Shown: in pieces, positions 1-64,000 of the stretch
Layout of the letters: each line of letters begins with the position of its first letter
Position numbering within the stretch: position 1 is the stretch's first letter
Notes under the pieces: generated by a model
Seen by the model: only the letters and a program-made list of their open reading frames with translations
What the model was told of the DNA's origin: nothing
The model's database searches: none
Translations under genes and position numbers: made by a program
Origin: an uncultured delta proteobacterium
Lineage (GTDB): Bacteria > Desulfobacterota > Syntrophia > Syntrophales > UBA8958
Direction of reading: 5' to 3'
Length of the DNA stretch: 64,000 nt
Assembly (NCBI GenBank): GCA_903885795.1
Contig: CAISJV010000032.1
Coordinates: 62,001 to 126,000, forward strand

Positions 1-1787
1 TTAGCCCATGCGAATTCATACGGCATTCTACCAATTATTTCGTGTTGCTCGTATCCCATCAGTTTCTCGATTCCTGGACTTATATAAGTAAAGCGGCCCG
101 TAGCGTCGATCTCCCAAACGCTTTCGTTTATGCTCTCTACGAGATCCTGGTAACTTTTTCTGCTTTCATCGAGGGCATCCTCCGCACGCTTTTGCTCGGT
201 AATATCCAGCACCATCCCGTTGAAAACAACCTCCCCCGGGCGCTGCTCGGGAATGGAAACACCACGGACATATTTCTCTTCCCCTGTCGGCGTAATAAAT
301 CTGCCCTCGTATTCCCAACCGCTGATGGTGAGTGCTGCATGGTGAATCGATTCCACAAATCTTGACCTGTCCTCCTCAGGGATACAAGCCGACACCCGTT
401 CAAATACATCCGGCAGATTGTTGTCCACTCCCAAAACATCAATGGATCTTTCTGATATGAAGTAAAATCCCATGTCGCCATCCAGTCTCACGAAAAACTG
501 ATAGATGACACCGGGCAGTTTGTTGGCCAGGTTTTTCAGGCGCTGTTTGCGTTCCCGCAGTGCCACCTCCATGCGCTTGCGCTCGGTGATGTTTCTCAAG
601 AACGCATTTATGATGCCTTTCCCTTCACGACTAACGACTTTCTCGCTGACTTCCACGTGTATCAATGACCCGTCCTTGCAAATGTTTTCCCGTTCGAAAA
701 CATTTTTTCCATCCTTTAGAAGCTCATAGAGCTCCACACTTACCGGGTCATGCAAATCCTTGTCGATCTTTGCGAGATTGGCGCCGACAAGTTCATCCCG
801 CTTGTAGCCCACCATCCGGCATGCATTGTCGTTTACATCAATAATATTACCATCGAAATCATGGACATAGATCGCCTCGTTGGTGTTTTCCACGATTGTT
901 CGGTATCGTTCCTCACTCCGTCGCAGGGCCTCTTCGGTATGTTTTCGTTCCGTGACATCCAGGCAGGTTCCGAAGCTGCCTGCAAATCGACCGCCACTGT
1001 CATAGAGTGGCCGGGGAGAGATAAGAAGACACAGGGGGCGACCATCCTTGGATTTGACGGTTATTTCATAACGATGGAAGCCCCCCCTGGATCGCTGCGA
1101 AAATGCCGATTGAAATATGCCGAGATTCTCCGGATCAAGGAAGGCAGATACAGGGCGGCCGCAAATCTCATCCTGCTTATAACCAGTCATTTCACAGAAG
1201 CGCTGATTGACAAAGATCGGAATACCATATTCATTAAAGGTGATGAAACCTTCATTCATGGTATCCAACAGGAGTCGCCACTGCTCTTCTTTATCCCTTA
1301 GGAATTCCTCAGATTTGCCGTAACCGGTGATATCCGTCAACATCGATATCACTGTTCCGTCTGTAACGGTTATCATGTTGAATTCTATGGATTTCGACTT
1401 TCCATCTTTGCAGGTGACTTGAAATATCTTTTCGGCAATTATCTGCTGAGTCTGATACTTTACCCAGACGTACAGCGCCTTGCGCCGGTATTCCTTATCC
1501 GGATAGGCCTTTTGAAACCATTTCTTCTCCCTATCAATATCGGGGAGGGTATAACCGGTCAATTTGACGAAAGCGGGATTGACATAGGTGAAGAATCCAT
1601 CTTTCCGGATCACAGAGATACCAAGGGGAAACTGATCAAAAATCATGGCATAGAGTCCATCGGGAATGATCGGAATCGCCTCGGAACGGATCGTGTCCTC
1701 GCCCCCGCCTTTCCTCAGTTCAAGCTGGGACCGCAGGGATGCCACTTCCTCGATCAATTGCTGTTTTGTCTTGTATTTGTCTTGCAT
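1..1787 (-). CDS. Multi-PAS sensor protein, 3' end beyond window
   Basis: The frame is open from an ATG at 1787 to the window edge, giving about 595 residues without a stop, so the C-terminal part lies outside. Successive PAS/PAC units of roughly 120 residues can be read: a short coiled N-terminus (about 1-40), then PAS units near 45-165, 165-290, 290-410 and 410-530, and a fifth that is cut off. The PAC ends show the familiar 'D(I/V)TERK' pattern (for example near residue 285). No transmembrane segment is visible, so the visible part looks cytoplasmic. In this family the missing end is usually a histidine kinase or a GGDEF/EAL module, and which one cannot be decided here. It is transcribed away from fadJ, the next gene, which runs in the same direction and ends 120 bp upstream. 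The ligand is unknown. Confidence 0.85.
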   Translation of the reverse strand, partial: MQDKYKTKQQLIEEVASLRSQLELRKGGGEDTIRSEAIPIIPDGLYAMIFDQFPLGISVIRKDGFFTYVNPAFVKLTGYTLPDIDREKKWFQKAYPDKEYRRKALYVWVKYQTQQIIAEKIFQVTCKDGKSKSIEFNMITVTDGTVISMLTDITGYGKSEEFLRDKEEQWRLLLDTMNEGFITFNEYGIPIFVNQRFCEMTGYKQDEICGRPVSAFLDPENLGIFQSAFSQRSRGGFHRYEITVKSKDGRPLCLLISPRPLYDSGGRFAGSFGTCLDVTERKHTEEALRRSEERYRTIVENTNEAIYVHDFDGNIIDVNDNACRMVGYKRDELVGANLAKIDKDLHDPVSVELYELLKDGKNVFERENICKDGSLIHVEVSEKVVSREGKGIINAFLRNITERKRMEVALRERKQRLKNLANKLPGVIYQFFVRLDGDMGFYFISERSIDVLGVDNNLPDVFERVSACIPEEDRSRFVESIHHAALTISGWEYEGRFITPTGEEKYVRGVSIPEQRPGEVVFNGMVLDITEQKRAEDALDESRKSYQDLVESINESVWEIDATGRFTYISPGIEKLMGYEQHEIIGRMPYEFAWA

Positions 1788-1847
1788 AAAAGGTTGAATG
1801 CCTTACCCCTTTTTCCCGTCGGATTCCCAACTGAGATGAGGAAGAAG

Positions 1848-1878
1848 CGCCCTTCCGCCATCAAGTGGCGAAAGGGCG
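1848..1878 (-). terminator. Hairpin after fadJ, possible terminator
   Basis: A 7-bp arm (CGCCCTT/AAGGGCG), one C-A mismatch and a 4-bp arm (CGCC/GGCG) enclose a 7-nt loop, 30 bp beyond the stop of the minus-strand fadJ-like gene. On the minus strand it is followed by CTTCTTCC rather than a clean T run. It may therefore be an inefficient intrinsic terminator or only an mRNA-stabilising hairpin. Confidence 0.5.
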
Positions 1879-1907
1879 TCCCTGACTTACGATCAATCCG
1901 TTATTTT

Positions 1908-3902
1908 TTAATAGAAGTTTTTACCAAACAAAAGCCGGCTCATACCGGTCAGATCGGCCCACTTCATAGGACCGCCCTTGTCCGCCGGAAAACCGACTCC
2001 CCAGATCATGCCGACGTCAATCATCCGCACGTTATCGACAACCTTCCGGTCCAGGAGATCTTTACCAGTCTTTACCATCGCTTCGAGAAGGCCTTCCTGG
2101 ATATGCTCCATTGTCAACTCCCGGGCATCTTTCCTAGCGATCAGGGGTAGAATATCCGGATCGACGCTACCGTCTTTCAGAAAGAATCCTTTCCCGGATT
2201 TCTTCAATCCCATGCGCCCTGCTTCGACAACATTGGCCAGGGTCTCCTGACGGATCCCCATACCTTTAAATATCTTGTAAGGCACATCGATACCGACTTC
2301 ATCGGTCAGGCGGATGGGGCCGACGGGCATGCCGAAGGATGTCATGGCGCGATCGACCTTTTCGATGGCGTTGCCCTCCTCGACATACTTGAACGTCTCA
2401 AGGAGCATGGGAAACAGGAGGGCGTTCACGACGAACCCTGCGTTGTCCCGGCAGACAATGGGGCGTTTCTTGATGGCGGCGGCAAAGTTCAGGAGATCGT
2501 CCACTGTCTCCTGACTTGTCTGATCACCTCTAATAACCTCTACAAGCTGCATCAGCCAGACGGGGGAAAAGAAATGGAGGCCCCCGAAACGCTCCGGTTT
2601 CGTCACCAGACCGGCCATGGACTTGATGGCTAGGGAAGAGGTGTTACTCGCCACAATACAATCCCCAGGAATAACCTGGCAGAGTTCCTCATACACCTGC
2701 TGCTTGAGCTTGAGATCTTCAAAGACCGCCTCAACGACTATATCCACATCCTTGAATTCCGCGCCGTATTCCGTAGTGGTAATGATGAGTTTCATGTAAT
2801 CGTCCACGGCGCCCTTGAGACGTTTCTTCTCCGCCATTCCGTCGAGGATCTTCCGGACAAAGGCCTTCCCCGGCTCCAGGGCCTCGGGAATGTCCTTCAC
2901 GACCACGGGAACCTGCATATTCCGGATAATATCGATGACGATCCCCCGGCCCATGGTCCCAAAACCCAGGACGGCGGCCTTCTTAAGAGATTTAGGTGCG
3001 AATCCTTTGGTCATCATCGCCTTGGGCTTGTCCGTCAGTGTCTTGATGAAGAAGGTGTTGATGCTCCCCTTGGCCTCGTTGGACATGACAACATCAACAA
3101 AGTTCGCCTTTTCGAGCTCCAGTCCTTCCGCCAGGGAAACCTTGAGGCCTTCCTGAATGGATTTCAGGGCCAGCATGGGGGCAGGCAGGACACGTCCCCG
3201 GGTCACCTTGAGAACTGCCTGACGGGCCATTTCGACAATCTCGTCCAGCTGGGAAAAATCGTGTTCCGGTCTTTTCAGATTGGCCGTTCCGGCAATCATC
3301 TCCCCGATAAAAGCCTTGGCGGCCCCAAGAAGATCGGTGTCCGCAGTAATTAGACGGTCGATGATCCCCAGATCGAAGGCCTTCGCCGCCGGCAGCATAG
3401 TCCCCTTCAGTATTAGTTCGATGGCAGGATACCCGATAAGTCTGGGCAGACGCTGGGTGCCGCCGCCGCCGGGAAAGAGGCCGACATTGCATTCGGGAAG
3501 ACCGATGAGGGTCGTTTTCCCCTCTTTGGCGATGCGGGCCGTACATGCCAGGGCGAATTCGAGACCGCCGCCGAGGCAGTGGCCATGAATGGCAGCCAAA
3601 ATTGGCAGATTCATATCGTTTAATTTACGGAACGCGCCGTGGAAAAGTTCGAGGACTTCCCGCACCTCATCCGGTTTCACGAGGTCGGCGATCATCTTGA
3701 GATTCGCCCCGGCAAAGAAGTTATCGGGCTTCCCGGAAATGAAGATGATTCCTTTCAGGGCTTTCTCCTTCTCAAGTTCCCCCATAAGTTCGGCAAAACT
3801 CGTAAAAGCCGCCTCCGTCCAAGTGTTCATGGCCTCACCGGCAACGTCGAAGGTCGCCACGCCAATGCCGTCCTCCACTTTCAATTGGAATACCTTACTC
3901 AT
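1908..3902 (-). CDS. fadJ: Enoyl-CoA hydratase / 3-hydroxyacyl-CoA dehydrogenase fusion (FadJ/FadB-like)
   Basis: Bifunctional beta-oxidation alpha subunit of 664 aa. It hydrates trans-2-enoyl-CoA and then oxidises the (S)-3-hydroxyacyl-CoA with NAD+. Residues about 8-190 form the crotonase domain. The oxyanion-hole region GHCLGGGLE ends in Glu115, and a second catalytic Glu137 lies in LPECNVGL. Residues about 305-480 are the NAD-binding domain, with GFGTMGRG at 313-320 and catalytic His443 in GLHFFSP. Residues about 485-660 are the dehydrogenase C-terminal domains. The length is somewhat under the roughly 715 aa of E. coli FadJ. The ATG follows a strong GGAGG. No thiolase (fadI/fadA) lies beside it, so it works with genes elsewhere. 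The acyl-CoA synthetase (9.2-11.0 kb) and acyl-CoA dehydrogenase (31-32 kb) in the window are plausible partners. Confidence 0.93.
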   Translation of the reverse strand: MSKVFQLKVEDGIGVATFDVAGEAMNTWTEAAFTSFAELMGELEKEKALKGIIFISGKPDNFFAGANLKMIADLVKPDEVREVLELFHGAFRKLNDMNLPILAAIHGHCLGGGLEFALACTARIAKEGKTTLIGLPECNVGLFPGGGGTQRLPRLIGYPAIELILKGTMLPAAKAFDLGIIDRLITADTDLLGAAKAFIGEMIAGTANLKRPEHDFSQLDEIVEMARQAVLKVTRGRVLPAPMLALKSIQEGLKVSLAEGLELEKANFVDVVMSNEAKGSINTFFIKTLTDKPKAMMTKGFAPKSLKKAAVLGFGTMGRGIVIDIIRNMQVPVVVKDIPEALEPGKAFVRKILDGMAEKKRLKGAVDDYMKLIITTTEYGAEFKDVDIVVEAVFEDLKLKQQVYEELCQVIPGDCIVASNTSSLAIKSMAGLVTKPERFGGLHFFSPVWLMQLVEVIRGDQTSQETVDDLLNFAAAIKKRPIVCRDNAGFVVNALLFPMLLETFKYVEEGNAIEKVDRAMTSFGMPVGPIRLTDEVGIDVPYKIFKGMGIRQETLANVVEAGRMGLKKSGKGFFLKDGSVDPDILPLIARKDARELTMEHIQEGLLEAMVKTGKDLLDRKVVDNVRMIDVGMIWGVGFPADKGGPMKWADLTGMSRLLFGKNFY

Positions 3903-3926
3903 AAAATACCTCCGTTAATTATACTG

Positions 3927-4991
3927 TTAATTGCCGTACTGCTCATCGATCCAGTGCTGATATTCTCCGGAGCGGACCCGGTCGGACCAGTCACGGTTGT
4001 TTGCATACCATTCAATCGTTTTCCTGAGACCCGTGGCAAAAGATTCCCGGGGCTGCCAGCCAAGGGCTTTCTGAAGCTTGGAAAAATCAATAGCGTAGCG
4101 GCGGTCGTGTCCGGGGCGGTCTTTCACATAAATAATCAGATCCTGCCGGGATTTGCCGTTCTCCCGGGGCCGGATTTCGTCCAGGATTGCCAGGATCATG
4201 TTGATGATGACGATATTCTCAATCTCCGAGGCGCCGCCGACATTGTAGGTCTCTCCTCTTTTGCCTTTTTTCATGATCGTCCAGATGGCCTCACAATGAT
4301 CCGTCACATAGAGCCAGTCCCGGACATTCTTGCCATCACCGTAAATGGGGAGGGGCTTTTCTTCCAGGGCATTCAAGACCATAAGGGGAATGAGCTTTTC
4401 CGGAAACTGGTACGCTCCGTAGTTATTGGAACAATTTGACAGGGTCGTCGGCAGGCCGAAGGTTTCATGGTAGGCGCGAACCAGGTGGTCGGAGGCTGCT
4501 TTCGATGCCGAATAGGGGCTGTTGGGCCGATAGGGCGTCTCTTCGGTAAAGAGTCCTTCCGGTCCGAGGCTGCCATAGACTTCATCGGTGCTGATGTGAT
4601 GAAATATCTGAAAGGCGTCCCCCAGGCCGCGGGCGATTTCAAGAAGATTGAAGGTACCTATGATGTTGCTGAAGATGAAGCTGTCGGGCCGTTTGATGGA
4701 ACGGTCCACATGGGACTCGGCGGCAAAATGACAGATCCCGTCGATTCCATATTCGGCAAAGATCTTTTTCATGGCCTCAAGATCGCAGATGTCGGCCCGG
4801 ACAAAGACATACCGGCCGGGCCAGGTTTTGGCCACACCCTTGAGGTTCTCCGGATTCCCGGCATAGGTAAGGCTATCGACATTAATGATTCGCCCTTTGA
4901 AATCGCTCTGTTCCAGCAGATACCGGATGAAGTTGCTGCCGATAAATCCACAGCCACCGGTCACCATAAGGTTTTCAATTTTCATATTCAC
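3927..4991 (-). CDS. rfbB: dTDP-glucose 4,6-dehydratase
   Basis: Converts dTDP-D-glucose to dTDP-4-keto-6-deoxy-D-glucose, the second step of dTDP-rhamnose and related sugar synthesis for surface polysaccharide. The 354-aa extended short-chain dehydrogenase has its NAD-binding GGCGFIG at 12-18, the Thr135-Asp136-Glu137 triad (STDEVYG) and Tyr160-x3-Lys164 (YSASK), all standard for RfbB. The first codon at this position is GTG, 7 nt after an AGGA; an ATG two codons downstream (4985) is the alternative. The usual partners rfbA, rfbC and rfbD are not next to it. It sits only 24 bp upstream of fadJ and 36 bp downstream of the SufB-like gene, so it is probably cotranscribed with functionally unrelated genes. 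Confidence 0.93.
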   Translation of the reverse strand: MNMKIENLMVTGGCGFIGSNFIRYLLEQSDFKGRIINVDSLTYAGNPENLKGVAKTWPGRYVFVRADICDLEAMKKIFAEYGIDGICHFAAESHVDRSIKRPDSFIFSNIIGTFNLLEIARGLGDAFQIFHHISTDEVYGSLGPEGLFTEETPYRPNSPYSASKAASDHLVRAYHETFGLPTTLSNCSNNYGAYQFPEKLIPLMVLNALEEKPLPIYGDGKNVRDWLYVTDHCEAIWTIMKKGKRGETYNVGGASEIENIVIINMILAILDEIRPRENGKSRQDLIIYVKDRPGHDRRYAIDFSKLQKALGWQPRESFATGLRKTIEWYANNRDWSDRVRSGEYQHWIDEQYGN

Positions 4992-5027
4992 ACCAATTTC
5001 CTTATTATTTAGCGACAGAACACGGTC

Positions 5028-5948
5028 TTACTTTAAGAATCCCTGAATAATCCGGTTGACGGCCTCGTCGTAGGTCAGCCCCAGACTCATCAGTTTCATT
5101 AGCTGATCGCTGGCGATCTTGCCGATGGAGGCTTCATGGGTAAGGGCCGCGTCGGGGTGACGGGCCTTCAGAGACGGCACCGTCTCGTTCCGGCCGTTGT
5201 CCATGATGATGGCGTCACACTCGATGTGACCGAAACAGGGAGCCAGGGCCTCCATCGTGGCATAGAAATCCTGTTCCGAGTCCCCCTTGATTACGGAACG
5301 GGAGATCATATTGGCCCGGCTGCCGGCCCCCGCCAGGATTATGGTATTGGCGGAGATAGCCTTCTGGTTCCCTTCCGTCAGGACCCGTTCGGTAATGAGA
5401 AGCAGGCTGTCCGGTCCCAGGGTCGCTTCGTTGGTGCGGTTCGCCTCGTCCACCCCGCCGATCTGGGTCAGCTCCATCTCCGCCGTCGATCCTGCTTCCA
5501 GAAAGACCTTTGTTGTCGGATTCAGGGTGCGCCGGCCCTGACCGGGACCACTGGCATAGTGTTTTTCCACATACTTCACCTTCGCCCCTTTGCCGACCCG
5601 AAACTCGTGAATCCCTGCGTGACCCTCCGGTTCCAGGCTGCCGCAATGAATGCCGCAACCGGCGATAATGGTCACGTCGGCCCCTTCCCCGATGATGAAA
5701 TTGTTATAAACGACATCGTAGAGACCCGCCTGGCTGAGGATAACGGGAATATGCACGGATTCATTGATGGTCCCCGGCTTGATGGTAACGATAATCCCCG
5801 AACCGTCGGCGTTCGACTCGATGTTGATATTGGCCGAAACTTCCCGCTTCAGCAGCTTGCCGTTCTTGCGGATATTGAAGGCTCCTTTGGGCAGCCCCTC
5901 GAGATCCGCAACCGTCTTCAACAGGTCCTTATCGATAGCATCCAACAT
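5028..5948 (-). CDS. SufB/SufD-like scaffold of a minimal SUF system (SmsB-type)
   Basis: Fe-S cluster scaffold of about 306 aa, far shorter than SufB (about 470-495) or SufD (about 420). It keeps only the beta-helix core and the C-terminal helical part that binds SufC (for example HEASIGKI and the LMSLGL region near the end). This matches the SUF-like minimal (SMS) pairs described in archaea and anaerobic bacteria, where one SufB-like protein serves with one SufC. The ATG at 5948 is chosen because AGGTG lies 6 nt upstream; a GTG three codons earlier is possible. It overlaps sufC by 20 nt, which implies translational coupling. No sufS, sufE, sufU or sufA lies in the window. Cysteines are visible in GCGIHCG and APCFGHIEC; whether they bind clusters is not known. 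Confidence 0.88.
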   Translation of the reverse strand: MLDAIDKDLLKTVADLEGLPKGAFNIRKNGKLLKREVSANINIESNADGSGIIVTIKPGTINESVHIPVILSQAGLYDVVYNNFIIGEGADVTIIAGCGIHCGSLEPEGHAGIHEFRVGKGAKVKYVEKHYASGPGQGRRTLNPTTKVFLEAGSTAEMELTQIGGVDEANRTNEATLGPDSLLLITERVLTEGNQKAISANTIILAGAGSRANMISRSVIKGDSEQDFYATMEALAPCFGHIECDAIIMDNGRNETVPSLKARHPDAALTHEASIGKIASDQLMKLMSLGLTYDEAVNRIIQGFLK

Positions 5949-6660
5949 CTTTATCACCTAAACATTTTCGGTAATTGCACACACTCAGGTCATTCAGTAT
6001 GGGCAGGGCGCCCTTCAGGTCCCCCTTATATACAAGTTTGCCCTCGCTGATCATGAGGACAATGTCCGCTGCTTCAAGGAAGGCCCGGTTATGGCTGACG
6101 ACCACCGTCGTCGTTCCGTGTTCTTTCTGTTCCCGCTTGAGGAGCCGGACCATCGGCTGAATCGTCCATAGATCGATGCCCGTATCGGGTTCGTCATAGA
6201 TGGCAAGCTTGGGATTCCTGGCGATAGTAGTGGCTAATTCGATCTTTTTGATTTCTCCCCCGGAAAGTTTCGCATCCACGGGATTATCGAGGAAGGAGAG
6301 GGAACAGATACCGACCCGCCGCAGCAGCGCCAGGAGCATCTCCTCGTCGTCCGTTCCCGCCGCCATAGACAGGAGGTCACGGAAGGTGATGCCCTTGAAA
6401 CGGGCAGGTTGCTGAAAACTATAGGCAATTCCTTCCCTGGCCCGCTCCGTGATGGATAAGGAGGAAATCTCTTTCCCCTGAAAACTGATCGACCCTGAAC
6501 TAACCGGGTTGATACCCATGATTAGTTTGGCCAGAGTCGTCTTGCCGCTTCCGTTAGGGCCGGTGATACTGTAGAATTTACCCTTTTCGAAGGTATAATT
6601 CATCCCGTCAATGATATTCCGGCCGGACACGGAAAAATAAAGATCCTTAAGTTCTAGCAT
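5929..6660 (-). CDS. sufC: SufC-type Fe-S assembly ATPase (SmsC-type)
   Basis: ABC ATPase that powers conformational change of the SufB-like scaffold during Fe-S cluster assembly in the cytoplasm. In the 243-aa product the Walker A GPNGSGKTT starts near residue 34, the signature LSGGE lies near 132-136 and Walker B LAIYDEPD near 152-159; the D-loop continues TGID. The C-terminus carries an unusual CNYRKC...C cysteine cluster not expected in E. coli SufC. The start is the ATG at 6660, preceded by GAGGAGGT; the TTG immediately before it is less likely. It is the first gene of the pair and overlaps the scaffold gene. A TTGACA (6738-6743, minus) with a weak TCATAC 16 nt further could be its promoter. 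Confidence 0.92.
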   Translation of the reverse strand: MLELKDLYFSVSGRNIIDGMNYTFEKGKFYSITGPNGSGKTTLAKLIMGINPVSSGSISFQGKEISSLSITERAREGIAYSFQQPARFKGITFRDLLSMAAGTDDEEMLLALLRRVGICSLSFLDNPVDAKLSGGEIKKIELATTIARNPKLAIYDEPDTGIDLWTIQPMVRLLKREQKEHGTTTVVVSHNRAFLEAADIVLMISEGKLVYKGDLKGALPILNDLSVCNYRKCLGDKDVGCYR

Positions 6661-6783
6661 CAATCACACCTCCTCTGATGCAAATCATCTGGAAACAGAT
6701 TCGAAACCGGTACCCGTATGATGGAAATTGCCTTTTATGTCAAATCATTTGTGGCTGTCATTGATCAACTTTTTGCGAGCTTA

Positions 6784-7584
6784 TCAAATGTAAGTGCGTC
6801 CTCCCAGGTAGTGTTTATGATAATAGGCATTAGACAGAGAATCTATACGGATCTTTTTGCCTTTTCCCGGAGCGTGGATAAAACGGCCTTCGCCGATATA
6901 TACCCCGACATGGGAAACCTTGCTTCCCTTCGCCGTAGCAAAAAAGACGAGATCCCCCTTAAGGAGCTCATCTTTAGCGACATCCTCCCCCGTTCCGAAT
7001 TGTTCCCCCGATGTCCGGGGCAAATCGATGCCGCTTAGCTGATAGACCGTCATGGTCAGCCCGCTGCAATCGAAGCCTGCCTCCGGGGAGGTCCCCCCCC
7101 ACAGATAGGGAACGCCGATAAAGCTCTGCGCGGCCTTGACAATCTCGTTGCGGAGGTAATCACCCCCTAGGGTCTCGACTTTGGAGACGGCATACTCCTC
7201 CGGGGCGACAATATAATATTCGTCAATAATCGCTAATATTTTCAGGGCTTCCGCCTGATTGAGGGCGCTTTCCCGGGCGGCAAAATTCCCGATCCGAACC
7301 TTGTATAGTCCTGTTTTGGCAGCGAAATAGGTGGCATCCAGACCTTTGTCCTTCAGGACTTCGGTTAAGCGGGCGGCGTTTTCCGGCTGGGAAAAGGCGC
7401 CCGCCTGGATGGTATAGCCCATCCGGGGCAGGGCTTTTTTAACATTTGCCTGCCGTACTTTCTTGATCTGCGCCGGCTTGGCCTTGTACGGGGATGTGTA
7501 GGCCTTCCGGCTTGAGCATCCCATTCCCAGGAAAATACTAACGAGACTCAGGACAATGAGCTGAAAGGTGCTTCGCCCCCTCAT
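6784..7584 (-). CDS. SPOR-NlpC/P60 lipoprotein, probable peptidoglycan endopeptidase
   Basis: The 266-aa product has a lipoprotein signal peptide ending in LGMGC (Cys23). A SPOR domain spans about 55-127 (YTIQAGAF start), a fold that binds denuded glycan at septa. An NlpC/P60 cysteine peptidase domain spans about 145-266, with catalytic Cys173 (FDCSG), His225 (SHVGVY) and His237 (FIHAP). The family cleaves the gamma-D-Glu-mDAP bond of the peptide stem; a periplasmic outer-membrane-anchored site is inferred. It overlaps the end of rlmI by 4 nt (ATGA type) and so is probably translated from the same mRNA. The next gene downstream, sufC, is 123 bp away. Confidence 0.9.
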   Translation of the reverse strand: MRGRSTFQLIVLSLVSIFLGMGCSSRKAYTSPYKAKPAQIKKVRQANVKKALPRMGYTIQAGAFSQPENAARLTEVLKDKGLDATYFAAKTGLYKVRIGNFAARESALNQAEALKILAIIDEYYIVAPEEYAVSKVETLGGDYLRNEIVKAAQSFIGVPYLWGGTSPEAGFDCSGLTMTVYQLSGIDLPRTSGEQFGTGEDVAKDELLKGDLVFFATAKGSKVSHVGVYIGEGRFIHAPGKGKKIRIDSLSNAYYHKHYLGGRTYI

Positions 7585-8768
7585 GGCAATGCGCTCACCA
7601 GCAGGCCCTTCAGGTAGCGCCCTTCACTGTGGGCAAGACTTGTCGGATGATCCGGGGCGGCCGCAAGCTTCTTCAGCAGTCGCAGGGTCTTGCCCGCATC
7701 CCGGGCGGCGCCGAGGATGATCTTTTCAAAAAGGGCTTCATCGATGGCGTTGGAACAGGAAAAGGTCGCCAACATCCCTCCCGTCGCCAGGTGCCGGAAG
7801 GCCTGAAGGTTGATATCCTTGTATCCCCGGGCGGCGTGTTGAACCTCCCGGCGACTTTTCGCAAAGGCCGGGGGGTCCAGGATAATCAGATCGAATGACT
7901 CTTCCGTTTTCCGCAGATACTGGAAGACATCCCCCTTTAGGACCGGATGGTCCTCCACGGAAAAACCGTTCATCTCCAGATGATGCCGCGCCGCAATGTT
8001 TGCCGGTTCCGAAGAATCGACGGAGACCACCCGTTTCGCCCCGCCCCGGGCGGCGTAAACTGAAAAGGCACCGGTGTAGGAAAAACAGTTCAGGACCGAC
8101 AACCCATGGCTGAGCGATCCGATCTGACTGCGGTTATCCCGTTGATCAAGAAAAAATCCCGTTTTCTGGCCGGTGCGGATGTCCACCTCAAAAGCGAGGC
8201 CATTTTCCCGGATAGAAATCGATTCCGGGGCTTCCTCCCCCCAAACCCAGCCGGTGCGATCCGTAAGTCCTTCCAGTTTCCGGGCCGGACCGTCGCTCCG
8301 CTCCAGAATGCCAAGGGGGCGATATTCATCAACCAGGGCTTCGATCACCGCCTCCCGGCGCCTTTCCATACCTGCGGTACTTGTGACCATAACGAGATAA
8401 TCTCCGTAGCGGTCCACCACCAGACCGGGCATACCGTCTCCTTCGGCGTTGATTACTCGAAAAGCTGTCGCATCCGAGGCCATGATTCTATCTCTTAGGG
8501 CGGCCGCATTACGGAGCTGACGTTGCCAGAATCCCTGATCGACCGTCGCGGCGACGTCCCTGGTCAGCATCCGGAAGGCAATATCCGATTGGGTATTGTA
8601 GAAACCAAGGGCCAGGGGTTGCCCCTCCGTCGTTGTCGCCAGAACGATCTCTCCCGGCTCGGGGTGGCCCTTTATTTTAGCGACGGCCCCGGAAAAAAGC
8701 CAGGGGTGCCCCCCGATGAGAGACCTTTCACGGCCCTCCTTCAATATTAATTGCGGATAGTCAGCCAC
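7581..8768 (-). CDS. rlmI: Class I SAM-dependent rRNA methyltransferase (RlmI-like)
   Basis: Probable 23S rRNA m5C methyltransferase (position 1962 in E. coli), 395 aa. The N-terminal PUA domain (about 1-75) opens with a KEGRERSL/GHPWLFSGAV pattern typical of RlmI/RlmK. The middle EEHUD-like part and the C-terminal Rossmann methyltransferase follow, with SAM motif I at NCFSYTGAFSVYAARGG and motif IV LDPPAFAK near residue 300; a conserved CSN lies near 338. The start is GTG, preceded by AGGAG at a 6-nt spacing. A 12-codon open frame with its own strong Shine-Dalgarno overlaps this start (see 8761-8799). The methylated position is inferred from the family, not from the sequence. Confidence 0.88.
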   Translation of the reverse strand: MADYPQLILKEGRERSLIGGHPWLFSGAVAKIKGHPEPGEIVLATTTEGQPLALGFYNTQSDIAFRMLTRDVAATVDQGFWQRQLRNAAALRDRIMASDATAFRVINAEGDGMPGLVVDRYGDYLVMVTSTAGMERRREAVIEALVDEYRPLGILERSDGPARKLEGLTDRTGWVWGEEAPESISIRENGLAFEVDIRTGQKTGFFLDQRDNRSQIGSLSHGLSVLNCFSYTGAFSVYAARGGAKRVVSVDSSEPANIAARHHLEMNGFSVEDHPVLKGDVFQYLRKTEESFDLIILDPPAFAKSRREVQHAARGYKDINLQAFRHLATGGMLATFSCSNAIDEALFEKIILGAARDAGKTLRLLKKLAAAPDHPTSLAHSEGRYLKGLLVSALP

Positions 8769-8799
8769 TTATATCTCCTGTTTTCACTCTATGGTACAT
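8761..8799 (-). CDS. Possible 12-codon leader ORF overlapping the rlmI start
   Basis: ATG at 8799, 12 codons (MYHRVKTGDISG) and TGA at 8763-8761. A GAGGAGG sits 8 nt before the ATG, a better Shine-Dalgarno than that of rlmI itself. The frame ends just inside rlmI (GTG at 8768), the geometry of translational coupling. It could instead be an alternative ribosome landing site. No homology can be judged at this length. Confidence 0.3.
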   Translation of the reverse strand: MYHRVKTGDISG

Positions 8800-9141
8800 C
8801 CCTGCGAACCTCCTCAATCAGCGTTACGGACAAAGCGCGAATTGCAATTTATTCAATGCGCTGAATAATTTTACTCACAACATTACGTGCCAGAAAGTAA
8901 GTTTACTGACCAGTTTATCGTAGGTTTCTCCTGCAACATCTCGATATCTCAATAATTATGATTTATAATGTTGCATACTTCTCATAATCAGTCAACATTG
9001 ACGTAAGGAACGCATTGCCTCAAATTAAATGGACATTTCCATTGAAATGCAGAGGAGTTTGTGTCTGCCATCAAATCTTTCCTTAGCTATCTACCTTCAC
9101 TGCCCGATAGCAATCCTTGTTAATATTTCAAATAGTAGAAA
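8800..9141. other. Intergenic region between rlmI and the acyl-CoA synthetase terminator
   Basis: A+T-rich stretch with no convincing gene. A 25-codon stopless minus-strand piece near 8865-8945 (reading ...YDKLVSKLTFWHVML) looks protein-like but has no start, so it may be a gene remnant. The rlmI promoter should lie here; I see no clear -35/-10 pair. Confidence 0.5.
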
Positions 9142-9142
9142 C

Positions 9143-9175
9143 AAAAAGACTGGAGATTTGGTTCTCCAGCCTTTT
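9143..9175 (-). terminator. Bidirectional intrinsic terminator
   Basis: CTGGAGA (9150-9156), loop TTTGGT and TCTCCAG (9163-9169) form a perfect 7-bp stem. A-tract and T-tract flanks lie on both sides, giving TCTTTTTG on the minus strand and CCTTTTTG on the plus strand. It lies about 65 bp beyond the stop of the minus-strand acyl-CoA synthetase gene and probably ends the cobalamin/acyl-CoA synthetase transcript. Confidence 0.85.
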
Positions 9176-9236
9176 TGTACTTAGCAATGGGTGGGGATGG
9201 GGTTAATGCCGATAACTGATCGCAGCCGATGACACC

Positions 9237-11039
9237 TCACTTCCGGGCGTACTGCGCCTCGATCTGCTCCATGTATTTATCCATTACCACCCGTCGTTTG
9301 AGCTTCATTGTCTGAGTCAACATGCCGTTCTCCAGGGTGAAGTTATCCTTCAGGAAAATAAACTTCTTGGGAATTTCATAGCCGCCGTATTTCTTCTTCA
9401 ACTGTTCCGTAATCCCATTGCTGATCATGAAGGTAACCTCCTCCCGTTCCAGGAGCACATCCATGTCCTTGGGAAGATGGTTCTTTTCTGCATAGGCCTC
9501 GACCGCAACAAAATCAGGTACGACCAGGCAGATCGTGAAAGCCCGGTTTTCTCCATAAACCACAGCATTCTGGACATAGGGATGGAGGCAGATATCCTCC
9601 TCCATGGAAGCGGGGAAGACGAATTTCCCGTTTTCCAGTTTGAACTGTTCCTTGATCCTGCCGGTGATATAGAGGAATCCGTCCTTATCGAGACGCCCCC
9701 TGTCCCCGGTACGCATGCCGCCATCGTGAGTCAGGACCTCTCGAGTCTGGTCCGGCTTGTTGTGATACCCTTTCATTATGTTGGGACCGTATGCCACGAT
9801 CTCCCCATCCTTGGCTCCCTCTTCGACAACAGAGGAATCGATGACAATCTTGACCTTGTCAATGGCCTGGCCGACACTGCCCAGACGGTAGGAGTAAGAG
9901 GCATTCATGGAGATGGCCGGGGAGGTCTCCGTCATTCCGTAGCAGTCGTAGATCGGGATGCCGATATCGAAGAAAAACTGGGCGATATCGGGGTTCATGG
10001 CGGCGCTGCCGCTCATGGCCCCCATCAGCCGCCCGCCCATCTTTTCCCGCACTTTTGAGAAAACGATCTTGTCGGCGATCTTGAATTTCAGGTTAGTCAG
10101 GAGGCAAGACTTACCTTCGGCAGCAAGTTCCCGCTTCTTCTTGGCCGCCGCCACGCCCATGTCGAACAGGGTCTTGGCTAGCCCCCCCGTCTCTTCCATT
10201 TTCTTGTTGAGACCATCATAGATCCGGTTGAAGACCCGGGGCACGGCAATCAGCCAATTCGGTTTCACGACGGCCAGGTCGCTGGCCACCGTCGCCGGGC
10301 TCTCCGCGATGCCCAAGGCGGCCCCGAGTTTGATGATGGCGTAGAGTTCCCCTGTCTGCCCGTAAGAATGGGCCCAGGGAAGAATCGCCAAAGTAAGCCC
10401 ATCTCCCTTCAGTTCCGGATATTTCTTGAGACCGGCGAGGGTATTACTGGTAAAATTGGCATGAGAGAGCAGGACCCCTTTCGGGTCTCCCGTCGTCCCC
10501 GAGGTGTAGATCAGTCCGGCAATGTCGTCGGGTAGTGGCTGGATGGAGGGGACCGGCTGGGCCGCCCCTGACTTCTCAACCGCCGCCATGCTACCCTCTC
10601 CGGCGCCGTCAATGATGAAAATCTTCTCCAGAGCCGGGATATCCTTGGGGAAATCCTTAACTTTTTCGTAGATTTCCGGGTTGGCGACAAAGAGGATCTT
10701 TAACCCGCTGTCCTTGATGATGTACTTCCAGACGTGGAGCAGTTCCGACTCGTACATGGGCACATAGCGGGCGCCGAGGCCGTAAGTGGCAAAGGCGGCA
10801 ACGACCCACTCGACGCGGTTATTGGCGATAAATCCAACGGCATCGCCTTTTTTCACACCAAGTTTTGCCAGGCCGCCGCGCAGGTTGTCCACCCGCTGTC
10901 CAACTTCCCGGTAGGTTACCCATTCGTAGACGCCCTGCTTGTTTTTTGTCCCGAAGATGCGATTGTAGGAATATTTGGCTACGCTCTCCTCTAACAGCGC
11001 CACCAGGTTATCCGGTTTATCCAGTTGATACGTGTGCAT
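9237..11039 (-). CDS. Long-chain acyl-CoA synthetase (AMP-forming)
   Basis: Activates fatty acids to acyl-CoA via an acyl-adenylate, using ATP and CoA. The 600-aa length matches the FadD15/long-chain class. The P-loop-like motif YTSGTTGDPKG lies at 178-188, the adenylate motif YGMTETSP near 385, the TGDRGRLDKDGFLYITGRIKE hinge region near 460-480 and the C-terminal lysine region TMKLKRR near 583. The large C-terminal half ends with a basic stretch. It is the gene after cbiJ in the same direction, with only 57 bp between, so readthrough from the cobalamin genes is possible although the functions differ. Substrate chain length cannot be read from sequence; benzoate- or short-chain-specific roles are less likely given the length and motif set. 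Confidence 0.9.
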   Translation of the reverse strand: MHTYQLDKPDNLVALLEESVAKYSYNRIFGTKNKQGVYEWVTYREVGQRVDNLRGGLAKLGVKKGDAVGFIANNRVEWVVAAFATYGLGARYVPMYESELLHVWKYIIKDSGLKILFVANPEIYEKVKDFPKDIPALEKIFIIDGAGEGSMAAVEKSGAAQPVPSIQPLPDDIAGLIYTSGTTGDPKGVLLSHANFTSNTLAGLKKYPELKGDGLTLAILPWAHSYGQTGELYAIIKLGAALGIAESPATVASDLAVVKPNWLIAVPRVFNRIYDGLNKKMEETGGLAKTLFDMGVAAAKKKRELAAEGKSCLLTNLKFKIADKIVFSKVREKMGGRLMGAMSGSAAMNPDIAQFFFDIGIPIYDCYGMTETSPAISMNASYSYRLGSVGQAIDKVKIVIDSSVVEEGAKDGEIVAYGPNIMKGYHNKPDQTREVLTHDGGMRTGDRGRLDKDGFLYITGRIKEQFKLENGKFVFPASMEEDICLHPYVQNAVVYGENRAFTICLVVPDFVAVEAYAEKNHLPKDMDVLLEREEVTFMISNGITEQLKKKYGGYEIPKKFIFLKDNFTLENGMLTQTMKLKRRVVMDKYMEQIEAQYARK

Positions 11040-11096
11040 ATTAGTCTCCTTGGAAAAAGAATTTCCCCTCCTTATTCCATTCTGACATGCCGTCCA

Positions 11097-12002
11097 TTAC
11101 ATTATGTGCTTATTCATTTCAAGATATTTTATCAGTTTTTCAATACTTTGGAACATCAAGACATCGCCGGTCAAAGGACGTTCGACCATGATAACCCTGC
11201 ATCTCTCCAGTTTGGCCGCCGCGATCTTCTCCGGCACCCCTCCGGCGGTGCCGCTGTCCTTGGTCACCAAGACTCCGACCCCGAATTTTCGGATGGTATT
11301 TATGTTTTCCTCAACAGAAAAAGGCCCCTTGGCGGCAATGACAGTCTCTGCAGGGATGCCCGCCGCCTGGCATGCCGCCAGGGAGCCGCGATGGGGGAAA
11401 ACGCGGACAATCAGGGACACACCCGTCCGTTTTGCCTCCTCGGCATAGGGGCGCAGGTTCCGGGAACCCGTGGTAAGGAGAACCGGCTTACCGCCGGTGC
11501 AGGCCAGGCGGGCGGCCTCGTCGTGGTCAGCGGCAAAGGTTATCCCGCCCATTTCGGAGACAATGCCGGAAGGAACTCCCGATAGGGGATCCGAAGTGAT
11601 TTCTATTTCAGAAACACTTTCCGAAGCGCTCTCCAGAGTCTTTCCTGGAGAGATTATCGGAATGTTTCCTGAAGTTATTTCCGGGGTGATTCCAGCATTG
11701 ATCCCCGGTCGGACGAAGGTAAGGTAAGGGATGGAAAGACGGCTGGCCGTGGTCGTTGCCAAGGCGCGGATGGCCGCCGCATAGGGATGGGTCGCATCAA
11801 CGAGAACGCGAATGGCATTGTCCCGGATCAAGGCTTCCAGTCCCGGGGCGTCGAGAGGACCTGATCGCCTCCGGAGCTGTGGACGATCATCCAGATCCAG
11901 GGGAATGTCCGTCGCCGTCGAGACAAGAACGGCAAATCCGGCCCCGACCAGACCTGCGGCCAAGGGCGCCGTTTCCGAAGTCCCCCCCAGTAAGAGAATC
12001 AC
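11097..12002 (-). CDS. cbiJ: Precorrin-6A/cobalt-precorrin-6A reductase with an internal insertion
   Basis: NAD(P)H-dependent reductase of the corrin ring. In the 301-aa product the N-terminal GGTSET motif (6-11), the conserved VDATHPYA (68-75) and TTGSRN (177-182) identify CbiJ/CobK. Family members are usually about 250 aa. The excess is a Ser/Ile/Gly/Pro-rich low-complexity segment at about 101-150 (11553-11702) between the FVRPG strand and the GITFAAD segment. The GTG start is supported by AAGGAG 8 nt upstream. It is the last cobalamin gene of the block, 58 bp after cbiH. The segment is in frame, so the gene is probably intact. Confidence 0.9.
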   Translation of the reverse strand: MILLLGGTSETAPLAAGLVGAGFAVLVSTATDIPLDLDDRPQLRRRSGPLDAPGLEALIRDNAIRVLVDATHPYAAAIRALATTTASRLSIPYLTFVRPGINAGITPEITSGNIPIISPGKTLESASESVSEIEITSDPLSGVPSGIVSEMGGITFAADHDEAARLACTGGKPVLLTTGSRNLRPYAEEAKRTGVSLIVRVFPHRGSLAACQAAGIPAETVIAAKGPFSVEENINTIRKFGVGVLVTKDSGTAGGVPEKIAAAKLERCRVIMVERPLTGDVLMFQSIEKLIKYLEMNKHIM

Positions 12003-12060
12003 ACTCGCTACTCCTTGAGATTACTAAACCAGCCCCTGATTTTGAAGCACGGCAGGATAA

Positions 12061-12834
12061 TCACAGCCGGTAGCCCCGGGGAGTGATAAACCAGCCGCGG
12101 GTGGTGCGGGAGGCTGAATTACCAATTATCACCATGCTCCGCATCCCTATGGGTTCATTCAGGAAATGGTCGAGATCTGACAGGATGATCTGCTCGCCCT
12201 GTCTCCCGACGGCGGTGGCAATGCCTACCGGCGTAGTTCCCGGCCGGTGGGTTAGGAAGATCTCGGCTGCCTCTTCAAGCTGCCTGATCCGTTTCCGACT
12301 CCGGGGGTTATAGAGGGCCACGACCAGATCAGCCGCCGCCACGGCATCGAGGCGGATGCGGATTGTCGTCCAGGACACGAGCAGATCACTGAGACTGATC
12401 GTCGCATAATCGAGCATCAGGGGGGCCCCCATTCTGGCAGCAGCGGCATTGGCCGACGGCACCCCGGGAATCACTTCGACAGTTGTATAAAAATTCTCCC
12501 CCGCCGCCATCTCCAGTGCCAGCCCGGCCATCCCGTAAACGCCGGGATCGCCTGACGAGACAAGGGCCACGATCTTGCCCGCGGCCGCATGCCTTAGGGC
12601 CGCCCGGCACCGTTCCACTTCCTGGGTCATCCCAGAAGATACAATTTCTTTACCCATCGTCAGATCCGCTATGAGATCGAGATATTGCCGATAGCCGACG
12701 ACGATTTCGCTCTCGACAATTGCGGCTTCGGCCCGGCGGGTCCGGTCTAAGGGGTCTCCCGGTCCGATACCGACCACGAAAAGCTTTCCTTTGCCAGGGC
12801 CACCGTGACGCCGTTGCAAATTGTCCTTGGCCAT
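12061..12834 (-). CDS. cbiH: Cobalt-precorrin-3 / precorrin-3B C17-methyltransferase
   Basis: SAM-dependent methylation at C17 with ring contraction. The 257-aa tetrapyrrole methylase carries VGIGPGDP at 21-28, VVGYRQYLDLI, SSGDPGVYGMAG near 95 and VVALYNPRSRKR near 168, all characteristic of CbiH/CobJ. The ATG at 12834 has GGAGG 11 nt upstream. It would overlap the end of cbiG by 88 nt, unusually long for neighbouring genes. Homologues usually begin right at the GKLFVVGIG segment (about residue 16), so a shorter product from an unseen non-ATG start is possible. Confidence 0.93.
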   Translation of the reverse strand: MAKDNLQRRHGGPGKGKLFVVGIGPGDPLDRTRRAEAAIVESEIVVGYRQYLDLIADLTMGKEIVSSGMTQEVERCRAALRHAAAGKIVALVSSGDPGVYGMAGLALEMAAGENFYTTVEVIPGVPSANAAAARMGAPLMLDYATISLSDLLVSWTTIRIRLDAVAAADLVVALYNPRSRKRIRQLEEAAEIFLTHRPGTTPVGIATAVGRQGEQIILSDLDHFLNEPIGMRSMVIIGNSASRTTRGWFITPRGYRL

Positions 12835-13547
12835 ATCAGTTTCGTCCTCCTTCCTCCCAGCAGGGCTGCTGGTTCTGCCACTGCCGGCAATCCAACCTTT
12901 TCTTCCACAAAGGCATGTTGCTGAACTTGTCCAGCCGCTGCCCGGATTGCTTCGGAAGCGATGAAACGTAAAGGGACGCCCAAGCTTTCCGCCGCCGCGA
13001 TCAATCCTTCTTCGTCGGACTTGATATCTGCCGAGGCCATAAAACGCACATCTTCAAGAGCGACATCCGCCATGAGCAGCACTTCCCGTACGGCGGCGCT
13101 GATGATTTTCTCTTCCGTTCCCCGACGGCATCCGATCCCGACAATGACGTTCTTCAGGGCCTCCGTCGCCGTTGTGATTACCGGCTCCGCCCCCAGGATA
13201 TTGCTGACTTTGACGCAGAGGTCATTCGCCCCCCCTTCGTGTCCGCTCAGGAGGCTAACGGCAAAGCGCCCGCCGCTGTCCACAACCACCACCGCCGGAT
13301 CGGTCAGTTTGCTGCGGAGATTGCCATCTAGGGACCTGACGACCACCCCGCAGGGGGCAATATACACTATATGATCGAATTCATTGAAAATGTTCTTCGT
13401 AAGGGCCACAATACCGGCAAATCTCTCACCCTGAAAAACCTCGCTCACCGCCTCGTGGAGAAAGACCTGGGCCTCAGGAAACACCCCCACTAACTGCCGC
13501 ACAACGAGGGCCCCAGGGTCGGACAGAGTCACAAAAGCGATTTTCAC
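12747..13547 (-). CDS. cbiG: Cobalt-precorrin-5A hydrolase
   Basis: Opens the delta-lactone of cobalt-precorrin-5A and releases acetaldehyde, a reaction specific to the anaerobic (early cobalt) route. The 266-aa product has the CbiG N-terminal part (residues 1-115, with GIVALTKNIF and YIAPCGVVVR), a central domain with the GSGHEGGAND-like 'LLSGHEGGAND', and the C-terminal domain beginning IVGIGCRRGT (about 145) and ending NGVTVALA. GTG start. It runs deep into cbiH: its last 28 codons plus stop are read in another frame of cbiH. The gene supports use of the anaerobic pathway rather than the CobG-dependent one. Confidence 0.92.
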   Translation of the reverse strand: MKIAFVTLSDPGALVVRQLVGVFPEAQVFLHEAVSEVFQGERFAGIVALTKNIFNEFDHIVYIAPCGVVVRSLDGNLRSKLTDPAVVVVDSGGRFAVSLLSGHEGGANDLCVKVSNILGAEPVITTATEALKNVIVGIGCRRGTEEKIISAAVREVLLMADVALEDVRFMASADIKSDEEGLIAAAESLGVPLRFIASEAIRAAAGQVQQHAFVEEKVGLPAVAEPAALLGGRRTKLIWPRTICNGVTVALAKESFSWSVSDRETP

Positions 13548-13607
13548 CTAAAAATGTACCTCAAAATATTTTATTTTCTTGGTTTTCTCACAAAATCCCC
13601 CTTGCAT

Positions 13608-13625
13608 CCCCCTTTGACAAAGGGG
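13608..13625. repeat. CCCCTTTG/CAAAGGGG palindrome (REP-like)
   Basis: An almost perfect palindrome (arms CCCCTTTG and CAAAGGGG around one A) in the 110-bp gap between cbiG and cbiF. It is preceded by a TCCCCCTTGCAT stretch that repeats the same C-rich theme. Such 'CCCCCTTTGACAAAGGGGG' units recur in many Desulfobacterota genomes as extragenic palindromes. A partial copy (ccccctttgacaaag) lies at about 16405-16419 inside the hybrid kinase gene. Confidence 0.6.
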
Positions 13626-13657
13626 AGATTTCCATCATCCTTTGTGACGGTTGTCAG

Positions 13658-14425
13658 TCACAAGGGTTTACCCTTTCGATACTGGTGACTGAAGGCGGCG
13701 TCATAGAGTTTAGAGGCGGGTATATCCCGGGCCAAAGCCCTGCCCACGATAATCAGCGAGGTCGGTCCGAACTCCTCCTGCTCGACTTTCTCTGCGATAT
13801 CCTTCAAAGTTCCTACCACTGCTTTCTCATCCGGCCAGGAAGCATGATAAACCACCGCTGCCGGACAATCCGGACCATAGTGGGGAACCAGCGCCGCTGT
13901 CACTTCTCCGACCTTATGCCCTGACAGATAAATGCAGAGGGTGGCATGAGACCGGGCCAGATTATCCAGATCCTGTTCTTCCGGCAGCGGGGTGCGCCCC
14001 GAAGTACGGGTCAGGATTATGGTCTGGGCAATCTCCGGTGCCGTCAGTTCCACTTTCAGGGCCGCCGCGGAAGCCTGAAAGGCGCTCACCCCGGGAACGA
14101 CTTCATAGGCGATCTCCAGTTCATCGAGGCCGCTCATCTGCTCCCTGATGGCGCCATAAATAGAGGGGTCGCCGGAGTGAAGGCGGATGACGTCGATCTC
14201 CCGATCCCGGGCCGACCGGCAGACCGCTATGATCTCGTCGAGATTCATTTCCGCCGAATTGTAACGTTCAACCTTATCAGGAAGGACCGCCACGACTTCA
14301 GGACTGACAAGGGAACCGGCATAGATGCAGATTCGGCAGTTTCTCAACAGGCGGTCGGCCCGTATGGTGAGAAGTTCCGGATTCCCCGGTCCCGCGCCGA
14401 CAAAATAAACCTTCATATGGTTCAT
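13658..14425 (-). CDS. cbiF: Cobalt-precorrin-4 / precorrin-4 C11-methyltransferase
   Basis: SAM-dependent C11 methylation of the corrin ring, 255 aa. The motif VGAGPGNPELLT is near the N-terminus, LHSGDPSIYGAI near 80, a PGVSAFQASAA segment near 108 and LTRTSGRTPLPE near 140, the last being typical of CbiF/CobM. ATG at 14425; a second ATG three codons in is equally usable. It overlaps the end of cbiL by 4 nt, so it is translationally coupled to it. Confidence 0.94.
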   Translation of the reverse strand: MNHMKVYFVGAGPGNPELLTIRADRLLRNCRICIYAGSLVSPEVVAVLPDKVERYNSAEMNLDEIIAVCRSARDREIDVIRLHSGDPSIYGAIREQMSGLDELEIAYEVVPGVSAFQASAAALKVELTAPEIAQTIILTRTSGRTPLPEEQDLDNLARSHATLCIYLSGHKVGEVTAALVPHYGPDCPAAVVYHASWPDEKAVVGTLKDIAEKVEQEEFGPTSLIIVGRALARDIPASKLYDAAFSHQYRKGKPL

Positions 14426-15156
14426 CCCCTCCCTTTCGCATGGACGAGGATTATGGACAGATACCCCGTCTCCGGGGCGGCATCCCGCAAATTGCGGAGA
14501 TCCGTCTCAAGGCGTTGATCAGCCATTCCCACCCGGGACACAAAAACGCTCCCGCCAATAACGCCTTCTTCCTCAAGCAGATCGATTACTTCCCGGAGGC
14601 GTTTGCCGATCTTCATTAGGATTACCGTTCCTTTATCTTGCAGAACCCGCCGGATATGGTCGAGGTCCTCCACCGCCGGAATGATGGTCACCCCATCTCT
14701 GCCTTCGCCGACGGGAAAAGCACAGAGGGACGCAGCGGCGCTGAAGGCCGTCACTCCCGGAACCGAAACGATCCGGGCTCCGAGCCGGAGTTGACGCAAT
14801 TCCCGGACCAGATAAATAAACGTCGAATACAGAAAGGGATCGCCCAGGGTAATAAAGCAGGCATCTTCCTCATTCAAGAGAATATCCTTGATTTCATTTG
14901 CATTTTTCCGCCAATGGGCGGATAGCTCTTCTTCGTCGGCAGACATGGGAAAGATAAGCTCATGAATCTTCGCATCCTCCCGCAGATAAGTCTTCGCGAT
15001 GGAGAGGGCCAGACTGTTCGCCTCCGTCCGGGCCTTGGGAACGAAGATATGCCGGCATTCTCTTAAGAGGGAGGCCCCCTTCACCGTCATCAACTCCGGA
15101 TCTCCGGGACCGACACCAATCCCATATAATGTGCCAAATATTTTTTTATCGTTCAC
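14422..15156 (-). CDS. cbiL: Cobalt-factor II / precorrin-2 C20-methyltransferase
   Basis: SAM-dependent methylation at C20. The 244-aa product has YGIGVGPGDPELMT at the N-terminus, CFITLGDPFLYST near 100 and VPGVTAFSAAAS near 128, which assign it to CbiL/CobI. GTG start. It overlaps cbiF by 4 nt and lies 45 bp after cbiE, so the methylases are cotranscribed. Confidence 0.94.
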   Translation of the reverse strand: MNDKKIFGTLYGIGVGPGDPELMTVKGASLLRECRHIFVPKARTEANSLALSIAKTYLREDAKIHELIFPMSADEEELSAHWRKNANEIKDILLNEEDACFITLGDPFLYSTFIYLVRELRQLRLGARIVSVPGVTAFSAAASLCAFPVGEGRDGVTIIPAVEDLDHIRRVLQDKGTVILMKIGKRLREVIDLLEEEGVIGGSVFVSRVGMADQRLETDLRNLRDAAPETGYLSIILVHAKGRG

Positions 15157-15201
15157 TTATTTTCACTCCGTCACTTTACCCCATCTGAGCTGTGTTGGGA
15201 A

Positions 15202-15828
15202 TCATAAGCAGTCCCCGTGAATCAGCAGAAATACAGTCAATGATGACAGCACAGGACCATCCAGGTCCTCCGGCGCCATCTCGCTGATTCTTTCTCCGGG
15301 AAGGGAAAGATTCTCGCAGCAAAAGAGCCGGTAATCGTCTCCCCACTGCCGGCAGCAAGACTGAACCCAGGCGGAGGCTTCCTGTCTCCCCCCCAGAATG
15401 GCAAGCTTTTTTCCCTTTCCTAAATCTTCCAGGTCGTATTCCGGGTTCTTGCCGTGGGCATCGATGATCTTTGCATCTATCCAGTCAAGACCGAGACGGG
15501 CAAAGGCTACCTGTACAGAGCTGATTCCCGGAATCAGGAAACAGGCATCCCTGCCAAAGCGTCTGAGAACGGGCTGGGCCAGGCTTGAGATGCCAGGGTC
15601 TCCCGTCACGAGGACAACAACCTGCTGCTGCTGCCAGCGACTTTCTATAATTTTCAAAATCCCTTCAATATCGGCGCCTACCGGGATCTGCTCGGCCCCG
15701 CTGGCGGGGAAAAGATCAAGGAGCCTTTTAGCTCCCACGAGCAACACCGCCCCCGCCACCACCCGATGGACGGCCGGCGTCAGATAATCAGGGGAACCGG
15801 GACCACAACCGCAAACAATTATCTTCAC
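15202..15828 (-). CDS. cbiE: Cobalt-precorrin-7 C5-methyltransferase subunit (CbiE)
   Basis: The 208-aa product begins IIVCGCGPGSPDYLTP and contains LVTGDPGISSLA (about 90) and PGISSVQVAFARLGLDW (about 118), the CbiE signature for C5 methylation. It stops after the CbiE domain: the CbiT decarboxylase/C15-methylase part that is fused in CobL is absent, and no separate cbiT lies in the window. GTG start. The preceding gene in the same direction is the giant sensor kinase, whose stop lies 174 bp upstream. Confidence 0.9.
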   Translation of the reverse strand: MKIIVCGCGPGSPDYLTPAVHRVVAGAVLLVGAKRLLDLFPASGAEQIPVGADIEGILKIIESRWQQQQVVVLVTGDPGISSLAQPVLRRFGRDACFLIPGISSVQVAFARLGLDWIDAKIIDAHGKNPEYDLEDLGKGKKLAILGGRQEASAWVQSCCRQWGDDYRLFCCENLSLPGERISEMAPEDLDGPVLSSLTVFLLIHGDCL

Positions 15829-15886
15829 CCTTCACCCCATAAGGCCCAGCCGTAAGTAAAAGACTGGTTTATCCGGTTCATGCATG

Positions 15887-15921
15887 CATCCTGATTTGGG
15901 AAGAAATATCATCTCAGGATG
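15887..15921. other. CATCCTGA/TCAGGATG hairpin between the hybrid kinase and cbiE
   Basis: A perfect 8-bp inverted repeat with a 19-nt loop in the 174-bp gap between two minus-strand genes. There is no T run on either side, so it is not a standard intrinsic terminator. It could be an operator or a processing site ahead of cbiE. Confidence 0.35.
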
Positions 15922-16002
15922 ACGCTTTCTTTCACCTTGCACATAGAAACGCAACTGATAATCTTCAATGAATATCGTTTGTGCTGGTGAACATTCAGGT
16001 TT

Positions 16003-19000
16003 CTATTTTCTGTCAAGTTCCTTACGAACGGCTATACCTATCTTCCCCATTGCGTAGGGTTTCTTTACGTATACACCTGCTCCGAGTTCCTGAGCTGCCC
16101 TGACCCGGTCGGTCTTGGCGAAGCCGCTGGCGATGATGGCCTTTTGCTGCGGCCGGATTTCCAAAATCCGGCGGTATGTCTCCAGGCCGTCGATGCCGGG
16201 CTCCATGATCATATCCAGGATAATCAGGTCTGCCTTATTTTCTCCAAGATATTCAACGGCATCCTCACCGCTCGCTACGGTTGCCACCCGGTAATTCAGG
16301 TCCTCCAGCATCGTTGCGGCCAGCAAACGCTGCTCTTCAATATCATCTACAACCAGGATACTCTCGCCCCGACCTTGATATGAGTCGGGAGACAAATCCT
16401 GGTCCCCCTTTGACAAAGCCTCTCGCGATGCCGGAAAATAAAGAGTAAAGGTACTACCATTATTCTCCTCACTGCGCACATCAATATACCCGCCGTGATC
16501 CTTCATTGTCCCCCAGACCACCGCCAGACCGAGGCCCGTTCCGCTCCGGCCCATGACCTTCTTCGTGTAAAATGGCTCAAATATCCGTCCCAGATCTGCC
16601 GGAGAAATCCCCGAACCCGTATCCGATACCGTCAAAACTACGTACTCCCCTTCCTGCGTGTTTTCATAGCCCGGGATTGGTAAGTCCACATAGCGGTTCT
16701 CCGTTGTGATTGTGACCTCACCCGCTCCACTTATCGACTCCGCGGCATTCGAGATGAGATTCATAATCGTCTTACTGAGGTGAACAGGCGATCCTTTGAC
16801 ATTGAGCAGATCTTTCTCAACTTGGTTTCGGAATATGATCTCAGGATAACGAGATTTCACGAGCTCGAATTCAGGCGTCTTGAAAGAATCGGCCACGATC
16901 TGGTTAAGGTTCACCGCTTCGGAGACAGAAACACCCCGGCGGGCCATGGTCAGCAGATCCTGGATGATGGCGGCCGCCCTTTCACCGCCCTGCAGAATAC
17001 TTTTGGCGTATTTGCCGGCACGACTTCCCTCCGGTACCTCTCGCAGCAATAGTTCGGAATAACCCACCAGGATACCCAGGACATTATTCATATCATGGGC
17101 CACACCACCGGCCAAGACACCCAAAGCCTCCATCTTCTCTGCACGCTGCAGACGTTCCTCCATGCCCTTACGATCGGTGTTGTTGCGGATACACTCGATG
17201 GCGGCGATGATCTCACCCCCGGAATCCCTCAGCACAGAAGCCGTTGCGGACAAATGGACATTCCCGGGCGCCAGCGCTGGGGTGTAGGCTTCTCCAATAA
17301 TAATATCGCCCGTTCTCTGGATGGCCGTATATGACTTCTCTTTTCCCAGATCCGGATGAAGGGCAAGATCGATTAGAATGGGCCTCCTCTCCCCATAGAA
17401 AGGATGCGCATACTCATAATTGCCTTTGCCCAACATTTCCTCTGCCTTGATACCAGTCATGGACTCGATGGCGCGGTTCCAGGCGATCACTTTGCCGTCC
17501 CTGTCGATGACCAGGGTGGCATCCGGAAGAAATTCAATGATGTCCCTCAGTCTCCTCTGGGTTTCCCGCAGCGCCTCCAGAGCCCATCGGCGGTCGCTGA
17601 TATCGCGACATATTGTCAAGATCTGGACTTCTTCCTTTCCTCCCAGACATGTTGCATTGAGTTCAATGGGGGTGATGTTGCCCCTTGGATCCACGTAGTC
17701 AATTTCGAGATTTCTTATATATCCCTCCCTAAGGCATTCCCTGATGGCCGTGGCATTTTTTTCTTTTTCGTAATCGGCAGTCCATTCAATTACGCTCCTA
17801 CCGACTATTTCGCTCAGACTATGGTGTCCCGTAAGACGCACATATTCCGGGTTTGCATCAATCACTAAACCATCCTGATCAATAATGACAAATCCTGTCT
17901 GGGTTGTTTCAATCAGTGCCCGGTATTTTTCCTCACTCCGGCTCAACTCTTCGGCGGTGGCCTTACGTCTGGAAATATCCCGTGAGCTCATAACAACAGA
18001 CGTTACGTTACCGTGAACATCCCTGAGAAGATCCGCCACCGTCTCCAGCCAGACATAATAACCATCTGCATGCCGTGCCCTGTATTCAACACTCACGCGT
18101 CGATTCGCGGCGAGACCTTCTAAGAATACATTGGTGATCCTTTCCACGTCGTCGGGATGAACTACATCAAAGGCAGACTTGCCAATCCGCTCTTCCTGTC
18201 TGTAACCGAGACCTTTGAAATGAGACGGACTCGTATATAAATTAATGCCCCGCAAATCGCTGACCCGGACCATATCTGACATGTTATCCGTAATCAGAAG
18301 CAGCATCTCCCGGCTTTTTCTCAGCTCCTCTTCGGCCTGCTTGCGCTCTGTGACATCGTGAACTATTACCACTGTACCAGCCGTCAGGTCATCGGTTCGC
18401 AGAGGCGCGGCGATCAAGATAACGTCACGAAATACACCATCACTGCGGCGAAGCTTTGTTTCGGTCGATGCCAGTCCCCGTTCCTGTAGATGTGTGTATA
18501 GTTCCTGTCCTACTCGATCATACTCTTCTTCGTTCTCATACAGTAAACGGGTGTCCCTGCCGATGATATCTTCCTCGGGGTAGCCAAAAATGTCGCACCA
18601 ATAAGCATTTGCGCTTTGATACAGGCGGTTTTTCATGATGCAAATACCAACCGGTGCAGCCAGGAAAACACTTTGCAAGGTTGACTCACCCTGACGGAGA
18701 GCCTCCTCTACCTTACGTCTCCGCGCAATTTCCTCAGCCAAAATCTGGGTCCTGAATAATACATAAAAGAGAGAACCCATTCCGATCAGCAAAAGGATAG
18801 CAATCAGTATGATCCGATTCCGGAAGCCATGCAGGGAACTCAACAATTCATCCTCAGGGGTGGCGACTACAATGGACCATAAATTGTTTTCCAAGCGGAT
18901 TGGCATGAATACAGCGTGTTTCGTCGTTTTATTGACGATGTTTCCCCTGATTTGATCAAACTGGTAGGTTGTCACACCTTGTTCGCCCTTTGTCATCTTT

Positions 19001-19722
19001 TTCGCCATGGCGATGATGTCGGGAAAATCCCGGCAATTGTCAAAGACTGAATTGCCAACATGACCGGGGACAGGACAGGAAAGTTCTATGCCGCTCTTAC
19101 TGATAATCCAGGCATAACCATTCTGACCGATCCGGATATCCTCGACATAACGCTTGGCAATGAGATCGAAGGGGAAAAGTAGCGCGAGTGATCCGTCGAA
19201 GACTCCCCGCTTGAATACAGGGGCATGAACGATTATCGTCTTGAAACCTCGCCTGTTCGTGAAAACGCCGCTAACAACAATTTGATGGGTGCGTTTGACT
19301 TCCTGAAAATCGTCAATCTTTGTTACCATCTGATGAATGACTCCGGGGTCGTAGGGTTCGGGGTAAAGAATTCGTCCCTGGCTGTCAATCCTGGTAATGA
19401 TGCTTATCTCCGCTGGGTAGGATGAATAATAATCGCGCATCATTTTTTTCCCATACGCATCGATGGCAACAATATGTTCATTTTTCGCCATAATCTTCAA
19501 CACGGCAATATGGTTATTGAAGAAAGATTCAATAGCCTTAGCAGCTTGCTTGGCGTGAATCATCTGCCTGGCATTTTGGCTCTCGATCATTTCATTCTTA
19601 ACGTTGCTATAGGTCAGATAAAGCAGGATAAAGCCGATCAACATAAAAAGAACTAAAAAGATTAGGTATCTTCCATGAGTTATAATAAAATTTAATGCTG
19701 CCCTTTTCTTCATCCCACTCAT
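16003..19722 (-). CDS. Membrane hybrid histidine kinase: sensor-PAS(x4)-HisKA-HATPase-REC
   Basis: 1239 aa. One transmembrane helix near residues 15-38 and another near 300-325 bracket a periplasmic Cache-like sensor of about 260 residues. Four PAS/PAC units follow (about 345-465, 470-595, 600-715, 720-850). Next come a HisKA helix with its phospho-His in GGVAHDMNNVLG (about 875), a HATPase_c domain (N box NLISNAAES, G1 DTGSGIS, G2 GTGLGLAV; about 970-1095) and a C-terminal receiver (about 1118-1239) with its Asp in LIILDMIMEPG. SD spacing favours the second ATG (19713). It interrupts the cobalamin genes between cbiD and cbiE in the same orientation. No link to cobalamin is known from the family, and the ligand is unknown. 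Confidence 0.92.
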   Translation of the reverse strand: MSGMKKRAALNFIITHGRYLIFLVLFMLIGFILLYLTYSNVKNEMIESQNARQMIHAKQAAKAIESFFNNHIAVLKIMAKNEHIVAIDAYGKKMMRDYYSSYPAEISIITRIDSQGRILYPEPYDPGVIHQMVTKIDDFQEVKRTHQIVVSGVFTNRRGFKTIIVHAPVFKRGVFDGSLALLFPFDLIAKRYVEDIRIGQNGYAWIISKSGIELSCPVPGHVGNSVFDNCRDFPDIIAMAKKMTKGEQGVTTYQFDQIRGNIVNKTTKHAVFMPIRLENNLWSIVVATPEDELLSSLHGFRNRIILIAILLLIGMGSLFYVLFRTQILAEEIARRRKVEEALRQGESTLQSVFLAAPVGICIMKNRLYQSANAYWCDIFGYPEEDIIGRDTRLLYENEEEYDRVGQELYTHLQERGLASTETKLRRSDGVFRDVILIAAPLRTDDLTAGTVVIVHDVTERKQAEEELRKSREMLLLITDNMSDMVRVSDLRGINLYTSPSHFKGLGYRQEERIGKSAFDVVHPDDVERITNVFLEGLAANRRVSVEYRARHADGYYVWLETVADLLRDVHGNVTSVVMSSRDISRRKATAEELSRSEEKYRALIETTQTGFVIIDQDGLVIDANPEYVRLTGHHSLSEIVGRSVIEWTADYEKEKNATAIRECLREGYIRNLEIDYVDPRGNITPIELNATCLGGKEEVQILTICRDISDRRWALEALRETQRRLRDIIEFLPDATLVIDRDGKVIAWNRAIESMTGIKAEEMLGKGNYEYAHPFYGERRPILIDLALHPDLGKEKSYTAIQRTGDIIIGEAYTPALAPGNVHLSATASVLRDSGGEIIAAIECIRNNTDRKGMEERLQRAEKMEALGVLAGGVAHDMNNVLGILVGYSELLLREVPEGSRAGKYAKSILQGGERAAAIIQDLLTMARRGVSVSEAVNLNQIVADSFKTPEFELVKSRYPEIIFRNQVEKDLLNVKGSPVHLSKTIMNLISNAAESISGAGEVTITTENRYVDLPIPGYENTQEGEYVVLTVSDTGSGISPADLGRIFEPFYTKKVMGRSGTGLGLAVVWGTMKDHGGYIDVRSEENNGSTFTLYFPASREALSKGDQDLSPDSYQGRGESILVVDDIEEQRLLAATMLEDLNYRVATVASGEDAVEYLGENKADLIILDMIMEPGIDGLETYRRILEIRPQQKAIIASGFAKTDRVRAAQELGAGVYVKKPYAMGKIGIAVRKELDRK

Positions 19723-19959
19723 CCTCTTACATCGCTATTAAATAATCGCAGTGAATATGACCTGTCTCCGATGCCTATACTAAATTTATGGTCTGAGTTC
19801 TGAAATTCATTATTTTCTCTCAAATAAAAAACGTCTTTTATTCATGCGCAAGATCTCTCCGTCAGGAAAAGCTACGTCTTTTATAGGAACTCGTTTCTTC
19901 GGGTTGAGAATGTACGGTTAGATGTGTGCCGGGATACACTGGGGTAGTATGTCTATCGG

Positions 19960-21105
19960 TCACATCAAAGTTCCCCCGATTAAGTCGCCTTTCATATTCA
20001 CCAGTATTACCTTTACCTTCCAGGCCGCCTCAGTGCGCTTCCGGATAGCCTGACAAACAGCATCCGCCAACTCGTCCCCCAGCATCTTACTTTCCCAGGC
20101 GGAAAGGCCCGTAAAGATCCCCTCCACGGTGTTGCTTTCCCCGAAATCTTTCCCTAATAACCTTCCCGCCAGATCGGTCACAAAGGGAACAGCGCTCGGG
20201 GATCGTGACGAATGGGTATCCCACTGGTTCATGGCAAGTTTCGCCAGCTTTCCCGGATGTCCCAGGATCGTGACCGCTTTGAAAGGGCAGGCAACAGCCG
20301 CATCCAGAATAAAGCCCCATTCATTGCTCACTTCGATAATTCGTTCATCCGTCACTTCCAAATGCCGCCGGGCGGCCCGCGCCCCGATATGACCGGGCAC
20401 GAAAACCGGACGCTCCACACCCGTGGCTGCCGCTACATTCAGACAACATTTCAGCGCGTTTCGCACGGCCGGACAACTGAAGGGGCGGACCCGCCCGGAT
20501 GTCCCCAGGATGGATAATCCCCCTTCAATGCCGAGTCGGGGGTTGAAGGTCCTTGCCGCTATTTCTTCACCCCTTGGAATGGATATAATCACCTTAACCC
20601 CCCGCGAAGTTACTTCCCGAAGGGCTGTCGCAATCATTTTCCGGGGAATCGGATTGATCGCCGCCTCACCCGGCGGTATGGACAACCCAGGTTTGGTAAC
20701 TCTGCCCACCCCTTCGCCGGCTTCAAAATAAACTTCCCCATTATCTGCTTCAAGATGGGCTCCTCCACTATCAGTTTCTAAGTACTTCCCGTCATTGCGA
20801 ATTTCAAAAGATTCAAGAACATTATCCGTCCAGAAAATGGCCGCCTCCACAATTGCTCCATCCGTTACATCGGGATCGTCTCCGGAATCCTTGCGGACCG
20901 CGGCCACAGCGCCTTCACCATGCCTATGCAAATACAGGAGCGCGAAATCAGCTCGGGTCCCGTCGGGAAGACCGATCTCGACACTCTGCGGTTCCTCGCC
21001 GGTGCAGAGAAACTGGGCCGCTGCCTTGGCCGCCGCCGCTGCACAACTCCCCGTCGTAAATCCCATTCTGCCCTGCCCGGATCTGCCAGTCAAAAACCCT
21101 CCCAA
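19960..21105 (-). CDS. cbiD: Cobalt-precorrin-5B C1-methyltransferase
   Basis: SAM-dependent C1 methylation in the anaerobic corrin pathway. The CbiD hallmark GFTTGSCAAAAAKAAAQF lies at about 15-32, the Gly/Pro-rich FPxGEAAINPIPRKM-like segment near 180 and the GHPGKLAKLA motif near 285. The length of 381 aa is typical. The start is uncertain: TTG at 21105 is the longest choice, TTG at 21093 lies nearer a GGGAGGG, and ATG at 21066 (MGFTTG) has a weak site. A degenerate copy of the 51.8-kb repeat end lies 19 bp upstream (21124-21142). Downstream the reading direction continues into the hybrid kinase after 237 bp. Confidence 0.93.
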   Translation of the reverse strand: MGGFLTGRSGQGRMGFTTGSCAAAAAKAAAQFLCTGEEPQSVEIGLPDGTRADFALLYLHRHGEGAVAAVRKDSGDDPDVTDGAIVEAAIFWTDNVLESFEIRNDGKYLETDSGGAHLEADNGEVYFEAGEGVGRVTKPGLSIPPGEAAINPIPRKMIATALREVTSRGVKVIISIPRGEEIAARTFNPRLGIEGGLSILGTSGRVRPFSCPAVRNALKCCLNVAAATGVERPVFVPGHIGARAARRHLEVTDERIIEVSNEWGFILDAAVACPFKAVTILGHPGKLAKLAMNQWDTHSSRSPSAVPFVTDLAGRLLGKDFGESNTVEGIFTGLSAWESKMLGDELADAVCQAIRKRTEAAWKVKVILVNMKGDLIGGTLM

Positions 21106-21190
21106 ACAACTCCAGTCACATTTGACGACTTCGCAAAAAGTCGGAAATTGCAGTTATTCGTCACCAATTGCCCGCTGCCTGTTGCCTGAG

Positions 21191-22030
21191 CTACTTGTCC
21201 TTTTGAAAAAGCTCCATTATTTCCCGACGCGCCTCCCCGATGGTCAGGGGAATCCGCCCGAAGGCCAGGTTGTCCTCGTGCTTCAACCGATAGATCAGCT
21301 CCGCGATCTGGGGTAGCCGCAAGCGAACCTGGCTCATCTCTTCGGGGGCAGTAAAGACGGCCTCGGGGGTTCCGCTCCTGACTATCTTGCCGTCGCTCAG
21401 GACATAGAGACGATCCAGAAAAACGGGTATCAGATCGACACTGTGGGTCGCCATAAAAATAGTCACCTTCTTTTCCCGATTGAGTTTCATGAGGAGATCC
21501 ATCATCTGGTACTCCCCCAGAGGGTCCAGACCGGCGGTGGGTTCGTCGAGGAGGAGGATCTCATGTCCCATGGAGAGGAGCCCGGCGATGCAGACCCGTT
21601 TTTTCTGGCCAAAACTTAGGTGGTGAATGGACTTTTTTGCATATACGGCCATCTCGACCGCTTCCAGGGCCTTTTTCACCCTTTTGACGACCTCTTCCTC
21701 CTCAATTCCCATGTTCATAGGACCGAAGGCGACGTCTTCAAATACCGTCGGGGCAAAAAGCTGGTCATTGGGATTCTGGAAGACAATGCCCATCTTTCCA
21801 TAAATCTCCCGGGACGACAGACGGTGGATGTCCGTCCCGTCGAGAAGGACACTTCCCTGGATATCCTTGATCATCCCGTCCATGATCTTGAGGAGCGTCG
21901 TCTTGCCCGACCCGTTATAGCCAAGGACGCCGGCAAACTCGCCTCGCCGGACGGCAAACGTTACCCCGGTAATGGCTTCCGTGCCGTCGGCGTATCGATA
22001 ACGGACATTCTTGAGGGCTAAGCGGTTCAT
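21191..22030 (-). CDS. cbiO: Cobalt ECF transporter ATPase
   Basis: ATP-binding subunit of the cobalt energy-coupling-factor transporter, 279 aa. Walker A is GYNGSGKTT (about 38-46), the Q-loop [10 protein letters not shown] is an ECF-type signature, the ABC signature is LSFGQKKR and Walker B is [13 protein letters not shown]. The ATG at 22030 overlaps the cbiQ stop as ATGA, so this start is preferred over the GTG three codons earlier. CbiQ-CbiO coupling is standard for ECF modules. The protein acts on the cytoplasmic face of the inner membrane. Confidence 0.94.
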
Positions 22031-22776
22031 ATCCCCCACAATATACCCATGACCGTTACCACCAGGCAGGATAGGAAGATCTCGGATGATCTGAACGGAC
22101 GGCTCTGAAAGAGGGGCATGTTACCGTCATATCCCCGCTGCACCATGGCCGTGGACAGGGTCTGGCTTTGCTCGAAGGCCTTGAGGATCAGGGAACCCGT
22201 CAGGATACCGAAGGAACTCAAACGATTCCGGAAGTTTGCATAACCAAGGCGGTTTTTCTGGGCATGATAAATCACCATGGCCTCCTCAAAGAGAACAAAT
22301 ATATAGCGATACGCGTACAGTAGGACTTCAATGAATCCCCGGGGGACTTTCAACCAGGAAAGGGCGGCCATGAGTTCAGGAAAAGGCGTCGCATAAACCA
22401 GGACGGCCATAAGGGAGATGGCAGCCATAATCCGGCTGCTGATGGCAATGCCTTCCGCCAGGCCTTCGCGATACCCCGTAATTTGGAATCCCAGGATATC
22501 AAAGGAAAAGAGGGGATCGTGACCGGAAAAAAAAATCTTCAACAAAAAGACGACGAGAACGATGAGGAATGGCTCAGAAAAGCGGAGCAGAAAAAGCCGC
22601 CAGGGAATTTTCATGCTGACGATAAGGGTCAGGGAGATCGCCGCCACGAGGAGTTGGAAGCCGACGCCCTGATAACTGAGGACCATGACCAGGATAATCA
22701 TGGTCACGAGGAGTTTGATTCGGGCGTCGATCCGGGAAAGCCAGTGGTCCGTGGCATAGTATTCCAGCAGGAGCAT
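22027..22776 (-). CDS. cbiQ: Cobalt ECF transporter transmembrane subunit
   Basis: EcfT-type membrane scaffold linking CbiM to CbiO, 249 aa with about five hydrophobic segments. The start contains DHWLSRIDARIKLL, the EcfT N-terminal signature, and MVQRGYDG near 210 is an ARG-type coupling motif. The ATG at 22776 overlaps the cbiM stop by one base (TGATG), so the three ECF genes are translated in series. Confidence 0.93.
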   Translation of the reverse strand: MLLLEYYATDHWLSRIDARIKLLVTMIILVMVLSYQGVGFQLLVAAISLTLIVSMKIPWRLFLLRFSEPFLIVLVVFLLKIFFSGHDPLFSFDILGFQITGYREGLAEGIAISSRIMAAISLMAVLVYATPFPELMAALSWLKVPRGFIEVLLYAYRYIFVLFEEAMVIYHAQKNRLGYANFRNRLSSFGILTGSLILKAFEQSQTLSTAMVQRGYDGNMPLFQSRPFRSSEIFLSCLVVTVMGILWGI

Positions 22777-23834
22777 CAACTTCCTCTTATCTTGCCGGAG
22801 GTCTCCGGTGCTGGTTCATCTTGCCCAGAACATATGGGCAGCCCTTTTCCCGCAATCAACACCCGCCAGTAATAACCGGCGGCAAAGCCCCCTACAGCCC
22901 CGGCAATAAGAAAAATAAAGAGGGGTAGATCACCCTGCTCCATATTGACAAGAGGTTCCTTGGGTTCCCTTCCCTGCTCTTTGGCAATCTTCTCGATTAC
23001 TGCTTCATCGACGCCCGTCCATTTAGATGCTTCGACAGGGGCGACTCCGGAAAATAAAAAAGTGACAGCAATTAAAACTGCCCCGATCACTGCTACTTCC
23101 CTGGCCTTGATGACCCGCATTTTAATCAGTAAATCCGGTCGCTTTTTATAAAGCAGCATCACCATGCCTGCGGTCATGGCCCCTTCAAGGACGCCTATGG
23201 GAAGCTGGGTGGGGATAAAGGCAATAAGGACCTTCCAGAAAAGGGGCAAAAAAGCCGCTTCTCCGCGGATTCCGGCGGCTAATTCCACCGAGGTCATAAA
23301 GTAGGTAGCCCAGTCTGCGAAAAGGCCGGCCATGAAGGCTGCTACTGCCATGTTCACATTGACGGATCGGAGGGCGCGAAAGGTCAGGAATCCCGTAAAG
23401 GAGCCCATGACACCCATGGAGACAATATCGGCCCCCAAGGTGCTCAGCCCCCCGTGGGCCATAAAAAGGGCCTGAATCAGGAGTGCCGCGGCAGTGATGA
23501 CAACACTGATGGCCGGGCCGATGAGGATCCCGGAGATGCCGGTGCCGCATGGATGGGAACAGGTTCCGGCGAAGGGAACAGGGATGGGCAGACAGGAAAT
23601 GATAAATACCACAGCGGCCATGAGACCGACAAGGGGTTTAAAGGAAAGATCATCCAGATTGCGCTTATTGAGGCGGTAGAGTCCCCAGGCAAAAAAAGGC
23701 AGGGCCACGGCAAACCAGAAGGCAGCCCAATTAAAGGGCAGCAGTCCTTCGGCAATATGCATGGCCGCCACATTCTGAGGCAGCGTCACACCGCCAATAA
23801 TGGCGATGACAAAACCGCAGCTCACCTTTTTCAT
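22776..23834 (-). CDS. cbiM: Cobalt ECF substrate-binding protein, CbiM-CbiN fusion
   Basis: 352-aa S-component for Co2+. A leader of 24 residues precedes MHIAEG; in CbiM/NikM the mature N-terminus with this His binds the metal. About seven membrane segments follow, with the conserved GTCSHPCGTGISGILIGP near 90. After about residue 250 an extra region carries one loop segment (PVEASKWTGVDEAVIEKIA) and a last transmembrane helix (about 310-330), the layout of the small partner CbiN (PDGLE-type) fused in. A GAGG lies 7 nt before the ATG. No cobalamin riboswitch core is visible in the 142-bp leader. Confidence 0.92.
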   Translation of the reverse strand: MKKVSCGFVIAIIGGVTLPQNVAAMHIAEGLLPFNWAAFWFAVALPFFAWGLYRLNKRNLDDLSFKPLVGLMAAVVFIISCLPIPVPFAGTCSHPCGTGISGILIGPAISVVITAAALLIQALFMAHGGLSTLGADIVSMGVMGSFTGFLTFRALRSVNVNMAVAAFMAGLFADWATYFMTSVELAAGIRGEAAFLPLFWKVLIAFIPTQLPIGVLEGAMTAGMVMLLYKKRPDLLIKMRVIKAREVAVIGAVLIAVTFLFSGVAPVEASKWTGVDEAVIEKIAKEQGREPKEPLVNMEQGDLPLFIFLIAGAVGGFAAGYYWRVLIAGKGLPICSGQDEPAPETSGKIRGS

Positions 23835-23956
23835 ATAATAACCTCGTCAAATTTGAGCCTTGAAATTCACGGAGGACGGTAACAAAAATAATCACTGATG
23901 ACAAGGCATGAATTTAAGGGAAGGAGACCTTTGCTGGAAATCATTGCTTAAGGCTC

Positions 23957-23984
23957 CCCATCAGGCTAAAAAGCGCCTAATGGG
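23957..23984 (-). other. Hairpin spanning the cupin stop, upstream of cbiM
   Basis: CCCAT-c-AGGC (23957-23966) pairs with GCCT-a-ATGGG (23975-23984) around an 8-nt loop. The arm overlaps the cupin stop codon. No T run follows, so it is not a clear terminator. It may stabilise or process the mRNA between the cupin and cbiM. Confidence 0.4.
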
Positions 23985-24354
23985 AAAGATTGCCCATCGT
24001 TTCATACTCCTCAGGGACAAACCTGGGAGTGCATATGCAAAGGAAGATCAAATCCCCATCACCGGTATTTGTGATACGCTGGGGGGCACTACGGGGAATG
24101 ATGATGACGTCTCCCGCCCGGACCTCCGTCGGAGGAAGATCTCCAACCTCGACAAGACCGGTTCCTTCCATGATGACATAGCGTTCAACCGTATCCTTCA
24201 ACCGGTGGAGGAACGTCGTGACACCAGGACTGACCCGGGCCCGGGCAATGGATACATCTCCATCTTCCGGTGTATTCCACATCTCCATGATGAAGCAGCC
24301 CTCTTCGGTGAATAACTCCCTATTTTTGTCCGCCTTGTTGATTTTTCCCCTCAT
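23977..24354 (-). CDS. Cupin-domain protein
   Basis: About 125 aa, a single RmlC-like cupin: the first motif region is around FLHRLKDTVERYVIMEG and the second around VRAGDVIIIPRSAPQRITN. The His, Glu and other polar residues of these strands could bind a metal. The start is chosen at the ATG 5 nt after GAGG; an ATG directly before it and a longer form from 24405 (17 more residues) are possible. It is the first gene upstream of cbiMQO in the same direction. A cobalt- or tetrapyrrole-related role would be guilt by association only. Confidence 0.75.
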   Translation of the reverse strand: MRGKINKADKNRELFTEEGCFIMEMWNTPEDGDVSIARARVSPGVTTFLHRLKDTVERYVIMEGTGLVEVGDLPPTEVRAGDVIIIPRSAPQRITNTGDGDLIFLCICTPRFVPEEYETMGNLSH

Positions 24355-24502
24355 CATTTCCTCTTTCGCGAGTTTTAGCATAATCTTCTCAATATGAGAA
24401 GGCATATTGGGTGACGACGTTGCAAAAGGTCCCCTGTTTTCATGGCGGCAAGTTTCTTTCTTACCTTACTTCACGGTCATTAGTATTACGATTAATATTC
24501 TC

Positions 24503-24593
24503 TCATAAACATTCTTGCCTATGTTATAATTAACCTTATTTTGTCTGTTTTTGTAATTTTTTGTAACTTTATTATTGCGGTGTTACAATTAAC
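24503..24593 (+). promoter_or_regulatory. Tandem promoters with shared GTTAyAATTAAC core ahead of the porin gene
   Basis: Two near-identical 12-mers, GTTATAATTAAC (24523-24534) and GTTACAATTAAC (24582-24593), each contain an extended -10 (TGTTATAAT, TGTTACAAT). The second has a TTGTAA -35 (24561-24566) at exactly 17 nt. The GTTA...TAAC arms are inverted, so a repressor could also bind there. The rest of the 350-bp gap (24355-24704) shows nothing else beyond A+T-rich DNA and a GACGAC...GCAAAA fragment at 24413. Confidence 0.6.
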
Positions 24594-24704
24594 ATGATAT
24601 GTATCCTGCCATTTAGGGCGATACGTTTCCGCCGGTGTATATTGACTCATCAGAAGCAATGAAATTTAAATATTGATAATCAATAACTTACAAGGAGGAA
24701 ATAA

Positions 24705-26258
24705 ATGAAGAGAATTTTGGTGACCCTATTGTCGCTGGGTCTGATCATGGTGTTTGCAATGCCCGCCGCAGCGGTAGATGTAAAGTTCAGCGGCGAATAC
24801 TATGCCCAAGGCTGGTATGTTGATAATCCCTCGGTGCTGGACAAAGGTGAAAAAGCTGGCGCCGCTTCCTGGACCAACAACTCCCTTCGTGGTCCCAACG
24901 CCTTCTATGGCCAACGATTCCGGCTCACTTCGGAGTTCCAAGTTGTAGAGGGTCTGAAACTCGTCACCCGGTTTGACGCCATGGAGAAAAGATGGGGTGA
25001 TCAGGCATGGGCCGGCGCCACTGGCGAGACCCAGAGCCGCACCCAGACACCCACCGGCTCGCCGAGCAATGGAGCTGGTAGCGCCCTCGCGGGCGCTGGT
25101 ACTGTCAAGACGCAGGAAAACATCGAATGGGAACGAGCCTATCTGGATTTCAACGTTCCCTTCGGTAAATTCCAGGTCGGTTATATGCAGTACCTTACTT
25201 GGGGCACGTCCTTTCTGGATACCACTCTTACTGCGGGCGGCATCCGTTACTACTACAACCAGGGGCCTTGGCAGGTCGTTGCCGCCACTGAAAAGCGAGC
25301 CGAATACGTCGGTCTAAATGCCAATAACATCGGCATCGCCAACGACGCCGACCGTGATCTTTATGACCTCGGTGTTACCTACAAGTTCACCCCCGGCCAG
25401 GCAGGCATCCTCTATCAGTATATGCGGAGCGCTCAAAACAAATGGCAGCAGGCTAACGGTTATCTGACCCAGCTTAACGGCTTTTACCCCTACGCACAGT
25501 TGACCTTCGGCAATTTCTTCATTGAGGCCGAGGGCGTCTACGGAACAGGGACCCTGAGATCTTATGAGAGTACCACAACAGCGGCCTCTGTGGGCGGAAC
25601 TACTCCCGCCAGCAATGCCCAGAATGTGTCGTTAAACGCGTACGCGGCCTATGTCCACGGCATGTATGACTTCAAGCCTGCCTATATAGGGGCAAAGTTC
25701 GTTTATATCAGCGGTGACGACAACTCCAACAGCGATAAGGCTTCCGGCTCAATCCTGCAGTCTCTGCAGATGAACCGCAGCTTCTATCCCACCCTGATCC
25801 TCTGGAACGACGACTATCAAAACAACCTCGGTAACATCCAGGGAAACATCCCCGCCGGCGCCACCGGCGCCAACCGCAGAACCGGTCAAACCTACGCCGT
25901 CAGGCAGGAGATGGACAACGTCTGGTTCTATCAGATCTATGCCGGTTTCAAACCCACGCCAAAAATGGACCTGAAAGCGGCTTTCTCGATCGCCAGCGCC
26001 GACAAGGCCCCGAAGAGCGACGTGGGAACGACTGGTCAGGCAGGTTACTACAACCCGGGAGCAGCGGTTCAGGAATTCGTCTCCACCAAGTACGGTAACG
26101 AACTCGATCTTACCGCTACATACAAGATCTATGACAACCTTACCTACATGATCGGTATGGGTTACCTCTGGGTAGGCGACTATTTCAAGGGCTATGACAA
26201 TAACGCCGTTGTTAAGGATAATTACCTCCTTACCCATAAGTTAACTCTGAATTTCTAA
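24705..26258 (+). CDS. Outer-membrane beta-barrel (porin-like) protein
   Basis: 517 aa with a clear Sec signal peptide (cleavage near AMPAAA-VD, residues 1-23). Many alternating amphipathic strands and Asn/Tyr/Gly-rich loops follow, and the protein ends in Phe (LTHKLTLNF), the usual recognition end for BAM-mediated insertion. It has no recognisable specificity motif. AAGGAGGAAATAA precedes the ATG, and the long A+T-rich leader with two promoters and the strong terminator suggest a highly expressed single-gene unit. The tungstate transporter operon starts 166 bp downstream on the same strand, but the terminator separates them. A role in oxyanion passage is speculation. Confidence 0.82.
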   Translation: MKRILVTLLSLGLIMVFAMPAAAVDVKFSGEYYAQGWYVDNPSVLDKGEKAGAASWTNNSLRGPNAFYGQRFRLTSEFQVVEGLKLVTRFDAMEKRWGDQAWAGATGETQSRTQTPTGSPSNGAGSALAGAGTVKTQENIEWERAYLDFNVPFGKFQVGYMQYLTWGTSFLDTTLTAGGIRYYYNQGPWQVVAATEKRAEYVGLNANNIGIANDADRDLYDLGVTYKFTPGQAGILYQYMRSAQNKWQQANGYLTQLNGFYPYAQLTFGNFFIEAEGVYGTGTLRSYESTTTAASVGGTTPASNAQNVSLNAYAAYVHGMYDFKPAYIGAKFVYISGDDNSNSDKASGSILQSLQMNRSFYPTLILWNDDYQNNLGNIQGNIPAGATGANRRTGQTYAVRQEMDNVWFYQIYAGFKPTPKMDLKAAFSIASADKAPKSDVGTTGQAGYYNPGAAVQEFVSTKYGNELDLTATYKIYDNLTYMIGMGYLWVGDYFKGYDNNAVVKDNYLLTHKLTLNF

Positions 26259-26281
26259 ATTCTTTGGGACAATAGAAGTGT

Positions 26282-26316
26282 AAAATGCCCCTGCGATTTT
26301 GTGCAGGGGCATTTTT
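26282..26316 (+). terminator. Strong intrinsic terminator after the porin gene
   Basis: ATGCCCCTGC (26285-26294), an 8-nt loop and GCAGGGGCAT (26303-26312) are followed by TTTT; A-T pairs extend the stem further. It lies 26 bp after the porin stop codon. Confidence 0.95.
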
Positions 26317-26424
26317 ATATAAGCTACCATTGGGTGTTTGTATTTGTCACAATAAGTTGCTTTTTGTCTTGATAATCGCCCGAGGATCATCTAAGCTGCC
26401 CCTGCTTCAGAAAAGGAGGAGTAC

Positions 26425-27342
26425 ATGCCCGCGGAGATGATGAACACCAAGGAAGTAGCCAAGTATCTTAATATCAATGACAAGCAGGTTTATGCCCTGA
26501 TCCGGGAAGGGGGAATACCGGCAACGCGGGCCACGGGAAAGTGGATTTTCCCGAAGAAGCTGATCGATGAATGGATTGAAACCACGGCCCGCGACGGTTT
26601 GTCCCAGGCCCGCCAGAAAAGCACCGCCATCTCCGGGGCTCTCCTTGCGGCGGGGAGTAACGATCCAATTTTAGACATCCTCCAGACCACGCTGCGGAGA
26701 TTGCACCCCGATTTATATATCTTTTCCGCCAATACAGGGAGTACGGAGGGACTGGCAGCCCTGAATATGGGCCATACGGATATTGCCTGGTCTCACCTGT
26801 GGGATCCGGAAAGCGGACAATATAACACGCCCTTTCTCTCTTCCCGCCTCCCCCGGATCGATGCCGTCGTGGTCAACCTGTTCCACCGGGATATTGGTTT
26901 GGTCTTCGCCGCAGATAACCCCCTGAACATCAGGAATATCGATGACTTGCAGCAACCCGGCCTTCGCTTCGTCAACCGCCAGGAGGGATCAGGAACCCGC
27001 CTGCTCATTGATTATCATCTAAAAAAGGCCGGAATCAGTACGGATGGAATCATTGGTTATGAAAATGAGGTCTTCACCCATCTCGAGGTCGGCCTGGCCA
27101 TTATCTCCCATCAGGCGGACGTGGGAATGGCCACCGGATCTGTTTCCCGGATGCTTGGGCTTTCGTTTCTCCCCGTCACCAAAGAACGATTCGATATGAT
27201 CTTAGATAAGAAAACTTACTTTGAAAAAGGCGTTCAGAGTTTCATCGACACGATAAGATCCGATGCCTTCCGCAAAGGCGTCGAGAAGCTGGGGCATTAC
27301 GATTTTTATGAATCGGGAAAGATTCTGCATGCCAGGAACTGA
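26425..27342 (+). CDS. HTH (excisionase-type) regulator with periplasmic-binding-protein-like domain
   Basis: 305 aa with no signal peptide. Residues about 6-55 form an excisionase/MerR-like winged helix (MNTKEVAKYLNINDKQVYALIREGGIPA). Residues about 85-300 form a PBP-like domain related to molybdate/tungstate-type binding proteins, with a phosphate-loop-like NRQEGSGTRLLIDYHL near 188. This architecture occurs in one-component regulators of oxyanion uptake and molybdenum-cofactor genes. It is the first gene of the tup operon, 29 bp ahead of the first binding protein. I infer that it senses cytoplasmic tungstate or molybdate and controls the operon. AAGGAGGAGTAC precedes the ATG. Confidence 0.85.
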   Translation: MPAEMMNTKEVAKYLNINDKQVYALIREGGIPATRATGKWIFPKKLIDEWIETTARDGLSQARQKSTAISGALLAAGSNDPILDILQTTLRRLHPDLYIFSANTGSTEGLAALNMGHTDIAWSHLWDPESGQYNTPFLSSRLPRIDAVVVNLFHRDIGLVFAADNPLNIRNIDDLQQPGLRFVNRQEGSGTRLLIDYHLKKAGISTDGIIGYENEVFTHLEVGLAIISHQADVGMATGSVSRMLGLSFLPVTKERFDMILDKKTYFEKGVQSFIDTIRSDAFRKGVEKLGHYDFYESGKILHARN

Positions 27343-27371
27343 AAATGAAAACTCAAAAAAGGAGGCTGCAC

Positions 27372-28226
27372 ATGAAAAAACGTTTATTGCTGTCGCTTTT
27401 GATCCTGATGATGGCGCTGCCGGGGCTGCTCGGGGCGAAGGATAAGAAATTTATCCTCGTAGCCTCAACCATCGGCCCTATTGACGCCGGTATCGTTGGG
27501 GTTTTGGAAGAAGGATTTGAAAAGGATACGGGCATTCGGGTCCGCCACGTCGGCGCGGGTACAGGCGCGGCAATGGATATTGCAAGAAAATGCAATATTG
27601 ATCTGGTCATGGTCCATGCCAAGGCCCTGGAAGAGAAATTTGTCGCCGAGGGATATGGCACGGAACGGATTCCTCTTATGTACAACGACTTCGTCATCGT
27701 GGGGCCCCCAAGCGATCCCGCTGGAATCAAGGGTATGAGGATGGCCGGCGAAGCTTTGAAAAAGATCGCCAACGCGGGGGGGTTGTTTATTACCAGGGGC
27801 GACAAATCGGGCACCCATATCGCGGAAATGGACCTTTGGAAGGCGGCGGGGATCAAGCCGGCCGGTCCCTGGTACGTGACTTATGAAAAAGGCGCCGAAG
27901 GAAATGTGCCCACCCTCCGTTTCACCGATCAAAAAGGGGCCTATACGGTAATCGACCGGGCGACAGTCCTGGCCATGAAAAAAGACATCAAACTCGAAAT
28001 TCTCGTCACCGGTGATGAGGCCCTGCTGAACCGCATCTCCCTGATCCCGGTAAATCCCAATAAATGTCCCCAGGCCAATCTCAAGGAAACCATGATATTC
28101 GTGAAATGGCTGACAGACCCGAATAAGGGGCAAAAGATCATCCAAACTTTCGGGGTAAAGGAATATGGAAATCCCATGTTCTTCCCCGATTCCATTCCAT
28201 GGCAAAAGAGCCAGGGCATTAAATAA
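27372..28226 (+). CDS. TupA-like oxyanion-binding protein, divergent paralogue
   Basis: 284-aa extracytoplasmic solute-binding protein with signal peptide (about 1-21). The start at 27372 is chosen because AAGGAGG lies 7 nt upstream, although an in-frame ATG exists at 27345. It aligns along its length with the next gene: NDFVIVGPPSDPA, (R)GDKSGTH, and the C-terminal NPMFFPD. Where TupA proteins have TTTS, it has STIG (residues 32-35, in ASTIGPIDAG). That loop contacts the oxyanion in TupA, so this protein may bind something else or bind differently. It shares the operon with one permease and one ATPase. Confidence 0.85.
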   Translation: MKKRLLLSLLILMMALPGLLGAKDKKFILVASTIGPIDAGIVGVLEEGFEKDTGIRVRHVGAGTGAAMDIARKCNIDLVMVHAKALEEKFVAEGYGTERIPLMYNDFVIVGPPSDPAGIKGMRMAGEALKKIANAGGLFITRGDKSGTHIAEMDLWKAAGIKPAGPWYVTYEKGAEGNVPTLRFTDQKGAYTVIDRATVLAMKKDIKLEILVTGDEALLNRISLIPVNPNKCPQANLKETMIFVKWLTDPNKGQKIIQTFGVKEYGNPMFFPDSIPWQKSQGIK

Positions 28227-28246
28227 GAGCATACGGAGGACAGCAC

Positions 28247-29119
28247 ATGAAGAGGTTAACGAGCTTAACTTGTTATTATTACTTAATTTTCACCCTGCTG
28301 ATACTTGTCGGCGTAAACACAGTGAACGCCGCCCCGGCCCAACCCAAACAGAAAAACATTATTCTGGCCACCACGACCAGCACCCAGGACACGGGTCTGT
28401 TGGACGTTCTCATTCCGATCTTTGAAAAGAAGACCGGCTATTTCGTCAAGACCATCGCCGTCGGGTCCGGTCAGGCAATGACCATGGGTGCCAAAGGAGA
28501 GGCAGATGTCCTGCTGGTCCACTCCCAGGCGGCGGAAAAGAAATTCATGACCGATGGCAACGGCGTTAATCGCCGCCTGGTTATGCACAATGATTTTATC
28601 ATCGTCGGACCGCCGTCAGACCCGGCAACAATCAGACAATCAAAAAAGGCGGCAGAGGGATTTAAAAAGATTTCCATGACTAAGGCACTGTTCGTCTCCA
28701 GAGGTGACAATTCGGGGACCAATGCCAAGGAAAATGAAGTCTGGAAGGCCGCCGGGATCCAGCCGGAAGGGCAGAAGTGGTACCAACAGACCGGCCTCGG
28801 CATGGGACAGACCCTCGGCGTGACGGCAGAGAAGAAAGGCTACACCCTTGCCGACCGGGGAACCTATCTGGCCATGAAAAAGAACCTTGGCCTTGACATC
28901 CTTCTGGAGGGAGACGGCGTGCTCCTCAATATCTATCATGTCATCGAGGTAAACCATGCCAAATGGCCGAAAGTAAACGCCGCCGGAGCCAAAGCCTTCG
29001 CCGATTTCATGATCTCCAAACAGACGCAGGCTACCATCAAGACATTTGGCATTGAAAAATTCGGCTCTCCCCTCTTTTTTCCCGATGCGGAAAAGAAGAT
29101 AGAAGACTTGGGAAAATAA
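28247..29119 (+). CDS. tupA: Tungstate-binding protein TupA
   Basis: Periplasmic high-affinity tungstate receptor, 290 aa. The signal sequence spans about residues 1-28. TTTSTQDTGLLD (42-53) is the canonical TupA oxyanion loop, and VGSGQAM (about 71) and SRGDNSGT (about 150) complete the usual ligand shell. The final segment SPLFFPD is typical. AGGAC lies before the ATG, and it sits 20 bp after the first binding protein and one base before tupB. Tungsten use would serve W-dependent formate or aldehyde enzymes located elsewhere. Confidence 0.93.
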   Translation: MKRLTSLTCYYYLIFTLLILVGVNTVNAAPAQPKQKNIILATTTSTQDTGLLDVLIPIFEKKTGYFVKTIAVGSGQAMTMGAKGEADVLLVHSQAAEKKFMTDGNGVNRRLVMHNDFIIVGPPSDPATIRQSKKAAEGFKKISMTKALFVSRGDNSGTNAKENEVWKAAGIQPEGQKWYQQTGLGMGQTLGVTAEKKGYTLADRGTYLAMKKNLGLDILLEGDGVLLNIYHVIEVNHAKWPKVNAAGAKAFADFMISKQTQATIKTFGIEKFGSPLFFPDAEKKIEDLGK

Positions 29120-29120
29120 A

Positions 29121-29819
29121 ATGGACATAATCATTGAAGGGATCAAACAGGCCCTTTCCCTGCTTATCAGCCTCGATCCCGAGGTTATGGGCATCACGTG
29201 GCTGTCCCTGAAGGTCTCGGGGACGGCCACCCTGATCAGCCTTTTCATCGGTATAGGCATCGGAACGGCGGTAGCCCTGACATCATTTCCCGGACGGCAG
29301 ATTGTCGTCAGCCTTATCAATACGGGGATGGCCCTGCCGCCGGTGGTCGTCGGGCTCTTCGTCACAATCTTCCTCTGGCGGAACGGCCCCTTCGGCGCCC
29401 TTGAGATCCTCTACACCCCCATGGCCATCATCATCGCCCAGACCATCATCGCCACCCCCATTGTGATGGGTATCACCCTGGCTGCCATGCAGCAGTTACC
29501 CCGGAAATTACGACTCCAGATCCTGGCCCTGGGGGCAACACGTTTTCAGATGGTCTGGCTCCTTATCAAAGAAGCAAAACTGTCGCTTATGGCGGCGGTC
29601 ATGGCCGGTTTCGGGGGGGTCATCTCCGAGGTCGGGGCATCCATAATGGTCGGCGGCAACATCAAGGGCTATACACGCGTTCTGACAACGGCCACGGTCA
29701 TGGAGACCAGCAAGGGTAATTTCGACGTGGCTATTGCCCTCGGCGTGATCCTCCTCCTTTTCGCCTTTGCCATCAACCTGGTCCTGACCAGAGTTCAGCA
29801 GCGAGAGCGGCCACGATGA
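29121..29819 (+). CDS. tupB: Tungstate ABC transporter permease
   Basis: 232 aa with about five to six transmembrane helices. The cytoplasmic EAA loop (about 145-165, ALGATRFQMVWLLIKEAKLSL) docks the ATPase. The closing segment TTATVMETSKGNFDVAIALG is typical of TupB. It overlaps tupC by 4 nt (ATGA). Confidence 0.93.
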   Translation: MDIIIEGIKQALSLLISLDPEVMGITWLSLKVSGTATLISLFIGIGIGTAVALTSFPGRQIVVSLINTGMALPPVVVGLFVTIFLWRNGPFGALEILYTPMAIIIAQTIIATPIVMGITLAAMQQLPRKLRLQILALGATRFQMVWLLIKEAKLSLMAAVMAGFGGVISEVGASIMVGGNIKGYTRVLTTATVMETSKGNFDVAIALGVILLLFAFAINLVLTRVQQRERPR

Positions 29820-31012
29820 CTGCGAATGGGCCAAGTATGCCGATCCTGCAAGGAGAGAACATCCAGGTGCAGCGGGGCGGGAAGCGGATACTGGATGTTT
29901 CTTCCTTTAGAATCGTCCCCGGGGAAGTTGTTTCTGTCATCGGACCCAACGGGGCGGGGAAAACGACCCTCCTTCAGGCCCTCTCCCAGCTCATTCATCT
30001 CGGAAAGGGGGTTATTTATTTTCAGGGCAAAAAGATCGGCGCTGACATGACACCACTTGACTACCGCCGCTGCCTGGCGATGGTCTTTCAGGAGGCACTG
30101 CTCTTTGATACAACGGTTTACGCCAATGTGGCCTCGGGACTGAAGATCCGCGGTTTGAAGTCATCAGAAATATTTTCAATCGTGAATACCCGTTTGGAGC
30201 AATTCGGAATCGGTCACCTCCGGGACCGCTCCGCCAAGACCCTCTCCGGCGGTGAGGCCCAGCGGACAAGCCTCGCTCGGGCCTTTGCCATTCAGCCGCA
30301 GCTCCTTTTTCTTGACGAACCCTTTGCTGCCCTCGATCCCCCGACCCGGGAAGCCCTCCTCGAAGATCTCAACCGCGTTCTCCGGGCATCGGGAATGACG
30401 GCCATTATGGCCACCCATGACCAGGTGGAAGCACTGAGACTGTCCGACCGGATCGCCGTGATGAACGAGGGTAGAGTCGTCCAGATCGGCCCGGCGGCGG
30501 AAGTGATGAATCATCCCGTCGATGAATTCGTCGCATCTTTTGTAGGGATGGAAACCATTTTTGAGGGAAAGGTTGTAAATTGTGAACGAGGTACAGCAAT
30601 GATCACCGTCAACAGGAGCGCTTACCCGGCTGCCGCTGACGCTCTACCAATCAGCATGACCGCCGCCCCGTTACCCATGGCGGAAGCAACAGATACAGAC
30701 ATGAATGGCCTTATTATCGAAGTATCCGGCCAGGCCAAGGCGGGGGAACAGCTTCTCTGCTGCATCCGCCCCGAACACGTCACCCTCTCCCCAGGCGTGC
30801 GTACAGACCGGAGCAGCGCCAGAAATGCCTTTCCAGCCGTCATCTCCCGGATCAGTCCCGCCGGCGCCTTCTATAAAGTCCACATGAACGGCGGCTTTCC
30901 TCTTGTGGCCTATGTAACAGTCCAATCAATAGAAGATCTGGACCTGCGCGTAGGGGCCACAGTCACCGCCTCCTTCAAGGCCACTGCCGTCCACCTGATC
31001 CGGCGGGGCTAA
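29816..31012 (+). CDS. tupC: Tungstate ABC transporter ATPase with TOBE domain
   Basis: 398 aa. Residues about 8-235 are the ABC domain: Walker A GPNGAGKTT (about 42), Q-loop VFQEALLF, signature LSGGEAQR and Walker B LLFLDEPFAALDP. Residues about 240-395 are a TOBE-like tail that in related importers binds oxyanion and trans-inhibits transport. The start ATG overlaps the tupB stop; a later ATG (MPILQGEN) would also fit. It is the last gene of the operon, and the convergent acyl-CoA dehydrogenase stops 69 bp away. No terminator is evident between them. Confidence 0.93.
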   Translation: MTANGPSMPILQGENIQVQRGGKRILDVSSFRIVPGEVVSVIGPNGAGKTTLLQALSQLIHLGKGVIYFQGKKIGADMTPLDYRRCLAMVFQEALLFDTTVYANVASGLKIRGLKSSEIFSIVNTRLEQFGIGHLRDRSAKTLSGGEAQRTSLARAFAIQPQLLFLDEPFAALDPPTREALLEDLNRVLRASGMTAIMATHDQVEALRLSDRIAVMNEGRVVQIGPAAEVMNHPVDEFVASFVGMETIFEGKVVNCERGTAMITVNRSAYPAAADALPISMTAAPLPMAEATDTDMNGLIIEVSGQAKAGEQLLCCIRPEHVTLSPGVRTDRSSARNAFPAVISRISPAGAFYKVHMNGGFPLVAYVTVQSIEDLDLRVGATVTASFKATAVHLIRRG

Positions 31013-31081
31013 AGATCGTTCTTCTTAATATTCAACATTATGATTCTATTTGGCAAGATGGGTTTAAAACTCAGGTTATCC

Positions 31082-32332
31082 CTACTCGTATATCTTCTCT
31101 TCCTCCGCGAAGGCCTCTTCGGCGTCCGCCTCGTGATCCCGGGGACGGGTGTGGATCTCCTTGCCCAGAAACTCCCGGTACCATTCGTGGGCTGTAATCA
31201 TGGACATGACCTCACTCGTTCCCGTCCAGATGCTGGCCAGGCGGATATCACGGTAGATCCGTTCCAAGGGGAAGACGTTCGTGTAACCAATGCCGCCCAT
31301 AACCTGCATGGCGTTATGGACTACCTTCTGACATGATTCAGTAATGAACTTCTTGGCTTCGGAGACAGCACGGCGGATCCGGTTCATGTCCTGCCCCGTT
31401 TCCACGGCCCGGGCCGTCGTGTAAGCCATGGACCGGGCGGCATCGAGGAGCATGACCGCCTCGGCTATCTGGAAGCTCACCCCCTCGAAGGTGGCAATGA
31501 TCTGACCAAAGGCTTTGCGCCTGGCGGTGTATTTGGTAGCAATCTCGATGGCGGGCCGGGCGGCGCCGATGGTCATCATGGCCGTCCCGAGGCGCTCCGG
31601 GATCATCATGGTGTTGAAGACGGCATAGGCGCCATTGACCTTCCCCACAACGTTCTCCCTCGGTACAACGGCGTCCTTGAAGACGATGCGGGCTGTACCG
31701 CCACCCCGGCAACCAAGAAGGTTATAGAGGTATTTTGTTTCCACTCCCGGTCCCCGGTCGACAATGAAGGCTGTAAGCGAATCCTGGGGTTTGGCGGCGG
31801 GATCGAAGTTGGTCCGGGCATAGACCAGAAAATAGTCCGCCCCCTCGCCGCCCACAATGAAGCGCTTCTGGCCATTCAAGATAAAGTGGTCCCCCCGGTC
31901 TTCCGCCTTCGTCGTGGCACCGAAGAAATCCGACCCGCCCCGGGGCTCAGTCAGGCACTCGGCGGCAAAGATCTCCCCACGCAGAAGCGGTCTGACATAC
32001 TTTTCCTTCAGGGCGTCGGTCCCGTGCAGGATAATGGCGTCGCAGACTAGTTCCGCTCCTACGCCAAAGACACAGGCAAACTCGTAGCCCAGGGTGCCAA
32101 TCTCCTCCAAGATGGCCGCGGTGGTAACCCAGTCCATTCCCCGACCGCCCCATTCCCGCGGGTAGCGGCAGCCGAGGAGGTTACGTCGTCCCGCCTCGGA
32201 GAGAAATTCCTTGGGAAAGCGGATCTTATCCTGGTCCATATCAAGGATCATCTGGCGGGGAACCCACTTGACCAAGTCCCGTGCCTCGTCCCGCATGGCT
32301 AATTGCTCCTTCGTAAGCAGATAATCAAACAT
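31082..32332 (-). CDS. Acyl-CoA dehydrogenase
   Basis: FAD-dependent alpha,beta-dehydrogenation of an acyl-CoA. The 416-aa product has the ACAD order: N-terminal helical domain (1-120), beta-barrel with ECLTEPRGGSDFFG (about 128-142) and the C-terminal helical domain with RKAFGQIIATFEGVSFQIAE (about 285) and the QVMGGIGYTN motif (about 355). AAGGAG precedes the ATG. It stands alone between tupC and ggt; no etfAB is adjacent. The chain-length class cannot be assigned from sequence alone. Adjacency gives no further pathway hint. Confidence 0.92.
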   Translation of the reverse strand: MFDYLLTKEQLAMRDEARDLVKWVPRQMILDMDQDKIRFPKEFLSEAGRRNLLGCRYPREWGGRGMDWVTTAAILEEIGTLGYEFACVFGVGAELVCDAIILHGTDALKEKYVRPLLRGEIFAAECLTEPRGGSDFFGATTKAEDRGDHFILNGQKRFIVGGEGADYFLVYARTNFDPAAKPQDSLTAFIVDRGPGVETKYLYNLLGCRGGGTARIVFKDAVVPRENVVGKVNGAYAVFNTMMIPERLGTAMMTIGAARPAIEIATKYTARRKAFGQIIATFEGVSFQIAEAVMLLDAARSMAYTTARAVETGQDMNRIRRAVSEAKKFITESCQKVVHNAMQVMGGIGYTNVFPLERIYRDIRLASIWTGTSEVMSMITAHEWYREFLGKEIHTRPRDHEADAEEAFAEEEKIYE

Positions 32333-32618
32333 TTCAAACTCCTTTCTATTCTATTAAAAATATTCTTAATCCTGACGGAATTTGTACTTTGTCACCTTGC
32401 CGGTAGAATATTCCCTTTGTCACGGACCGACTATAAGGGCATGGCCACTATGTGTCAAGATGGAAAGGGCTGAAGATTTTATGGCTCATATTCAGATCAT
32501 GCTTGTGAACCATTCGCCTAATCCTGTATGTTTGAGCTGGACATTGAAAAGAAAAATGAGCTAACAACTACGTGCAACAAGTTAACTATTTATTAAATGA
32601 AGGAGGGCAATTGGCTCC

Positions 32619-34346
32619 ATGAAAAGGAAGGCACTAAAGCTGGTTGCTCTTTACACGGCCCTATGCGCCGTAGCGCTCACAGCTCAGGTTCAGACGGCTT
32701 GCGGTGTGGAAAATGCACTGGTCTTTCCGTCCCAGGGGAAAAGCGGGATGGTAGTCGCGGGGCAGGAAGCAGCGGCGCGGGCCGGACTTGAGGTCCTGAA
32801 GGGGGGCGGCAACGCGGTTGATGGCGCTGTAACCATGGCCTTTGTCATGGCCGTGACGCTGCCCCGGGCTGGCAATATCGGCGGTGGCGGGTTCATGCTC
32901 ATCCATTCCGCCAAGACGAAAGAGGTTGTAGCCATCGATTACTGGCAGAAGGCCCCCGGCAGGGCGTCTCGCAATATGTTCACGGATAGGGATGGAAACG
33001 CCGACCTGAAGCTCAGGCGTCAGAGCCATCTGGCAACAGCGGTGCCCGGAACAGTTGCCGGACTGGCCATGGCGCTGCAGAAATTCGGCACCATATCCCT
33101 CGCCCAAGCGCTGGCCCCGGCAATCAGATACGCCGAAGAAGGCTTTGTAATAAACGAAAAGCTGGCCACCAATATGAAGGCTTATGAAACGCTGCTGAGA
33201 GCCTGGCCGGCAACAGCGAAAATCTTCGTCAAGCCGGATGGCAAACTTTATGGAGCCGGTGACATTCTGGTGCAAAAAGACCTGGCCGGCACCTTGAAGG
33301 CCATCGCCAAGGATGGTCCGGATGCCTTTTATAAGGGCGCGACTGCCGACCTGATTGTCAAGCAGATGCAGGCGAACGGCGGGCTCATCACCAGGGAAGA
33401 CCTGGCGGCCTACGAGCCGCTGTTCAGGACACCGGTGCGCGGGAGTTATCGCGGTTATGACGTCATTTCGATGTCTCCCCCCAGCGCCGGCGGGGTTCAT
33501 ATCATCGAGATTCTCAATATCCTGGAGGGTTTCGACCTTAGTCGTTCGGGGCAGAATTCGGCCGCAACGATTCATCTGACGGCGGAAGCTATGAAAAGGG
33601 CCTTTGCCGATCTCTCCGAGTATCTGGGGGATCCCGATTTCGTGAAAGTTCCGGTAAAAGGTCTGACATCCAAAAGCTATGCTGCCGACCTGCGCACAAA
33701 AATTAACCCCCTCAAGACCACGTCCGGTAAGGATATCAGGCCGGGCGACGCGCCCAGGTATGAACGTGACGAAACGACTCATTTTTCGATCGTCGACAAA
33801 GAGGGCAATGCGGTGTCCAGCACCTATACCCTCAACGGCAATTTCGGCAACGGTATGGTCGTGGAAGGGGCGGGGTTTCTCCTTAACAATGAAATGGACA
33901 ATTTCAACGTCCGGCCGGGCAGAATCGACGAGGGGGGGATACGGGAGGGCGAAGCGAACGCCATCACCCCCAACAAACGTATGTTGAGCGCCATGTCCCC
34001 GACAATTGTAATGAAGGACGGCAAGGTCTTTCTCGTCACGGGGAGCCCTGGCAGCAGCCGGATTATTTCGACCAACCTGCAGGTAATTATGAACGTCATC
34101 GATCACGGGATGAACATCCAGGAAGGGGTGAATGCTCCAAGGATCCATAATGAATGGCTTCCTGACGAGCTACAGATTGAAAAGGGGATCAGCCCCGATA
34201 CGATCAAGTTGCTGTCGAACATGGGTCATACAGTCGTGGTGGGAGCGGCGATGGGGGCTTCTTCCAGCATTCTGATCGATGGAAAATCATCGATGCGTTA
34301 TGGCGCCGCAGATCCGCGGCGGGAAGGATCGGCGCTCGGTTATTAA
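32619..34346 (+). CDS. ggt: Gamma-glutamyltransferase
   Basis: Secreted N-terminal nucleophile hydrolase that cleaves or transfers the gamma-glutamyl group of glutathione and related peptides. The 575-aa precursor has a signal peptide (about 1-28). The autoprocessing nucleophile is Thr386, the first Thr of TTHFSIVD, which would start the small subunit. Downstream, STYTLNGNFGNGMVV, LLNNEMDNF and SPGSSRI (substrate pocket) match the family. An Arg in the large subunit near LPRAGNIGGGGFM corresponds to the gamma-glutamate site. GGAGGG lies 11 nt before the ATG. It is followed 15 bp later by a DUF364 gene in the same direction. Confidence 0.93.
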   Translation: MKRKALKLVALYTALCAVALTAQVQTACGVENALVFPSQGKSGMVVAGQEAAARAGLEVLKGGGNAVDGAVTMAFVMAVTLPRAGNIGGGGFMLIHSAKTKEVVAIDYWQKAPGRASRNMFTDRDGNADLKLRRQSHLATAVPGTVAGLAMALQKFGTISLAQALAPAIRYAEEGFVINEKLATNMKAYETLLRAWPATAKIFVKPDGKLYGAGDILVQKDLAGTLKAIAKDGPDAFYKGATADLIVKQMQANGGLITREDLAAYEPLFRTPVRGSYRGYDVISMSPPSAGGVHIIEILNILEGFDLSRSGQNSAATIHLTAEAMKRAFADLSEYLGDPDFVKVPVKGLTSKSYAADLRTKINPLKTTSGKDIRPGDAPRYERDETTHFSIVDKEGNAVSSTYTLNGNFGNGMVVEGAGFLLNNEMDNFNVRPGRIDEGGIREGEANAITPNKRMLSAMSPTIVMKDGKVFLVTGSPGSSRIISTNLQVIMNVIDHGMNIQEGVNAPRIHNEWLPDELQIEKGISPDTIKLLSNMGHTVVVGAAMGASSSILIDGKSSMRYGAADPRREGSALGY

Positions 34347-34361
34347 AAGTAGGGGAGACAA

Positions 34362-35210
34362 ATGGTTATGTTAAAAACTGGCGACCTTTCAATTCGCCTT
34401 TACGAGCTTCTTCTTGACCAGGCAAAGACACGGACAATAGCAGCCGTTCGCCTGGGGCGGGCTTACATCGCGGTATGTCTTGACGACGGCCATCTCGGTC
34501 TGTCAGGTTCTCCTTCTTATGGCGCCGGGCTCCCTGCCCTGCTCAACCACCATTGTGACAACGGTTGTCACGGCCTGTCCAGCCTTCCCAATGGAGAACT
34601 GTCCCAGGGCGGAACGATATCTCCTCCGTCTGCAACGCTTATCGGCGCCGGCGCAGCAGCAACCCTGGAGTGGCTCACTGAGAAAGGCGCTCCGCTGAAA
34701 AAGGCGTTATCCCTGGCGACGGCCAATGCCCTGATCCACCAGGATAACAGCGATATCCAAGGAGACTCCTTCGATCTTTTTCATTTGACGTCTGAGGATA
34801 AGGTCGCCATGGTAGGACGCTTTACGCCGCTGGTGGGCAGAATAGAAAACGCGGGGGCATGGCTCACCGTCCTGGAAAAAGACGCCACCAAGGGCCTGGT
34901 CCTCTCCAAAGGTGAGCGCCGGACCGTACTGAAAAGCTGCACAGTCGCCATAATCACTGCAACGGCTCTTCTTTATGACGACCTTGAAAATATCCTGAAC
35001 GATCTTGGCGCCCCCCGCCATGTTGCCTTGCTGGGCCCCTCCACCCCCATGCTGCCCGATCTCTTTGCCGACACCCCCGTGACTCACCTTGGGGGAGTGA
35101 GAATCATCGACACCACCCGAATCCTTCCCATCGTCGCCGCCGGAGGCGGAACACGGACCATGCGCCCGTATCTGGAAATGACCAATCTCTTTCTCAGCAG
35201 AAGCATTTAA
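34362..35210 (+). CDS. DUF364/DUF4213 protein (putative heavy-metal-chelation family)
   Basis: 282 aa. The N-terminal half (1-120) resembles DUF4213 and the C-terminal half (about 145-265: KVAMVGRFTPLV, TALLYDDLENIL, VALLGPSTPMLPDLF) resembles DUF364. No signal peptide is present. The family name suggests metal chelation, but no biochemical function is established. It follows ggt by 15 bp and was probably cotranscribed, with no known functional link. The start is either ATG 34362 or 34368. It ends only 2 bp from the convergent ABC-F gene, leaving no room for a terminator. Confidence 0.75.
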   Translation: MVMLKTGDLSIRLYELLLDQAKTRTIAAVRLGRAYIAVCLDDGHLGLSGSPSYGAGLPALLNHHCDNGCHGLSSLPNGELSQGGTISPPSATLIGAGAAATLEWLTEKGAPLKKALSLATANALIHQDNSDIQGDSFDLFHLTSEDKVAMVGRFTPLVGRIENAGAWLTVLEKDATKGLVLSKGERRTVLKSCTVAIITATALLYDDLENILNDLGAPRHVALLGPSTPMLPDLFADTPVTHLGGVRIIDTTRILPIVAAGGGTRTMRPYLEMTNLFLSRSI

Positions 35211-35212
35211 AA

Positions 35213-36850
35213 TCAGAGAGCAGCGACATGGCGGCCCTGGAATAGCTCATCCCGTTCTCGGGCAATCTCCTCATCTTCCAGGTATTCTTCAAATCCCATC
35301 ATCCTGTCGATAATCCCGCCCGGCGTAATTTCCACGATCCGGTTTGCCACTGTGGAGACAAATTCACGGTCGTGGGAACTGAAGAGCACCACCTCCGGAA
35401 AGGCGATGAGACCGTTGTTGAGAGCGGTGATCGATTCGAGGTCCAGATGATTGGTAGGTTCATCCATGATAAGGGCGTTGGCGCCGGTAAGCATCATTCT
35501 GGAGAGCATGCATCGGACCCGCTCGCCCCCGGAAAGGACGCGCGTCTTTTTCAGTGCCTCTTCTCCGGAAAAAAGCATCCTGCCCAGAAATCCCCTGGCA
35601 AAGCTCTCTCCCTCGGCAGGGGGCGAATACTGGCAGAGCCACTCAACCAGATTCAAGTCATTGTCAAAGTAGGTATTGCTGTCCTTCGGAAAATAAGTGG
35701 GGGTTATGGTCACTCCCCAACGGAAGCTCCCGCTGTCCGGCATCAGCTCTCCGGTCAGGATCTGGAAAAGGGTCGTCTTGGCCTGGCTGTTAACACCGAC
35801 AAAGGCGATATTATCACCCCTGCGGACGTTCAGATTGATGTCGGTCAAGATGGGTAGACCGCCTATAGACTTGGAAAGCCCCTTTATCTCCAGGATGACA
35901 TCGCCGCATGGTCTTTCGGGCTTGAAGACGACATAGGGGTATTTCCTCGAAGATCTGGGTATGTCTTCCAGGGTAAGTTTCTCAAGAAGCTTTTTTCTTG
36001 ACGTGGCCTGCTTCGCCTTGGAGGCATTGGAGCTGAAGCGCCGGATGAACTCTTTGAGTTCATCCGCCTTGTCGGTTGCCTTCTCGTTCGCCTCCTGCTT
36101 CTGCCTCAGGTGGAGCTGGCTGGCTTGATACCAGAAGTCATAATTCCCCACGTAAACTTTTATCTTGCCAAAGTCGATATCCGCAATATGCGTGCAAACC
36201 TGATTCAGAAAGTGCCGGTCATGAGAAACAACAATCACCGTGTTCTGGAAGCGGCCTAAAAATTCCTCCAGCCAAGCGATGGACTTCAGATCCAGATGAT
36301 TGGTGGGCTCATCGAGGAGAAGTACACCCGGATTGCCGAAGAGCGCCTGGGCCAGAAGCACCCTCACCTTGTCAGCACTCTCCAGTTCCTTCATCTTTCT
36401 GCAGCGCAACTCTTCCGGTATCCCGAGGCCGTTTAAAAGCACTGCCGCCTCGGCTTCAGCTTCGTAGCCATTCATTTCGGCAAAATCAGCCTCCAGTTCT
36501 GCGGAGCGAATGCCGTCTTCCTCCGAAAAATCTGCCTTGGCGTAGATCGCCTCCCGTTCGGCCATCACTTTATAAAGCTTGCCGTGACCCATGATGACGG
36601 TGTTGAATACCGTCTCCTCATCGAATGCAAACTGATCCTGCTGTAATACCGCCAGCCTTTCTCTGTGGCCCATTGTGACTTCGCCCTTGTCCGGCTCAAC
36701 ATCACCGGAGAGAATCTTGAGAAAGGTAGATTTCCCCGTGCCGTTGGCGCCGATGAGACCGTAGCAGTTTCCCGGAATAAACTGGATATTAACGTCTTTA
36801 AAGAGAATCCTCTTGCCGTAGGCGAGGGTTATGTTTGATGCACTTATCAT
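35213..36850 (-). CDS. ABC-F family ATPase (YbiT/YkpA-like)
   Basis: Cytoplasmic twin-ABC protein of about 545 aa without membrane segments; ABC-F proteins act on the ribosome. Domain 1 has Walker A GANGTGKST and DEPTNHLDL. Its signature is replaced by ESADKVRVLLAQALF, as is usual in the YkpA/YbiT branch. A charged linker (about 240-300) follows, then domain 2 with GVNSQAKTT in place of a standard Walker A (Gly replaced by Gln-Ala), LSGGERVRC and a second DEPTNHLDL. The start is taken as ATG 36850 (MISASN); a GTG 13 codons earlier lies inside a terminator hairpin. The hairpin and possible attenuation are described separately. The precise role (translation factor or antibiotic protection) is open. 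Confidence 0.88.
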   Translation of the reverse strand: MISASNITLAYGKRILFKDVNIQFIPGNCYGLIGANGTGKSTFLKILSGDVEPDKGEVTMGHRERLAVLQQDQFAFDEETVFNTVIMGHGKLYKVMAEREAIYAKADFSEEDGIRSAELEADFAEMNGYEAEAEAAVLLNGLGIPEELRCRKMKELESADKVRVLLAQALFGNPGVLLLDEPTNHLDLKSIAWLEEFLGRFQNTVIVVSHDRHFLNQVCTHIADIDFGKIKVYVGNYDFWYQASQLHLRQKQEANEKATDKADELKEFIRRFSSNASKAKQATSRKKLLEKLTLEDIPRSSRKYPYVVFKPERPCGDVILEIKGLSKSIGGLPILTDINLNVRRGDNIAFVGVNSQAKTTLFQILTGELMPDSGSFRWGVTITPTYFPKDSNTYFDNDLNLVEWLCQYSPPAEGESFARGFLGRMLFSGEEALKKTRVLSGGERVRCMLSRMMLTGANALIMDEPTNHLDLESITALNNGLIAFPEVVLFSSHDREFVSTVANRIVEITPGGIIDRMMGFEEYLEDEEIARERDELFQGRHVAAL

Positions 36851-36880
36851 GTTTTGAACTGACTCCTTTTCACAAAAAAT

Positions 36881-36906
36881 AAAAACCACAGGGAGAATCC
36901 CTGTGG
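36881..36906 (-). terminator. Intrinsic terminator in the ABC-F leader
   Basis: CCACAGGGA (36886-36894), loop GAA and TCCCTGTGG (36898-36906) form a perfect 9-bp stem. On the minus strand TTTTTATTTTTTG follows. It ends 36 bp before the ABC-F start codon and about 200 bp after the sigma-54 regulator gene. It either ends that operon or acts as an attenuator for the ABC-F gene. Confidence 0.88.
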
Positions 36907-37108
36907 TTTCAGGTGGCGGGTATTTATACTATAAACTCCGGCATAGCAACCTTTTTCTTGAAAGAAATACCGGACGTCTAATGTGGGGGGCAAAAGCTGA
37001 TAATTATGAAAACCTACCCGTTATTCGTTTTGATCTTGACGCAATCATTTTACCCCAGATCGAAACTGGTCAACCCGTGTGTTTTTCCCATAAAAAAGGG
37101 GACTTTGG

Positions 37109-38485
37109 TTATTTTCGCAGGTTGTACTTGATCATTTTCAATTGGAGGCCCTTGCGGCTAACGCCAAGGTGCTGTGCTGCCCGGGTGATGTTGCCGCCGC
37201 ATTCATCAAGGCAGCGAACAATCATCTGTTTTTCCGCCTCCTCCGTCTGGGACCGGATGAACTCCTTGAACTGGCTTTTCTTTTTTTCCGGCGGCAGCAG
37301 TGATTGCTCATAAACGACCGTCTTTATTTCTCCAGGAACATCTTCAAGGGTTATCGTCCGTCCCTTGGCCATCAAAACGAGCCGTTCCAGGAGATTTTCC
37401 ATCTCCCTGATATTGCCCGGCCAGTCATAATCGACAAACAGCTCCATGACCTCATCGTCCATACCACCGATATCCATAGATAACTTGTTGTTGAACCGGT
37501 CAATGAAAAAGGCGGTCAAGGTAGGAATATCGTTTTTCCTTTCCCGCAGGGACGGCAGTTGGATGGGGAGAACATTGAGACGATAGAAGAGATCTTCCCG
37601 GAAACGCCCCTCTTTGACGTCCTGGAAAAGGTTCCGGTTTGTCGCCGTGATAAGGCGCACATCCACCTTGATGGTATTCAATCCTCCAACCCGTTCAAAG
37701 GCCTGTTCCTGAATAACCCGCAGTAGTTTTACCTGCATCTCTTTGGGCAACTCCCCCACTTCGTCAAGGAAGAGGGTCCCCTTGTGGGCCAGCTCGAAAC
37801 GCCCCGGCTTGGTGACGACAGCGCCGGTAAAGGCCCCTTTTTCATACCCGAAGAGCTCGCTTTCCATAAGGTTTTCCGCAATGGCCGCACAGTTGATCTT
37901 GATGAGGGGGTTGTTCTTCCGGGGGCTGTTGATATGGATGGCGTTGGCGATGAGCTCCTTCCCCGTCCCCGTTTCACCGGAAATGAGGATGGTCGTCGTC
38001 GTTGGGGCCACCCGCTTGATGGTCTCAAATATCTCGATCATCGAGCTGCTGTCGCCGATAATGCCATAACGATCAATATCGTCTGAACTGGCGACGAATT
38101 CCTCTTCGCTTAGCCGTCTCGTTTTGATCGCCTTAAAGATAACATTCTTTAGTTCATCCTGTTCGAAGGGCTTGGTAACGTAATCGAAGGCGCCCTTTTT
38201 CAAGGCATCCACCGCCGTGGCCACCGTCCCGTGGGCGGTAATTATAATCACCGGGGTAGCCGGATAATCCTTCATTACCCGCTCCAGCAGCCCCATACCA
38301 TCGAGATTAGGCATCTTGAGGTCCGTAACCACCACATCGATGTTTCCCCTTCCAGCTGCCAATACCTTGAGAGCCTCAAGTCCGTCCGGGGCCGTCAGAA
38401 CTTCGTATCCCTCTTTTTTCAGCATGGCCCGAAGCACCACCTGCATGTTAATCTCGTCATCCACAACCAGAATCTTGCTGCTCAT
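37109..38485 (-). CDS. Sigma-54-dependent response regulator (NtrC/AtoC type)
   Basis: 458 aa. The receiver domain (about 5-118) has its phosphorylation site at Asp55 (VVTDLKMPN). The AAA+ domain (about 145-375) has Walker A GETGTGKE, the sigma-54 contact loop GAFTGA and Walker B LFLDEVGEL. The C-terminal Fis-type HTH (about 415-458) is GGNITRAAQHLGVSRKGLQLK. It activates RpoN promoters after phosphorylation by the kinase encoded 10 bp upstream. No RpoN site (TGGC-N8-TTGC) was found nearby, so targets are unknown. Confidence 0.94.
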   Translation of the reverse strand: MSSKILVVDDEINMQVVLRAMLKKEGYEVLTAPDGLEALKVLAAGRGNIDVVVTDLKMPNLDGMGLLERVMKDYPATPVIIITAHGTVATAVDALKKGAFDYVTKPFEQDELKNVIFKAIKTRRLSEEEFVASSDDIDRYGIIGDSSSMIEIFETIKRVAPTTTTILISGETGTGKELIANAIHINSPRKNNPLIKINCAAIAENLMESELFGYEKGAFTGAVVTKPGRFELAHKGTLFLDEVGELPKEMQVKLLRVIQEQAFERVGGLNTIKVDVRLITATNRNLFQDVKEGRFREDLFYRLNVLPIQLPSLRERKNDIPTLTAFFIDRFNNKLSMDIGGMDDEVMELFVDYDWPGNIREMENLLERLVLMAKGRTITLEDVPGEIKTVVYEQSLLPPEKKKSQFKEFIRSQTEEAEKQMIVRCLDECGGNITRAAQHLGVSRKGLQLKMIKYNLRK

Positions 38486-38495
38486 AGAAACCCCG

Positions 38496-40025
38496 CTAAG
38501 ATGATACCGCCCGCTGTAGGCGGATATAGAAGATACTCCCCTGTCCGGGGATTGACTTTACCCGGATATGGCCGCCATGACTCTTGATAATTCGCTGGCA
38601 AATGGACAGGCCCAAGCCGACGCCCCGCTCCCTGGTTGTAAAAAAGGGCTTGAAGACATTACGCAGCTCATCCTTTTTTATCCCTTTTCCCGTATCCCGA
38701 ATGGAAATACCTACGGCATCTCCCTGGTCACTGTCGATCCGACGGGTCCGGAAGATGAGCTTCCCCCCCTCGGGCATGGACTCCAGGGCATTGACGGCGA
38801 TATTAAGAATTACCTGGATCAACTGTTCCGCGTCCACATTGACCAGCGGCAGCTCCGGCCGCAACTCCTCTTCGATCAAAATCTTTTCCATCAGATCATT
38901 GGCTTTGACGATCGATATGGCCTTGGTAATGATGGCGTTAATATCCTGGGGTTTCAGATTGAGACTATAGGGTTTCGCATAACTCAGGAATTGGCTGACG
39001 ACACTATTGAGCCGGTTAACCTCCTCGATGATGACGTCGATGAGGCGCTTGTCCTCATCGTTCATCACCTCGGAGCGCAGGTATTGCGCCGCCCCCTTGA
39101 TCGACCCCAGGGGGTTGCGGATTTCATGGGCCAGCACCGGGGCCATTTCTTCCAGGAGCATGCTCTTTTCCCGCTCCAGCTTCTGATCGAAGGCATAGAG
39201 GAAATTGAAGGCCTCCTTGCTCTCCGGATAGATCCAACTGAAGATGTTCTTGAGGACCTGTTTCAATGGTTCGATGGAAATGACGATGAGAAAGGAAGCA
39301 AGGAGAGTATACGTCAGAGACGAGGAAGAGGAGCCGCCGAAGAGCCGAATAAATATGTATATCACCAGGGTCGCACAAAGGGTCAATACGCCGGTGATCA
39401 AGGCCCGGGCCATCACCTCGTGCAGCTCCATAAGTTGGGGGTGATTGACAATCAAAAAGATCATGTACATCAGGACAGCGATAAAAATATTGTAGAGGGG
39501 AGAAAAATCATATCCGAAAAGCTTGATGACATCACAGGCGCTGATGAGGGCAGCCATCCCGAAGGCAATGGAAAGATACAGCATCCTCGTTCTTTCCACC
39601 CCCGCGGGCTTGCTGCGGATGAAGAGAATCAGGGCGCCGTAACAAAAAGCCAGGACAGAAGCGGGGTAAACATAGATCAGCATGCCCCAGTAGGGCCAAT
39701 CCGCCAGGGGAGTAAAAAGGGAAACAAATAGAATCAGGCTGATGAGTGCCGCCGCCAGGCTCTGGCGCAGGGACAGGAAGCTCTGATCGCTGAGAAGCAG
39801 ACGCCCGAAGGAAATGATCAGGGGAGAAATGGCCAAAAGACCGAACATTCCCATCATACTCCAGAAACCGGAATGGAAATGAACGGAAAAAAAGCCGCCC
39901 CCCTTATAGAAAAAAATAGCCAGACACAGGCAGGCAAAAGACAGATGAATCCGGTTATGCCGCTTGGTAAAAAAAAGGAAAACAGCGATGGCCAGACCAA
40001 CAACGGCTAAGGTAAAAACTTCCAT
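38496..40025 (-). CDS. Membrane sensor histidine kinase (7TM N-terminus)
   Basis: 509 aa. About seven hydrophobic helices fill residues 1-230 (the 'histidine kinase N-terminal 7TM' type layout), followed by a linker, HisKA with phospho-His in LAHEIRNPLG (about 300) and HATPase_c (NVALESMP-like N box, RDTGKGIK, GVGLGLSICQRI). No PAS is present. It is cognate to the sigma-54 regulator downstream, with a 10-bp gap. The membrane-embedded sensor suggests a membrane-derived or hydrophobic signal; this is inference. Confidence 0.92.
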   Translation of the reverse strand: MEVFTLAVVGLAIAVFLFFTKRHNRIHLSFACLCLAIFFYKGGGFFSVHFHSGFWSMMGMFGLLAISPLIISFGRLLLSDQSFLSLRQSLAAALISLILFVSLFTPLADWPYWGMLIYVYPASVLAFCYGALILFIRSKPAGVERTRMLYLSIAFGMAALISACDVIKLFGYDFSPLYNIFIAVLMYMIFLIVNHPQLMELHEVMARALITGVLTLCATLVIYIFIRLFGGSSSSSLTYTLLASFLIVISIEPLKQVLKNIFSWIYPESKEAFNFLYAFDQKLEREKSMLLEEMAPVLAHEIRNPLGSIKGAAQYLRSEVMNDEDKRLIDVIIEEVNRLNSVVSQFLSYAKPYSLNLKPQDINAIITKAISIVKANDLMEKILIEEELRPELPLVNVDAEQLIQVILNIAVNALESMPEGGKLIFRTRRIDSDQGDAVGISIRDTGKGIKKDELRNVFKPFFTTRERGVGLGLSICQRIIKSHGGHIRVKSIPGQGSIFYIRLQRAVSS

Positions 40026-40106
40026 GGACCTTCTATGTCCTCTGATTAGAATGAATTTTCAATCTGACAATAGCGGGAAATAACACAGGAGTCAAGAAAG
40101 GCCATA

Positions 40107-40148
40107 AAAAAACAGGAGCGTCCTCCTTTGTGGAACCGCTCCTGTTTT
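40107..40148 (-). terminator. Bidirectional intrinsic terminator
   Basis: AAAACAGGAGCG (40109-40120) pairs with CGCTCCTGTTTT (40137-40148) around a 16-nt loop, with T runs in both directions. It closes the minus-strand 138-aa gene ending at 40192, and separates it from the kinase operon. Confidence 0.9.
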
Positions 40149-40191
40149 CCTCCGTTTATAACAACGGATTGGTGATTGTCTTAATGATCCT

Positions 40192-40608
40192 TTATGCCGC
40201 GTCTCCCTCGGCAGGCAGGGCATATCGGAAGCAACTGGCGTTTTCATAAATTGCGGGGGAAATAATATAACCTTCTTCAATCTTGAAGACCTTGGATTCC
40301 TGCCCCCGCACCTTTACCGCCCGCCCCTTGAGAAATACCTTGATGTTCCCTTCGACGAGATTCGTAATATCATAGCGCCCGAAGGTATGATACACATCGA
40401 TGCTACCTACCTCCTCCGATTTCAGATGCCAGTGATCATGAATCCCGGCCTCGCTTTCCTCAAAAAACACCTCCAGCTTGTCCTTCCATTTCTCCGGGAG
40501 TTCTTCTGAAGCTATTTCAAATGCCCTATCGACATCATCGCTCTTTTTCGCTTTTCTCGGCGCCTTTAGTGTTTTTGCTGCTTGTGCTGCCTTTATTGAC
40601 TTTGCCAT
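40192..40608 (-). CDS. Conserved-looking hypothetical protein, 138 aa
   Basis: Not recognised. The first 25 residues are Lys/Ala-rich (KAAQAAKTLKAPRKAKK), like a nucleic-acid-binding or disordered tail. The rest is a mixed alpha/beta domain with an acidic patch (VFFEESEAG), a His cluster HDHWH and strand-like segments (IDVYHTFGRYDIT, GNIKVFLKGRAVKVRG, VFKIEEGYII). No signal peptide or membrane segment is seen. AAGGAGG 5 nt upstream fixes the start at ATG 40608; the longer form from 40638 has no ribosome site. It forms its own unit with a terminator behind it. Confidence 0.8.
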   Translation of the reverse strand: MAKSIKAAQAAKTLKAPRKAKKSDDVDRAFEIASEELPEKWKDKLEVFFEESEAGIHDHWHLKSEEVGSIDVYHTFGRYDITNLVEGNIKVFLKGRAVKVRGQESKVFKIEEGYIISPAIYENASCFRYALPAEGDAA

Positions 40609-40732
40609 TACTGCCTCCTTTTTCTGCTTAGCCGACATATTTGCGATTCCTTCTCTCTCGTCTTTCCTCTTTTTTCAGTAAATCATTGGCGGCCGAAGTC
40701 CTGACTGGTCCTCAATCACGATGTGTGCCAAG

Positions 40733-40880
40733 GGCGGCGTAATGATGGAAATATTGTGTAAGCGTTCGCTTTTGAACGCGTTTTTGGCATGAATGATCCT
40801 CTACACATCAGCCAAAAACGCCTACCATCGCCGCCGGAAGTGCGTAAAACATTTCGCAGGGTGAATAGCCCTACGCACTT
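40733..40880. repeat. Structured non-coding element with nested inverted repeats
   Basis: In the 496-bp gap (40609-41104). GGCGGCG (40733-40739) and ATGG (40745-40748) pair with CCAT (40825-40828) and CGCCGCC (40829-40835). Inside, GCGTTTTTGGC (40778-40788) pairs with GCCAAAAACGC (40811-40821), and GCGTTC/GAACGC (40762-40767/40774-40779) forms an alternative small hairpin. Immediately after comes a second hairpin, AAGTGCGTA (40838-40846)/TACGCACTT (40872-40880), with an inner AGGG/CCCT. It could be a MITE/REP relic or a structured RNA. No frame with a start is convincing. The rest of the gap shows only the promoter of the following gene. Confidence 0.65.
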
Positions 40881-41038
40881 TTATCTCAAGGGGCAGCCTG
40901 CAAGGCATTGGCGAGACCTCCCTTAATGATCGGTCTATTAATGTACACTTAATCAGGGCGACTGGCCCATATTTCCTGGTCTTGGTCTCCTTTTTCTCAA
41001 GTCACGTTAAGAGCAATCAACATATCAACGCTTTCTCA

Positions 41039-41068
41039 TTGACATGCACAGTATTCATATCTTATAAC
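41039..41068 (+). promoter_or_regulatory. Sigma-70-type promoter of the DUF4398-ompA-like pair
   Basis: TTGACA (41039-41044), 18-nt spacer, TATAAC (41063-41068), which is a near-consensus pair. It lies 37 bp upstream of the ATG, which has AAGGAGG at 41091-41097. Confidence 0.75.
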
Positions 41069-41104
41069 TTCGACGAGAAGTTGAACAGAAAAGGAGGTCT
41101 TACA

Positions 41105-41497
41105 ATGAAGATTAATCTGTGGTTCTCGATTTTTTGTGTGCTTGTATTTACAACATCCTCCATTGCTGGAGAAGGAGTATCAAAAGCAACGATCGACGAT
41201 TACCGTCAGGCTAAAGAGGCCATTGAAAAGCTGGCGGCTTCAAAGACCGGCAAGTTCGCAAAGGATATTGTCGAAAACACGAATAGCGGCGTTTTGAAGG
41301 CCCAGAAGGCAATTGAGTCAGGTGATGAAAAAGTGGCAAAGCAGGCCATAGAAATAGCGAATCTTCAGATGACTCTGGCGGAAGCTGTTGCAGCTGAACG
41401 CGAAGCCACGGGCAGGACAGTTGTCGCAAAGACAGAACTTAAAAGGTTGGGGCAGCGGCTTGAGAATATTCTCGATGGGAAAGGAGACGTGAAATGA
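41105..41497 (+). CDS. Small secreted helical protein, DUF4398-like
   Basis: 130 aa. The signal peptide spans about residues 1-20 (SSIAG). The remainder is helical heptad-like sequence (YRQAKEAIEKLAAS, AQKAIESGDEKVAKQAIEIANLQMTLAEAVAAER), the pattern of DUF4398 periplasmic proteins. The start is at 41105 rather than the longer upstream frame because AAGGAGG and the signal peptide agree. It overlaps the next gene by 4 nt (ATGA). An envelope-structure role is likely but unproven. Confidence 0.82.
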   Translation: MKINLWFSIFCVLVFTTSSIAGEGVSKATIDDYRQAKEAIEKLAASKTGKFAKDIVENTNSGVLKAQKAIESGDEKVAKQAIEIANLQMTLAEAVAAEREATGRTVVAKTELKRLGQRLENILDGKGDVK

Positions 41498-42573
41498 AAA
41501 GAATCACCTTCATATTATCCTCGTTACTTTTCTGCATGGTCTGCATTTATCCGGTAGCCCAGGCGGCAGACAAGGCAAAAGTTCTGCTTGCGATTGAAAA
41601 TACAAAAACTAATCTCGGGAATCTTGTCGAGAAAAGTGCAGGTGGTAAAGAGTATCAGGATGACATAATAACCGCCCAGAACTACCTGAAGTTGGCAGAA
41701 AGTGAATATAAGAAGAACATAGGAATAATGGGAGACCTCAAGGACGATGCTGAACCGACAATAAGGCATTACACTGATATGGCGAATATCACAGTGGCTA
41801 TTGTCATGAGCCGAATTGAAAAGGGAAATCAAATTCGAGAAGCTGAGGAAATTGATCAGTCGATCCTGAAAATGAAGGCAAGAATAAAGGTTTTTGATGA
41901 CAAGAATGCCGAGATCGAACGCTTGAAAGCAGAGTCAGGAAGTACCAGAGGAACCGTGGATTCGGTCAGCAAGGAACTTGCGGCCCTGAAATCTGAAAAC
42001 GCACTTTTAAAAAAAGACGTTCTGGTAAAGGAAAAGACCATCGGCGATCTAATGGGAGACAATAAGAAGGTCAAGGATGATCTGGACGGCATTGTTGCCC
42101 AGAAAGGTGTTGAGTTTGTACAGGTTCAGTCTAAACTTGCTTCAGCCACAAAGGCCAGGGAATTTCTCATTGATATCAGTGAGCTTGGTCAAGTGACGCG
42201 AATCTCAACGGCAGGAGCAACTCTCGTTATCCCACGCGATAATTTCGTCAAGACGGCAAAGAAAGGACCTGCCCTCGTGCTGGGAGCTGAAAAGATAGCT
42301 GGCGATATAGCTGCCGTGGTGGCGAAAAATCCCGAATACAGATTGGATTTGAAGGTCTATGGGTATGGCGCACCGCAAAAGAATGAAGATGTTAAGGCAA
42401 CGGAAACTATGGCAACAGTGATTAAAAATCTTCTCCTCGAAAAGGGTAAGATAAATGCTTCGTTGTTAAATGCCTCCGGAGCGGGTACATTACCGGCGCT
42501 TTTTCCGAAAGACGCCGGTAATGCAAACAGAAGAGTCGAAATCACCTTCACTTACAAAACGTCTCCTCTTTAG
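41494..42573 (+). CDS. OmpA-like domain periplasmic/outer-membrane protein
   Basis: 359 aa with a signal peptide (about 1-24, VAQAA). Residues about 28-130 resemble the preceding DUF4398-like protein, followed by a coiled coil (about 130-205, VSKELAALKSENALLKKD). The C-terminus, about 240-355, is a divergent OmpA-like peptidoglycan-binding domain ending in the typical NRRVEITF. The usual Asp/Arg ligand motif NxxLSxxRA is changed (VKATETMATVI), so binding is uncertain. It is coupled to the upstream gene by the 4-nt overlap, and a terminator follows 80 bp downstream. Confidence 0.8.
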   Translation: MKRITFILSSLLFCMVCIYPVAQAADKAKVLLAIENTKTNLGNLVEKSAGGKEYQDDIITAQNYLKLAESEYKKNIGIMGDLKDDAEPTIRHYTDMANITVAIVMSRIEKGNQIREAEEIDQSILKMKARIKVFDDKNAEIERLKAESGSTRGTVDSVSKELAALKSENALLKKDVLVKEKTIGDLMGDNKKVKDDLDGIVAQKGVEFVQVQSKLASATKAREFLIDISELGQVTRISTAGATLVIPRDNFVKTAKKGPALVLGAEKIAGDIAAVVAKNPEYRLDLKVYGYGAPQKNEDVKATETMATVIKNLLLEKGKINASLLNASGAGTLPALFPKDAGNANRRVEITFTYKTSPL

Positions 42574-42652
42574 CAGTTGTTGACAGTGGCAGCGGTTAAA
42601 GAAGGTTATGACTTTATATAGGCGTTGGCCAAGAACTGAACCATAATCAGTT

Positions 42653-42696
42653 AAAAAAAGCCCCCTGGCGTTCCAGTTTCGTCAGCGGCCTTTTTT
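42653..42696 (+). terminator. Intrinsic terminator after the OmpA-like gene
   Basis: AAAAAA-x-GCC (42653-42662) pairs with GGC-x-TTTTTT (42688-42696), with an inner CTGgCG/CGtCAG arm. It lies between convergent genes and may work in both directions. Confidence 0.75.
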
Positions 42697-42731
42697 GAGG
42701 ACACAGGCTTTTAAAAGACGTATCTTTACAA

Positions 42732-43058
42732 TTACGAATATCGTACAGCAAGCCAGATGGTCTCCTGCGCAGGATCCGTCCATTCTACCCGATGCCGCCG
42801 ATGCTTTTCAATATTGACGTAATTGCCTGGATTCATTTTGATGTTTTCAGATTGATCTTCAAAACAAAGAACGGCGCTTCCCTTGATCAGAATTACCCAT
42901 TCATGGTCATTCTGATCATACCAGAAGCCCTCCGGTGAGCAATGACCACGAGAAACAATTCTTTCAATCCGGAAAATTTCTCTTCCAAGGATTGTCTCAA
43001 ATAGCTCCTCCTCTAATCCTACAGGAATACCAGAAAAAAGGTTTTTAATTGAAGTCAT
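42732..43058 (-). CDS. Cupin-domain protein
   Basis: 108 aa, a compact single cupin: first motif region HCSPEGFWYDQNDHEWVILIKGSAVL (about 39-64), second region MNPGNYVNIEKHRRHRVEW (about 75-93). His and Glu positions fit a metal-binding cupin of unknown substrate. It starts the A+T-rich minus-strand group of small genes. No operon partner is obvious; the acyltransferase upstream ends 106 bp away. Confidence 0.8.
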   Translation of the reverse strand: MTSIKNLFSGIPVGLEEELFETILGREIFRIERIVSRGHCSPEGFWYDQNDHEWVILIKGSAVLCFEDQSENIKMNPGNYVNIEKHRRHRVEWTDPAQETIWLAVRYS

Positions 43059-43164
43059 GGTAATTCAACCATTCACATTAAACTTGATCCACTAGCTGTG
43101 GTAATGACCGCCGGTGCCCCGGCAGCAACTGCACCAAAAGCCGCCTATCCAATGCAGTCTCAGG

Positions 43165-43887
43165 CTAAAACAACCAGATGTGATCCAGTTCATCGCCGGA
43201 TTTACCATCTGTTTTTCTTTCCCTGACCACCTGCGCTGGCATCCCGGCAACGAGCGTATTGGCAGGGACATCCTTTGTGACCAGGGAGTGAGAGGCAACA
43301 ACAGCTTGTTCCCCTATGGTGACACCCGGCAGAATAACAGCACCGGTGTAAATCTTGGCGTAATCCTTGATTACTACCGGCTTGTATTCTCTGATGATAT
43401 GTGAAGATTCTGAATGACTATGTGTGAATATCCGTATGTCCTCAGCCAGCCCAACATGATTGCCGACGAACACACCTCCTTTTGAGTCAATAAACACACC
43501 CCGATTTGAAAAAACAAAATCACCGACCTCAATGTTCTGTCCGAAATTGAACCTGAAATTCTCTTCCGCCGTAAAGCCAATACCGCACTTTTTCAAAAGT
43601 CGCTCCGCGATGAGCCTCCGGAAAAGGATGCCAAAATTTGCGTTCAAGCATATTGGAAGCTTGTCAAAAGCATCCCATAGAAAATGAAGATAGCGTTGCT
43701 CCTGTGTGAAAGGCTTCTCACGACCTATTGGAAGCAGTTCACTGTACAAGGTCAGCTCTTCCAAGAATTCTTTCGAGTATGCTGGTCCGTCAAGAAGATT
43801 AAGAATGCTTAATACGCCATCAGTCTCCAGACCATCTCCGATAATAGCGGCGATTTCGTCAAGTTTAAAATCGATCACTATTCCCAT
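43165..43887 (-). CDS. Left-handed beta-helix acyltransferase (acetyltransferase-like)
   Basis: 240 aa. The N-terminal helical part (1-95) precedes hexapeptide-repeat coils (about 110-225: NIEVGDFVFSNRGVFIDS, VFVGNHVGLAEDIRIFTHSHS, KDYAKIYTGAVILPGVTIGEQAVVASHSLVTKDVPANTLVAGMPAQVVRER). The LPGVTIG...A(V/I)VTKDVPxxxxVAGxPA end matches maltose/galactoside O-acetyltransferases, with the catalytic His probably in FTHSHS. The substrate is probably a sugar or polyol, acyl donor acetyl-CoA; both are inference. No clear Shine-Dalgarno is seen before the ATG. The 45-residue N-terminal region before the usual domain is longer than in LacA. Confidence 0.85.
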   Translation of the reverse strand: MGIVIDFKLDEIAAIIGDGLETDGVLSILNLLDGPAYSKEFLEELTLYSELLPIGREKPFTQEQRYLHFLWDAFDKLPICLNANFGILFRRLIAERLLKKCGIGFTAEENFRFNFGQNIEVGDFVFSNRGVFIDSKGGVFVGNHVGLAEDIRIFTHSHSESSHIIREYKPVVIKDYAKIYTGAVILPGVTIGEQAVVASHSLVTKDVPANTLVAGMPAQVVRERKTDGKSGDELDHIWLF

Positions 43888-43968
43888 AGGATTCTTCTTT
43901 CATCTGCATTCTTCTTGGTCGAACTGACAGTTTTCCAATACACTATCGGCATTGTCAGTGGATTAAAA

Positions 43969-44484
43969 TTACACCCCTACATATACGCCACGTTTCGTCT
44001 GCTTGATCTTTCCCGCTTTCTTGGCGATAGCAATGATCGACCAAATCTGCCGTTTTACTAACCCCGTCTTTTCCTTCAATTCGGTTGTGGTGATTCCTTC
44101 TGGACTATCCTGAATAATCGCCAAGATAGCCTTTGACATATCACCTCTCTTAGGCTCCTTTACGAGATTCTCTTCCTTGAGCACTTTTTGAGCTTTTTTC
44201 GATAGACGTATCTTCCTTGCCAGCTGCTCTATAATCGGTTCTGCCATCACAGGATTTTTCTTTGATTGAAGTATCTTCTTGGTTGGTCTCTCTTTGGTCG
44301 GCTTTCCCTCAAGGGCGCTCCTTTCTAGAGGTATTTTTTTAATCTGCGCCGGTACAACTGCTTCTTGTGCGCCTGAAAGCATTGACTGAATTTTATCAAA
44401 ATAGATTTTTACAAACTTCTCTGATCCTTCGATTTCAATTTCTTTTGTTACGGGATTGAATTTAATCCGAGACTGTTCGCCCAT
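43969..44484 (-). CDS. Winged-helix-like DNA-binding protein, hypothetical
   Basis: 171 aa. The N-terminal 35 residues form a short folded piece (IKFNPVTKEIEIEGSEKFVKIYFDKI). A long Lys/Pro-rich linker (about 45-110) follows, and the C-terminal 60 residues (MSKAILAIIQDSPEGITTTELKEKTGLVKRQIWSIIAIAKKAGKIKQTKRGVYV) read as a small winged helix. AAGGAGG precedes the ATG. It is surrounded by unrelated small genes, in a 211-bp gap on one side. The function is unknown; a DNA-binding role is inferred from the C-terminus. Confidence 0.75.
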   Translation of the reverse strand: MGEQSRIKFNPVTKEIEIEGSEKFVKIYFDKIQSMLSGAQEAVVPAQIKKIPLERSALEGKPTKERPTKKILQSKKNPVMAEPIIEQLARKIRLSKKAQKVLKEENLVKEPKRGDMSKAILAIIQDSPEGITTTELKEKTGLVKRQIWSIIAIAKKAGKIKQTKRGVYVGV

Positions 44485-44695
44485 GAGTTATCCTCCTTTA
44501 AGTGATTACGATTGTTTGATTATACGATACCCTTATGGTCGTTGTCATACTATGCATTATGAAAAGATGCAAAAGGTATTGAAAATGCGAAATCCAATGG
44601 TTCAGTCGCAGTGGATATATGTTTAAAGACATCCATCTGTGAACATTATTTAATTGCAAGATTCGTTTTTGCCCTTATCCCTTTGGGCGTTCTGG

Positions 44696-45055
44696 TTATT
44701 CCCGTTTTTTCGTCGATGGTGCTTTTTTACGTTTTGCCATAAGGTGCAGTATCGCGAGAATCGGATGTGAATAGATCATTTTTTGCCCAGAAAATTTCAT
44801 AACCTCTCTGATTTTAGCTTTCATCTTCGGCTTGTAACAATGGACTTGACATTTACCACACACGGGTTTGTCTTCCCCATATTGACATTTTAGAGATCTC
44901 TGACGGGCATAGTAATATAGCTCTTGACAGCTTTCACAGAATCTATCACCGCCATGATGTTTCCGGCAGTATATATCAATCATGATGCCGACAGTTTTGA
45001 TTTCCCGTTCTAGGCGTTTCATGAATATTTCCTTTTTTACAGCCATATCGCTCAT
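44696..45055 (-). CDS. YgbA_NO family protein (nitrous-oxide-stimulated promoter family)
   Basis: 119 aa. The core RLEREIKTVGIMIDIYCRKHHG, CESCQELYYYARQR and CQYGEDKPVCGKCQVHCYKP matches the YgbA_NO family, with at least seven Cys available for metal or redox use. In enterobacteria ygbA is under NsrR and responds to nitric oxide; the molecular role is unproven. ATG at 45055 overlaps the SRAP stop as ATGA, so it is coupled to the SRAP gene. An internal ATG at 45022 has a better AAGGA and could give a 108-aa form. Confidence 0.82.
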   Translation of the reverse strand: MSDMAVKKEIFMKRLEREIKTVGIMIDIYCRKHHGGDRFCESCQELYYYARQRSLKCQYGEDKPVCGKCQVHCYKPKMKAKIREVMKFSGQKMIYSHPILAILHLMAKRKKAPSTKKRE

Positions 45056-45678
45056 CTTAAAGAACCCATAACCTCTGTCATTTTCATTTCTTCAGATGGA
45101 TACGGTTTCAAGATGGATAGCAATCGATCCGCGTCTTCAATGCTCTGGTCAATCCATATCGCTTCTTTCTCTTTGGACAAGATTACCGGCATTCTCTCAT
45201 GGATGGGTCTTATCAACTCATTCGGCTCGGTTGTGATTATCGTGCAGGTATTGATTTGCTTGTGGTCTGGAGCAATCCAGGTCTCAAAAAGCCCGGCAAA
45301 TCCGAAAGGTTCATTTGACTGAAGACTAAAATAAAGAGGCTTTCTGATACGGTCGATTTTTTGCCATTCATAAAATCCATCTGCAACAATAAGACACCGG
45401 CGACTCTTGAAAGCATTCTTGAAGCTCGCCTTCCCTGCAACGGTTTCAGCACGGGCATTGAACATTTTGTTTCCGATGGACGGGTCCTTTGCCCAGGATG
45501 GAATCAACCCCCAACGAAAACTTACCAAGACATTCTGATCATCCTTACGAAGGACAGCGGCAATTTGCTGACCTGGAGAAATATTGTTACCAGGTCTGTG
45601 CTCACAGGCAACATTCTGGATATTGAATGATTCGTTGATAACGTGTAAGTCGGTCAGCAGCACAAAACGGCCACACAT
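45052..45678 (-). CDS. SRAP-domain protein (HMCES/YedK-like abasic-site shield)
   Basis: 208 aa starting MCGRF. Removal of Met exposes catalytic Cys2, which forms a thiazolidine crosslink with abasic sites in single-stranded DNA. NMFNARAETVAGKASFKNAFKSRRCLIVADGFYEW (about 70-105) carries the conserved Asn and Glu, and ERMPVIL with its His (IHERMP) completes the active site. The start is placed at 45678 because the family requires Cys at position 2 and AAAGGA lies upstream; the 16 codons further upstream are not used. It is the first gene of a two-gene operon with the YgbA-type protein. Confidence 0.93.
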   Translation of the reverse strand: MCGRFVLLTDLHVINESFNIQNVACEHRPGNNISPGQQIAAVLRKDDQNVLVSFRWGLIPSWAKDPSIGNKMFNARAETVAGKASFKNAFKSRRCLIVADGFYEWQKIDRIRKPLYFSLQSNEPFGFAGLFETWIAPDHKQINTCTIITTEPNELIRPIHERMPVILSKEKEAIWIDQSIEDADRLLSILKPYPSEEMKMTEVMGSLR

Positions 45679-45925
45679 CTTGTCAATCCTTTTTTTGTTA
45701 TTCAGGCAATTTGAAATATTTGCCATGCTTAAATATCATCGTCTATCAGGTCCTGCTGGATCAAGAAGCTGAGTTGATGCATCGTCCAATATAACATCCT
45801 GCCATTTATCTCTATAAATACCATCTCAAAGAACAGCTTGAATTTCAATTTCAATTGACATAGCTATCAACATAGTCATATCATTAATCAAGATCAAGAT
45901 AATTAAACAATTAACGGAGGCAATC

Positions 45926-45982
45926 ATCACGAAAGAATTTGACTTTATAGCAGATCTGGTGAGGGTACTCCATGAATTATGA
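45926..45982 (+). CDS. 18-codon frame with strong Shine-Dalgarno but ATC start, overlapping DUF3820
   Basis: GGAGG (45916-45920) sits 5 nt before ATC-ACG. The frame reads ITKEFDFIADLVRVLHEL and stops at 45980-45982, overlapping the ATG of the next gene at 45972. An ATG-to-ATC change at the first codon would explain it. It may be a decayed leader peptide or a functional one with a rare start. Confidence 0.25.
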   Translation: MTKEFDFIADLVRVLHEL

Positions 45983-46220
45983 AGATCATAAAGATTACGA
46001 ATACGTTCATCCTGATAAAAACATCCTCTTGAAGTTGGCTAAAGCAAGGATGCCATTTGGAAAATATGCAGGCTGTCTTCTTTTGGATCTTCCAGAACCA
46101 TATGTCATCTGGTTTTCTCAGAAAGGCTTTCCTCGTGACGAGTTGGGTGAGCTTCTTAGAACGGTTTATGAAATAAAAATCAATGGACTGGAGTACCTTT
46201 TCAAGCCACTTAAAGATTGA
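45972..46220 (+). CDS. DUF3820 family small protein
   Basis: 82 aa. MPFGKYAGCLLLDLPEPYVIWFSQKGFPRDELGELLRTVYEIKINGLEYL (about 26-77) is the DUF3820 signature, a small domain also named 'putative quorum-sensing-regulated virulence factor' and related to exonuclease-associated modules. No activity is known. It is followed 9 bp later by the S4-domain gene on the same strand, so both are probably cotranscribed. Confidence 0.88.
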   Translation: MNYEDHKDYEYVHPDKNILLKLAKARMPFGKYAGCLLLDLPEPYVIWFSQKGFPRDELGELLRTVYEIKINGLEYLFKPLKD

Positions 46221-46229
46221 CAATATTAG

Positions 46230-46484
46230 ATGAATTGGTTTTGTCTAGAAAAGATCAAGAAATGGAAAGATAACATTTTGGGGAAATTCGTATTATCCGG
46301 AGATTACATTGAACTTAACAAACTGCTAAAAGCATCAGGCCTGTGCGGTACAGGTGGCACTGCGAAATATGCCATTGAAAATGGGCGCGTCATCGTCGAT
46401 GGAAAAGTTGAATATAGAAAAGGATGCAAAATCAGGCATGGGCAAAAAGTTGAATTTGACGGCCAAATGATCGAAGTCAATTGA
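46230..46484 (+). CDS. S4-domain RNA-binding protein (YbcJ-like)
   Basis: 84 aa. Residues about 20-80 form an S4 fold (FVLSGDYIELNKLLKASGLCGTGGTAKYAIENGRVIVDGKVEYRKGCKI), the small YbcJ/YaaA-like class implicated in rRNA binding. No clear Shine-Dalgarno is seen, and translation may be coupled to DUF3820. It is followed by the shared terminator and tRNA-Leu on the opposite strand. Confidence 0.88.
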   Translation: MNWFCLEKIKKWKDNILGKFVLSGDYIELNKLLKASGLCGTGGTAKYAIENGRVIVDGKVEYRKGCKIRHGQKVEFDGQMIEVN

Positions 46485-46529
46485 TCCTTTAGCCGATGTA
46501 ATCATTTACCAAAGTAGTGACCAAGCCCA

Positions 46530-46583
46530 ATAAGAAAAACAAAGGGGTCAGCCAATTTCTCAGCTAACCCCCTGTTTTTCTTA
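46530..46583 (-). terminator. Bidirectional terminator between the S4 gene and tRNA-Leu
   Basis: GGGGTCAGC (46544-46552) pairs with GCTAACCCC (46563-46571) with one mismatch. The arms are extended by flanking TAAGAAAAACA / TGTTTTTCTTA, so T-rich tracts follow in both directions. It sits directly behind the tRNA 3' end. Confidence 0.9.
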
Positions 46584-46670
46584 TGGTGCCGAAGCCCGGA
46601 CTTGAACCGGGACGAGGGAACCCCCACTAGACCCTGAACCTAGCGCGTCTACCAATTCCGCCACTTCGGC
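46584..46670 (-). tRNA. tRNA-Leu (anticodon CAG)
   Basis: 87 nt with encoded 3' CCA. The acceptor stem GCCGAAG/CTTCGGC is perfect. The anticodon stem CTAGG/TCTAG encloses TTCAGGG, giving anticodon CAG for codon CTG. The long variable arm (TGGGGGTTCCCTC region) is class II, as required for tRNA-Leu, and the T-arm CCCGGTTCAAGTCCGGG is standard. Its 3' end faces the accessory gene stretch at lower coordinates. Confidence 0.96.
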
Positions 46671-46687
46671 ATACTTTTCCTGACCGC

Positions 46688-46717
46688 CTTCTACACTTGT
46701 CGTCCTTTCCTTGTCAA
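46688..46717 (-). promoter_or_regulatory. Promoter of tRNA-Leu
   Basis: On the minus strand TTGACA (46712-46717), 18-nt spacer and TAGAAG (46688-46693) lie about 18 bp before the tRNA 5' end. Confidence 0.65.
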
Positions 46718-46765
46718 GCAAAATTGATCTTGAAAATTAACGGATTCGTGCTATGGTGGCGCCCT

Positions 46766-47689
46766 ATGAAAACCATCCATCAAATAGACAATATTCCCAA
46801 GGAATTAACCGGTTCTTACCTAACCATAGGTAATTTCGACGGCATCCACAGGGGGCATCAGTACCTGTTTCGACACCTTGTCAATCAGGCCCGGAACGCG
46901 CAGCGGCCGGCCGTAGTCCTCACCTTCGACCCCCATCCGAAGATGGTCCTGCACCCGGAACGCCGTCCCTTCTATCTGATCACGTCGATTGAGGAAAAGG
47001 TCCGCCTCATTGAGGCCCAGGGTGTTGATGGGCTGATCATAATTCCCTTTAATCTTGATTTTTCCAAAACAACGGCCCGGGAGTTTGTCTGTGATCTCCT
47101 CTGGGGGAAATTGCAGATAAAAAAAATCCTTATTGGTCATGATTATACCTTCGGTAAGGGTAAAGAAGGCAATGAGGCTTTCCTTGTCGCTCAGGGACAG
47201 AAACTGGGTTTTGAGGTGGAGGTAGTGAGGGCCTTCCAGGTGGATGACACGATTATTAGCAGCACCCTGGTGCGCAACGCTATCCTCGCTGGCGACGTTA
47301 AAGCGGCGACAGCCTGGCTGGGGCGACCTTATAACCTTGCGGGCAGGGTCGTTCCGGGGCATAATCGCGGCGCCGGTCTTGGCTTCCCCACCGCCAATAT
47401 TGAACCTGAAAAGGCGCTCGTTCCTGCAGGCGGCGTTTACGCGGCCCTGGCCAGGATCGATGATCAAACCTATGGCAGTGTTCTTAACATCGGGATGAAC
47501 CCGACCTTTGATGACAATCAGCTCTCCATTGAAGTGCATCTCCTCGATTTCAAAGGAAACATTTACGGGAAAGCCCTGGAGATCCTTTTCATCGAGAAAC
47601 TCCGGGACGAGAAGAAATTCAATGGTCCGGAAGAACTGATCGTCCAGATCCGGAAGGATGTCGAACAGGCCCGCAAGATTATGTCCTGA
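46766..47689 (+). CDS. ribF: Bifunctional riboflavin kinase / FMN adenylyltransferase
   Basis: Makes FMN from riboflavin and FAD from FMN. The 307-aa product has an N-terminal nucleotidyltransferase domain (LTIGNFDGIHRGHQYL, about 19-34; VIIPF..LDFSKTTAREFV; LIGHDYTFGKGKEGN) and a C-terminal riboflavin kinase barrel (GRVVPGHNRGAGLGFPTANIEP, about 190-212; GVYAALARIDD; NIGMNPTFDD). The start is placed at MKTIHQID, where homologues begin; the longer upstream frame would run across the tRNA promoter region. It ends 43 bp before the convergent AsmA-like gene. Confidence 0.95.
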   Translation: MKTIHQIDNIPKELTGSYLTIGNFDGIHRGHQYLFRHLVNQARNAQRPAVVLTFDPHPKMVLHPERRPFYLITSIEEKVRLIEAQGVDGLIIIPFNLDFSKTTAREFVCDLLWGKLQIKKILIGHDYTFGKGKEGNEAFLVAQGQKLGFEVEVVRAFQVDDTIISSTLVRNAILAGDVKAATAWLGRPYNLAGRVVPGHNRGAGLGFPTANIEPEKALVPAGGVYAALARIDDQTYGSVLNIGMNPTFDDNQLSIEVHLLDFKGNIYGKALEILFIEKLRDEKKFNGPEELIVQIRKDVEQARKIMS

Positions 47690-47731
47690 CGGACGCCTTC
47701 GTTCAACATCTCGGGGGACAGACAGGAAAAT

Positions 47732-50700
47732 TTAGTAGAGAACTTCCCCGGCATCGGTAATAAGTTTTTGGGGAAGTTTGAATACCTTTTTGAATATGTC
47801 GCGGCCTTCTGCCGATAAATCCCTTACGGGGATAGCCCTGACCTTGGGATCTCCCAACGGCCCTTTTACTTCAAAATAGACGGTAATAAATCTTCCATTG
47901 TCATCCGTCAGGATCCAACCAGCCACCGGAATCCTGCTGACGATCTTGTCCACAGTTTGCAGAGGTTGCAGACCGACTTTAAGGTCAATGTTTTCCTTAA
48001 TAATATCCATACTGCCCATGGCGAGGATATTAATGGCTTCGCTGTCGATATAGAAATCTTTGCTCGTCATGATCCCGTTCTTCAGAAGCAGGGTAGCCGT
48101 AATGGAATTATACGGCATCCCGTCCGTATTCATGTCGGGAAGTTTAAATTTCAATAAATGCGACACGTTGAGAACGGAAAATATCCTATATAAAGCATTC
48201 GCCTTTCTAATTATGCCCTTTTCGATGCCCATCTTGACCATTCCTGCGGCGGACGCCTTCAGCTCGGCAGCGGTTTTTCCTGTGGCAGTAAGATCACCGC
48301 TTGCCGTCAGAAGTCCCCTGACCAGAGGGTCTTTCTCCCCAGTCCATAACAGGGCCTCCGCTGGCACCCGGTCAAGCTGGAACTGGTAATGGTGGCGTGG
48401 GGGGCTTGCCGCTCCAAAGTGGGTAGATCCTTTGGCGGCCCCGCGTCCGTTCTGCATGGCCCAGGTAAGGGAAGAAAATTCAAGTTTATCATCATTATAG
48501 ACAAGGTCGGCGCGGAGATCCTTAAAGGACATATCATCTAGTTTACCCCCGGTCGCCCGGACCGTGGCCTTTATGAGCGGTGATAATTCGGGCTTTTTTC
48601 CGTTATAGGCAAGGTCGGCCCTGAGGTCAGAAAAAGACAGCTCCCCGAGCTTGCCCGCCGCCGCCCGGACTGTGGCCTGCATGGATATCGAGGGGCCGCT
48701 TGTTTTATTATCCCCCGTTTTCTCCAATTTCATCAACGCCGCCAGATCTTCCCCCTTGAGGTAAGAGAAAGAAACGTCGCCGTTAATGATCCTATCCCTG
48801 CCATCCTGAATAGACCCTTTGGCCGTCACAACCGAATCATTGAGGCGGGCGGACAGTGAGTGGACCTGCCAGAGACCATTCCCGAAGGAAACACCACCGC
48901 TGACATCCCGTATCTGATACCCTGCTGGCAGACTTCGATAACCGAAATCCTCGGGATGGAAAAAAGGAAGGGACAATGTCACGGAAAAAGCGGGGGTGTT
49001 GAAACCTGTAACCGCACCAGCCACGGTAAATGGCGTCTCGCCATAGCGTCCGGACAGACGTGAGGAAGTTGTTTTGTCACTTTCCAGGTGTATTAAACCA
49101 TTCACGTCCTTAATTATTTTCATATTTTCCGACATATGGAAGGATGTCCCCTGCAAGGAAATATCGCCGCGCCAAATGTCGGGTGTCCCTGTTTTTCCCC
49201 CTCCCTCGCCGGTGATCACGGCCTGAGCCAGCCCCTCCGCCTGGCGCCGCTTGAGTTCGGGAAGGCAGCTCTGGAGATCCAGCAGATTGACCGTGTTCGT
49301 TCGAAAAGAGATGGAATATGGCTGTTTCGCATCCTTAAGGGGGGACGTTAAGGTCCCCGACAGAACAAGGGTTCCCAAAGAATAATTAAACGGGTCCATC
49401 TGCAGCTTCCCATCCCTGATCGCCGCCACAAAATCCAGCTGGTTTTTCTGCCCTGCCGGCTTGATCATGACATCGCCATATCGGTAGAGGGCCGGCGCCA
49501 AATTCCATTCTCCGTTCAGGCGGTAATTGGCCAATGGTCCCAAACCGTTCAACTTCAAGGTTGTATTACCGCTAAAAGATAGCTTTTTCATCATATCTTC
49601 CCCGATCAGCCAGGCCAGCTCGCGGTTTGTTGGTTGAACGGTAGCGGTGAAGGGATAGGTGGCAGGTTCAGAGAGGTGATATCCGGCAATTTTCCCGGTC
49701 AGGATAACGGGTGAGGCCCCGAAATATCCCGTCATCTTATTGAAATGAATATCCCGTTCCGAAAACACCAGTTCTCCTGTGATGCCGTTAAAGACTGGCG
49801 TCGAGTTGCCAAAACCTACGACACCCTTTGCCACGGAAGCCTTCACAACGAGGAGATTGTCGTGACCTGCCGCTCCCCACTTTCGCAGTTGACTCAACCG
49901 GCCTTTCAAAGAACTCTCCTGGATATGAAAAAGACCGGCCCGAATGTGTTCCTTGATAAACGTCGCCGTTCCCGGGGGAATGATTCCATAGGGAACATAT
50001 TGTCCGTATTTTTCCAGATCAAACGGTCCGAGTGTGGCCTTTATATCTATGGCCGGATCTTCTTTCCCCAATTCCCTAATCATCCCCTGCCCTTTAATCC
50101 TGACATCATCGATGGCAAGTTCGGCCTTGTTTAGGGAAATTTCATCAGGAGTGCGTTTCAGATCATAGACCAGGCGCAATGAGGCTGGCGTTAGCGAGTC
50201 AGGGAAAACCCGGGGATATTGAAACTTTACATTTTTAAGTTCTATGGTCCCGGATGAGGCAAAATCATGCTTTTGACCTTTAACGGCGATATCGGCATAC
50301 AGCAGACCGGCTAACTGCTGGAAAGGAACTTTGCCTCGGTAAAAAGGCCAGGGAATAGCGAGATCGAGTTCCTGAATACGTAGCCGGGAATCGATCCGGC
50401 TATTAATAATCGGTTCCGGATGCCGGGAGAGATAAAGAGACCCTTCCATCTCCAGCCTGGCCCTCCGGGCGTTTTCCGAGAGGACCGCTTCCAGTTCGAA
50501 ACCGGTCTTCTCTCCCCGCTGGAGATTATCGATTTTAAGGCGGACATCCTTTAAGTCGGCTTGAATCTCTCTCGGGCTTATCCATTGATCCCGAAAAGTT
50601 ATAGCACCTTCCTGAATGATCAGACCGCCGAATTCCAAGGGTGATTCTTTTTTCGTTTCGATTAGATCGTCAATATTCCATTTTCCCTGCTTGTCCCGGA

Positions 50701-51055
50701 TAATGACAATATACGGCTGTTGCAGATTAATTTCCTTCAGGATAATTTTCCGCTCCAGCAGATAGGGCAGCAGGGCGACACGAACTGTCAGCCGCACTGC
50801 TGAGGCAAAAGGGTCGCGACCATTCTTCTCCATGATCGCGACCCTGTCAAAGGTCAGGGCCGGCCAAAAACCGACGGAGACATTGCCGGATGCATATTGA
50901 ACATCCCGATCCAGGGCCTTTTTCGCATAGTCCACGATGGTAGGCCGGTAGGCCTCAAGGTTTTGTATTTGTTGATAGAAATAAACGACGAACAGACCGC
51001 CCGTCATCAGGATGCCAACAAGGGTGATACAGAGGATGAGGATTCTCTTTTTCAT
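47732..51055 (-). CDS. AsmA-like envelope protein
   Basis: 1107 aa. One N-terminal transmembrane helix (about 5-28) is followed by an AsmA-type N-domain (YAKKALDRDVQYASGNVSVGFWPALTFDRVAI, about 43-75) and a long beta-rich repeat region. The conserved AsmA C-terminus near 985-1050 includes FYIDSEAINILAMGSMDI and LKVGLQPLQTVDKIVSRIPVAGW. Large AsmA/YhdP/TamB relatives form hydrophobic grooves that carry phospholipids between membranes. A 36-residue unit is duplicated at about 788-860 (see the repeat). The start overlaps the DUF3047 stop by one base (TGATG), so the two are cotranscribed. Confidence 0.88.
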   Translation of the reverse strand: MKKRILILCITLVGILMTGGLFVVYFYQQIQNLEAYRPTIVDYAKKALDRDVQYASGNVSVGFWPALTFDRVAIMEKNGRDPFASAVRLTVRVALLPYLLERKIILKEINLQQPYIVIIRDKQGKWNIDDLIETKKESPLEFGGLIIQEGAITFRDQWISPREIQADLKDVRLKIDNLQRGEKTGFELEAVLSENARRARLEMEGSLYLSRHPEPIINSRIDSRLRIQELDLAIPWPFYRGKVPFQQLAGLLYADIAVKGQKHDFASSGTIELKNVKFQYPRVFPDSLTPASLRLVYDLKRTPDEISLNKAELAIDDVRIKGQGMIRELGKEDPAIDIKATLGPFDLEKYGQYVPYGIIPPGTATFIKEHIRAGLFHIQESSLKGRLSQLRKWGAAGHDNLLVVKASVAKGVVGFGNSTPVFNGITGELVFSERDIHFNKMTGYFGASPVILTGKIAGYHLSEPATYPFTATVQPTNRELAWLIGEDMMKKLSFSGNTTLKLNGLGPLANYRLNGEWNLAPALYRYGDVMIKPAGQKNQLDFVAAIRDGKLQMDPFNYSLGTLVLSGTLTSPLKDAKQPYSISFRTNTVNLLDLQSCLPELKRRQAEGLAQAVITGEGGGKTGTPDIWRGDISLQGTSFHMSENMKIIKDVNGLIHLESDKTTSSRLSGRYGETPFTVAGAVTGFNTPAFSVTLSLPFFHPEDFGYRSLPAGYQIRDVSGGVSFGNGLWQVHSLSARLNDSVVTAKGSIQDGRDRIINGDVSFSYLKGEDLAALMKLEKTGDNKTSGPSISMQATVRAAAGKLGELSFSDLRADLAYNGKKPELSPLIKATVRATGGKLDDMSFKDLRADLVYNDDKLEFSSLTWAMQNGRGAAKGSTHFGAASPPRHHYQFQLDRVPAEALLWTGEKDPLVRGLLTASGDLTATGKTAAELKASAAGMVKMGIEKGIIRKANALYRIFSVLNVSHLLKFKLPDMNTDGMPYNSITATLLLKNGIMTSKDFYIDSEAINILAMGSMDIIKENIDLKVGLQPLQTVDKIVSRIPVAGWILTDDNGRFITVYFEVKGPLGDPKVRAIPVRDLSAEGRDIFKKVFKLPQKLITDAGEVLY
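48479..48694 (-). repeat. Tandem duplication of a 108-bp unit inside the AsmA-like gene
   Basis: Two adjacent copies of a 36-codon unit. The protein copies read ATVRAAAGKLGELSFSDLRADLAY... and ATVRATGGKLDDMSFKDLRADLVY.... A matching block such as CAAGGTCGG is spaced 108 bp apart (48502 and 48610). Differences show the event is not recent. It extends one beta-module of the repeat region. Confidence 0.75.
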
Positions 51056-51768
51056 CAGTTCTTGCTGAAAGACATCTCTCCTATGTAGCCTTCGGCATTA
51101 CTTCTGGTATTCTGGGAATTGATGTAAAAACGGACTCCATGGGTCGCCCCCATGGGTTCTCCTCCATGGATATCCCGGAAAATCCGCTTATAGTCTTCAT
51201 AGACATTTCTCTTCTCGGTGTACCAGTTCCCCAGATGGTCGGTTTTGTTACGGAGGACGAGGTAACGTATCCTCTTCAGGAAGGGCTTCGGGCTCCGGGT
51301 CGACAGGCCCTTCGGGGCTTCGTTGTCCCAGATATAAGTCAGAATCGGGGTATTGAGTTTTTCAGGGAAAACTGTGGAGGGAAAAACCACATAGACCTGC
51401 AGGGCCTGATCGTCCGTTGCGGATTTGCGAACGTCCCCTCCCTGGGGAAGTTTTGTCGCCCGCCATGTCCAATTAAGATAGGGATACTCCTTGAGATCAA
51501 CCCGCACGGTCCTTTCGATACCGAATCCCGAACGGGGATCACTTATCATCCTGACATAATAGGCATCTCCCGCCCTGACCAGATTTATATTCGGCGTGCC
51601 GCTGTGCTTCATCAGGGTCCAGCCTTCCGGGACGCCATTGACCAACTGCGGTGATCTATATTTAGCCACCACGACTGATTCTTCCAAGATGGGAAAGCTA
51701 TCTTCCGCTGATATGACGACCGTAAGAAGTACCAAGAATATTATAGATAAAAGCCTTTTATTGAACAT
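51055..51768 (-). CDS. DUF3047 periplasmic protein
   Basis: 237 aa with a signal peptide (about 1-21, FLVLLTVVISA). The DUF3047 core is visible: GWTLMKHSGTPNINLVRAGDAYYVRMIS (about 49-76), LNWTWRATKLP (about 100), DDQALQVYVVFP (about 120) and the C-terminal GVRFYINSQNTRSNAEGYIG. The fold is a carbohydrate-binding-like sandwich; substrate unknown. The start is chosen at MFNKRLL, where a GCAGGA lies close; five residues more (51783) are possible. It is placed ahead of the AsmA-like gene, with a 1-nt overlap. Both may act in envelope maintenance. Confidence 0.85.
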   Translation of the reverse strand: MFNKRLLSIIFLVLLTVVISAEDSFPILEESVVVAKYRSPQLVNGVPEGWTLMKHSGTPNINLVRAGDAYYVRMISDPRSGFGIERTVRVDLKEYPYLNWTWRATKLPQGGDVRKSATDDQALQVYVVFPSTVFPEKLNTPILTYIWDNEAPKGLSTRSPKPFLKRIRYLVLRNKTDHLGNWYTEKRNVYEDYKRIFRDIHGGEPMGATHGVRFYINSQNTRSNAEGYIGEMSFSKN

Positions 51769-51823
51769 TTTTCCTGCATCCATATATGATGAGCTCGTAA
51801 AGAGTCAAAAAATGACCATAATC

Positions 51824-51948
51824 GACGGCTTCGTAAAAAGATTCGCAGGCAAGGCGCGCAAATCCTGAAGAATGAGGCGTACTTGGCGTACGCCGCAGTG
51901 ATGAAGGATGCAGCGCAACGCAGCATCCGAACTTTTTACGAAGCCGTC
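51824..51948. repeat. MITE-like element with perfect 17-bp terminal inverted repeats
   Basis: GACGGCTTCGTAAAAAG (51824-51840) and CTTTTTACGAAGCCGTC (51932-51948) are exact inverted copies bounding a 125-bp unit. Two further hairpins lie inside: GGCGTAC/GTACGCC (51876-51882/51888-51894) and GGATGC/GCATCC (51906-51911/51923-51928). There is no room for a transposase, and no clear target duplication is seen. It sits between pyrE and DUF3047 on a shared transcript. Confidence 0.85.
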
Positions 51949-51989
51949 ATATCCGGATTCCGGTGCTGCCTCTACCTCAGACCAAACGG

Positions 51990-52568
51990 TCACGCAAGAT
52001 CTTTTTTATAGACAGCCATAATTTCTGATCTTGTCACCACGGCATCTACCCTGGGAATACGGAGCAGGATGTTCTCTCTTCCACCTTCTTCACGATCGAT
52101 GAGGGCGATCACCCGATCAATGACCAGTCCCGCCTCTTTTGCTCTTTCTATGGCTGTAATCGTGGAGCCTCCGGTCGTGATGACGTCATCGAGGATCACC
52201 ACCCGTTCCCCACTCTGGACGCCCCCCTCGAGGGCACTCTTTGTTCCGTGGTCTTTCACATCTTTGCGGACAATAAAGGCCTTGATGGGTTTTCCCTGCT
52301 GATAGGAAATCACGGCCAGGGCGTTGGCCAGTGCATCCGCACCCAGGGTCAGGCCGCCGGCGGCGGTGACATCGGCAGCGGCAAGCATCTGAAATAGGAT
52401 TCCCCCGATGAGGTTCATCCCTTCGGGATCGAGGGTCGTGGGTTTGCAGTTGAAGTAGAAGTTGCTCGTTTTCCCCGAGGCAAGGGTAAAGGGTGGATTA
52501 TCACGGTATTGAAACGACTTGTCGATGATAATCTCGATGAGGCGGGCTTTCATTTTATCTATTGTCAT
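51990..52568 (-). CDS. pyrE: Orotate phosphoribosyltransferase
   Basis: Converts orotate and PRPP to OMP in de novo pyrimidine synthesis. The 192-aa product has the PRPP loop VVILDDVITTGGS (about 122-134) and the substrate region FTLASGKTSNFYFNCK (about 27-42); Lys/Arg near IVRKDVKDHGTK supply the flexible loop. It lies 24 bp after metH in the same direction. Cotranscription with metH is likely but unusual. pyrF is not adjacent. Confidence 0.95.
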   Translation of the reverse strand: MTIDKMKARLIEIIIDKSFQYRDNPPFTLASGKTSNFYFNCKPTTLDPEGMNLIGGILFQMLAAADVTAAGGLTLGADALANALAVISYQQGKPIKAFIVRKDVKDHGTKSALEGGVQSGERVVILDDVITTGGSTITAIERAKEAGLVIDRVIALIDREEGGRENILLRIPRVDAVVTRSEIMAVYKKDLA

Positions 52569-52591
52569 GGCAGTATTAGCTCTCCAAATTT

Positions 52592-55030
52592 TTATTTCCC
52601 TTTGTGATGGCAGGACGTCATGAGATTTTTTAACAGCTTTTCTAAGACCCGCACCGCCTCGACGCCGTCCCGGGCATAGGCCGCCCCCAGGGACGTCGCG
52701 TAGGCGTCTGTTACGACGGCGCCGCCCAGGATAAAAGGCGTTTTCAATCCTTCCCGGCGGGCCAGCTCCATAACGTCCTTCATGGCGATCATCGTCGTGG
52801 TCATCAGGGCCGACAGTCCGACCACATCGGGCTTGAATTTTTTCATATGCTCGATAACGGTCTTGGTCGCTACATCCTTCCCCAGGTCAATAACTTCATA
52901 TCCGTAGTTTCTCAGCATCAGGGCGACAATATTCTTCCCGATGTCGTGGATATCGCCCTGAACCGTCGCCAGGAGGATGACCCCCTTGCTTGTTCCCCTG
53001 GATTTTGCGGCCCGCAGCAGGGGCTCCAGATGGTCAAGGCCCTTCTTCATCGCCTCGGCGCTGGCAATCAACTGGGGAAGAAAATAGGTTTTCTGCTCAT
53101 AAAGCTCCCCCACCTTGAGGATGGCCGGGATCATGAATTCCTCGACAATCCGGGCGGCAGACAGGCCGGCGTCGCTTTTCAGGAGCCCCGCGATGAGACC
53201 GACGATATCATCGCGATTACCGGCGAGGATCGCCTGATTAACCTGTTCGGAGGGGGTAAGTGGCGCTCCTCCGGCAGGTTTCTTTTCGGTTTTCTCCCCG
53301 TCCCGGAAAGATTCGATATAGATCGCCGCCCCCTGGTCTTTTCCCAGAAAGACGTCTGACGCCTTTTTCATCGCCGTCAATTCCAGATTGGCGGGATTGA
53401 CAATAGCCACGGTCAGCCCCGCGGCCTGGGCCATGGTCAGAAAGGCGGCATTCAACCATTTCCGCTCCGGCATTCCGAAGGACACGTTGGAAACTCCCAG
53501 CACCGTCCGGCAGCCGAAGGACCGGGAACACCAGGAGACGGTTTTCAAGGTCTCGATCGGGGCGTCGGGATTGGCGGCAACGGTCATCACTAGTCCGTCA
53601 ACAATGATGTCTTCCTTGGTAAAACCATGGCGCCGCGCCGCCCGATAAACGTCCCGGACAACCCTGCTGCGCCCCACGGCCGTCTCCGGAATCTCTCCGT
53701 CGAGGAGGGGGAGAAGAATGAACATGGCCCCGTATCGCGCCGCCAGGGGCAGGAGTTTCTCCATCTTTTCCCGTTCCCCGGAAATGGAATTGAGGAGGGC
53801 GCGTCCCGGATAGAGTCGCAGGGCCGCCTCGATGGTATCCACCTTGGGAGAGTCGATCACCAAGGGAAGGCCCGTTGTTCCGGCCAGGGCGCGGAGGAGG
53901 GATTTCATTGCCAGAGGCTCATCAATTCCGGGTACGCCGACATTCACATCGAGGAGATCCGCCCCTTGGTCTTCCTGCTCCCTGGACATTTGCCGCACCA
54001 GTGATGTCTTGCCTTCCCGTAATTCCTGCTGGAGGGCCTTCTTGCCCGTGGGATTGATCCGTTCGCCAATAACAAAGAGGGGCTTGTCGCGATCGAGGAT
54101 GACGTGCCCCCGGGCGGAACTCAGGGCAGCCAGGGATTTTCTTCGCGGCGGTATAGGTGGCGTTACCTCCAGGGCTCGTTTCAGCGCGCCGATATGATCC
54201 GGCGTCGTTCCGCAGCACCCACCCAGGAAATTTACGCCGACCGCGGCAAAAGGTTTGCTGAAGGCGCCAAAGGCGCGGGCATCCATGTCAAAAGTTGTGG
54301 TCTTCCCCACCAGACGGGGAATCCCTGCGTTGGGCTTGGCCGCCAGGGGGACGGTGGCGTAAGGCTTCATCGCCCCGATCCATTCCATCATTGCCTCGGG
54401 TCCCGCCGAGCAGTTGCAGCCCACGGCATCGGCCCCGAGACTCTGGAGGGTAATGAGGGCCGTAACCGGGTCCGTACCATTCAGGGTGCGTCCATCCGGT
54501 TCGTAGGTCATCGTGACGATGGTGAAATAGTCGCCCGTTTCCTTTATCGCCAGGAGGGCTGCCCTTGCTTCCTGGATGTCCATCATGGTCTCGATGACAA
54601 AGAGATCCACGCCCCCGGCCACAAGCCCCGCCACCTGTTCTTTGAAAATCGCCACAGCTTCTTCAAAGGGAAGGTCGCCAAAGGGCTCGACAAACCGGCC
54701 GGTAGGACCGATATCCCCCGCCACCAGAACGCCGGTCCCAACGGCCTGCCGGGAAAGAACGGTCAGTTTGCGGTTTATTTCTTTAACGTCGGTGATACCA
54801 TATTCCGACAACTTCAGTCGGTTGCCCCCAAAGGTGCAGGTGTAAACCATATCCGCACCTGCCTCCCGGTATCCCCGCTGGACCGCCGTGATTACTTCCG
54901 GATTTTCCGTGCACCACCGCTCGGGACAGACACCGGCAGGCATGCCCCGCTTCTGAAGCTCTGTTCCTGTGGCGCCGTCAAGAATGAGTATCTTTTTCTT
55001 GAGTAATTCCTTTACCCTGCCTTTATTCAA
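52592..55030 (-). CDS. metH: B12-dependent methionine synthase lacking reactivation domain
   Basis: Transfers methyl from methyltetrahydrofolate to homocysteine via methylcobalamin. 812 aa: homocysteine module (1-300) with zinc Cys in GCNCSAGPE and GGCCGTTP; pterin module (about 320-560, FVIGERINPTGKKALQQEL); cobalamin cap (about 590-675) and B12 Rossmann domain with DIHDIGK (lower-ligand His near 696). The fourth (reactivation) module of E. coli MetH (1227 aa) is absent and is encoded just upstream as a separate gene. The start is TTG at 55030, backed by AGGAGA 8 nt upstream. A terminator sits between the two genes. Confidence 0.93.
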   Translation of the reverse strand: MNKGRVKELLKKKILILDGATGTELQKRGMPAGVCPERWCTENPEVITAVQRGYREAGADMVYTCTFGGNRLKLSEYGITDVKEINRKLTVLSRQAVGTGVLVAGDIGPTGRFVEPFGDLPFEEAVAIFKEQVAGLVAGGVDLFVIETMMDIQEARAALLAIKETGDYFTIVTMTYEPDGRTLNGTDPVTALITLQSLGADAVGCNCSAGPEAMMEWIGAMKPYATVPLAAKPNAGIPRLVGKTTTFDMDARAFGAFSKPFAAVGVNFLGGCCGTTPDHIGALKRALEVTPPIPPRRKSLAALSSARGHVILDRDKPLFVIGERINPTGKKALQQELREGKTSLVRQMSREQEDQGADLLDVNVGVPGIDEPLAMKSLLRALAGTTGLPLVIDSPKVDTIEAALRLYPGRALLNSISGEREKMEKLLPLAARYGAMFILLPLLDGEIPETAVGRSRVVRDVYRAARRHGFTKEDIIVDGLVMTVAANPDAPIETLKTVSWCSRSFGCRTVLGVSNVSFGMPERKWLNAAFLTMAQAAGLTVAIVNPANLELTAMKKASDVFLGKDQGAAIYIESFRDGEKTEKKPAGGAPLTPSEQVNQAILAGNRDDIVGLIAGLLKSDAGLSAARIVEEFMIPAILKVGELYEQKTYFLPQLIASAEAMKKGLDHLEPLLRAAKSRGTSKGVILLATVQGDIHDIGKNIVALMLRNYGYEVIDLGKDVATKTVIEHMKKFKPDVVGLSALMTTTMIAMKDVMELARREGLKTPFILGGAVVTDAYATSLGAAYARDGVEAVRVLEKLLKNLMTSCHHKGK

Positions 55031-55118
55031 AGTAACTCTCCTGATGAAACTGTTGATTTACAAATCGTATGGTCACATGGACGGGAAGTCTTATAACATG
55101 CAGGGCTCAAATGACAAC

Positions 55119-55142
55119 AAAAAAACCGCGCCCCGCCGTTTT
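55119..55142 (-). terminator. Intrinsic terminator ahead of metH
   Basis: On the minus strand AAAAC-g-GCG, loop GGG, CGC-g-GTTTT, then TTT. It lies 70 bp beyond the reactivation-domain gene and 89 bp before the metH start. It can end the first transcript, or act as an attenuator if metH is read from upstream. Confidence 0.7.
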
Positions 55143-55211
55143 CAGTAATCATTGTGTCAGTAATGGGAATTGAGGTTTATGTGGAGATACGTTCGCCGAA
55201 TCCCCTGCTCC

Positions 55212-55835
55212 CTATACAGATGTAATTATTCCCGTAACGGCGGTTACTGATTTCTCCGGAACAAGAAGGCAACTCTCCGTGATCGTTACATTAAAACTGT
55301 CCATTTGCAGGAGCCGGTGTATAAGTCGCTGGTTTTCCAGGGCAAAGTCACCGTAACCAGATGAGAAACGGCTGTTTAAAAGCGTTTTTCCTTCCCGTCG
55401 GAGGGATTGCCGGAAGTAGCCCATAATCCAGTCGAGACCTGCATCAACAACCTCACTGGCCGTAGCATCCAGAACCACACCCCGGGTCACATTCCGACCA
55501 CCTATGTCGGCCTGTATGGCCTCCATGATGGTCGTTCCCGCCGTCGCCCCCATGAGGATGATTTCGCGGGCATCCTTGAGGAACCGGGCCAGTTTCCGGC
55601 TTACAAAGGCGTTCCCCTCCGGCAGGCTGATAAGAGCCGACCCTTCAACTTCGATCGGCAGGCGCAGGGAGCTTCCCTTCAATTGCAGCATGGCCACAGC
55701 ATCAGCAATATAGCCTTCCACTTCCTGCCGCTGCCCGGGGCTGATCCGGGTGGATTCCTTTCGATAACCGAGGCGCCTGTAGATCGCAGGGCGGGGCAAA
55801 GTAACAGGGATGGATTCAAAAAACAAAGGTGTCAT
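55212..55835 (-). CDS. Stand-alone methionine synthase reactivation domain protein
   Basis: About 207 aa. The signature RFSSGYGDFALENQRLI (about 155-171) and LVPEKSVTAVTGI near the C-terminus match the activation domain that binds SAM and cob(II)alamin when MetH is oxidised. LMGATAGTTI (about 93) is a glycine-rich segment. Stand-alone versions occur in anaerobes with shortened MetH, as seen next door. The start is set at MTPLFFESIP by AAAGGA 8 nt upstream; 11 further codons are possible. It belongs functionally with the metH gene 182 bp downstream. Confidence 0.85.
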   Translation of the reverse strand: MTPLFFESIPVTLPRPAIYRRLGYRKESTRISPGQRQEVEGYIADAVAMLQLKGSSLRLPIEVEGSALISLPEGNAFVSRKLARFLKDAREIILMGATAGTTIMEAIQADIGGRNVTRGVVLDATASEVVDAGLDWIMGYFRQSLRREGKTLLNSRFSSGYGDFALENQRLIHRLLQMDSFNVTITESCLLVPEKSVTAVTGIITSV

Positions 55836-56185
55836 GAAACATATCCTTTGGTCAAAGGCGACCGACATTCAGAAAGCATGTAAATTCAATATTCATCAGA
55901 CATATGCACCCTTATTATCTTTCAGGTTGTGACAATTATTACACTTCATCCAGCATCAAATGACAATTTTATATTGTGGCTTTCCGATTGAACTCAAGCA
56001 TTTTCTTCAAGGGTGACGGTTTGTGGACTACAGCTATACGTTTTTGCATGGATGGATAATTACGCTATCAAGCTTCCGCAGGGGTTTCAACCCGTACTTT
56101 GCAAAATCGATCAATGACAATATGCAATACGTTAGTGATTGCAGGACAGTAACTTGCTTAAATACTCCCCCAGAACAACGACGGG
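55836..56185. other. Intergenic region upstream of the MetH-activation gene
   Basis: 350 bp, A+T-rich. No SAM or cobalamin riboswitch core was seen. A TTGTGACAAT...TTACAC imperfect palindrome lies near 55928-55945. Nothing else is supported. Confidence 0.5.
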
Positions 56186-57745
56186 TTAGGCAGCCAGTTG
56201 CGAGGAATAATATACCTTTAGTGCCTTGACGACATTCTCGTCGAATTTGCTTCCCTTCCCTTCATCCAATATCCTGAACGCCTCTTCTACAGGCATGGCA
56301 TCCCGGTAGTGCCGATTGGTGGTCAGGGCCTCGAATACATCGGCCGCGGCAAGGATTCTCGCCATGAAGGGGATCTGGTTTCCCCGGAGTCCATCGGGGT
56401 AGCCTGTACCGTCCAGCCTTTCATGGTGTGAGGAGGCCACGATCGGAACCTTTCGGTATTTCAACATGAAGGACATCTTGTTCAGGATATTCCTGGTATG
56501 GTTCACATGTTCCTTGATGTGTTCGAATTCCATCTGCGTCAACTGGCCAGGTTTCTTCAGTATGTGATCATCGGTGCCCAGTTTTCCTAAATCATGGAGC
56601 ATTGCGGCCACACCGAGGATATCCATTTCCTCATCCCCAAAGCCAAGGGTGCGCGCTATGCCGATGGAATATTCCGCTACCTTTTGGGAGTGCCCTGCGG
56701 TCATGGTATCTTTGGCGTCGATTGAGGCAGCCAAAACTTCGATCATGCTCTTGAACTGCTTATTATGTTCCTCAAAGAGCAAGGCGTTCTCAATGAAGAT
56801 GGCTATGAAGGAGGAGAGAGACTTCAGGAGCTCCAGGTCGGACCCCGTAAAGATACCCTTATTCTTGTTCATAACCTCGATCACACCGATAATTTCTCCG
56901 ATCTGATTTTTCAGAGGAACACCGAGGATACAGCGGGTAATGTAACCCGTCCGTTCATCAACAGTCTTATCAAAGCGCGGGTCTGCATAAGCATCAGGAA
57001 TGATCAGATCCTGGCCGGTGACGGCAATCAGTCCGGCTATCCCCAGATTCAGGCTGAGCTGGATATTCCAGCCCTGTATCTTCTCGGCAATGATGGATCG
57101 CAGTTCCCCTTTATCTCTGTCCAACATGAAAAGGGCGCAGCGCTCACAGTTCAATGCCTTTCGCAGGACATATACCTGAGACTTGGCTCTTTTTTCGTCC
57201 GCGGGACTCGAAAAATCGATCTTTGCGAGCTTGGCAGCTGTTTTCATGACTTTTTGCTCGTCTTGCGCCGTAAAGACACCGGTTCTTTTAGTAAGGAGTT
57301 CCAGCGCCCCGGTCACTTCTTTTCCACTATTGAAGATGGGCGCACATAGGACGCTTTCGGTATGGAAACCAGTCTGCAGATCGATCTCGGTGTTGAAATA
57401 GGGGTCTTCATAGGCAGAGGCCACGTTAATGAGCTTTCCGGTCAGGACACAGGCGCCCACAATACCCATTTTGAGCCCGATATAAATTCTGTCTTCTCCC
57501 ATTCCTTCGGCAAATTTCGTCCAGAGCTGCCTTCTTTCGAGGTCTACCAGAAACAACGTGGCCCGGTCGGCATCCAGGAATTTTGAGATTTCCACCATGA
57601 TCAGAGGGAGTAATTTGTCGATGTTCCTCTCTGCGCGGAGGGTGTTACCGATTTCATAGATCTTCCTTAATTGCTCATTTTCAGAAGACAGGGCTCGATT
57701 TTTTTCCTGAATCGCATGAAACTCCCGAGATGATCCCGTTTTCAT
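56186..57745 (-). CDS. GAF-GAF-HD-GYP cyclic-di-GMP phosphodiesterase
   Basis: 519 aa. A short coiled N-terminus precedes GAF domains at about 28-170 and 190-320. The HD-GYP domain (about 335-515) has HD at about 382 (MLHDLGK) and the HHE...GYP motif near 440 (HHERLDGTGYPDG), which indicates an active metal-dependent phosphodiesterase for c-di-GMP. No receiver or transmembrane part is seen, so it is a cytoplasmic small-molecule-sensing enzyme. It stands alone between intergenic regions of about 350-384 bp. The ATG lacks a strong ribosome site. Confidence 0.93.
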   Translation of the reverse strand: MKTGSSREFHAIQEKNRALSSENEQLRKIYEIGNTLRAERNIDKLLPLIMVEISKFLDADRATLFLVDLERRQLWTKFAEGMGEDRIYIGLKMGIVGACVLTGKLINVASAYEDPYFNTEIDLQTGFHTESVLCAPIFNSGKEVTGALELLTKRTGVFTAQDEQKVMKTAAKLAKIDFSSPADEKRAKSQVYVLRKALNCERCALFMLDRDKGELRSIIAEKIQGWNIQLSLNLGIAGLIAVTGQDLIIPDAYADPRFDKTVDERTGYITRCILGVPLKNQIGEIIGVIEVMNKNKGIFTGSDLELLKSLSSFIAIFIENALLFEEHNKQFKSMIEVLAASIDAKDTMTAGHSQKVAEYSIGIARTLGFGDEEMDILGVAAMLHDLGKLGTDDHILKKPGQLTQMEFEHIKEHVNHTRNILNKMSFMLKYRKVPIVASSHHERLDGTGYPDGLRGNQIPFMARILAAADVFEALTTNRHYRDAMPVEEAFRILDEGKGSKFDENVVKALKVYYSSQLAA

Positions 57746-58129
57746 ATCCTTTTATCCTTTACACGTTATGCCCCGGCCCATCCTTCAGTCACCATTTCCA
57801 AATTGATATTTCGACTAACTAACCGGACGATGCAGACAGCCCGGCCTCAAGTCAAGAAGGAAAAAGACTAATGTTGTAATTATGACTCGCATATGGCCTC
57901 TTTTGATATTTTCTGAAAGTGTATTGCTTTTGATAGGTTGAAGTATAGGGGGGCTATTTTTGCTTGTCAAGGGATATTATGCATAGAAAAGTGGGGGCTG
58001 GTAATGCCTATGCCATGGGAAGGCTTTGATGTAATACCTTGGATCATTTGAACGAAAATCGCCCAGCAGAGGGAATGGATCGAACATAGTCGCCTCTGCC
58101 AATCAATGAAAAACAGGTCATGGGTCAGG
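57746..58129. other. Intergenic region, 384 bp
   Basis: Contains no convincing gene. A minus-strand open frame (to 57967) has no supporting start or recognisable product. No repeat or RNA fold is evident. Confidence 0.5.
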
Positions 58130-58651
58130 TTAGAGTTCGATCTGGCGGTAGAGCCTTTTGTAGCAAGTGCCGGGTTCGTCCTCCTCCCTGTAAACTTCCA
58201 GGCCCATCTGGTCGTACATGATCTGGGCCGCCGCCTCATTGGGGTCCGTGGAGGTATAAAGCCGGGCGTACTTCCGGTCGCCTCTCTTGGTTGCCTCCAC
58301 CATGGCTCGGTAAGAGAGGGCCATACCGAGCGATTTTCCGCGCGCCTTGGGGTCCACACACATCCAGCCCCCCCAGTAAGCCTCCTCATCGTCCGCTTTT
58401 GTATACAGGCCGACAGTTCCAGTCACTGCCCCGGTTTCTCCGTCCCTGGCTACCCAGTAGCGGACAAAAGGGTATCCCTTCCATTTCAGCAGAAGCCATC
58501 CTACTGAACAGAGACTGGCTGTGAAGAAGAAAAATGGTCGTTCACCTCCCTGCGATTCCCTCGGAAAGACTCTATTCAGGAGATTCAGGGCGGATTGCAG
58601 GTTCTTCCAGGACAGGGGTTCTATGTAAAACGGCTCCGATCCATTCTTCAT
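58130..58651 (-). CDS. GNAT-family N-acetyltransferase
   Basis: 173 aa. GNAT elements are visible: the VTGTVGLYTKAD beta-4 strand, the WMCVDPKARGKSLGMALSYRAM pyrophosphate-binding motif (about 84-105), and LYTSTDPNEAAAQIMYDQMGLEVYREE (motif B, about 127-153). The substrate cannot be predicted. The start is set at 58651 by GGAGG 7 nt upstream; a TTG five codons before is an alternative. It follows the M28 peptidase gene after 22 bp in the same direction, so the two may be cotranscribed. Confidence 0.85.
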   Translation of the reverse strand: MKNGSEPFYIEPLSWKNLQSALNLLNRVFPRESQGGERPFFFFTASLCSVGWLLLKWKGYPFVRYWVARDGETGAVTGTVGLYTKADDEEAYWGGWMCVDPKARGKSLGMALSYRAMVEATKRGDRKYARLYTSTDPNEAAAQIMYDQMGLEVYREEDEPGTCYKRLYRQIEL

Positions 58652-58673
58652 TGTTGTTCCTCCCAATGGTCTA

Positions 58674-60866
58674 TTATTTCAGCATGGTAGCTATCCGGCC
58701 TGCCAGCTCCAGGGGGATTTCTTTTTCCGCCTTTTGCCACATCGCCGTATCCTCTCCGACGGCTTTTTGCAGACGTCCCATCACATCCAACCTGATTTTT
58801 GACAGACCCTCTATTTCTGAAGCAAAATCCTTGTTACCCACTGCCACTTTGGTAGTGATGCTTGCGAGAATCTGATAAACGTCATAATATTTAAGAACAC
58901 GTCCTGTCGCCCAGTAAAGATTTCCGGTCGCATCTTCCCCTTCGATGGACTCTCGATAGGCGTCCTTCCATACCGGGTAATCGAGAAACCGGGCATAATA
59001 GGTGCTCAGTCCGCAGATGGAAAATCCCTCCAACACGGCCTTTCCATCTCCTTCTTTTAGATTTTCCATGGCCTGGGCGAGTTTACCGGGGATCTCCTGG
59101 TAATAGGGGACCTGGTAGGCGGGAATATCCCAGTCAAGATAGCGGGTTCCCATGATGACAGTTTTGGCTGCTGCCCGCAAGTCCCTGTTATATTGCGGAA
59201 TCATGGAGGCGATTCTCTTGCGGATGCCTGACGGCGCTACGGCATAAGCGGCGGCGATTTGCCGTTGCCTGACCTCCAGTTCCTTTGCCTTTACGGCAAA
59301 GGAAGCCGCCGCCTCCTGAAGAGCATCGTTGTAGCCTTGGGTGCGGAGGTAATCCTGATTCAAGGCCGCAAGATAATGAGTCGGGGTCAGGGAAAGGTCG
59401 TAGGGATTGAAGGGCTCACGATCGAGGCGTAGAACGATCGTCGTATAAATGTTGGCGCACTCGGTGTATTTTCCGAAATCCGCATGTTGTTCATCGTCAA
59501 ACTGGGAATGGTAATAATCGATGTTATTGTTTTCCTTGTGTTTAGTGGAAAGATGATACTGAAAATTGGTCGTAAGGGTGGGAATGCCGAAGTAACCTAA
59601 AGACCACTCATCGTTCCAGGGATTGACGCCGTTGATGACACCCTCGTTGCGTCCGTGGGCCTTCAGTTTCATGGTTCCGTTCACAGCGCCCGCAAAGCCA
59701 AAGAGGGTGTCCGAGGCGCGGATGGCGAAGTAATCCTTGTCTTTCGCCGCAAGAAGTTCCAGGTTGACGTTGGCTACAACCTTGCCTGCCAAGGTAGGGG
59801 CGTGCTTCCTGGCATATTGCCAGGATCCGGCCAACCAACTGTAATGCGTTCCTGACTGGCCGACCTCCTCGGAATCAAAAGCAATAAAAAGGATGGTGCG
59901 GTCCGGATGGTACCGGCTCTCTTTCATAGCCCTGGCCATGGTGATCAACAACCCCACGGGAAGGGCGTCGTCCTGAAAGCCATAGAAATGGGCATCCGTA
60001 TGGGCCGATACGATGATGTACTCATCAGGGTATTTGCTTCCCCTGATTGTTCCGACGATGTTTTTTCCCTTACCTTCTGAAATAATGTCGACATGACTGA
60101 TCAAAGCCCCTTGAACCGCTTGGTTTTTTGCCGCCATGATCATCGCTTTCAACTTCCGGCCATCGTTGACGGGAGTATTGAGAACGGGGATGTGCATTTT
60201 AGCGCCGTTGAGATTGATGACCCAGAAGGCCTCCCCATGGGGGGGTTTTCCGAAATAGCTTTTGTTGAAAAAGATGACCGCCACGGCGCCACGGCGCTGG
60301 CACTGGTCCGCTGCCTCTGTGTACCAGGGTACGACCTCAAGATCTACTTCCACGAGGGCGATCCTGCCGGACAGATCCTTCCCTTGGAGGTCCTGGCGAG
60401 TGGCGCTTCCTACAAAGACGATCTCGGCATTAATGTCCGCCTCCGGCGTTGGCGGTGTCCCGTGCATGGGAACCACGCGAATCCTCATATCCTGCTGATC
60501 ATTCAGCTTCAGGGAGGCTTCCCGGAAGCTCCATCCGACAATGGGGAATTCATCATAGACGGGGTTTAAACCCAGCTTCGTAAAGGTGTCATAGACGAGC
60601 TTTGATGTTTGGGCGCCGGCGGGTGCGCCGGCATAGCGGAAACCGAGTCCCTCCGTGTTGCTTCCTATCCGGCTCATAACTTTTGCAAAGTTCCAACCCG
60701 TGAGGGGTTTCAGTTTTCCCAGGACCTGCCCTTCACCGGAGACGGCTTGCCGATAAACGGCTTCGGTTTTGATTGCCCCTATTCCTGCCCCATGGACTGT
60801 ATTTCCGACGGCAGTTAAACAGAACAGTGTGATGGCAACAATACGAAGAAAATTTCTAAAAATCAT
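58674..60866 (-). CDS. M28-family zinc metallopeptidase with PA domain, secreted
   Basis: 730 aa with a signal peptide (about 1-26, VHGAG). A PA-type insert spans about 140-250. The M28 catalytic core (about 255-480) contains VSAHTDAHFYGFQDDALPVGLL with Zn-ligand His and Asp, FIAFDSEEVGQSGTHYSWLAG with the general-base Glu pair, and later YHSQFDDEQHADF with a ligand His. A helical C-terminal region of about 230 residues follows. Aminopeptidase or carboxypeptidase activity is expected; specificity is unknown. Export to the periplasm or outside is inferred. The ATG lacks a strong ribosome site. Confidence 0.88.
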   Translation of the reverse strand: MIFRNFLRIVAITLFCLTAVGNTVHGAGIGAIKTEAVYRQAVSGEGQVLGKLKPLTGWNFAKVMSRIGSNTEGLGFRYAGAPAGAQTSKLVYDTFTKLGLNPVYDEFPIVGWSFREASLKLNDQQDMRIRVVPMHGTPPTPEADINAEIVFVGSATRQDLQGKDLSGRIALVEVDLEVVPWYTEAADQCQRRGAVAVIFFNKSYFGKPPHGEAFWVINLNGAKMHIPVLNTPVNDGRKLKAMIMAAKNQAVQGALISHVDIISEGKGKNIVGTIRGSKYPDEYIIVSAHTDAHFYGFQDDALPVGLLITMARAMKESRYHPDRTILFIAFDSEEVGQSGTHYSWLAGSWQYARKHAPTLAGKVVANVNLELLAAKDKDYFAIRASDTLFGFAGAVNGTMKLKAHGRNEGVINGVNPWNDEWSLGYFGIPTLTTNFQYHLSTKHKENNNIDYYHSQFDDEQHADFGKYTECANIYTTIVLRLDREPFNPYDLSLTPTHYLAALNQDYLRTQGYNDALQEAAASFAVKAKELEVRQRQIAAAYAVAPSGIRKRIASMIPQYNRDLRAAAKTVIMGTRYLDWDIPAYQVPYYQEIPGKLAQAMENLKEGDGKAVLEGFSICGLSTYYARFLDYPVWKDAYRESIEGEDATGNLYWATGRVLKYYDVYQILASITTKVAVGNKDFASEIEGLSKIRLDVMGRLQKAVGEDTAMWQKAEKEIPLELAGRIATMLK

Positions 60867-60922
60867 CTGGAATATCCTTAAAAAACAGCTACAATATCAG
60901 GAATGGACAGCTTGCAAAAGTC

Positions 60923-61000
60923 GTCATTCCCTTGCAGGCGTGTATCCAGAGAACGCATAAGTAATTGAAAATACTGGATTGCGGGTCGAACCAGCATGAC
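60923..61000. repeat. Degenerate extragenic palindrome (GTCATTCC...GCATGAC type)
   Basis: GTCATTCCC...ATCCAG (60923-60949) is mirrored by CTGGAT...GGG...CATGAC (60974-61000), a decayed copy of the extragenic 'GTCATTCCCGC..GGAATCCAG' palindrome common in proteobacteria. It lies in the gap between the leuB stop and the M28 gene. Confidence 0.6.
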
Positions 61001-61034
61001 AGAATGTGAATATTTGAGACTATTTGCGAGTTAG

Positions 61035-62135
61035 TCAAGAATTTCCGGCTATTTTTATATTCTTGAACTGTTTGACAACCTCATCGCCCATCTCCGCCGT
61101 CCCGACAAGCATCGTCCCTTCCTGGTGGATATCCTTAGTTCTAAAACCGGCGCGAAGCACCTCCTGTACGGCCGCTTCTATGCAGCGGGCCCCCTTTTCC
61201 ATGCGACAGGAATAGCGGAGCATCATGGCAACAGATAGGATCGTCGCCAGGGGGTTTGCGATATCCTGTCCCGCAATATCGGGGGCGGATCCATGAATCG
61301 GTTCGTACATGCCTCCCGTTACCCCCAAACTAGCCGAGGGCAGCATGCCGATGGAACCAGTGATCATGGCCGCTTCGTCGCTCAGGATATCTCCGAACAG
61401 GTTGGTAGTTACAATGATATCGAACTGGGCGGGATTCCCGATCAATTGCATGGCACAGTTGTCCACGTACATATGCCGCAGGTCCACCTCGGGAAAGTCC
61501 CGGCTGACCTCCGTGACCACGTCCCGCCAGAGCTGGGTACTCTCCAGGACATTGGCCTTATCCACGGAGACGACGCGCTTCTTCCGCTTCATTGCCGTCT
61601 CAAAAGCAACCAAGGCGATCCGGCGGATCTCTTCCTCTGTATAGACGAGGGTGTTGACACCGATCCGCTGGCCGTTTTCCATCCGTATGCCCCGGGGTTT
61701 GCCAAAGTAAAGATCCCCCGTCAGTTCCCGGATGATCATTATATCGATTCCCCGGACAACCTCCGGCTTCAATGGCGAGGCGGCAACAAGTTCATCAAAG
61801 ACCCGCACCGGCCGCATATTAGCAAAAAGTCCAAGCTTTTCACGCAAGCCCAATAGCGCCCGTTCGGGACGGACACTGTAGTCGAGGCCTTCCCATTTGG
61901 GACCGCCCACGGCGCCGAGCAAAACCGCGTCACTGCCTAAGGCCAGATCCAGGCTCTCCGCAGGAAAAGGCGTTCCAGAGGCGTCATACGCCGCCCCACC
62001 GATGAGGCCATGCCGCACTTCAAAGGCAACATTCGCCGTGGCGGCAAGAACATCAAGTATTTTCAGCGCCTCTCGGATAACCTCGACACCGATACCGTCA
62101 CCGGGAAACACAGCGATTTGGTAAGTTTTTTTCAT
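61035..62135 (-). CDS. leuB: 3-isopropylmalate dehydrogenase
   Basis: Oxidative decarboxylation of 3-isopropylmalate with NAD+, third step of leucine synthesis. The 366-aa product has the isopropylmalate/isocitrate dehydrogenase motifs: [10 protein letters not shown] near the start, [10 protein letters not shown] (about 108), [14 protein letters not shown] (about 135), and [27 protein letters not shown] (about 245) with substrate-binding Arg/Asp residues. It overlaps leuD by 4 nt (62132-62135). It is the last gene of leuCDB. Confidence 0.95.
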
Positions 62136-62632
62136 CCCCTTGACCTTTTCTTCACCAGGTAGGGCATGATTCCCCCCGCCGCAACCAATTCCTGCATGAA
62201 CGGGGGAATTGGTTCGATTTTGATCGGTCCGGCCTCTTTTCCCGAAATGGTGATTACCCCTGCATCCCCGTCCACCTCAATCTCGTCGCCTTCTTGGACG
62301 AGATCACACAACGTCTTCGATTCAAAGATGGGCAGACCCATATTGAAGGAGCTCCGGTAAAAAATCCGGGCAAATCCCCTTGCGATCACACAGGCAACAC
62401 CCGCCGCCTTGAGGGCAATCGGGGCGTGCTCCCGGGAGGAACCGCATCCGAAGTTCTCTCCCGCCACAACGATATCCCCCGGACACATTTTCTTTATAAA
62501 ATCAGGGTCGGCGTCTTCCATGCAGTGGACCGCCAGGAATGCCGGATCGGAGCTATTGATGTAGCGGGCCGGAATGATCAGATCGGTATTTACATGGTCC
62601 CCAAATTTCCATACTTTTCCTTTTAATTTCAT
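62132..62632 (-). CDS. leuD: 3-isopropylmalate dehydratase small subunit
   Basis: Swivelling domain of the 3-isopropylmalate isomerase, 166 aa. [30 protein letters not shown] and [22 protein letters not shown] (about 57-78) are diagnostic. The short form pairs with the short LeuC of the homoaconitase/archaeal-like type. It overlaps leuC by 4 nt and leuB by 4 nt, so translational coupling runs along the operon. Confidence 0.95.
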
Positions 62633-63906
62633 ATCTTGTGCACCCCCTTGAGTTCGTCGGGGCCGGCAATCCGCCCCAGGACGGCGGTCGCCGCCGCAAT
62701 CGCGGGATTGGCAAGATAGACCTCGCTGCCCGGATGTCCCATCCTGCCGATAAAATTACGGTTGGTCGTCGCAACGGCCCGCTCGCCGTCTGCGAGGATA
62801 CCCATGTGGCCGCCAAGACAGGGCCCACACGTAGGCGGACTGATGATGGCCTTGGCGTCAAGGAAAATATCAAAGAGACCTTCAGACATGGCGGTACGAT
62901 AGACATCGGGCGTCGTCGGAATAATGATCAGCCGCACATAGGGAGCAGCCTGCTTGCCTTTCAAAACCTGGGCGGCCAGGCGCAGGTCCTCGATCCGGCC
63001 GTTGGTGCATGAACCGATGACGACCTGATCAATCTTGATGGAACCTACCTTACTGAGTCCCCGAACGTTCGACGGCAGGGGGGGAAAGGCCACCTGGGGC
63101 TCGATCTTGCTGACATCAATCTCCAGGATAGAGGCATAATTAGCATCGGGATCTGATTCATGGAAGGTATACTCCCGCTCCGCCCGGGATTGAACGTACT
63201 CCCTCGTTGTCTCGTCGGGGACGAAAATGCCATTTTTGGCTCCCGCTTCGATGACCATGTTGGCCATGGTGAAGCGGTCTGCCATCGTCAGCTCTCCAAG
63301 CGTCTCGCCGGTAAACTCCATCGCCTTGTAAGTGGCCCCATCCACGCCGATCTGCCCGATCACATAGAGGATGAGATCCTTTCCCGACACCCACTTGTTG
63401 AGCTTGCCGTGGAAGACGATTTTCATGGTCTCGGGAACCTTGAACCAGAGCTCCCCTGTCAGCATGGCCGCTGCTAGATCCGAGCTGCCCACGCCGGTGG
63501 CAAAGGACCCCAGGGCCCCATAGGTGCAGGTATGGCTGTCGGCCCCGATGATCAGGTCTCCGGGAAGGGCGATGCCCTGCTCGGGAAGGAGGACATGGCA
63601 GACACCGGCGTCGCCCCCCTCGAAATAGTGGCTGATTTTATGCTCCTTGGCGAAGTCCCTCATGATCCTGACCTGCTGGGCAGACTGGATATCCTTGTTC
63701 GGGGTAAAGTGATCGGCAACAAGGACGATCTTGTTGCGGTCGAAGACCTTGTGGCCACCGGCCTTCTTGAATTCTCCGATAGCGATGGGGGCCGTCACGT
63801 CATGCCCCAGGGCAATATCCACCCTGGCGTTGATCAGCATCCCCGGATGGACCTCCTTAAGGCCCCCATGTTCGGCCAGGATCTTCTCGGTAATGGTCAT
63901 CCCCAT
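62629..63906 (-). CDS. leuC: 3-isopropylmalate dehydratase large subunit (short, archaeal-like class)
   Basis: [4Fe-4S] hydro-lyase of leucine biosynthesis, 425 aa, i.e. the short class rather than the roughly 466-aa E. coli type. [11 protein letters not shown] (about 124), the cluster Cys in [12 protein letters not shown] (about 302) and [14 protein letters not shown] (about 360) are visible; the three Cys carry the cluster. ATG GGG ATG start with AAAAGGAG 9 nt upstream. It is the first gene of leuCDB. The remaining 94 bp to the window end show no clear promoter or leader peptide. Confidence 0.95.
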
Positions 63907-64000
63907 TTAATGATTCTCCTTTTTAGTTGACTATACAGAGCGAAAACATTGACTTGATTGGCTTTAATCAAAAACTTTCCTCATTCTCACCCGCTTCCTG

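Follow-up and report, generated by a model that had tools for sequence, protein, structure and literature searches.

The locus described here raises the question of why a tungstate-type import operon with one permease and one ATPase should specify two receptors, and whether the two serve the same anion. The window, by which we mean the whole stretch of 64,000 nucleotides analysed, contains between positions 26425 and 31012 genes in the order regulator–R1–R2–permease–ATPase, R1 and R2 being the receptors. The original prediction had placed two TupA-like receptors ahead of one permease and one ATPase, and the open reading frames are as it described; the interval that it covered, 26425–29119, ends at R2, and the permease and ATPase genes lie beyond. 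The features of the region are as follows.

24705..26258, + strand: porin-like outer-membrane protein (517 aa); NCBIfam DESULF_POR1, E=1e-18, 67 bits against a cut-off of 250
26278..26320, + strand: strong terminator-like hairpin in the gap between porin and regulator; -24.9 kcal/mol, z -5.4, 0/200 shuffles as good
26425..27342, + strand: regulator with HTH_17 and PBP_like domains (Pfam domain matches)
27345..28226, + strand: receptor R1, STIGP-type TupA paralogue; likely true start 27372
27465..27491, + strand: R1 loop STIGPIDAG, residues 41–49, equivalent by alignment to TTTSTQDTG of R2
27903..27905, + strand: codon of R1 Asn187
28035..28037, + strand: codon of R1 Ile231
28247..29119, + strand: receptor R2, TTTS-type TupA; TTTSTQDTG loop at 28370–28396
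29121..29819, + strand: permease, TupB-type; NF038017 ABC_perm1 271 bits (cut-off 100), TupB NF041773 169 bits (cut-off 320)
29816..31012, + strand: ATPase with C-terminal TOBE domain; ABC_tran 1e-28, TOBE 1e-14, best NCBIfam model WtpC, 276 bits (cut-off 440)

Over 272 residues R1 and R2 share 41% identity. The likely start of R1 is the in-frame ATG at 27372, which follows AGGAGG at 27360–27365 and gives a protein of 284 residues, a length found in several relatives. TupA is the nearest NCBIfam model for both receptors; against NF041772, R1 scores 169 bits and R2 244 bits, neither reaching the cut-off of 400, which is strict for the class of the window since it is passed in none of 155 genomes. 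The AF2 model of R1 (pLDDT 92) finds its best PDB match in TupA of D. alaskensis (5my5), with a TM score of 0.91 by target length; the fold of TupA from G. sulfurreducens (3lr1) is likewise similar (0.84), and the two proteins share 40–42% identity with R1. As in TupA, the gene lies beside tupB and tupC (29121–31012). The ModA model TIGR01256 does not match R1, the one match in its own genome (C44:54745–55389) being another gene. Among the best 80 of 580 stretches retained from a genome scan, the nearest named relative is a Syntrophus bin (L001), whose R1 is 89% identical.

The TTTS motif is named as the signature of TupA receptors (PMC4139814), and PMC5517513 and PMC4139814 place this loop at the oxyanion site, bearing out what the original prediction had stated. 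In the D. alaskensis protein the site is given as Thr9–11, Ser12, His59, Arg118, Thr124 and Asp170 (PMC5517513). The R1 equivalents of these eight residues are S41, T42, I43, G44, H91, R151, T157 and D204. Thus R1 has the whole set His59, Arg118, Thr124 and Asp170, together with the equivalent of Thr10, and differs from TupA in replacing TTTS by STIG followed by Pro. R2 carries the signature motif, so that the two loops differ at the same aligned place, as had been claimed.

These differences are fixed across the receptor types. In a comparison of 281 aligned receptors, from which those of L039 and L042 and rows shorter than 230 residues had been excluded beforehand, residues 43–44 read IG in 108, TS in 171 and another loop in two, with no intermediates. 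With L224_4400 and L061 assigned to neither set and duplicates removed, 91 distinct STIGP and 155 distinct TTTS sequences remained, in all of which T42, H91, R151, T157 and D204 are invariant. Residue 187 is Asn in every STIGP receptor (91/91), accompanied by a three-residue insertion, and Met in every TTTS receptor (155/155), without exception. Residue 231 is Ile (86/91) or Met (5/91) in the former set and Tyr in the latter (155/155). The Thr9 to Ser change seen in R1 occurs also in 15 of the 155 TTTS sequences. The STIGP set was defined by I43, G44 and P45, and it is only residues 187 and 231 and the kept residues that are independent of this definition. A smaller comparison of 118 rows placed L035 (loop not covered), L045 (<200 aa) and L061 (other loop) in neither set.

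In the R1 model, I43, T157, N187 and the residue after D204 are helix starts. Our reading of the pocket rests on the published TupA residues and this model secondary structure, from which residues 187 and 231 probably line the pocket, with 187 facing the ligand. The change is wider than the original prediction had drawn it: residues 187 and 231 change along with the loop. A profile comparison with E. coli ModA (probability 6) was too weak for residue mapping.

Phylogenetic trees were built without the loop and insertion columns. In a tree of 44 rows the STIGP receptors lie on one side of a branch (SH-aLRT 98), and in a tree of 28 rows that includes TupA sequences closer to the NF041772 profile they form a clade with bootstrap and SH-aLRT support of 100/100; the 21 sampled TTTS partners do not form a clade (p-AU 0.0003). 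Clustering inside canonical TupA, which the original prediction had named as the result that would tell against a specialised R1, was not found, because R1 falls in a separate clade outside the TTTS sequences. Depending on the root, this clade may be sister to the TupA family or an early branch inside it. The fixed STIGP residues trace to one branch and therefore represent one change, subsequently kept.

The clade includes Thermodesulfobacteriota, Bacillota, Acidobacteriota and Nitrospirota. Relatives were collected by a scan of species genomes, of which the best 80 of 580 confirmed stretches were taken; among these, the loop is STIGP[IV][DE][AS]G (TTIGP in L043) wherever it is covered in L001–L045, L047 and L050, which come from Syntrophaceae, Smithella, Geobacteraceae, Pelotomaculum, other Bacillota, Holophagaceae and a Nitrospirota bin. 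Further down these 80, most loci have a TTTS or STTS loop; L061 carries a different loop, and L058 is truncated. A third receptor type, with the loop ATGSP[GY]ELG, was seen at L224:4400-5347, where it is paired with a TTTS TupA, and at L061:4996.

An exact DNA pattern for the signature, which therefore misses receptors with a changed residue, gave 72 sites in 70 of the 155 genomes of the class; the reversed pattern gave none in the same genomes, which, with the clean split at residues 43–44, shows the signature to exceed chance. In a sample of the phylum 20 of 395 genomes matched, eight of them in the class, with three reversed-pattern hits; of the 12 matches outside the class seven were read, and all seven hold R1. 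The phylum of the Holophagaceae bin yielded matches in 6/247 genomes (R1 in four of five fetched) and that of the Bacillota bin in 7/299 (R1 in six of seven). Scans beyond the phylum sample gave one further reversed-pattern hit, and L237 and L240 are chance pattern hits with no receptor. The signature is rarer outside the class than within it.

R1 is closely tied to R2. At 68 of the 72 STIGP sites in the class a TTTS TupA lies downstream on the same strand within 3.5 kb; one of these sites, in G067, is an R1 remnant. Of the four unpaired sites, two (G080 and G081) are at the beginning of a contig and have their TTTS gene on a different one; in G148 the R2 gene is cut off by the contig end, and in G074 the contig stops within R1 and there is no TTTS match. 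R1 was found without a TTTS match in two of ten genomes checked, in both cases at a contig end. A single TupB-type permease exceeds the cut-off in 66 of the 70 carriers; G076 and G125 have two, G063 and G084 none. In nine genomes the stretch read (3 kb only for three of them) showed no permease next to R1, and all nine had exactly one TupB-type permease.

The 68 STIGP loci compared for gene order, which leave out four of the 72 sites (G043, G059, G076:C294 and G081), usually read regulator–R1–R2–TupB–TupC, and the 38 TTTS-only loci regulator–R2–TupB–TupC, so that one class shows the same operon both with and without R1. A P5-type ATPase is labelled in 60/68 STIGP versus 21/38 TTTS-only loci; the two sets are therefore not matched by kinship. 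Relatives of the regulator occur at 54/68 STIGP and 25/38 TTTS-only loci, where it heads operons that lack R1. The original prediction had counted three related binding modules in the operon, which holds loosely: the regulator domain does belong to the PBP superfamily, but its main match is to a different Pfam family, PF12727 (E 5e-66), the match to PF12849 (2e-4) being below the cut-off.

We consider it moderately probable that R1 is a second periplasmic receptor of a single TupBC importer, working beside R2 with a differing preference. R1 and the ordinary tungstate receptor R2 would then both feed the one importer. R1 would dock on the same permease as R2, since many residues beyond the published pocket never vary in either receptor type: 28 columns are invariant over 52 receptors of both kinds, and only five are published pocket residues. 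It would still bind an anion of the tungstate/molybdate type, because the His, Arg, Thr and Asp of the pocket are kept throughout and Mo/W genes recur nearby. Its preference would differ from that of R2, because T→I and S→G remove two hydroxyls from the lobe-A loop, the Tyr is lost and Asn replaces Met. As ligand, molybdate, thiolated molybdate or tungstate, and tungstate bound with a different affinity are the likely candidates. CysP/Sbp (sulfate/thiosulfate) and LivJ/LivK are pairs of receptors that serve a single importer; the working principle proposed for R1 and R2 resembles theirs, by analogy only. Titles and abstract starts among the matches listed from the open-licence literature contained neither a STIGP-type receptor nor a two-receptor tup operon.

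The principal alternative is that R1 shares its tungstate ligand with R2 and tunes affinity or capacity only, a reading that overlaps in part with the one just given. The retention of Thr42, His91, Arg151, Thr157 and Asp204 in 91/91 STIGP sequences favours it, as does an operon that is otherwise a tup operon. A useful yardstick is VupA of the cyanobacterial vupABC system, a TupA-family receptor for another metal that is 36–37% identical to R1; measurements on the A. variabilis vup system established its vanadate role (PMC4284476). VupA keeps TTS, Met and Tyr and changes T9 to M and H59 to N, unlike R1, which has STIG in place of MTTS and keeps the His. These two substitutions, with TTS kept, are a candidate cause of the vanadate choice in VupA. 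At the eight published pocket positions VupA thus changes two and R1 three, one of them only Thr to Ser; R1 has in addition the changes at 187 and 231, both of which are placed in the pocket by inference. R1 loses the Ser described as pointing to the metal site, and with the changes linked to it this loss is no smaller than the change at the published pocket positions of VupA, which weighs against mere tuning. The R1 change is at least comparable to that of VupA, which supports, and does not prove, a change of ligand. We regard the tuning of affinity alone as possible, though short of an even prospect. The VupA genes compared here are those beside vnfD on two Nostoc plasmids (L245:8884-9765 and L246:8884-9768), named by this position and by PMC6645180.

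A more specific form of the two-receptor proposal is that R1 receives an anion such as partly thiolated tungstate or molybdate, so that TupBC would take two chemical species through two receptors and, in some lineages, would have its own porin. Thiolated forms of both oxyanions are expected in sulfidic water, and it is this habitat, with the loss of hydroxyl donors, that makes them candidates. We know of no assigned bacterial receptor for either, and the word thiotungstate was absent from titles and abstract starts among the matches listed in the open-licence literature. A porin like that at 24705–26258 lies near 16/68 STIGP loci, the window included, versus 1/38 TTTS-only loci (p 0.005, kinship uncorrected), and in three loci it lies between R1 and R2 (L114:5346-6980, L115:4812-6419 and L116:4835-6166). 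A porin within a tup operon could possibly provide a dedicated outer-membrane entry for the anion. Genomes hold up to eight relatives of such porins, so the link with the operon is lineage-specific. In its full form we rate this proposal as rather unlikely.

In the window the porin gene would form its own transcription unit. The hairpin at 26278–26320, which the consensus scan does not list, separates it from the regulator. The segment 24400–31400 has no Rfam match up to E 0.5 that would indicate a riboswitch. Upstream, at 21191–23834, are genes resembling, by eye, a cobalt/nickel ECF uptake system (CbiM, CbiQ and CbiO).

R1 might instead bind molybdate and so allow TupBC to import both Mo and W. 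Molybdopterin genes recur nearby: among the neighbour clusters of 47 named loci are MoaE-like (5), MoeA-like (6), MoaC-like (4) and ModE-like (3) genes, MoaE and MoaC being assigned by Pfam (members scanned) and the MoeA- and ModE-like genes by eye, and the neighbourhood points to Mo/W. Nevertheless, ModABC is encoded in the same genome, close to a ModE-like gene, and ModA exceeds the cut-off in 57 of the 70 carriers, so that R1 does not stand in for ModA. R1 could still offer a second route for molybdate; we think a dual importer of this kind unlikely. ModA shares the PBP fold and is a receptor for Mo/W oxyanions, as R1 is proposed to be, but it has only about 15% identity to R1 and a TM score near 0.67 by target length.

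Two simpler accounts were rejected. ModA in the same genome and in those 57/70 carriers excludes R1 as a simple stand-in for it; ModA is in fact commoner in carriers than in the 38 TTTS-only genomes (57/70 versus 22/38, p 0.012, kinship uncorrected). Tungsten-enzyme demand as the driver was set aside because AFOR copy number does not differ (4.1 versus 4.9 on average, p 0.29) and so does not explain the presence of R1. Neither of the traits tested, AFOR copies and ModA, explains which genomes have R1.

R1 genes are not always within the operon as found here. R1 is last in the operon in a Syntrophomonadaceae bin (L037) and a Desulfovibrio bin (L047), and in Geomonas, Holophagaceae and others it has no permease near it and may serve a purpose other than transport. 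In Holophagaceae an unlinked R1 precedes, on one strand, the gene of a CHASE histidine kinase (Pfam; L041:6980-9595) and, in a second locus, that of a kinase with a near-identical start (L042:7086-9704). Such cases would suit a role as sensor or buffer in the periplasm, with no delivery to the importer; as a general account of R1 this is decidedly unlikely, tupB being in the same stretch in 62 of the 68 STIGP loci of the class.

R1 is dispensable, since in 38 genomes of the class a TTTS TupA is present and the STIGP signature absent. An R1 remnant of about 260 bases that keeps the STIGP pattern and encodes no receptor lies between the regulator and R2 at L167:5406-5668. Across five relatives within the genus dN/dS is 0.10–0.14 for R1 and 0.09–0.20 for R2, values by which R1 is under purifying selection. 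That R1 is a functionless, decaying duplicate is thus highly improbable: one genome does keep a mere remnant between regulator and R2, but the dN/dS of 0.10–0.14 and the fixation of residues over several phyla speak against it.

Overall, our preferred reading remains that of two receptors with differing preferences serving one TupBC importer. The solved TupA structures represent essentially one kind of pocket, and R1 and R2 provide a matched pair that has been kept side by side in several phyla. The residues that change together between them bear on how receptors discriminate tungstate from molybdate, and tungsten uptake in syntrophic and metal-reducing bacteria may have been wrongly attributed to a single kind of receptor.
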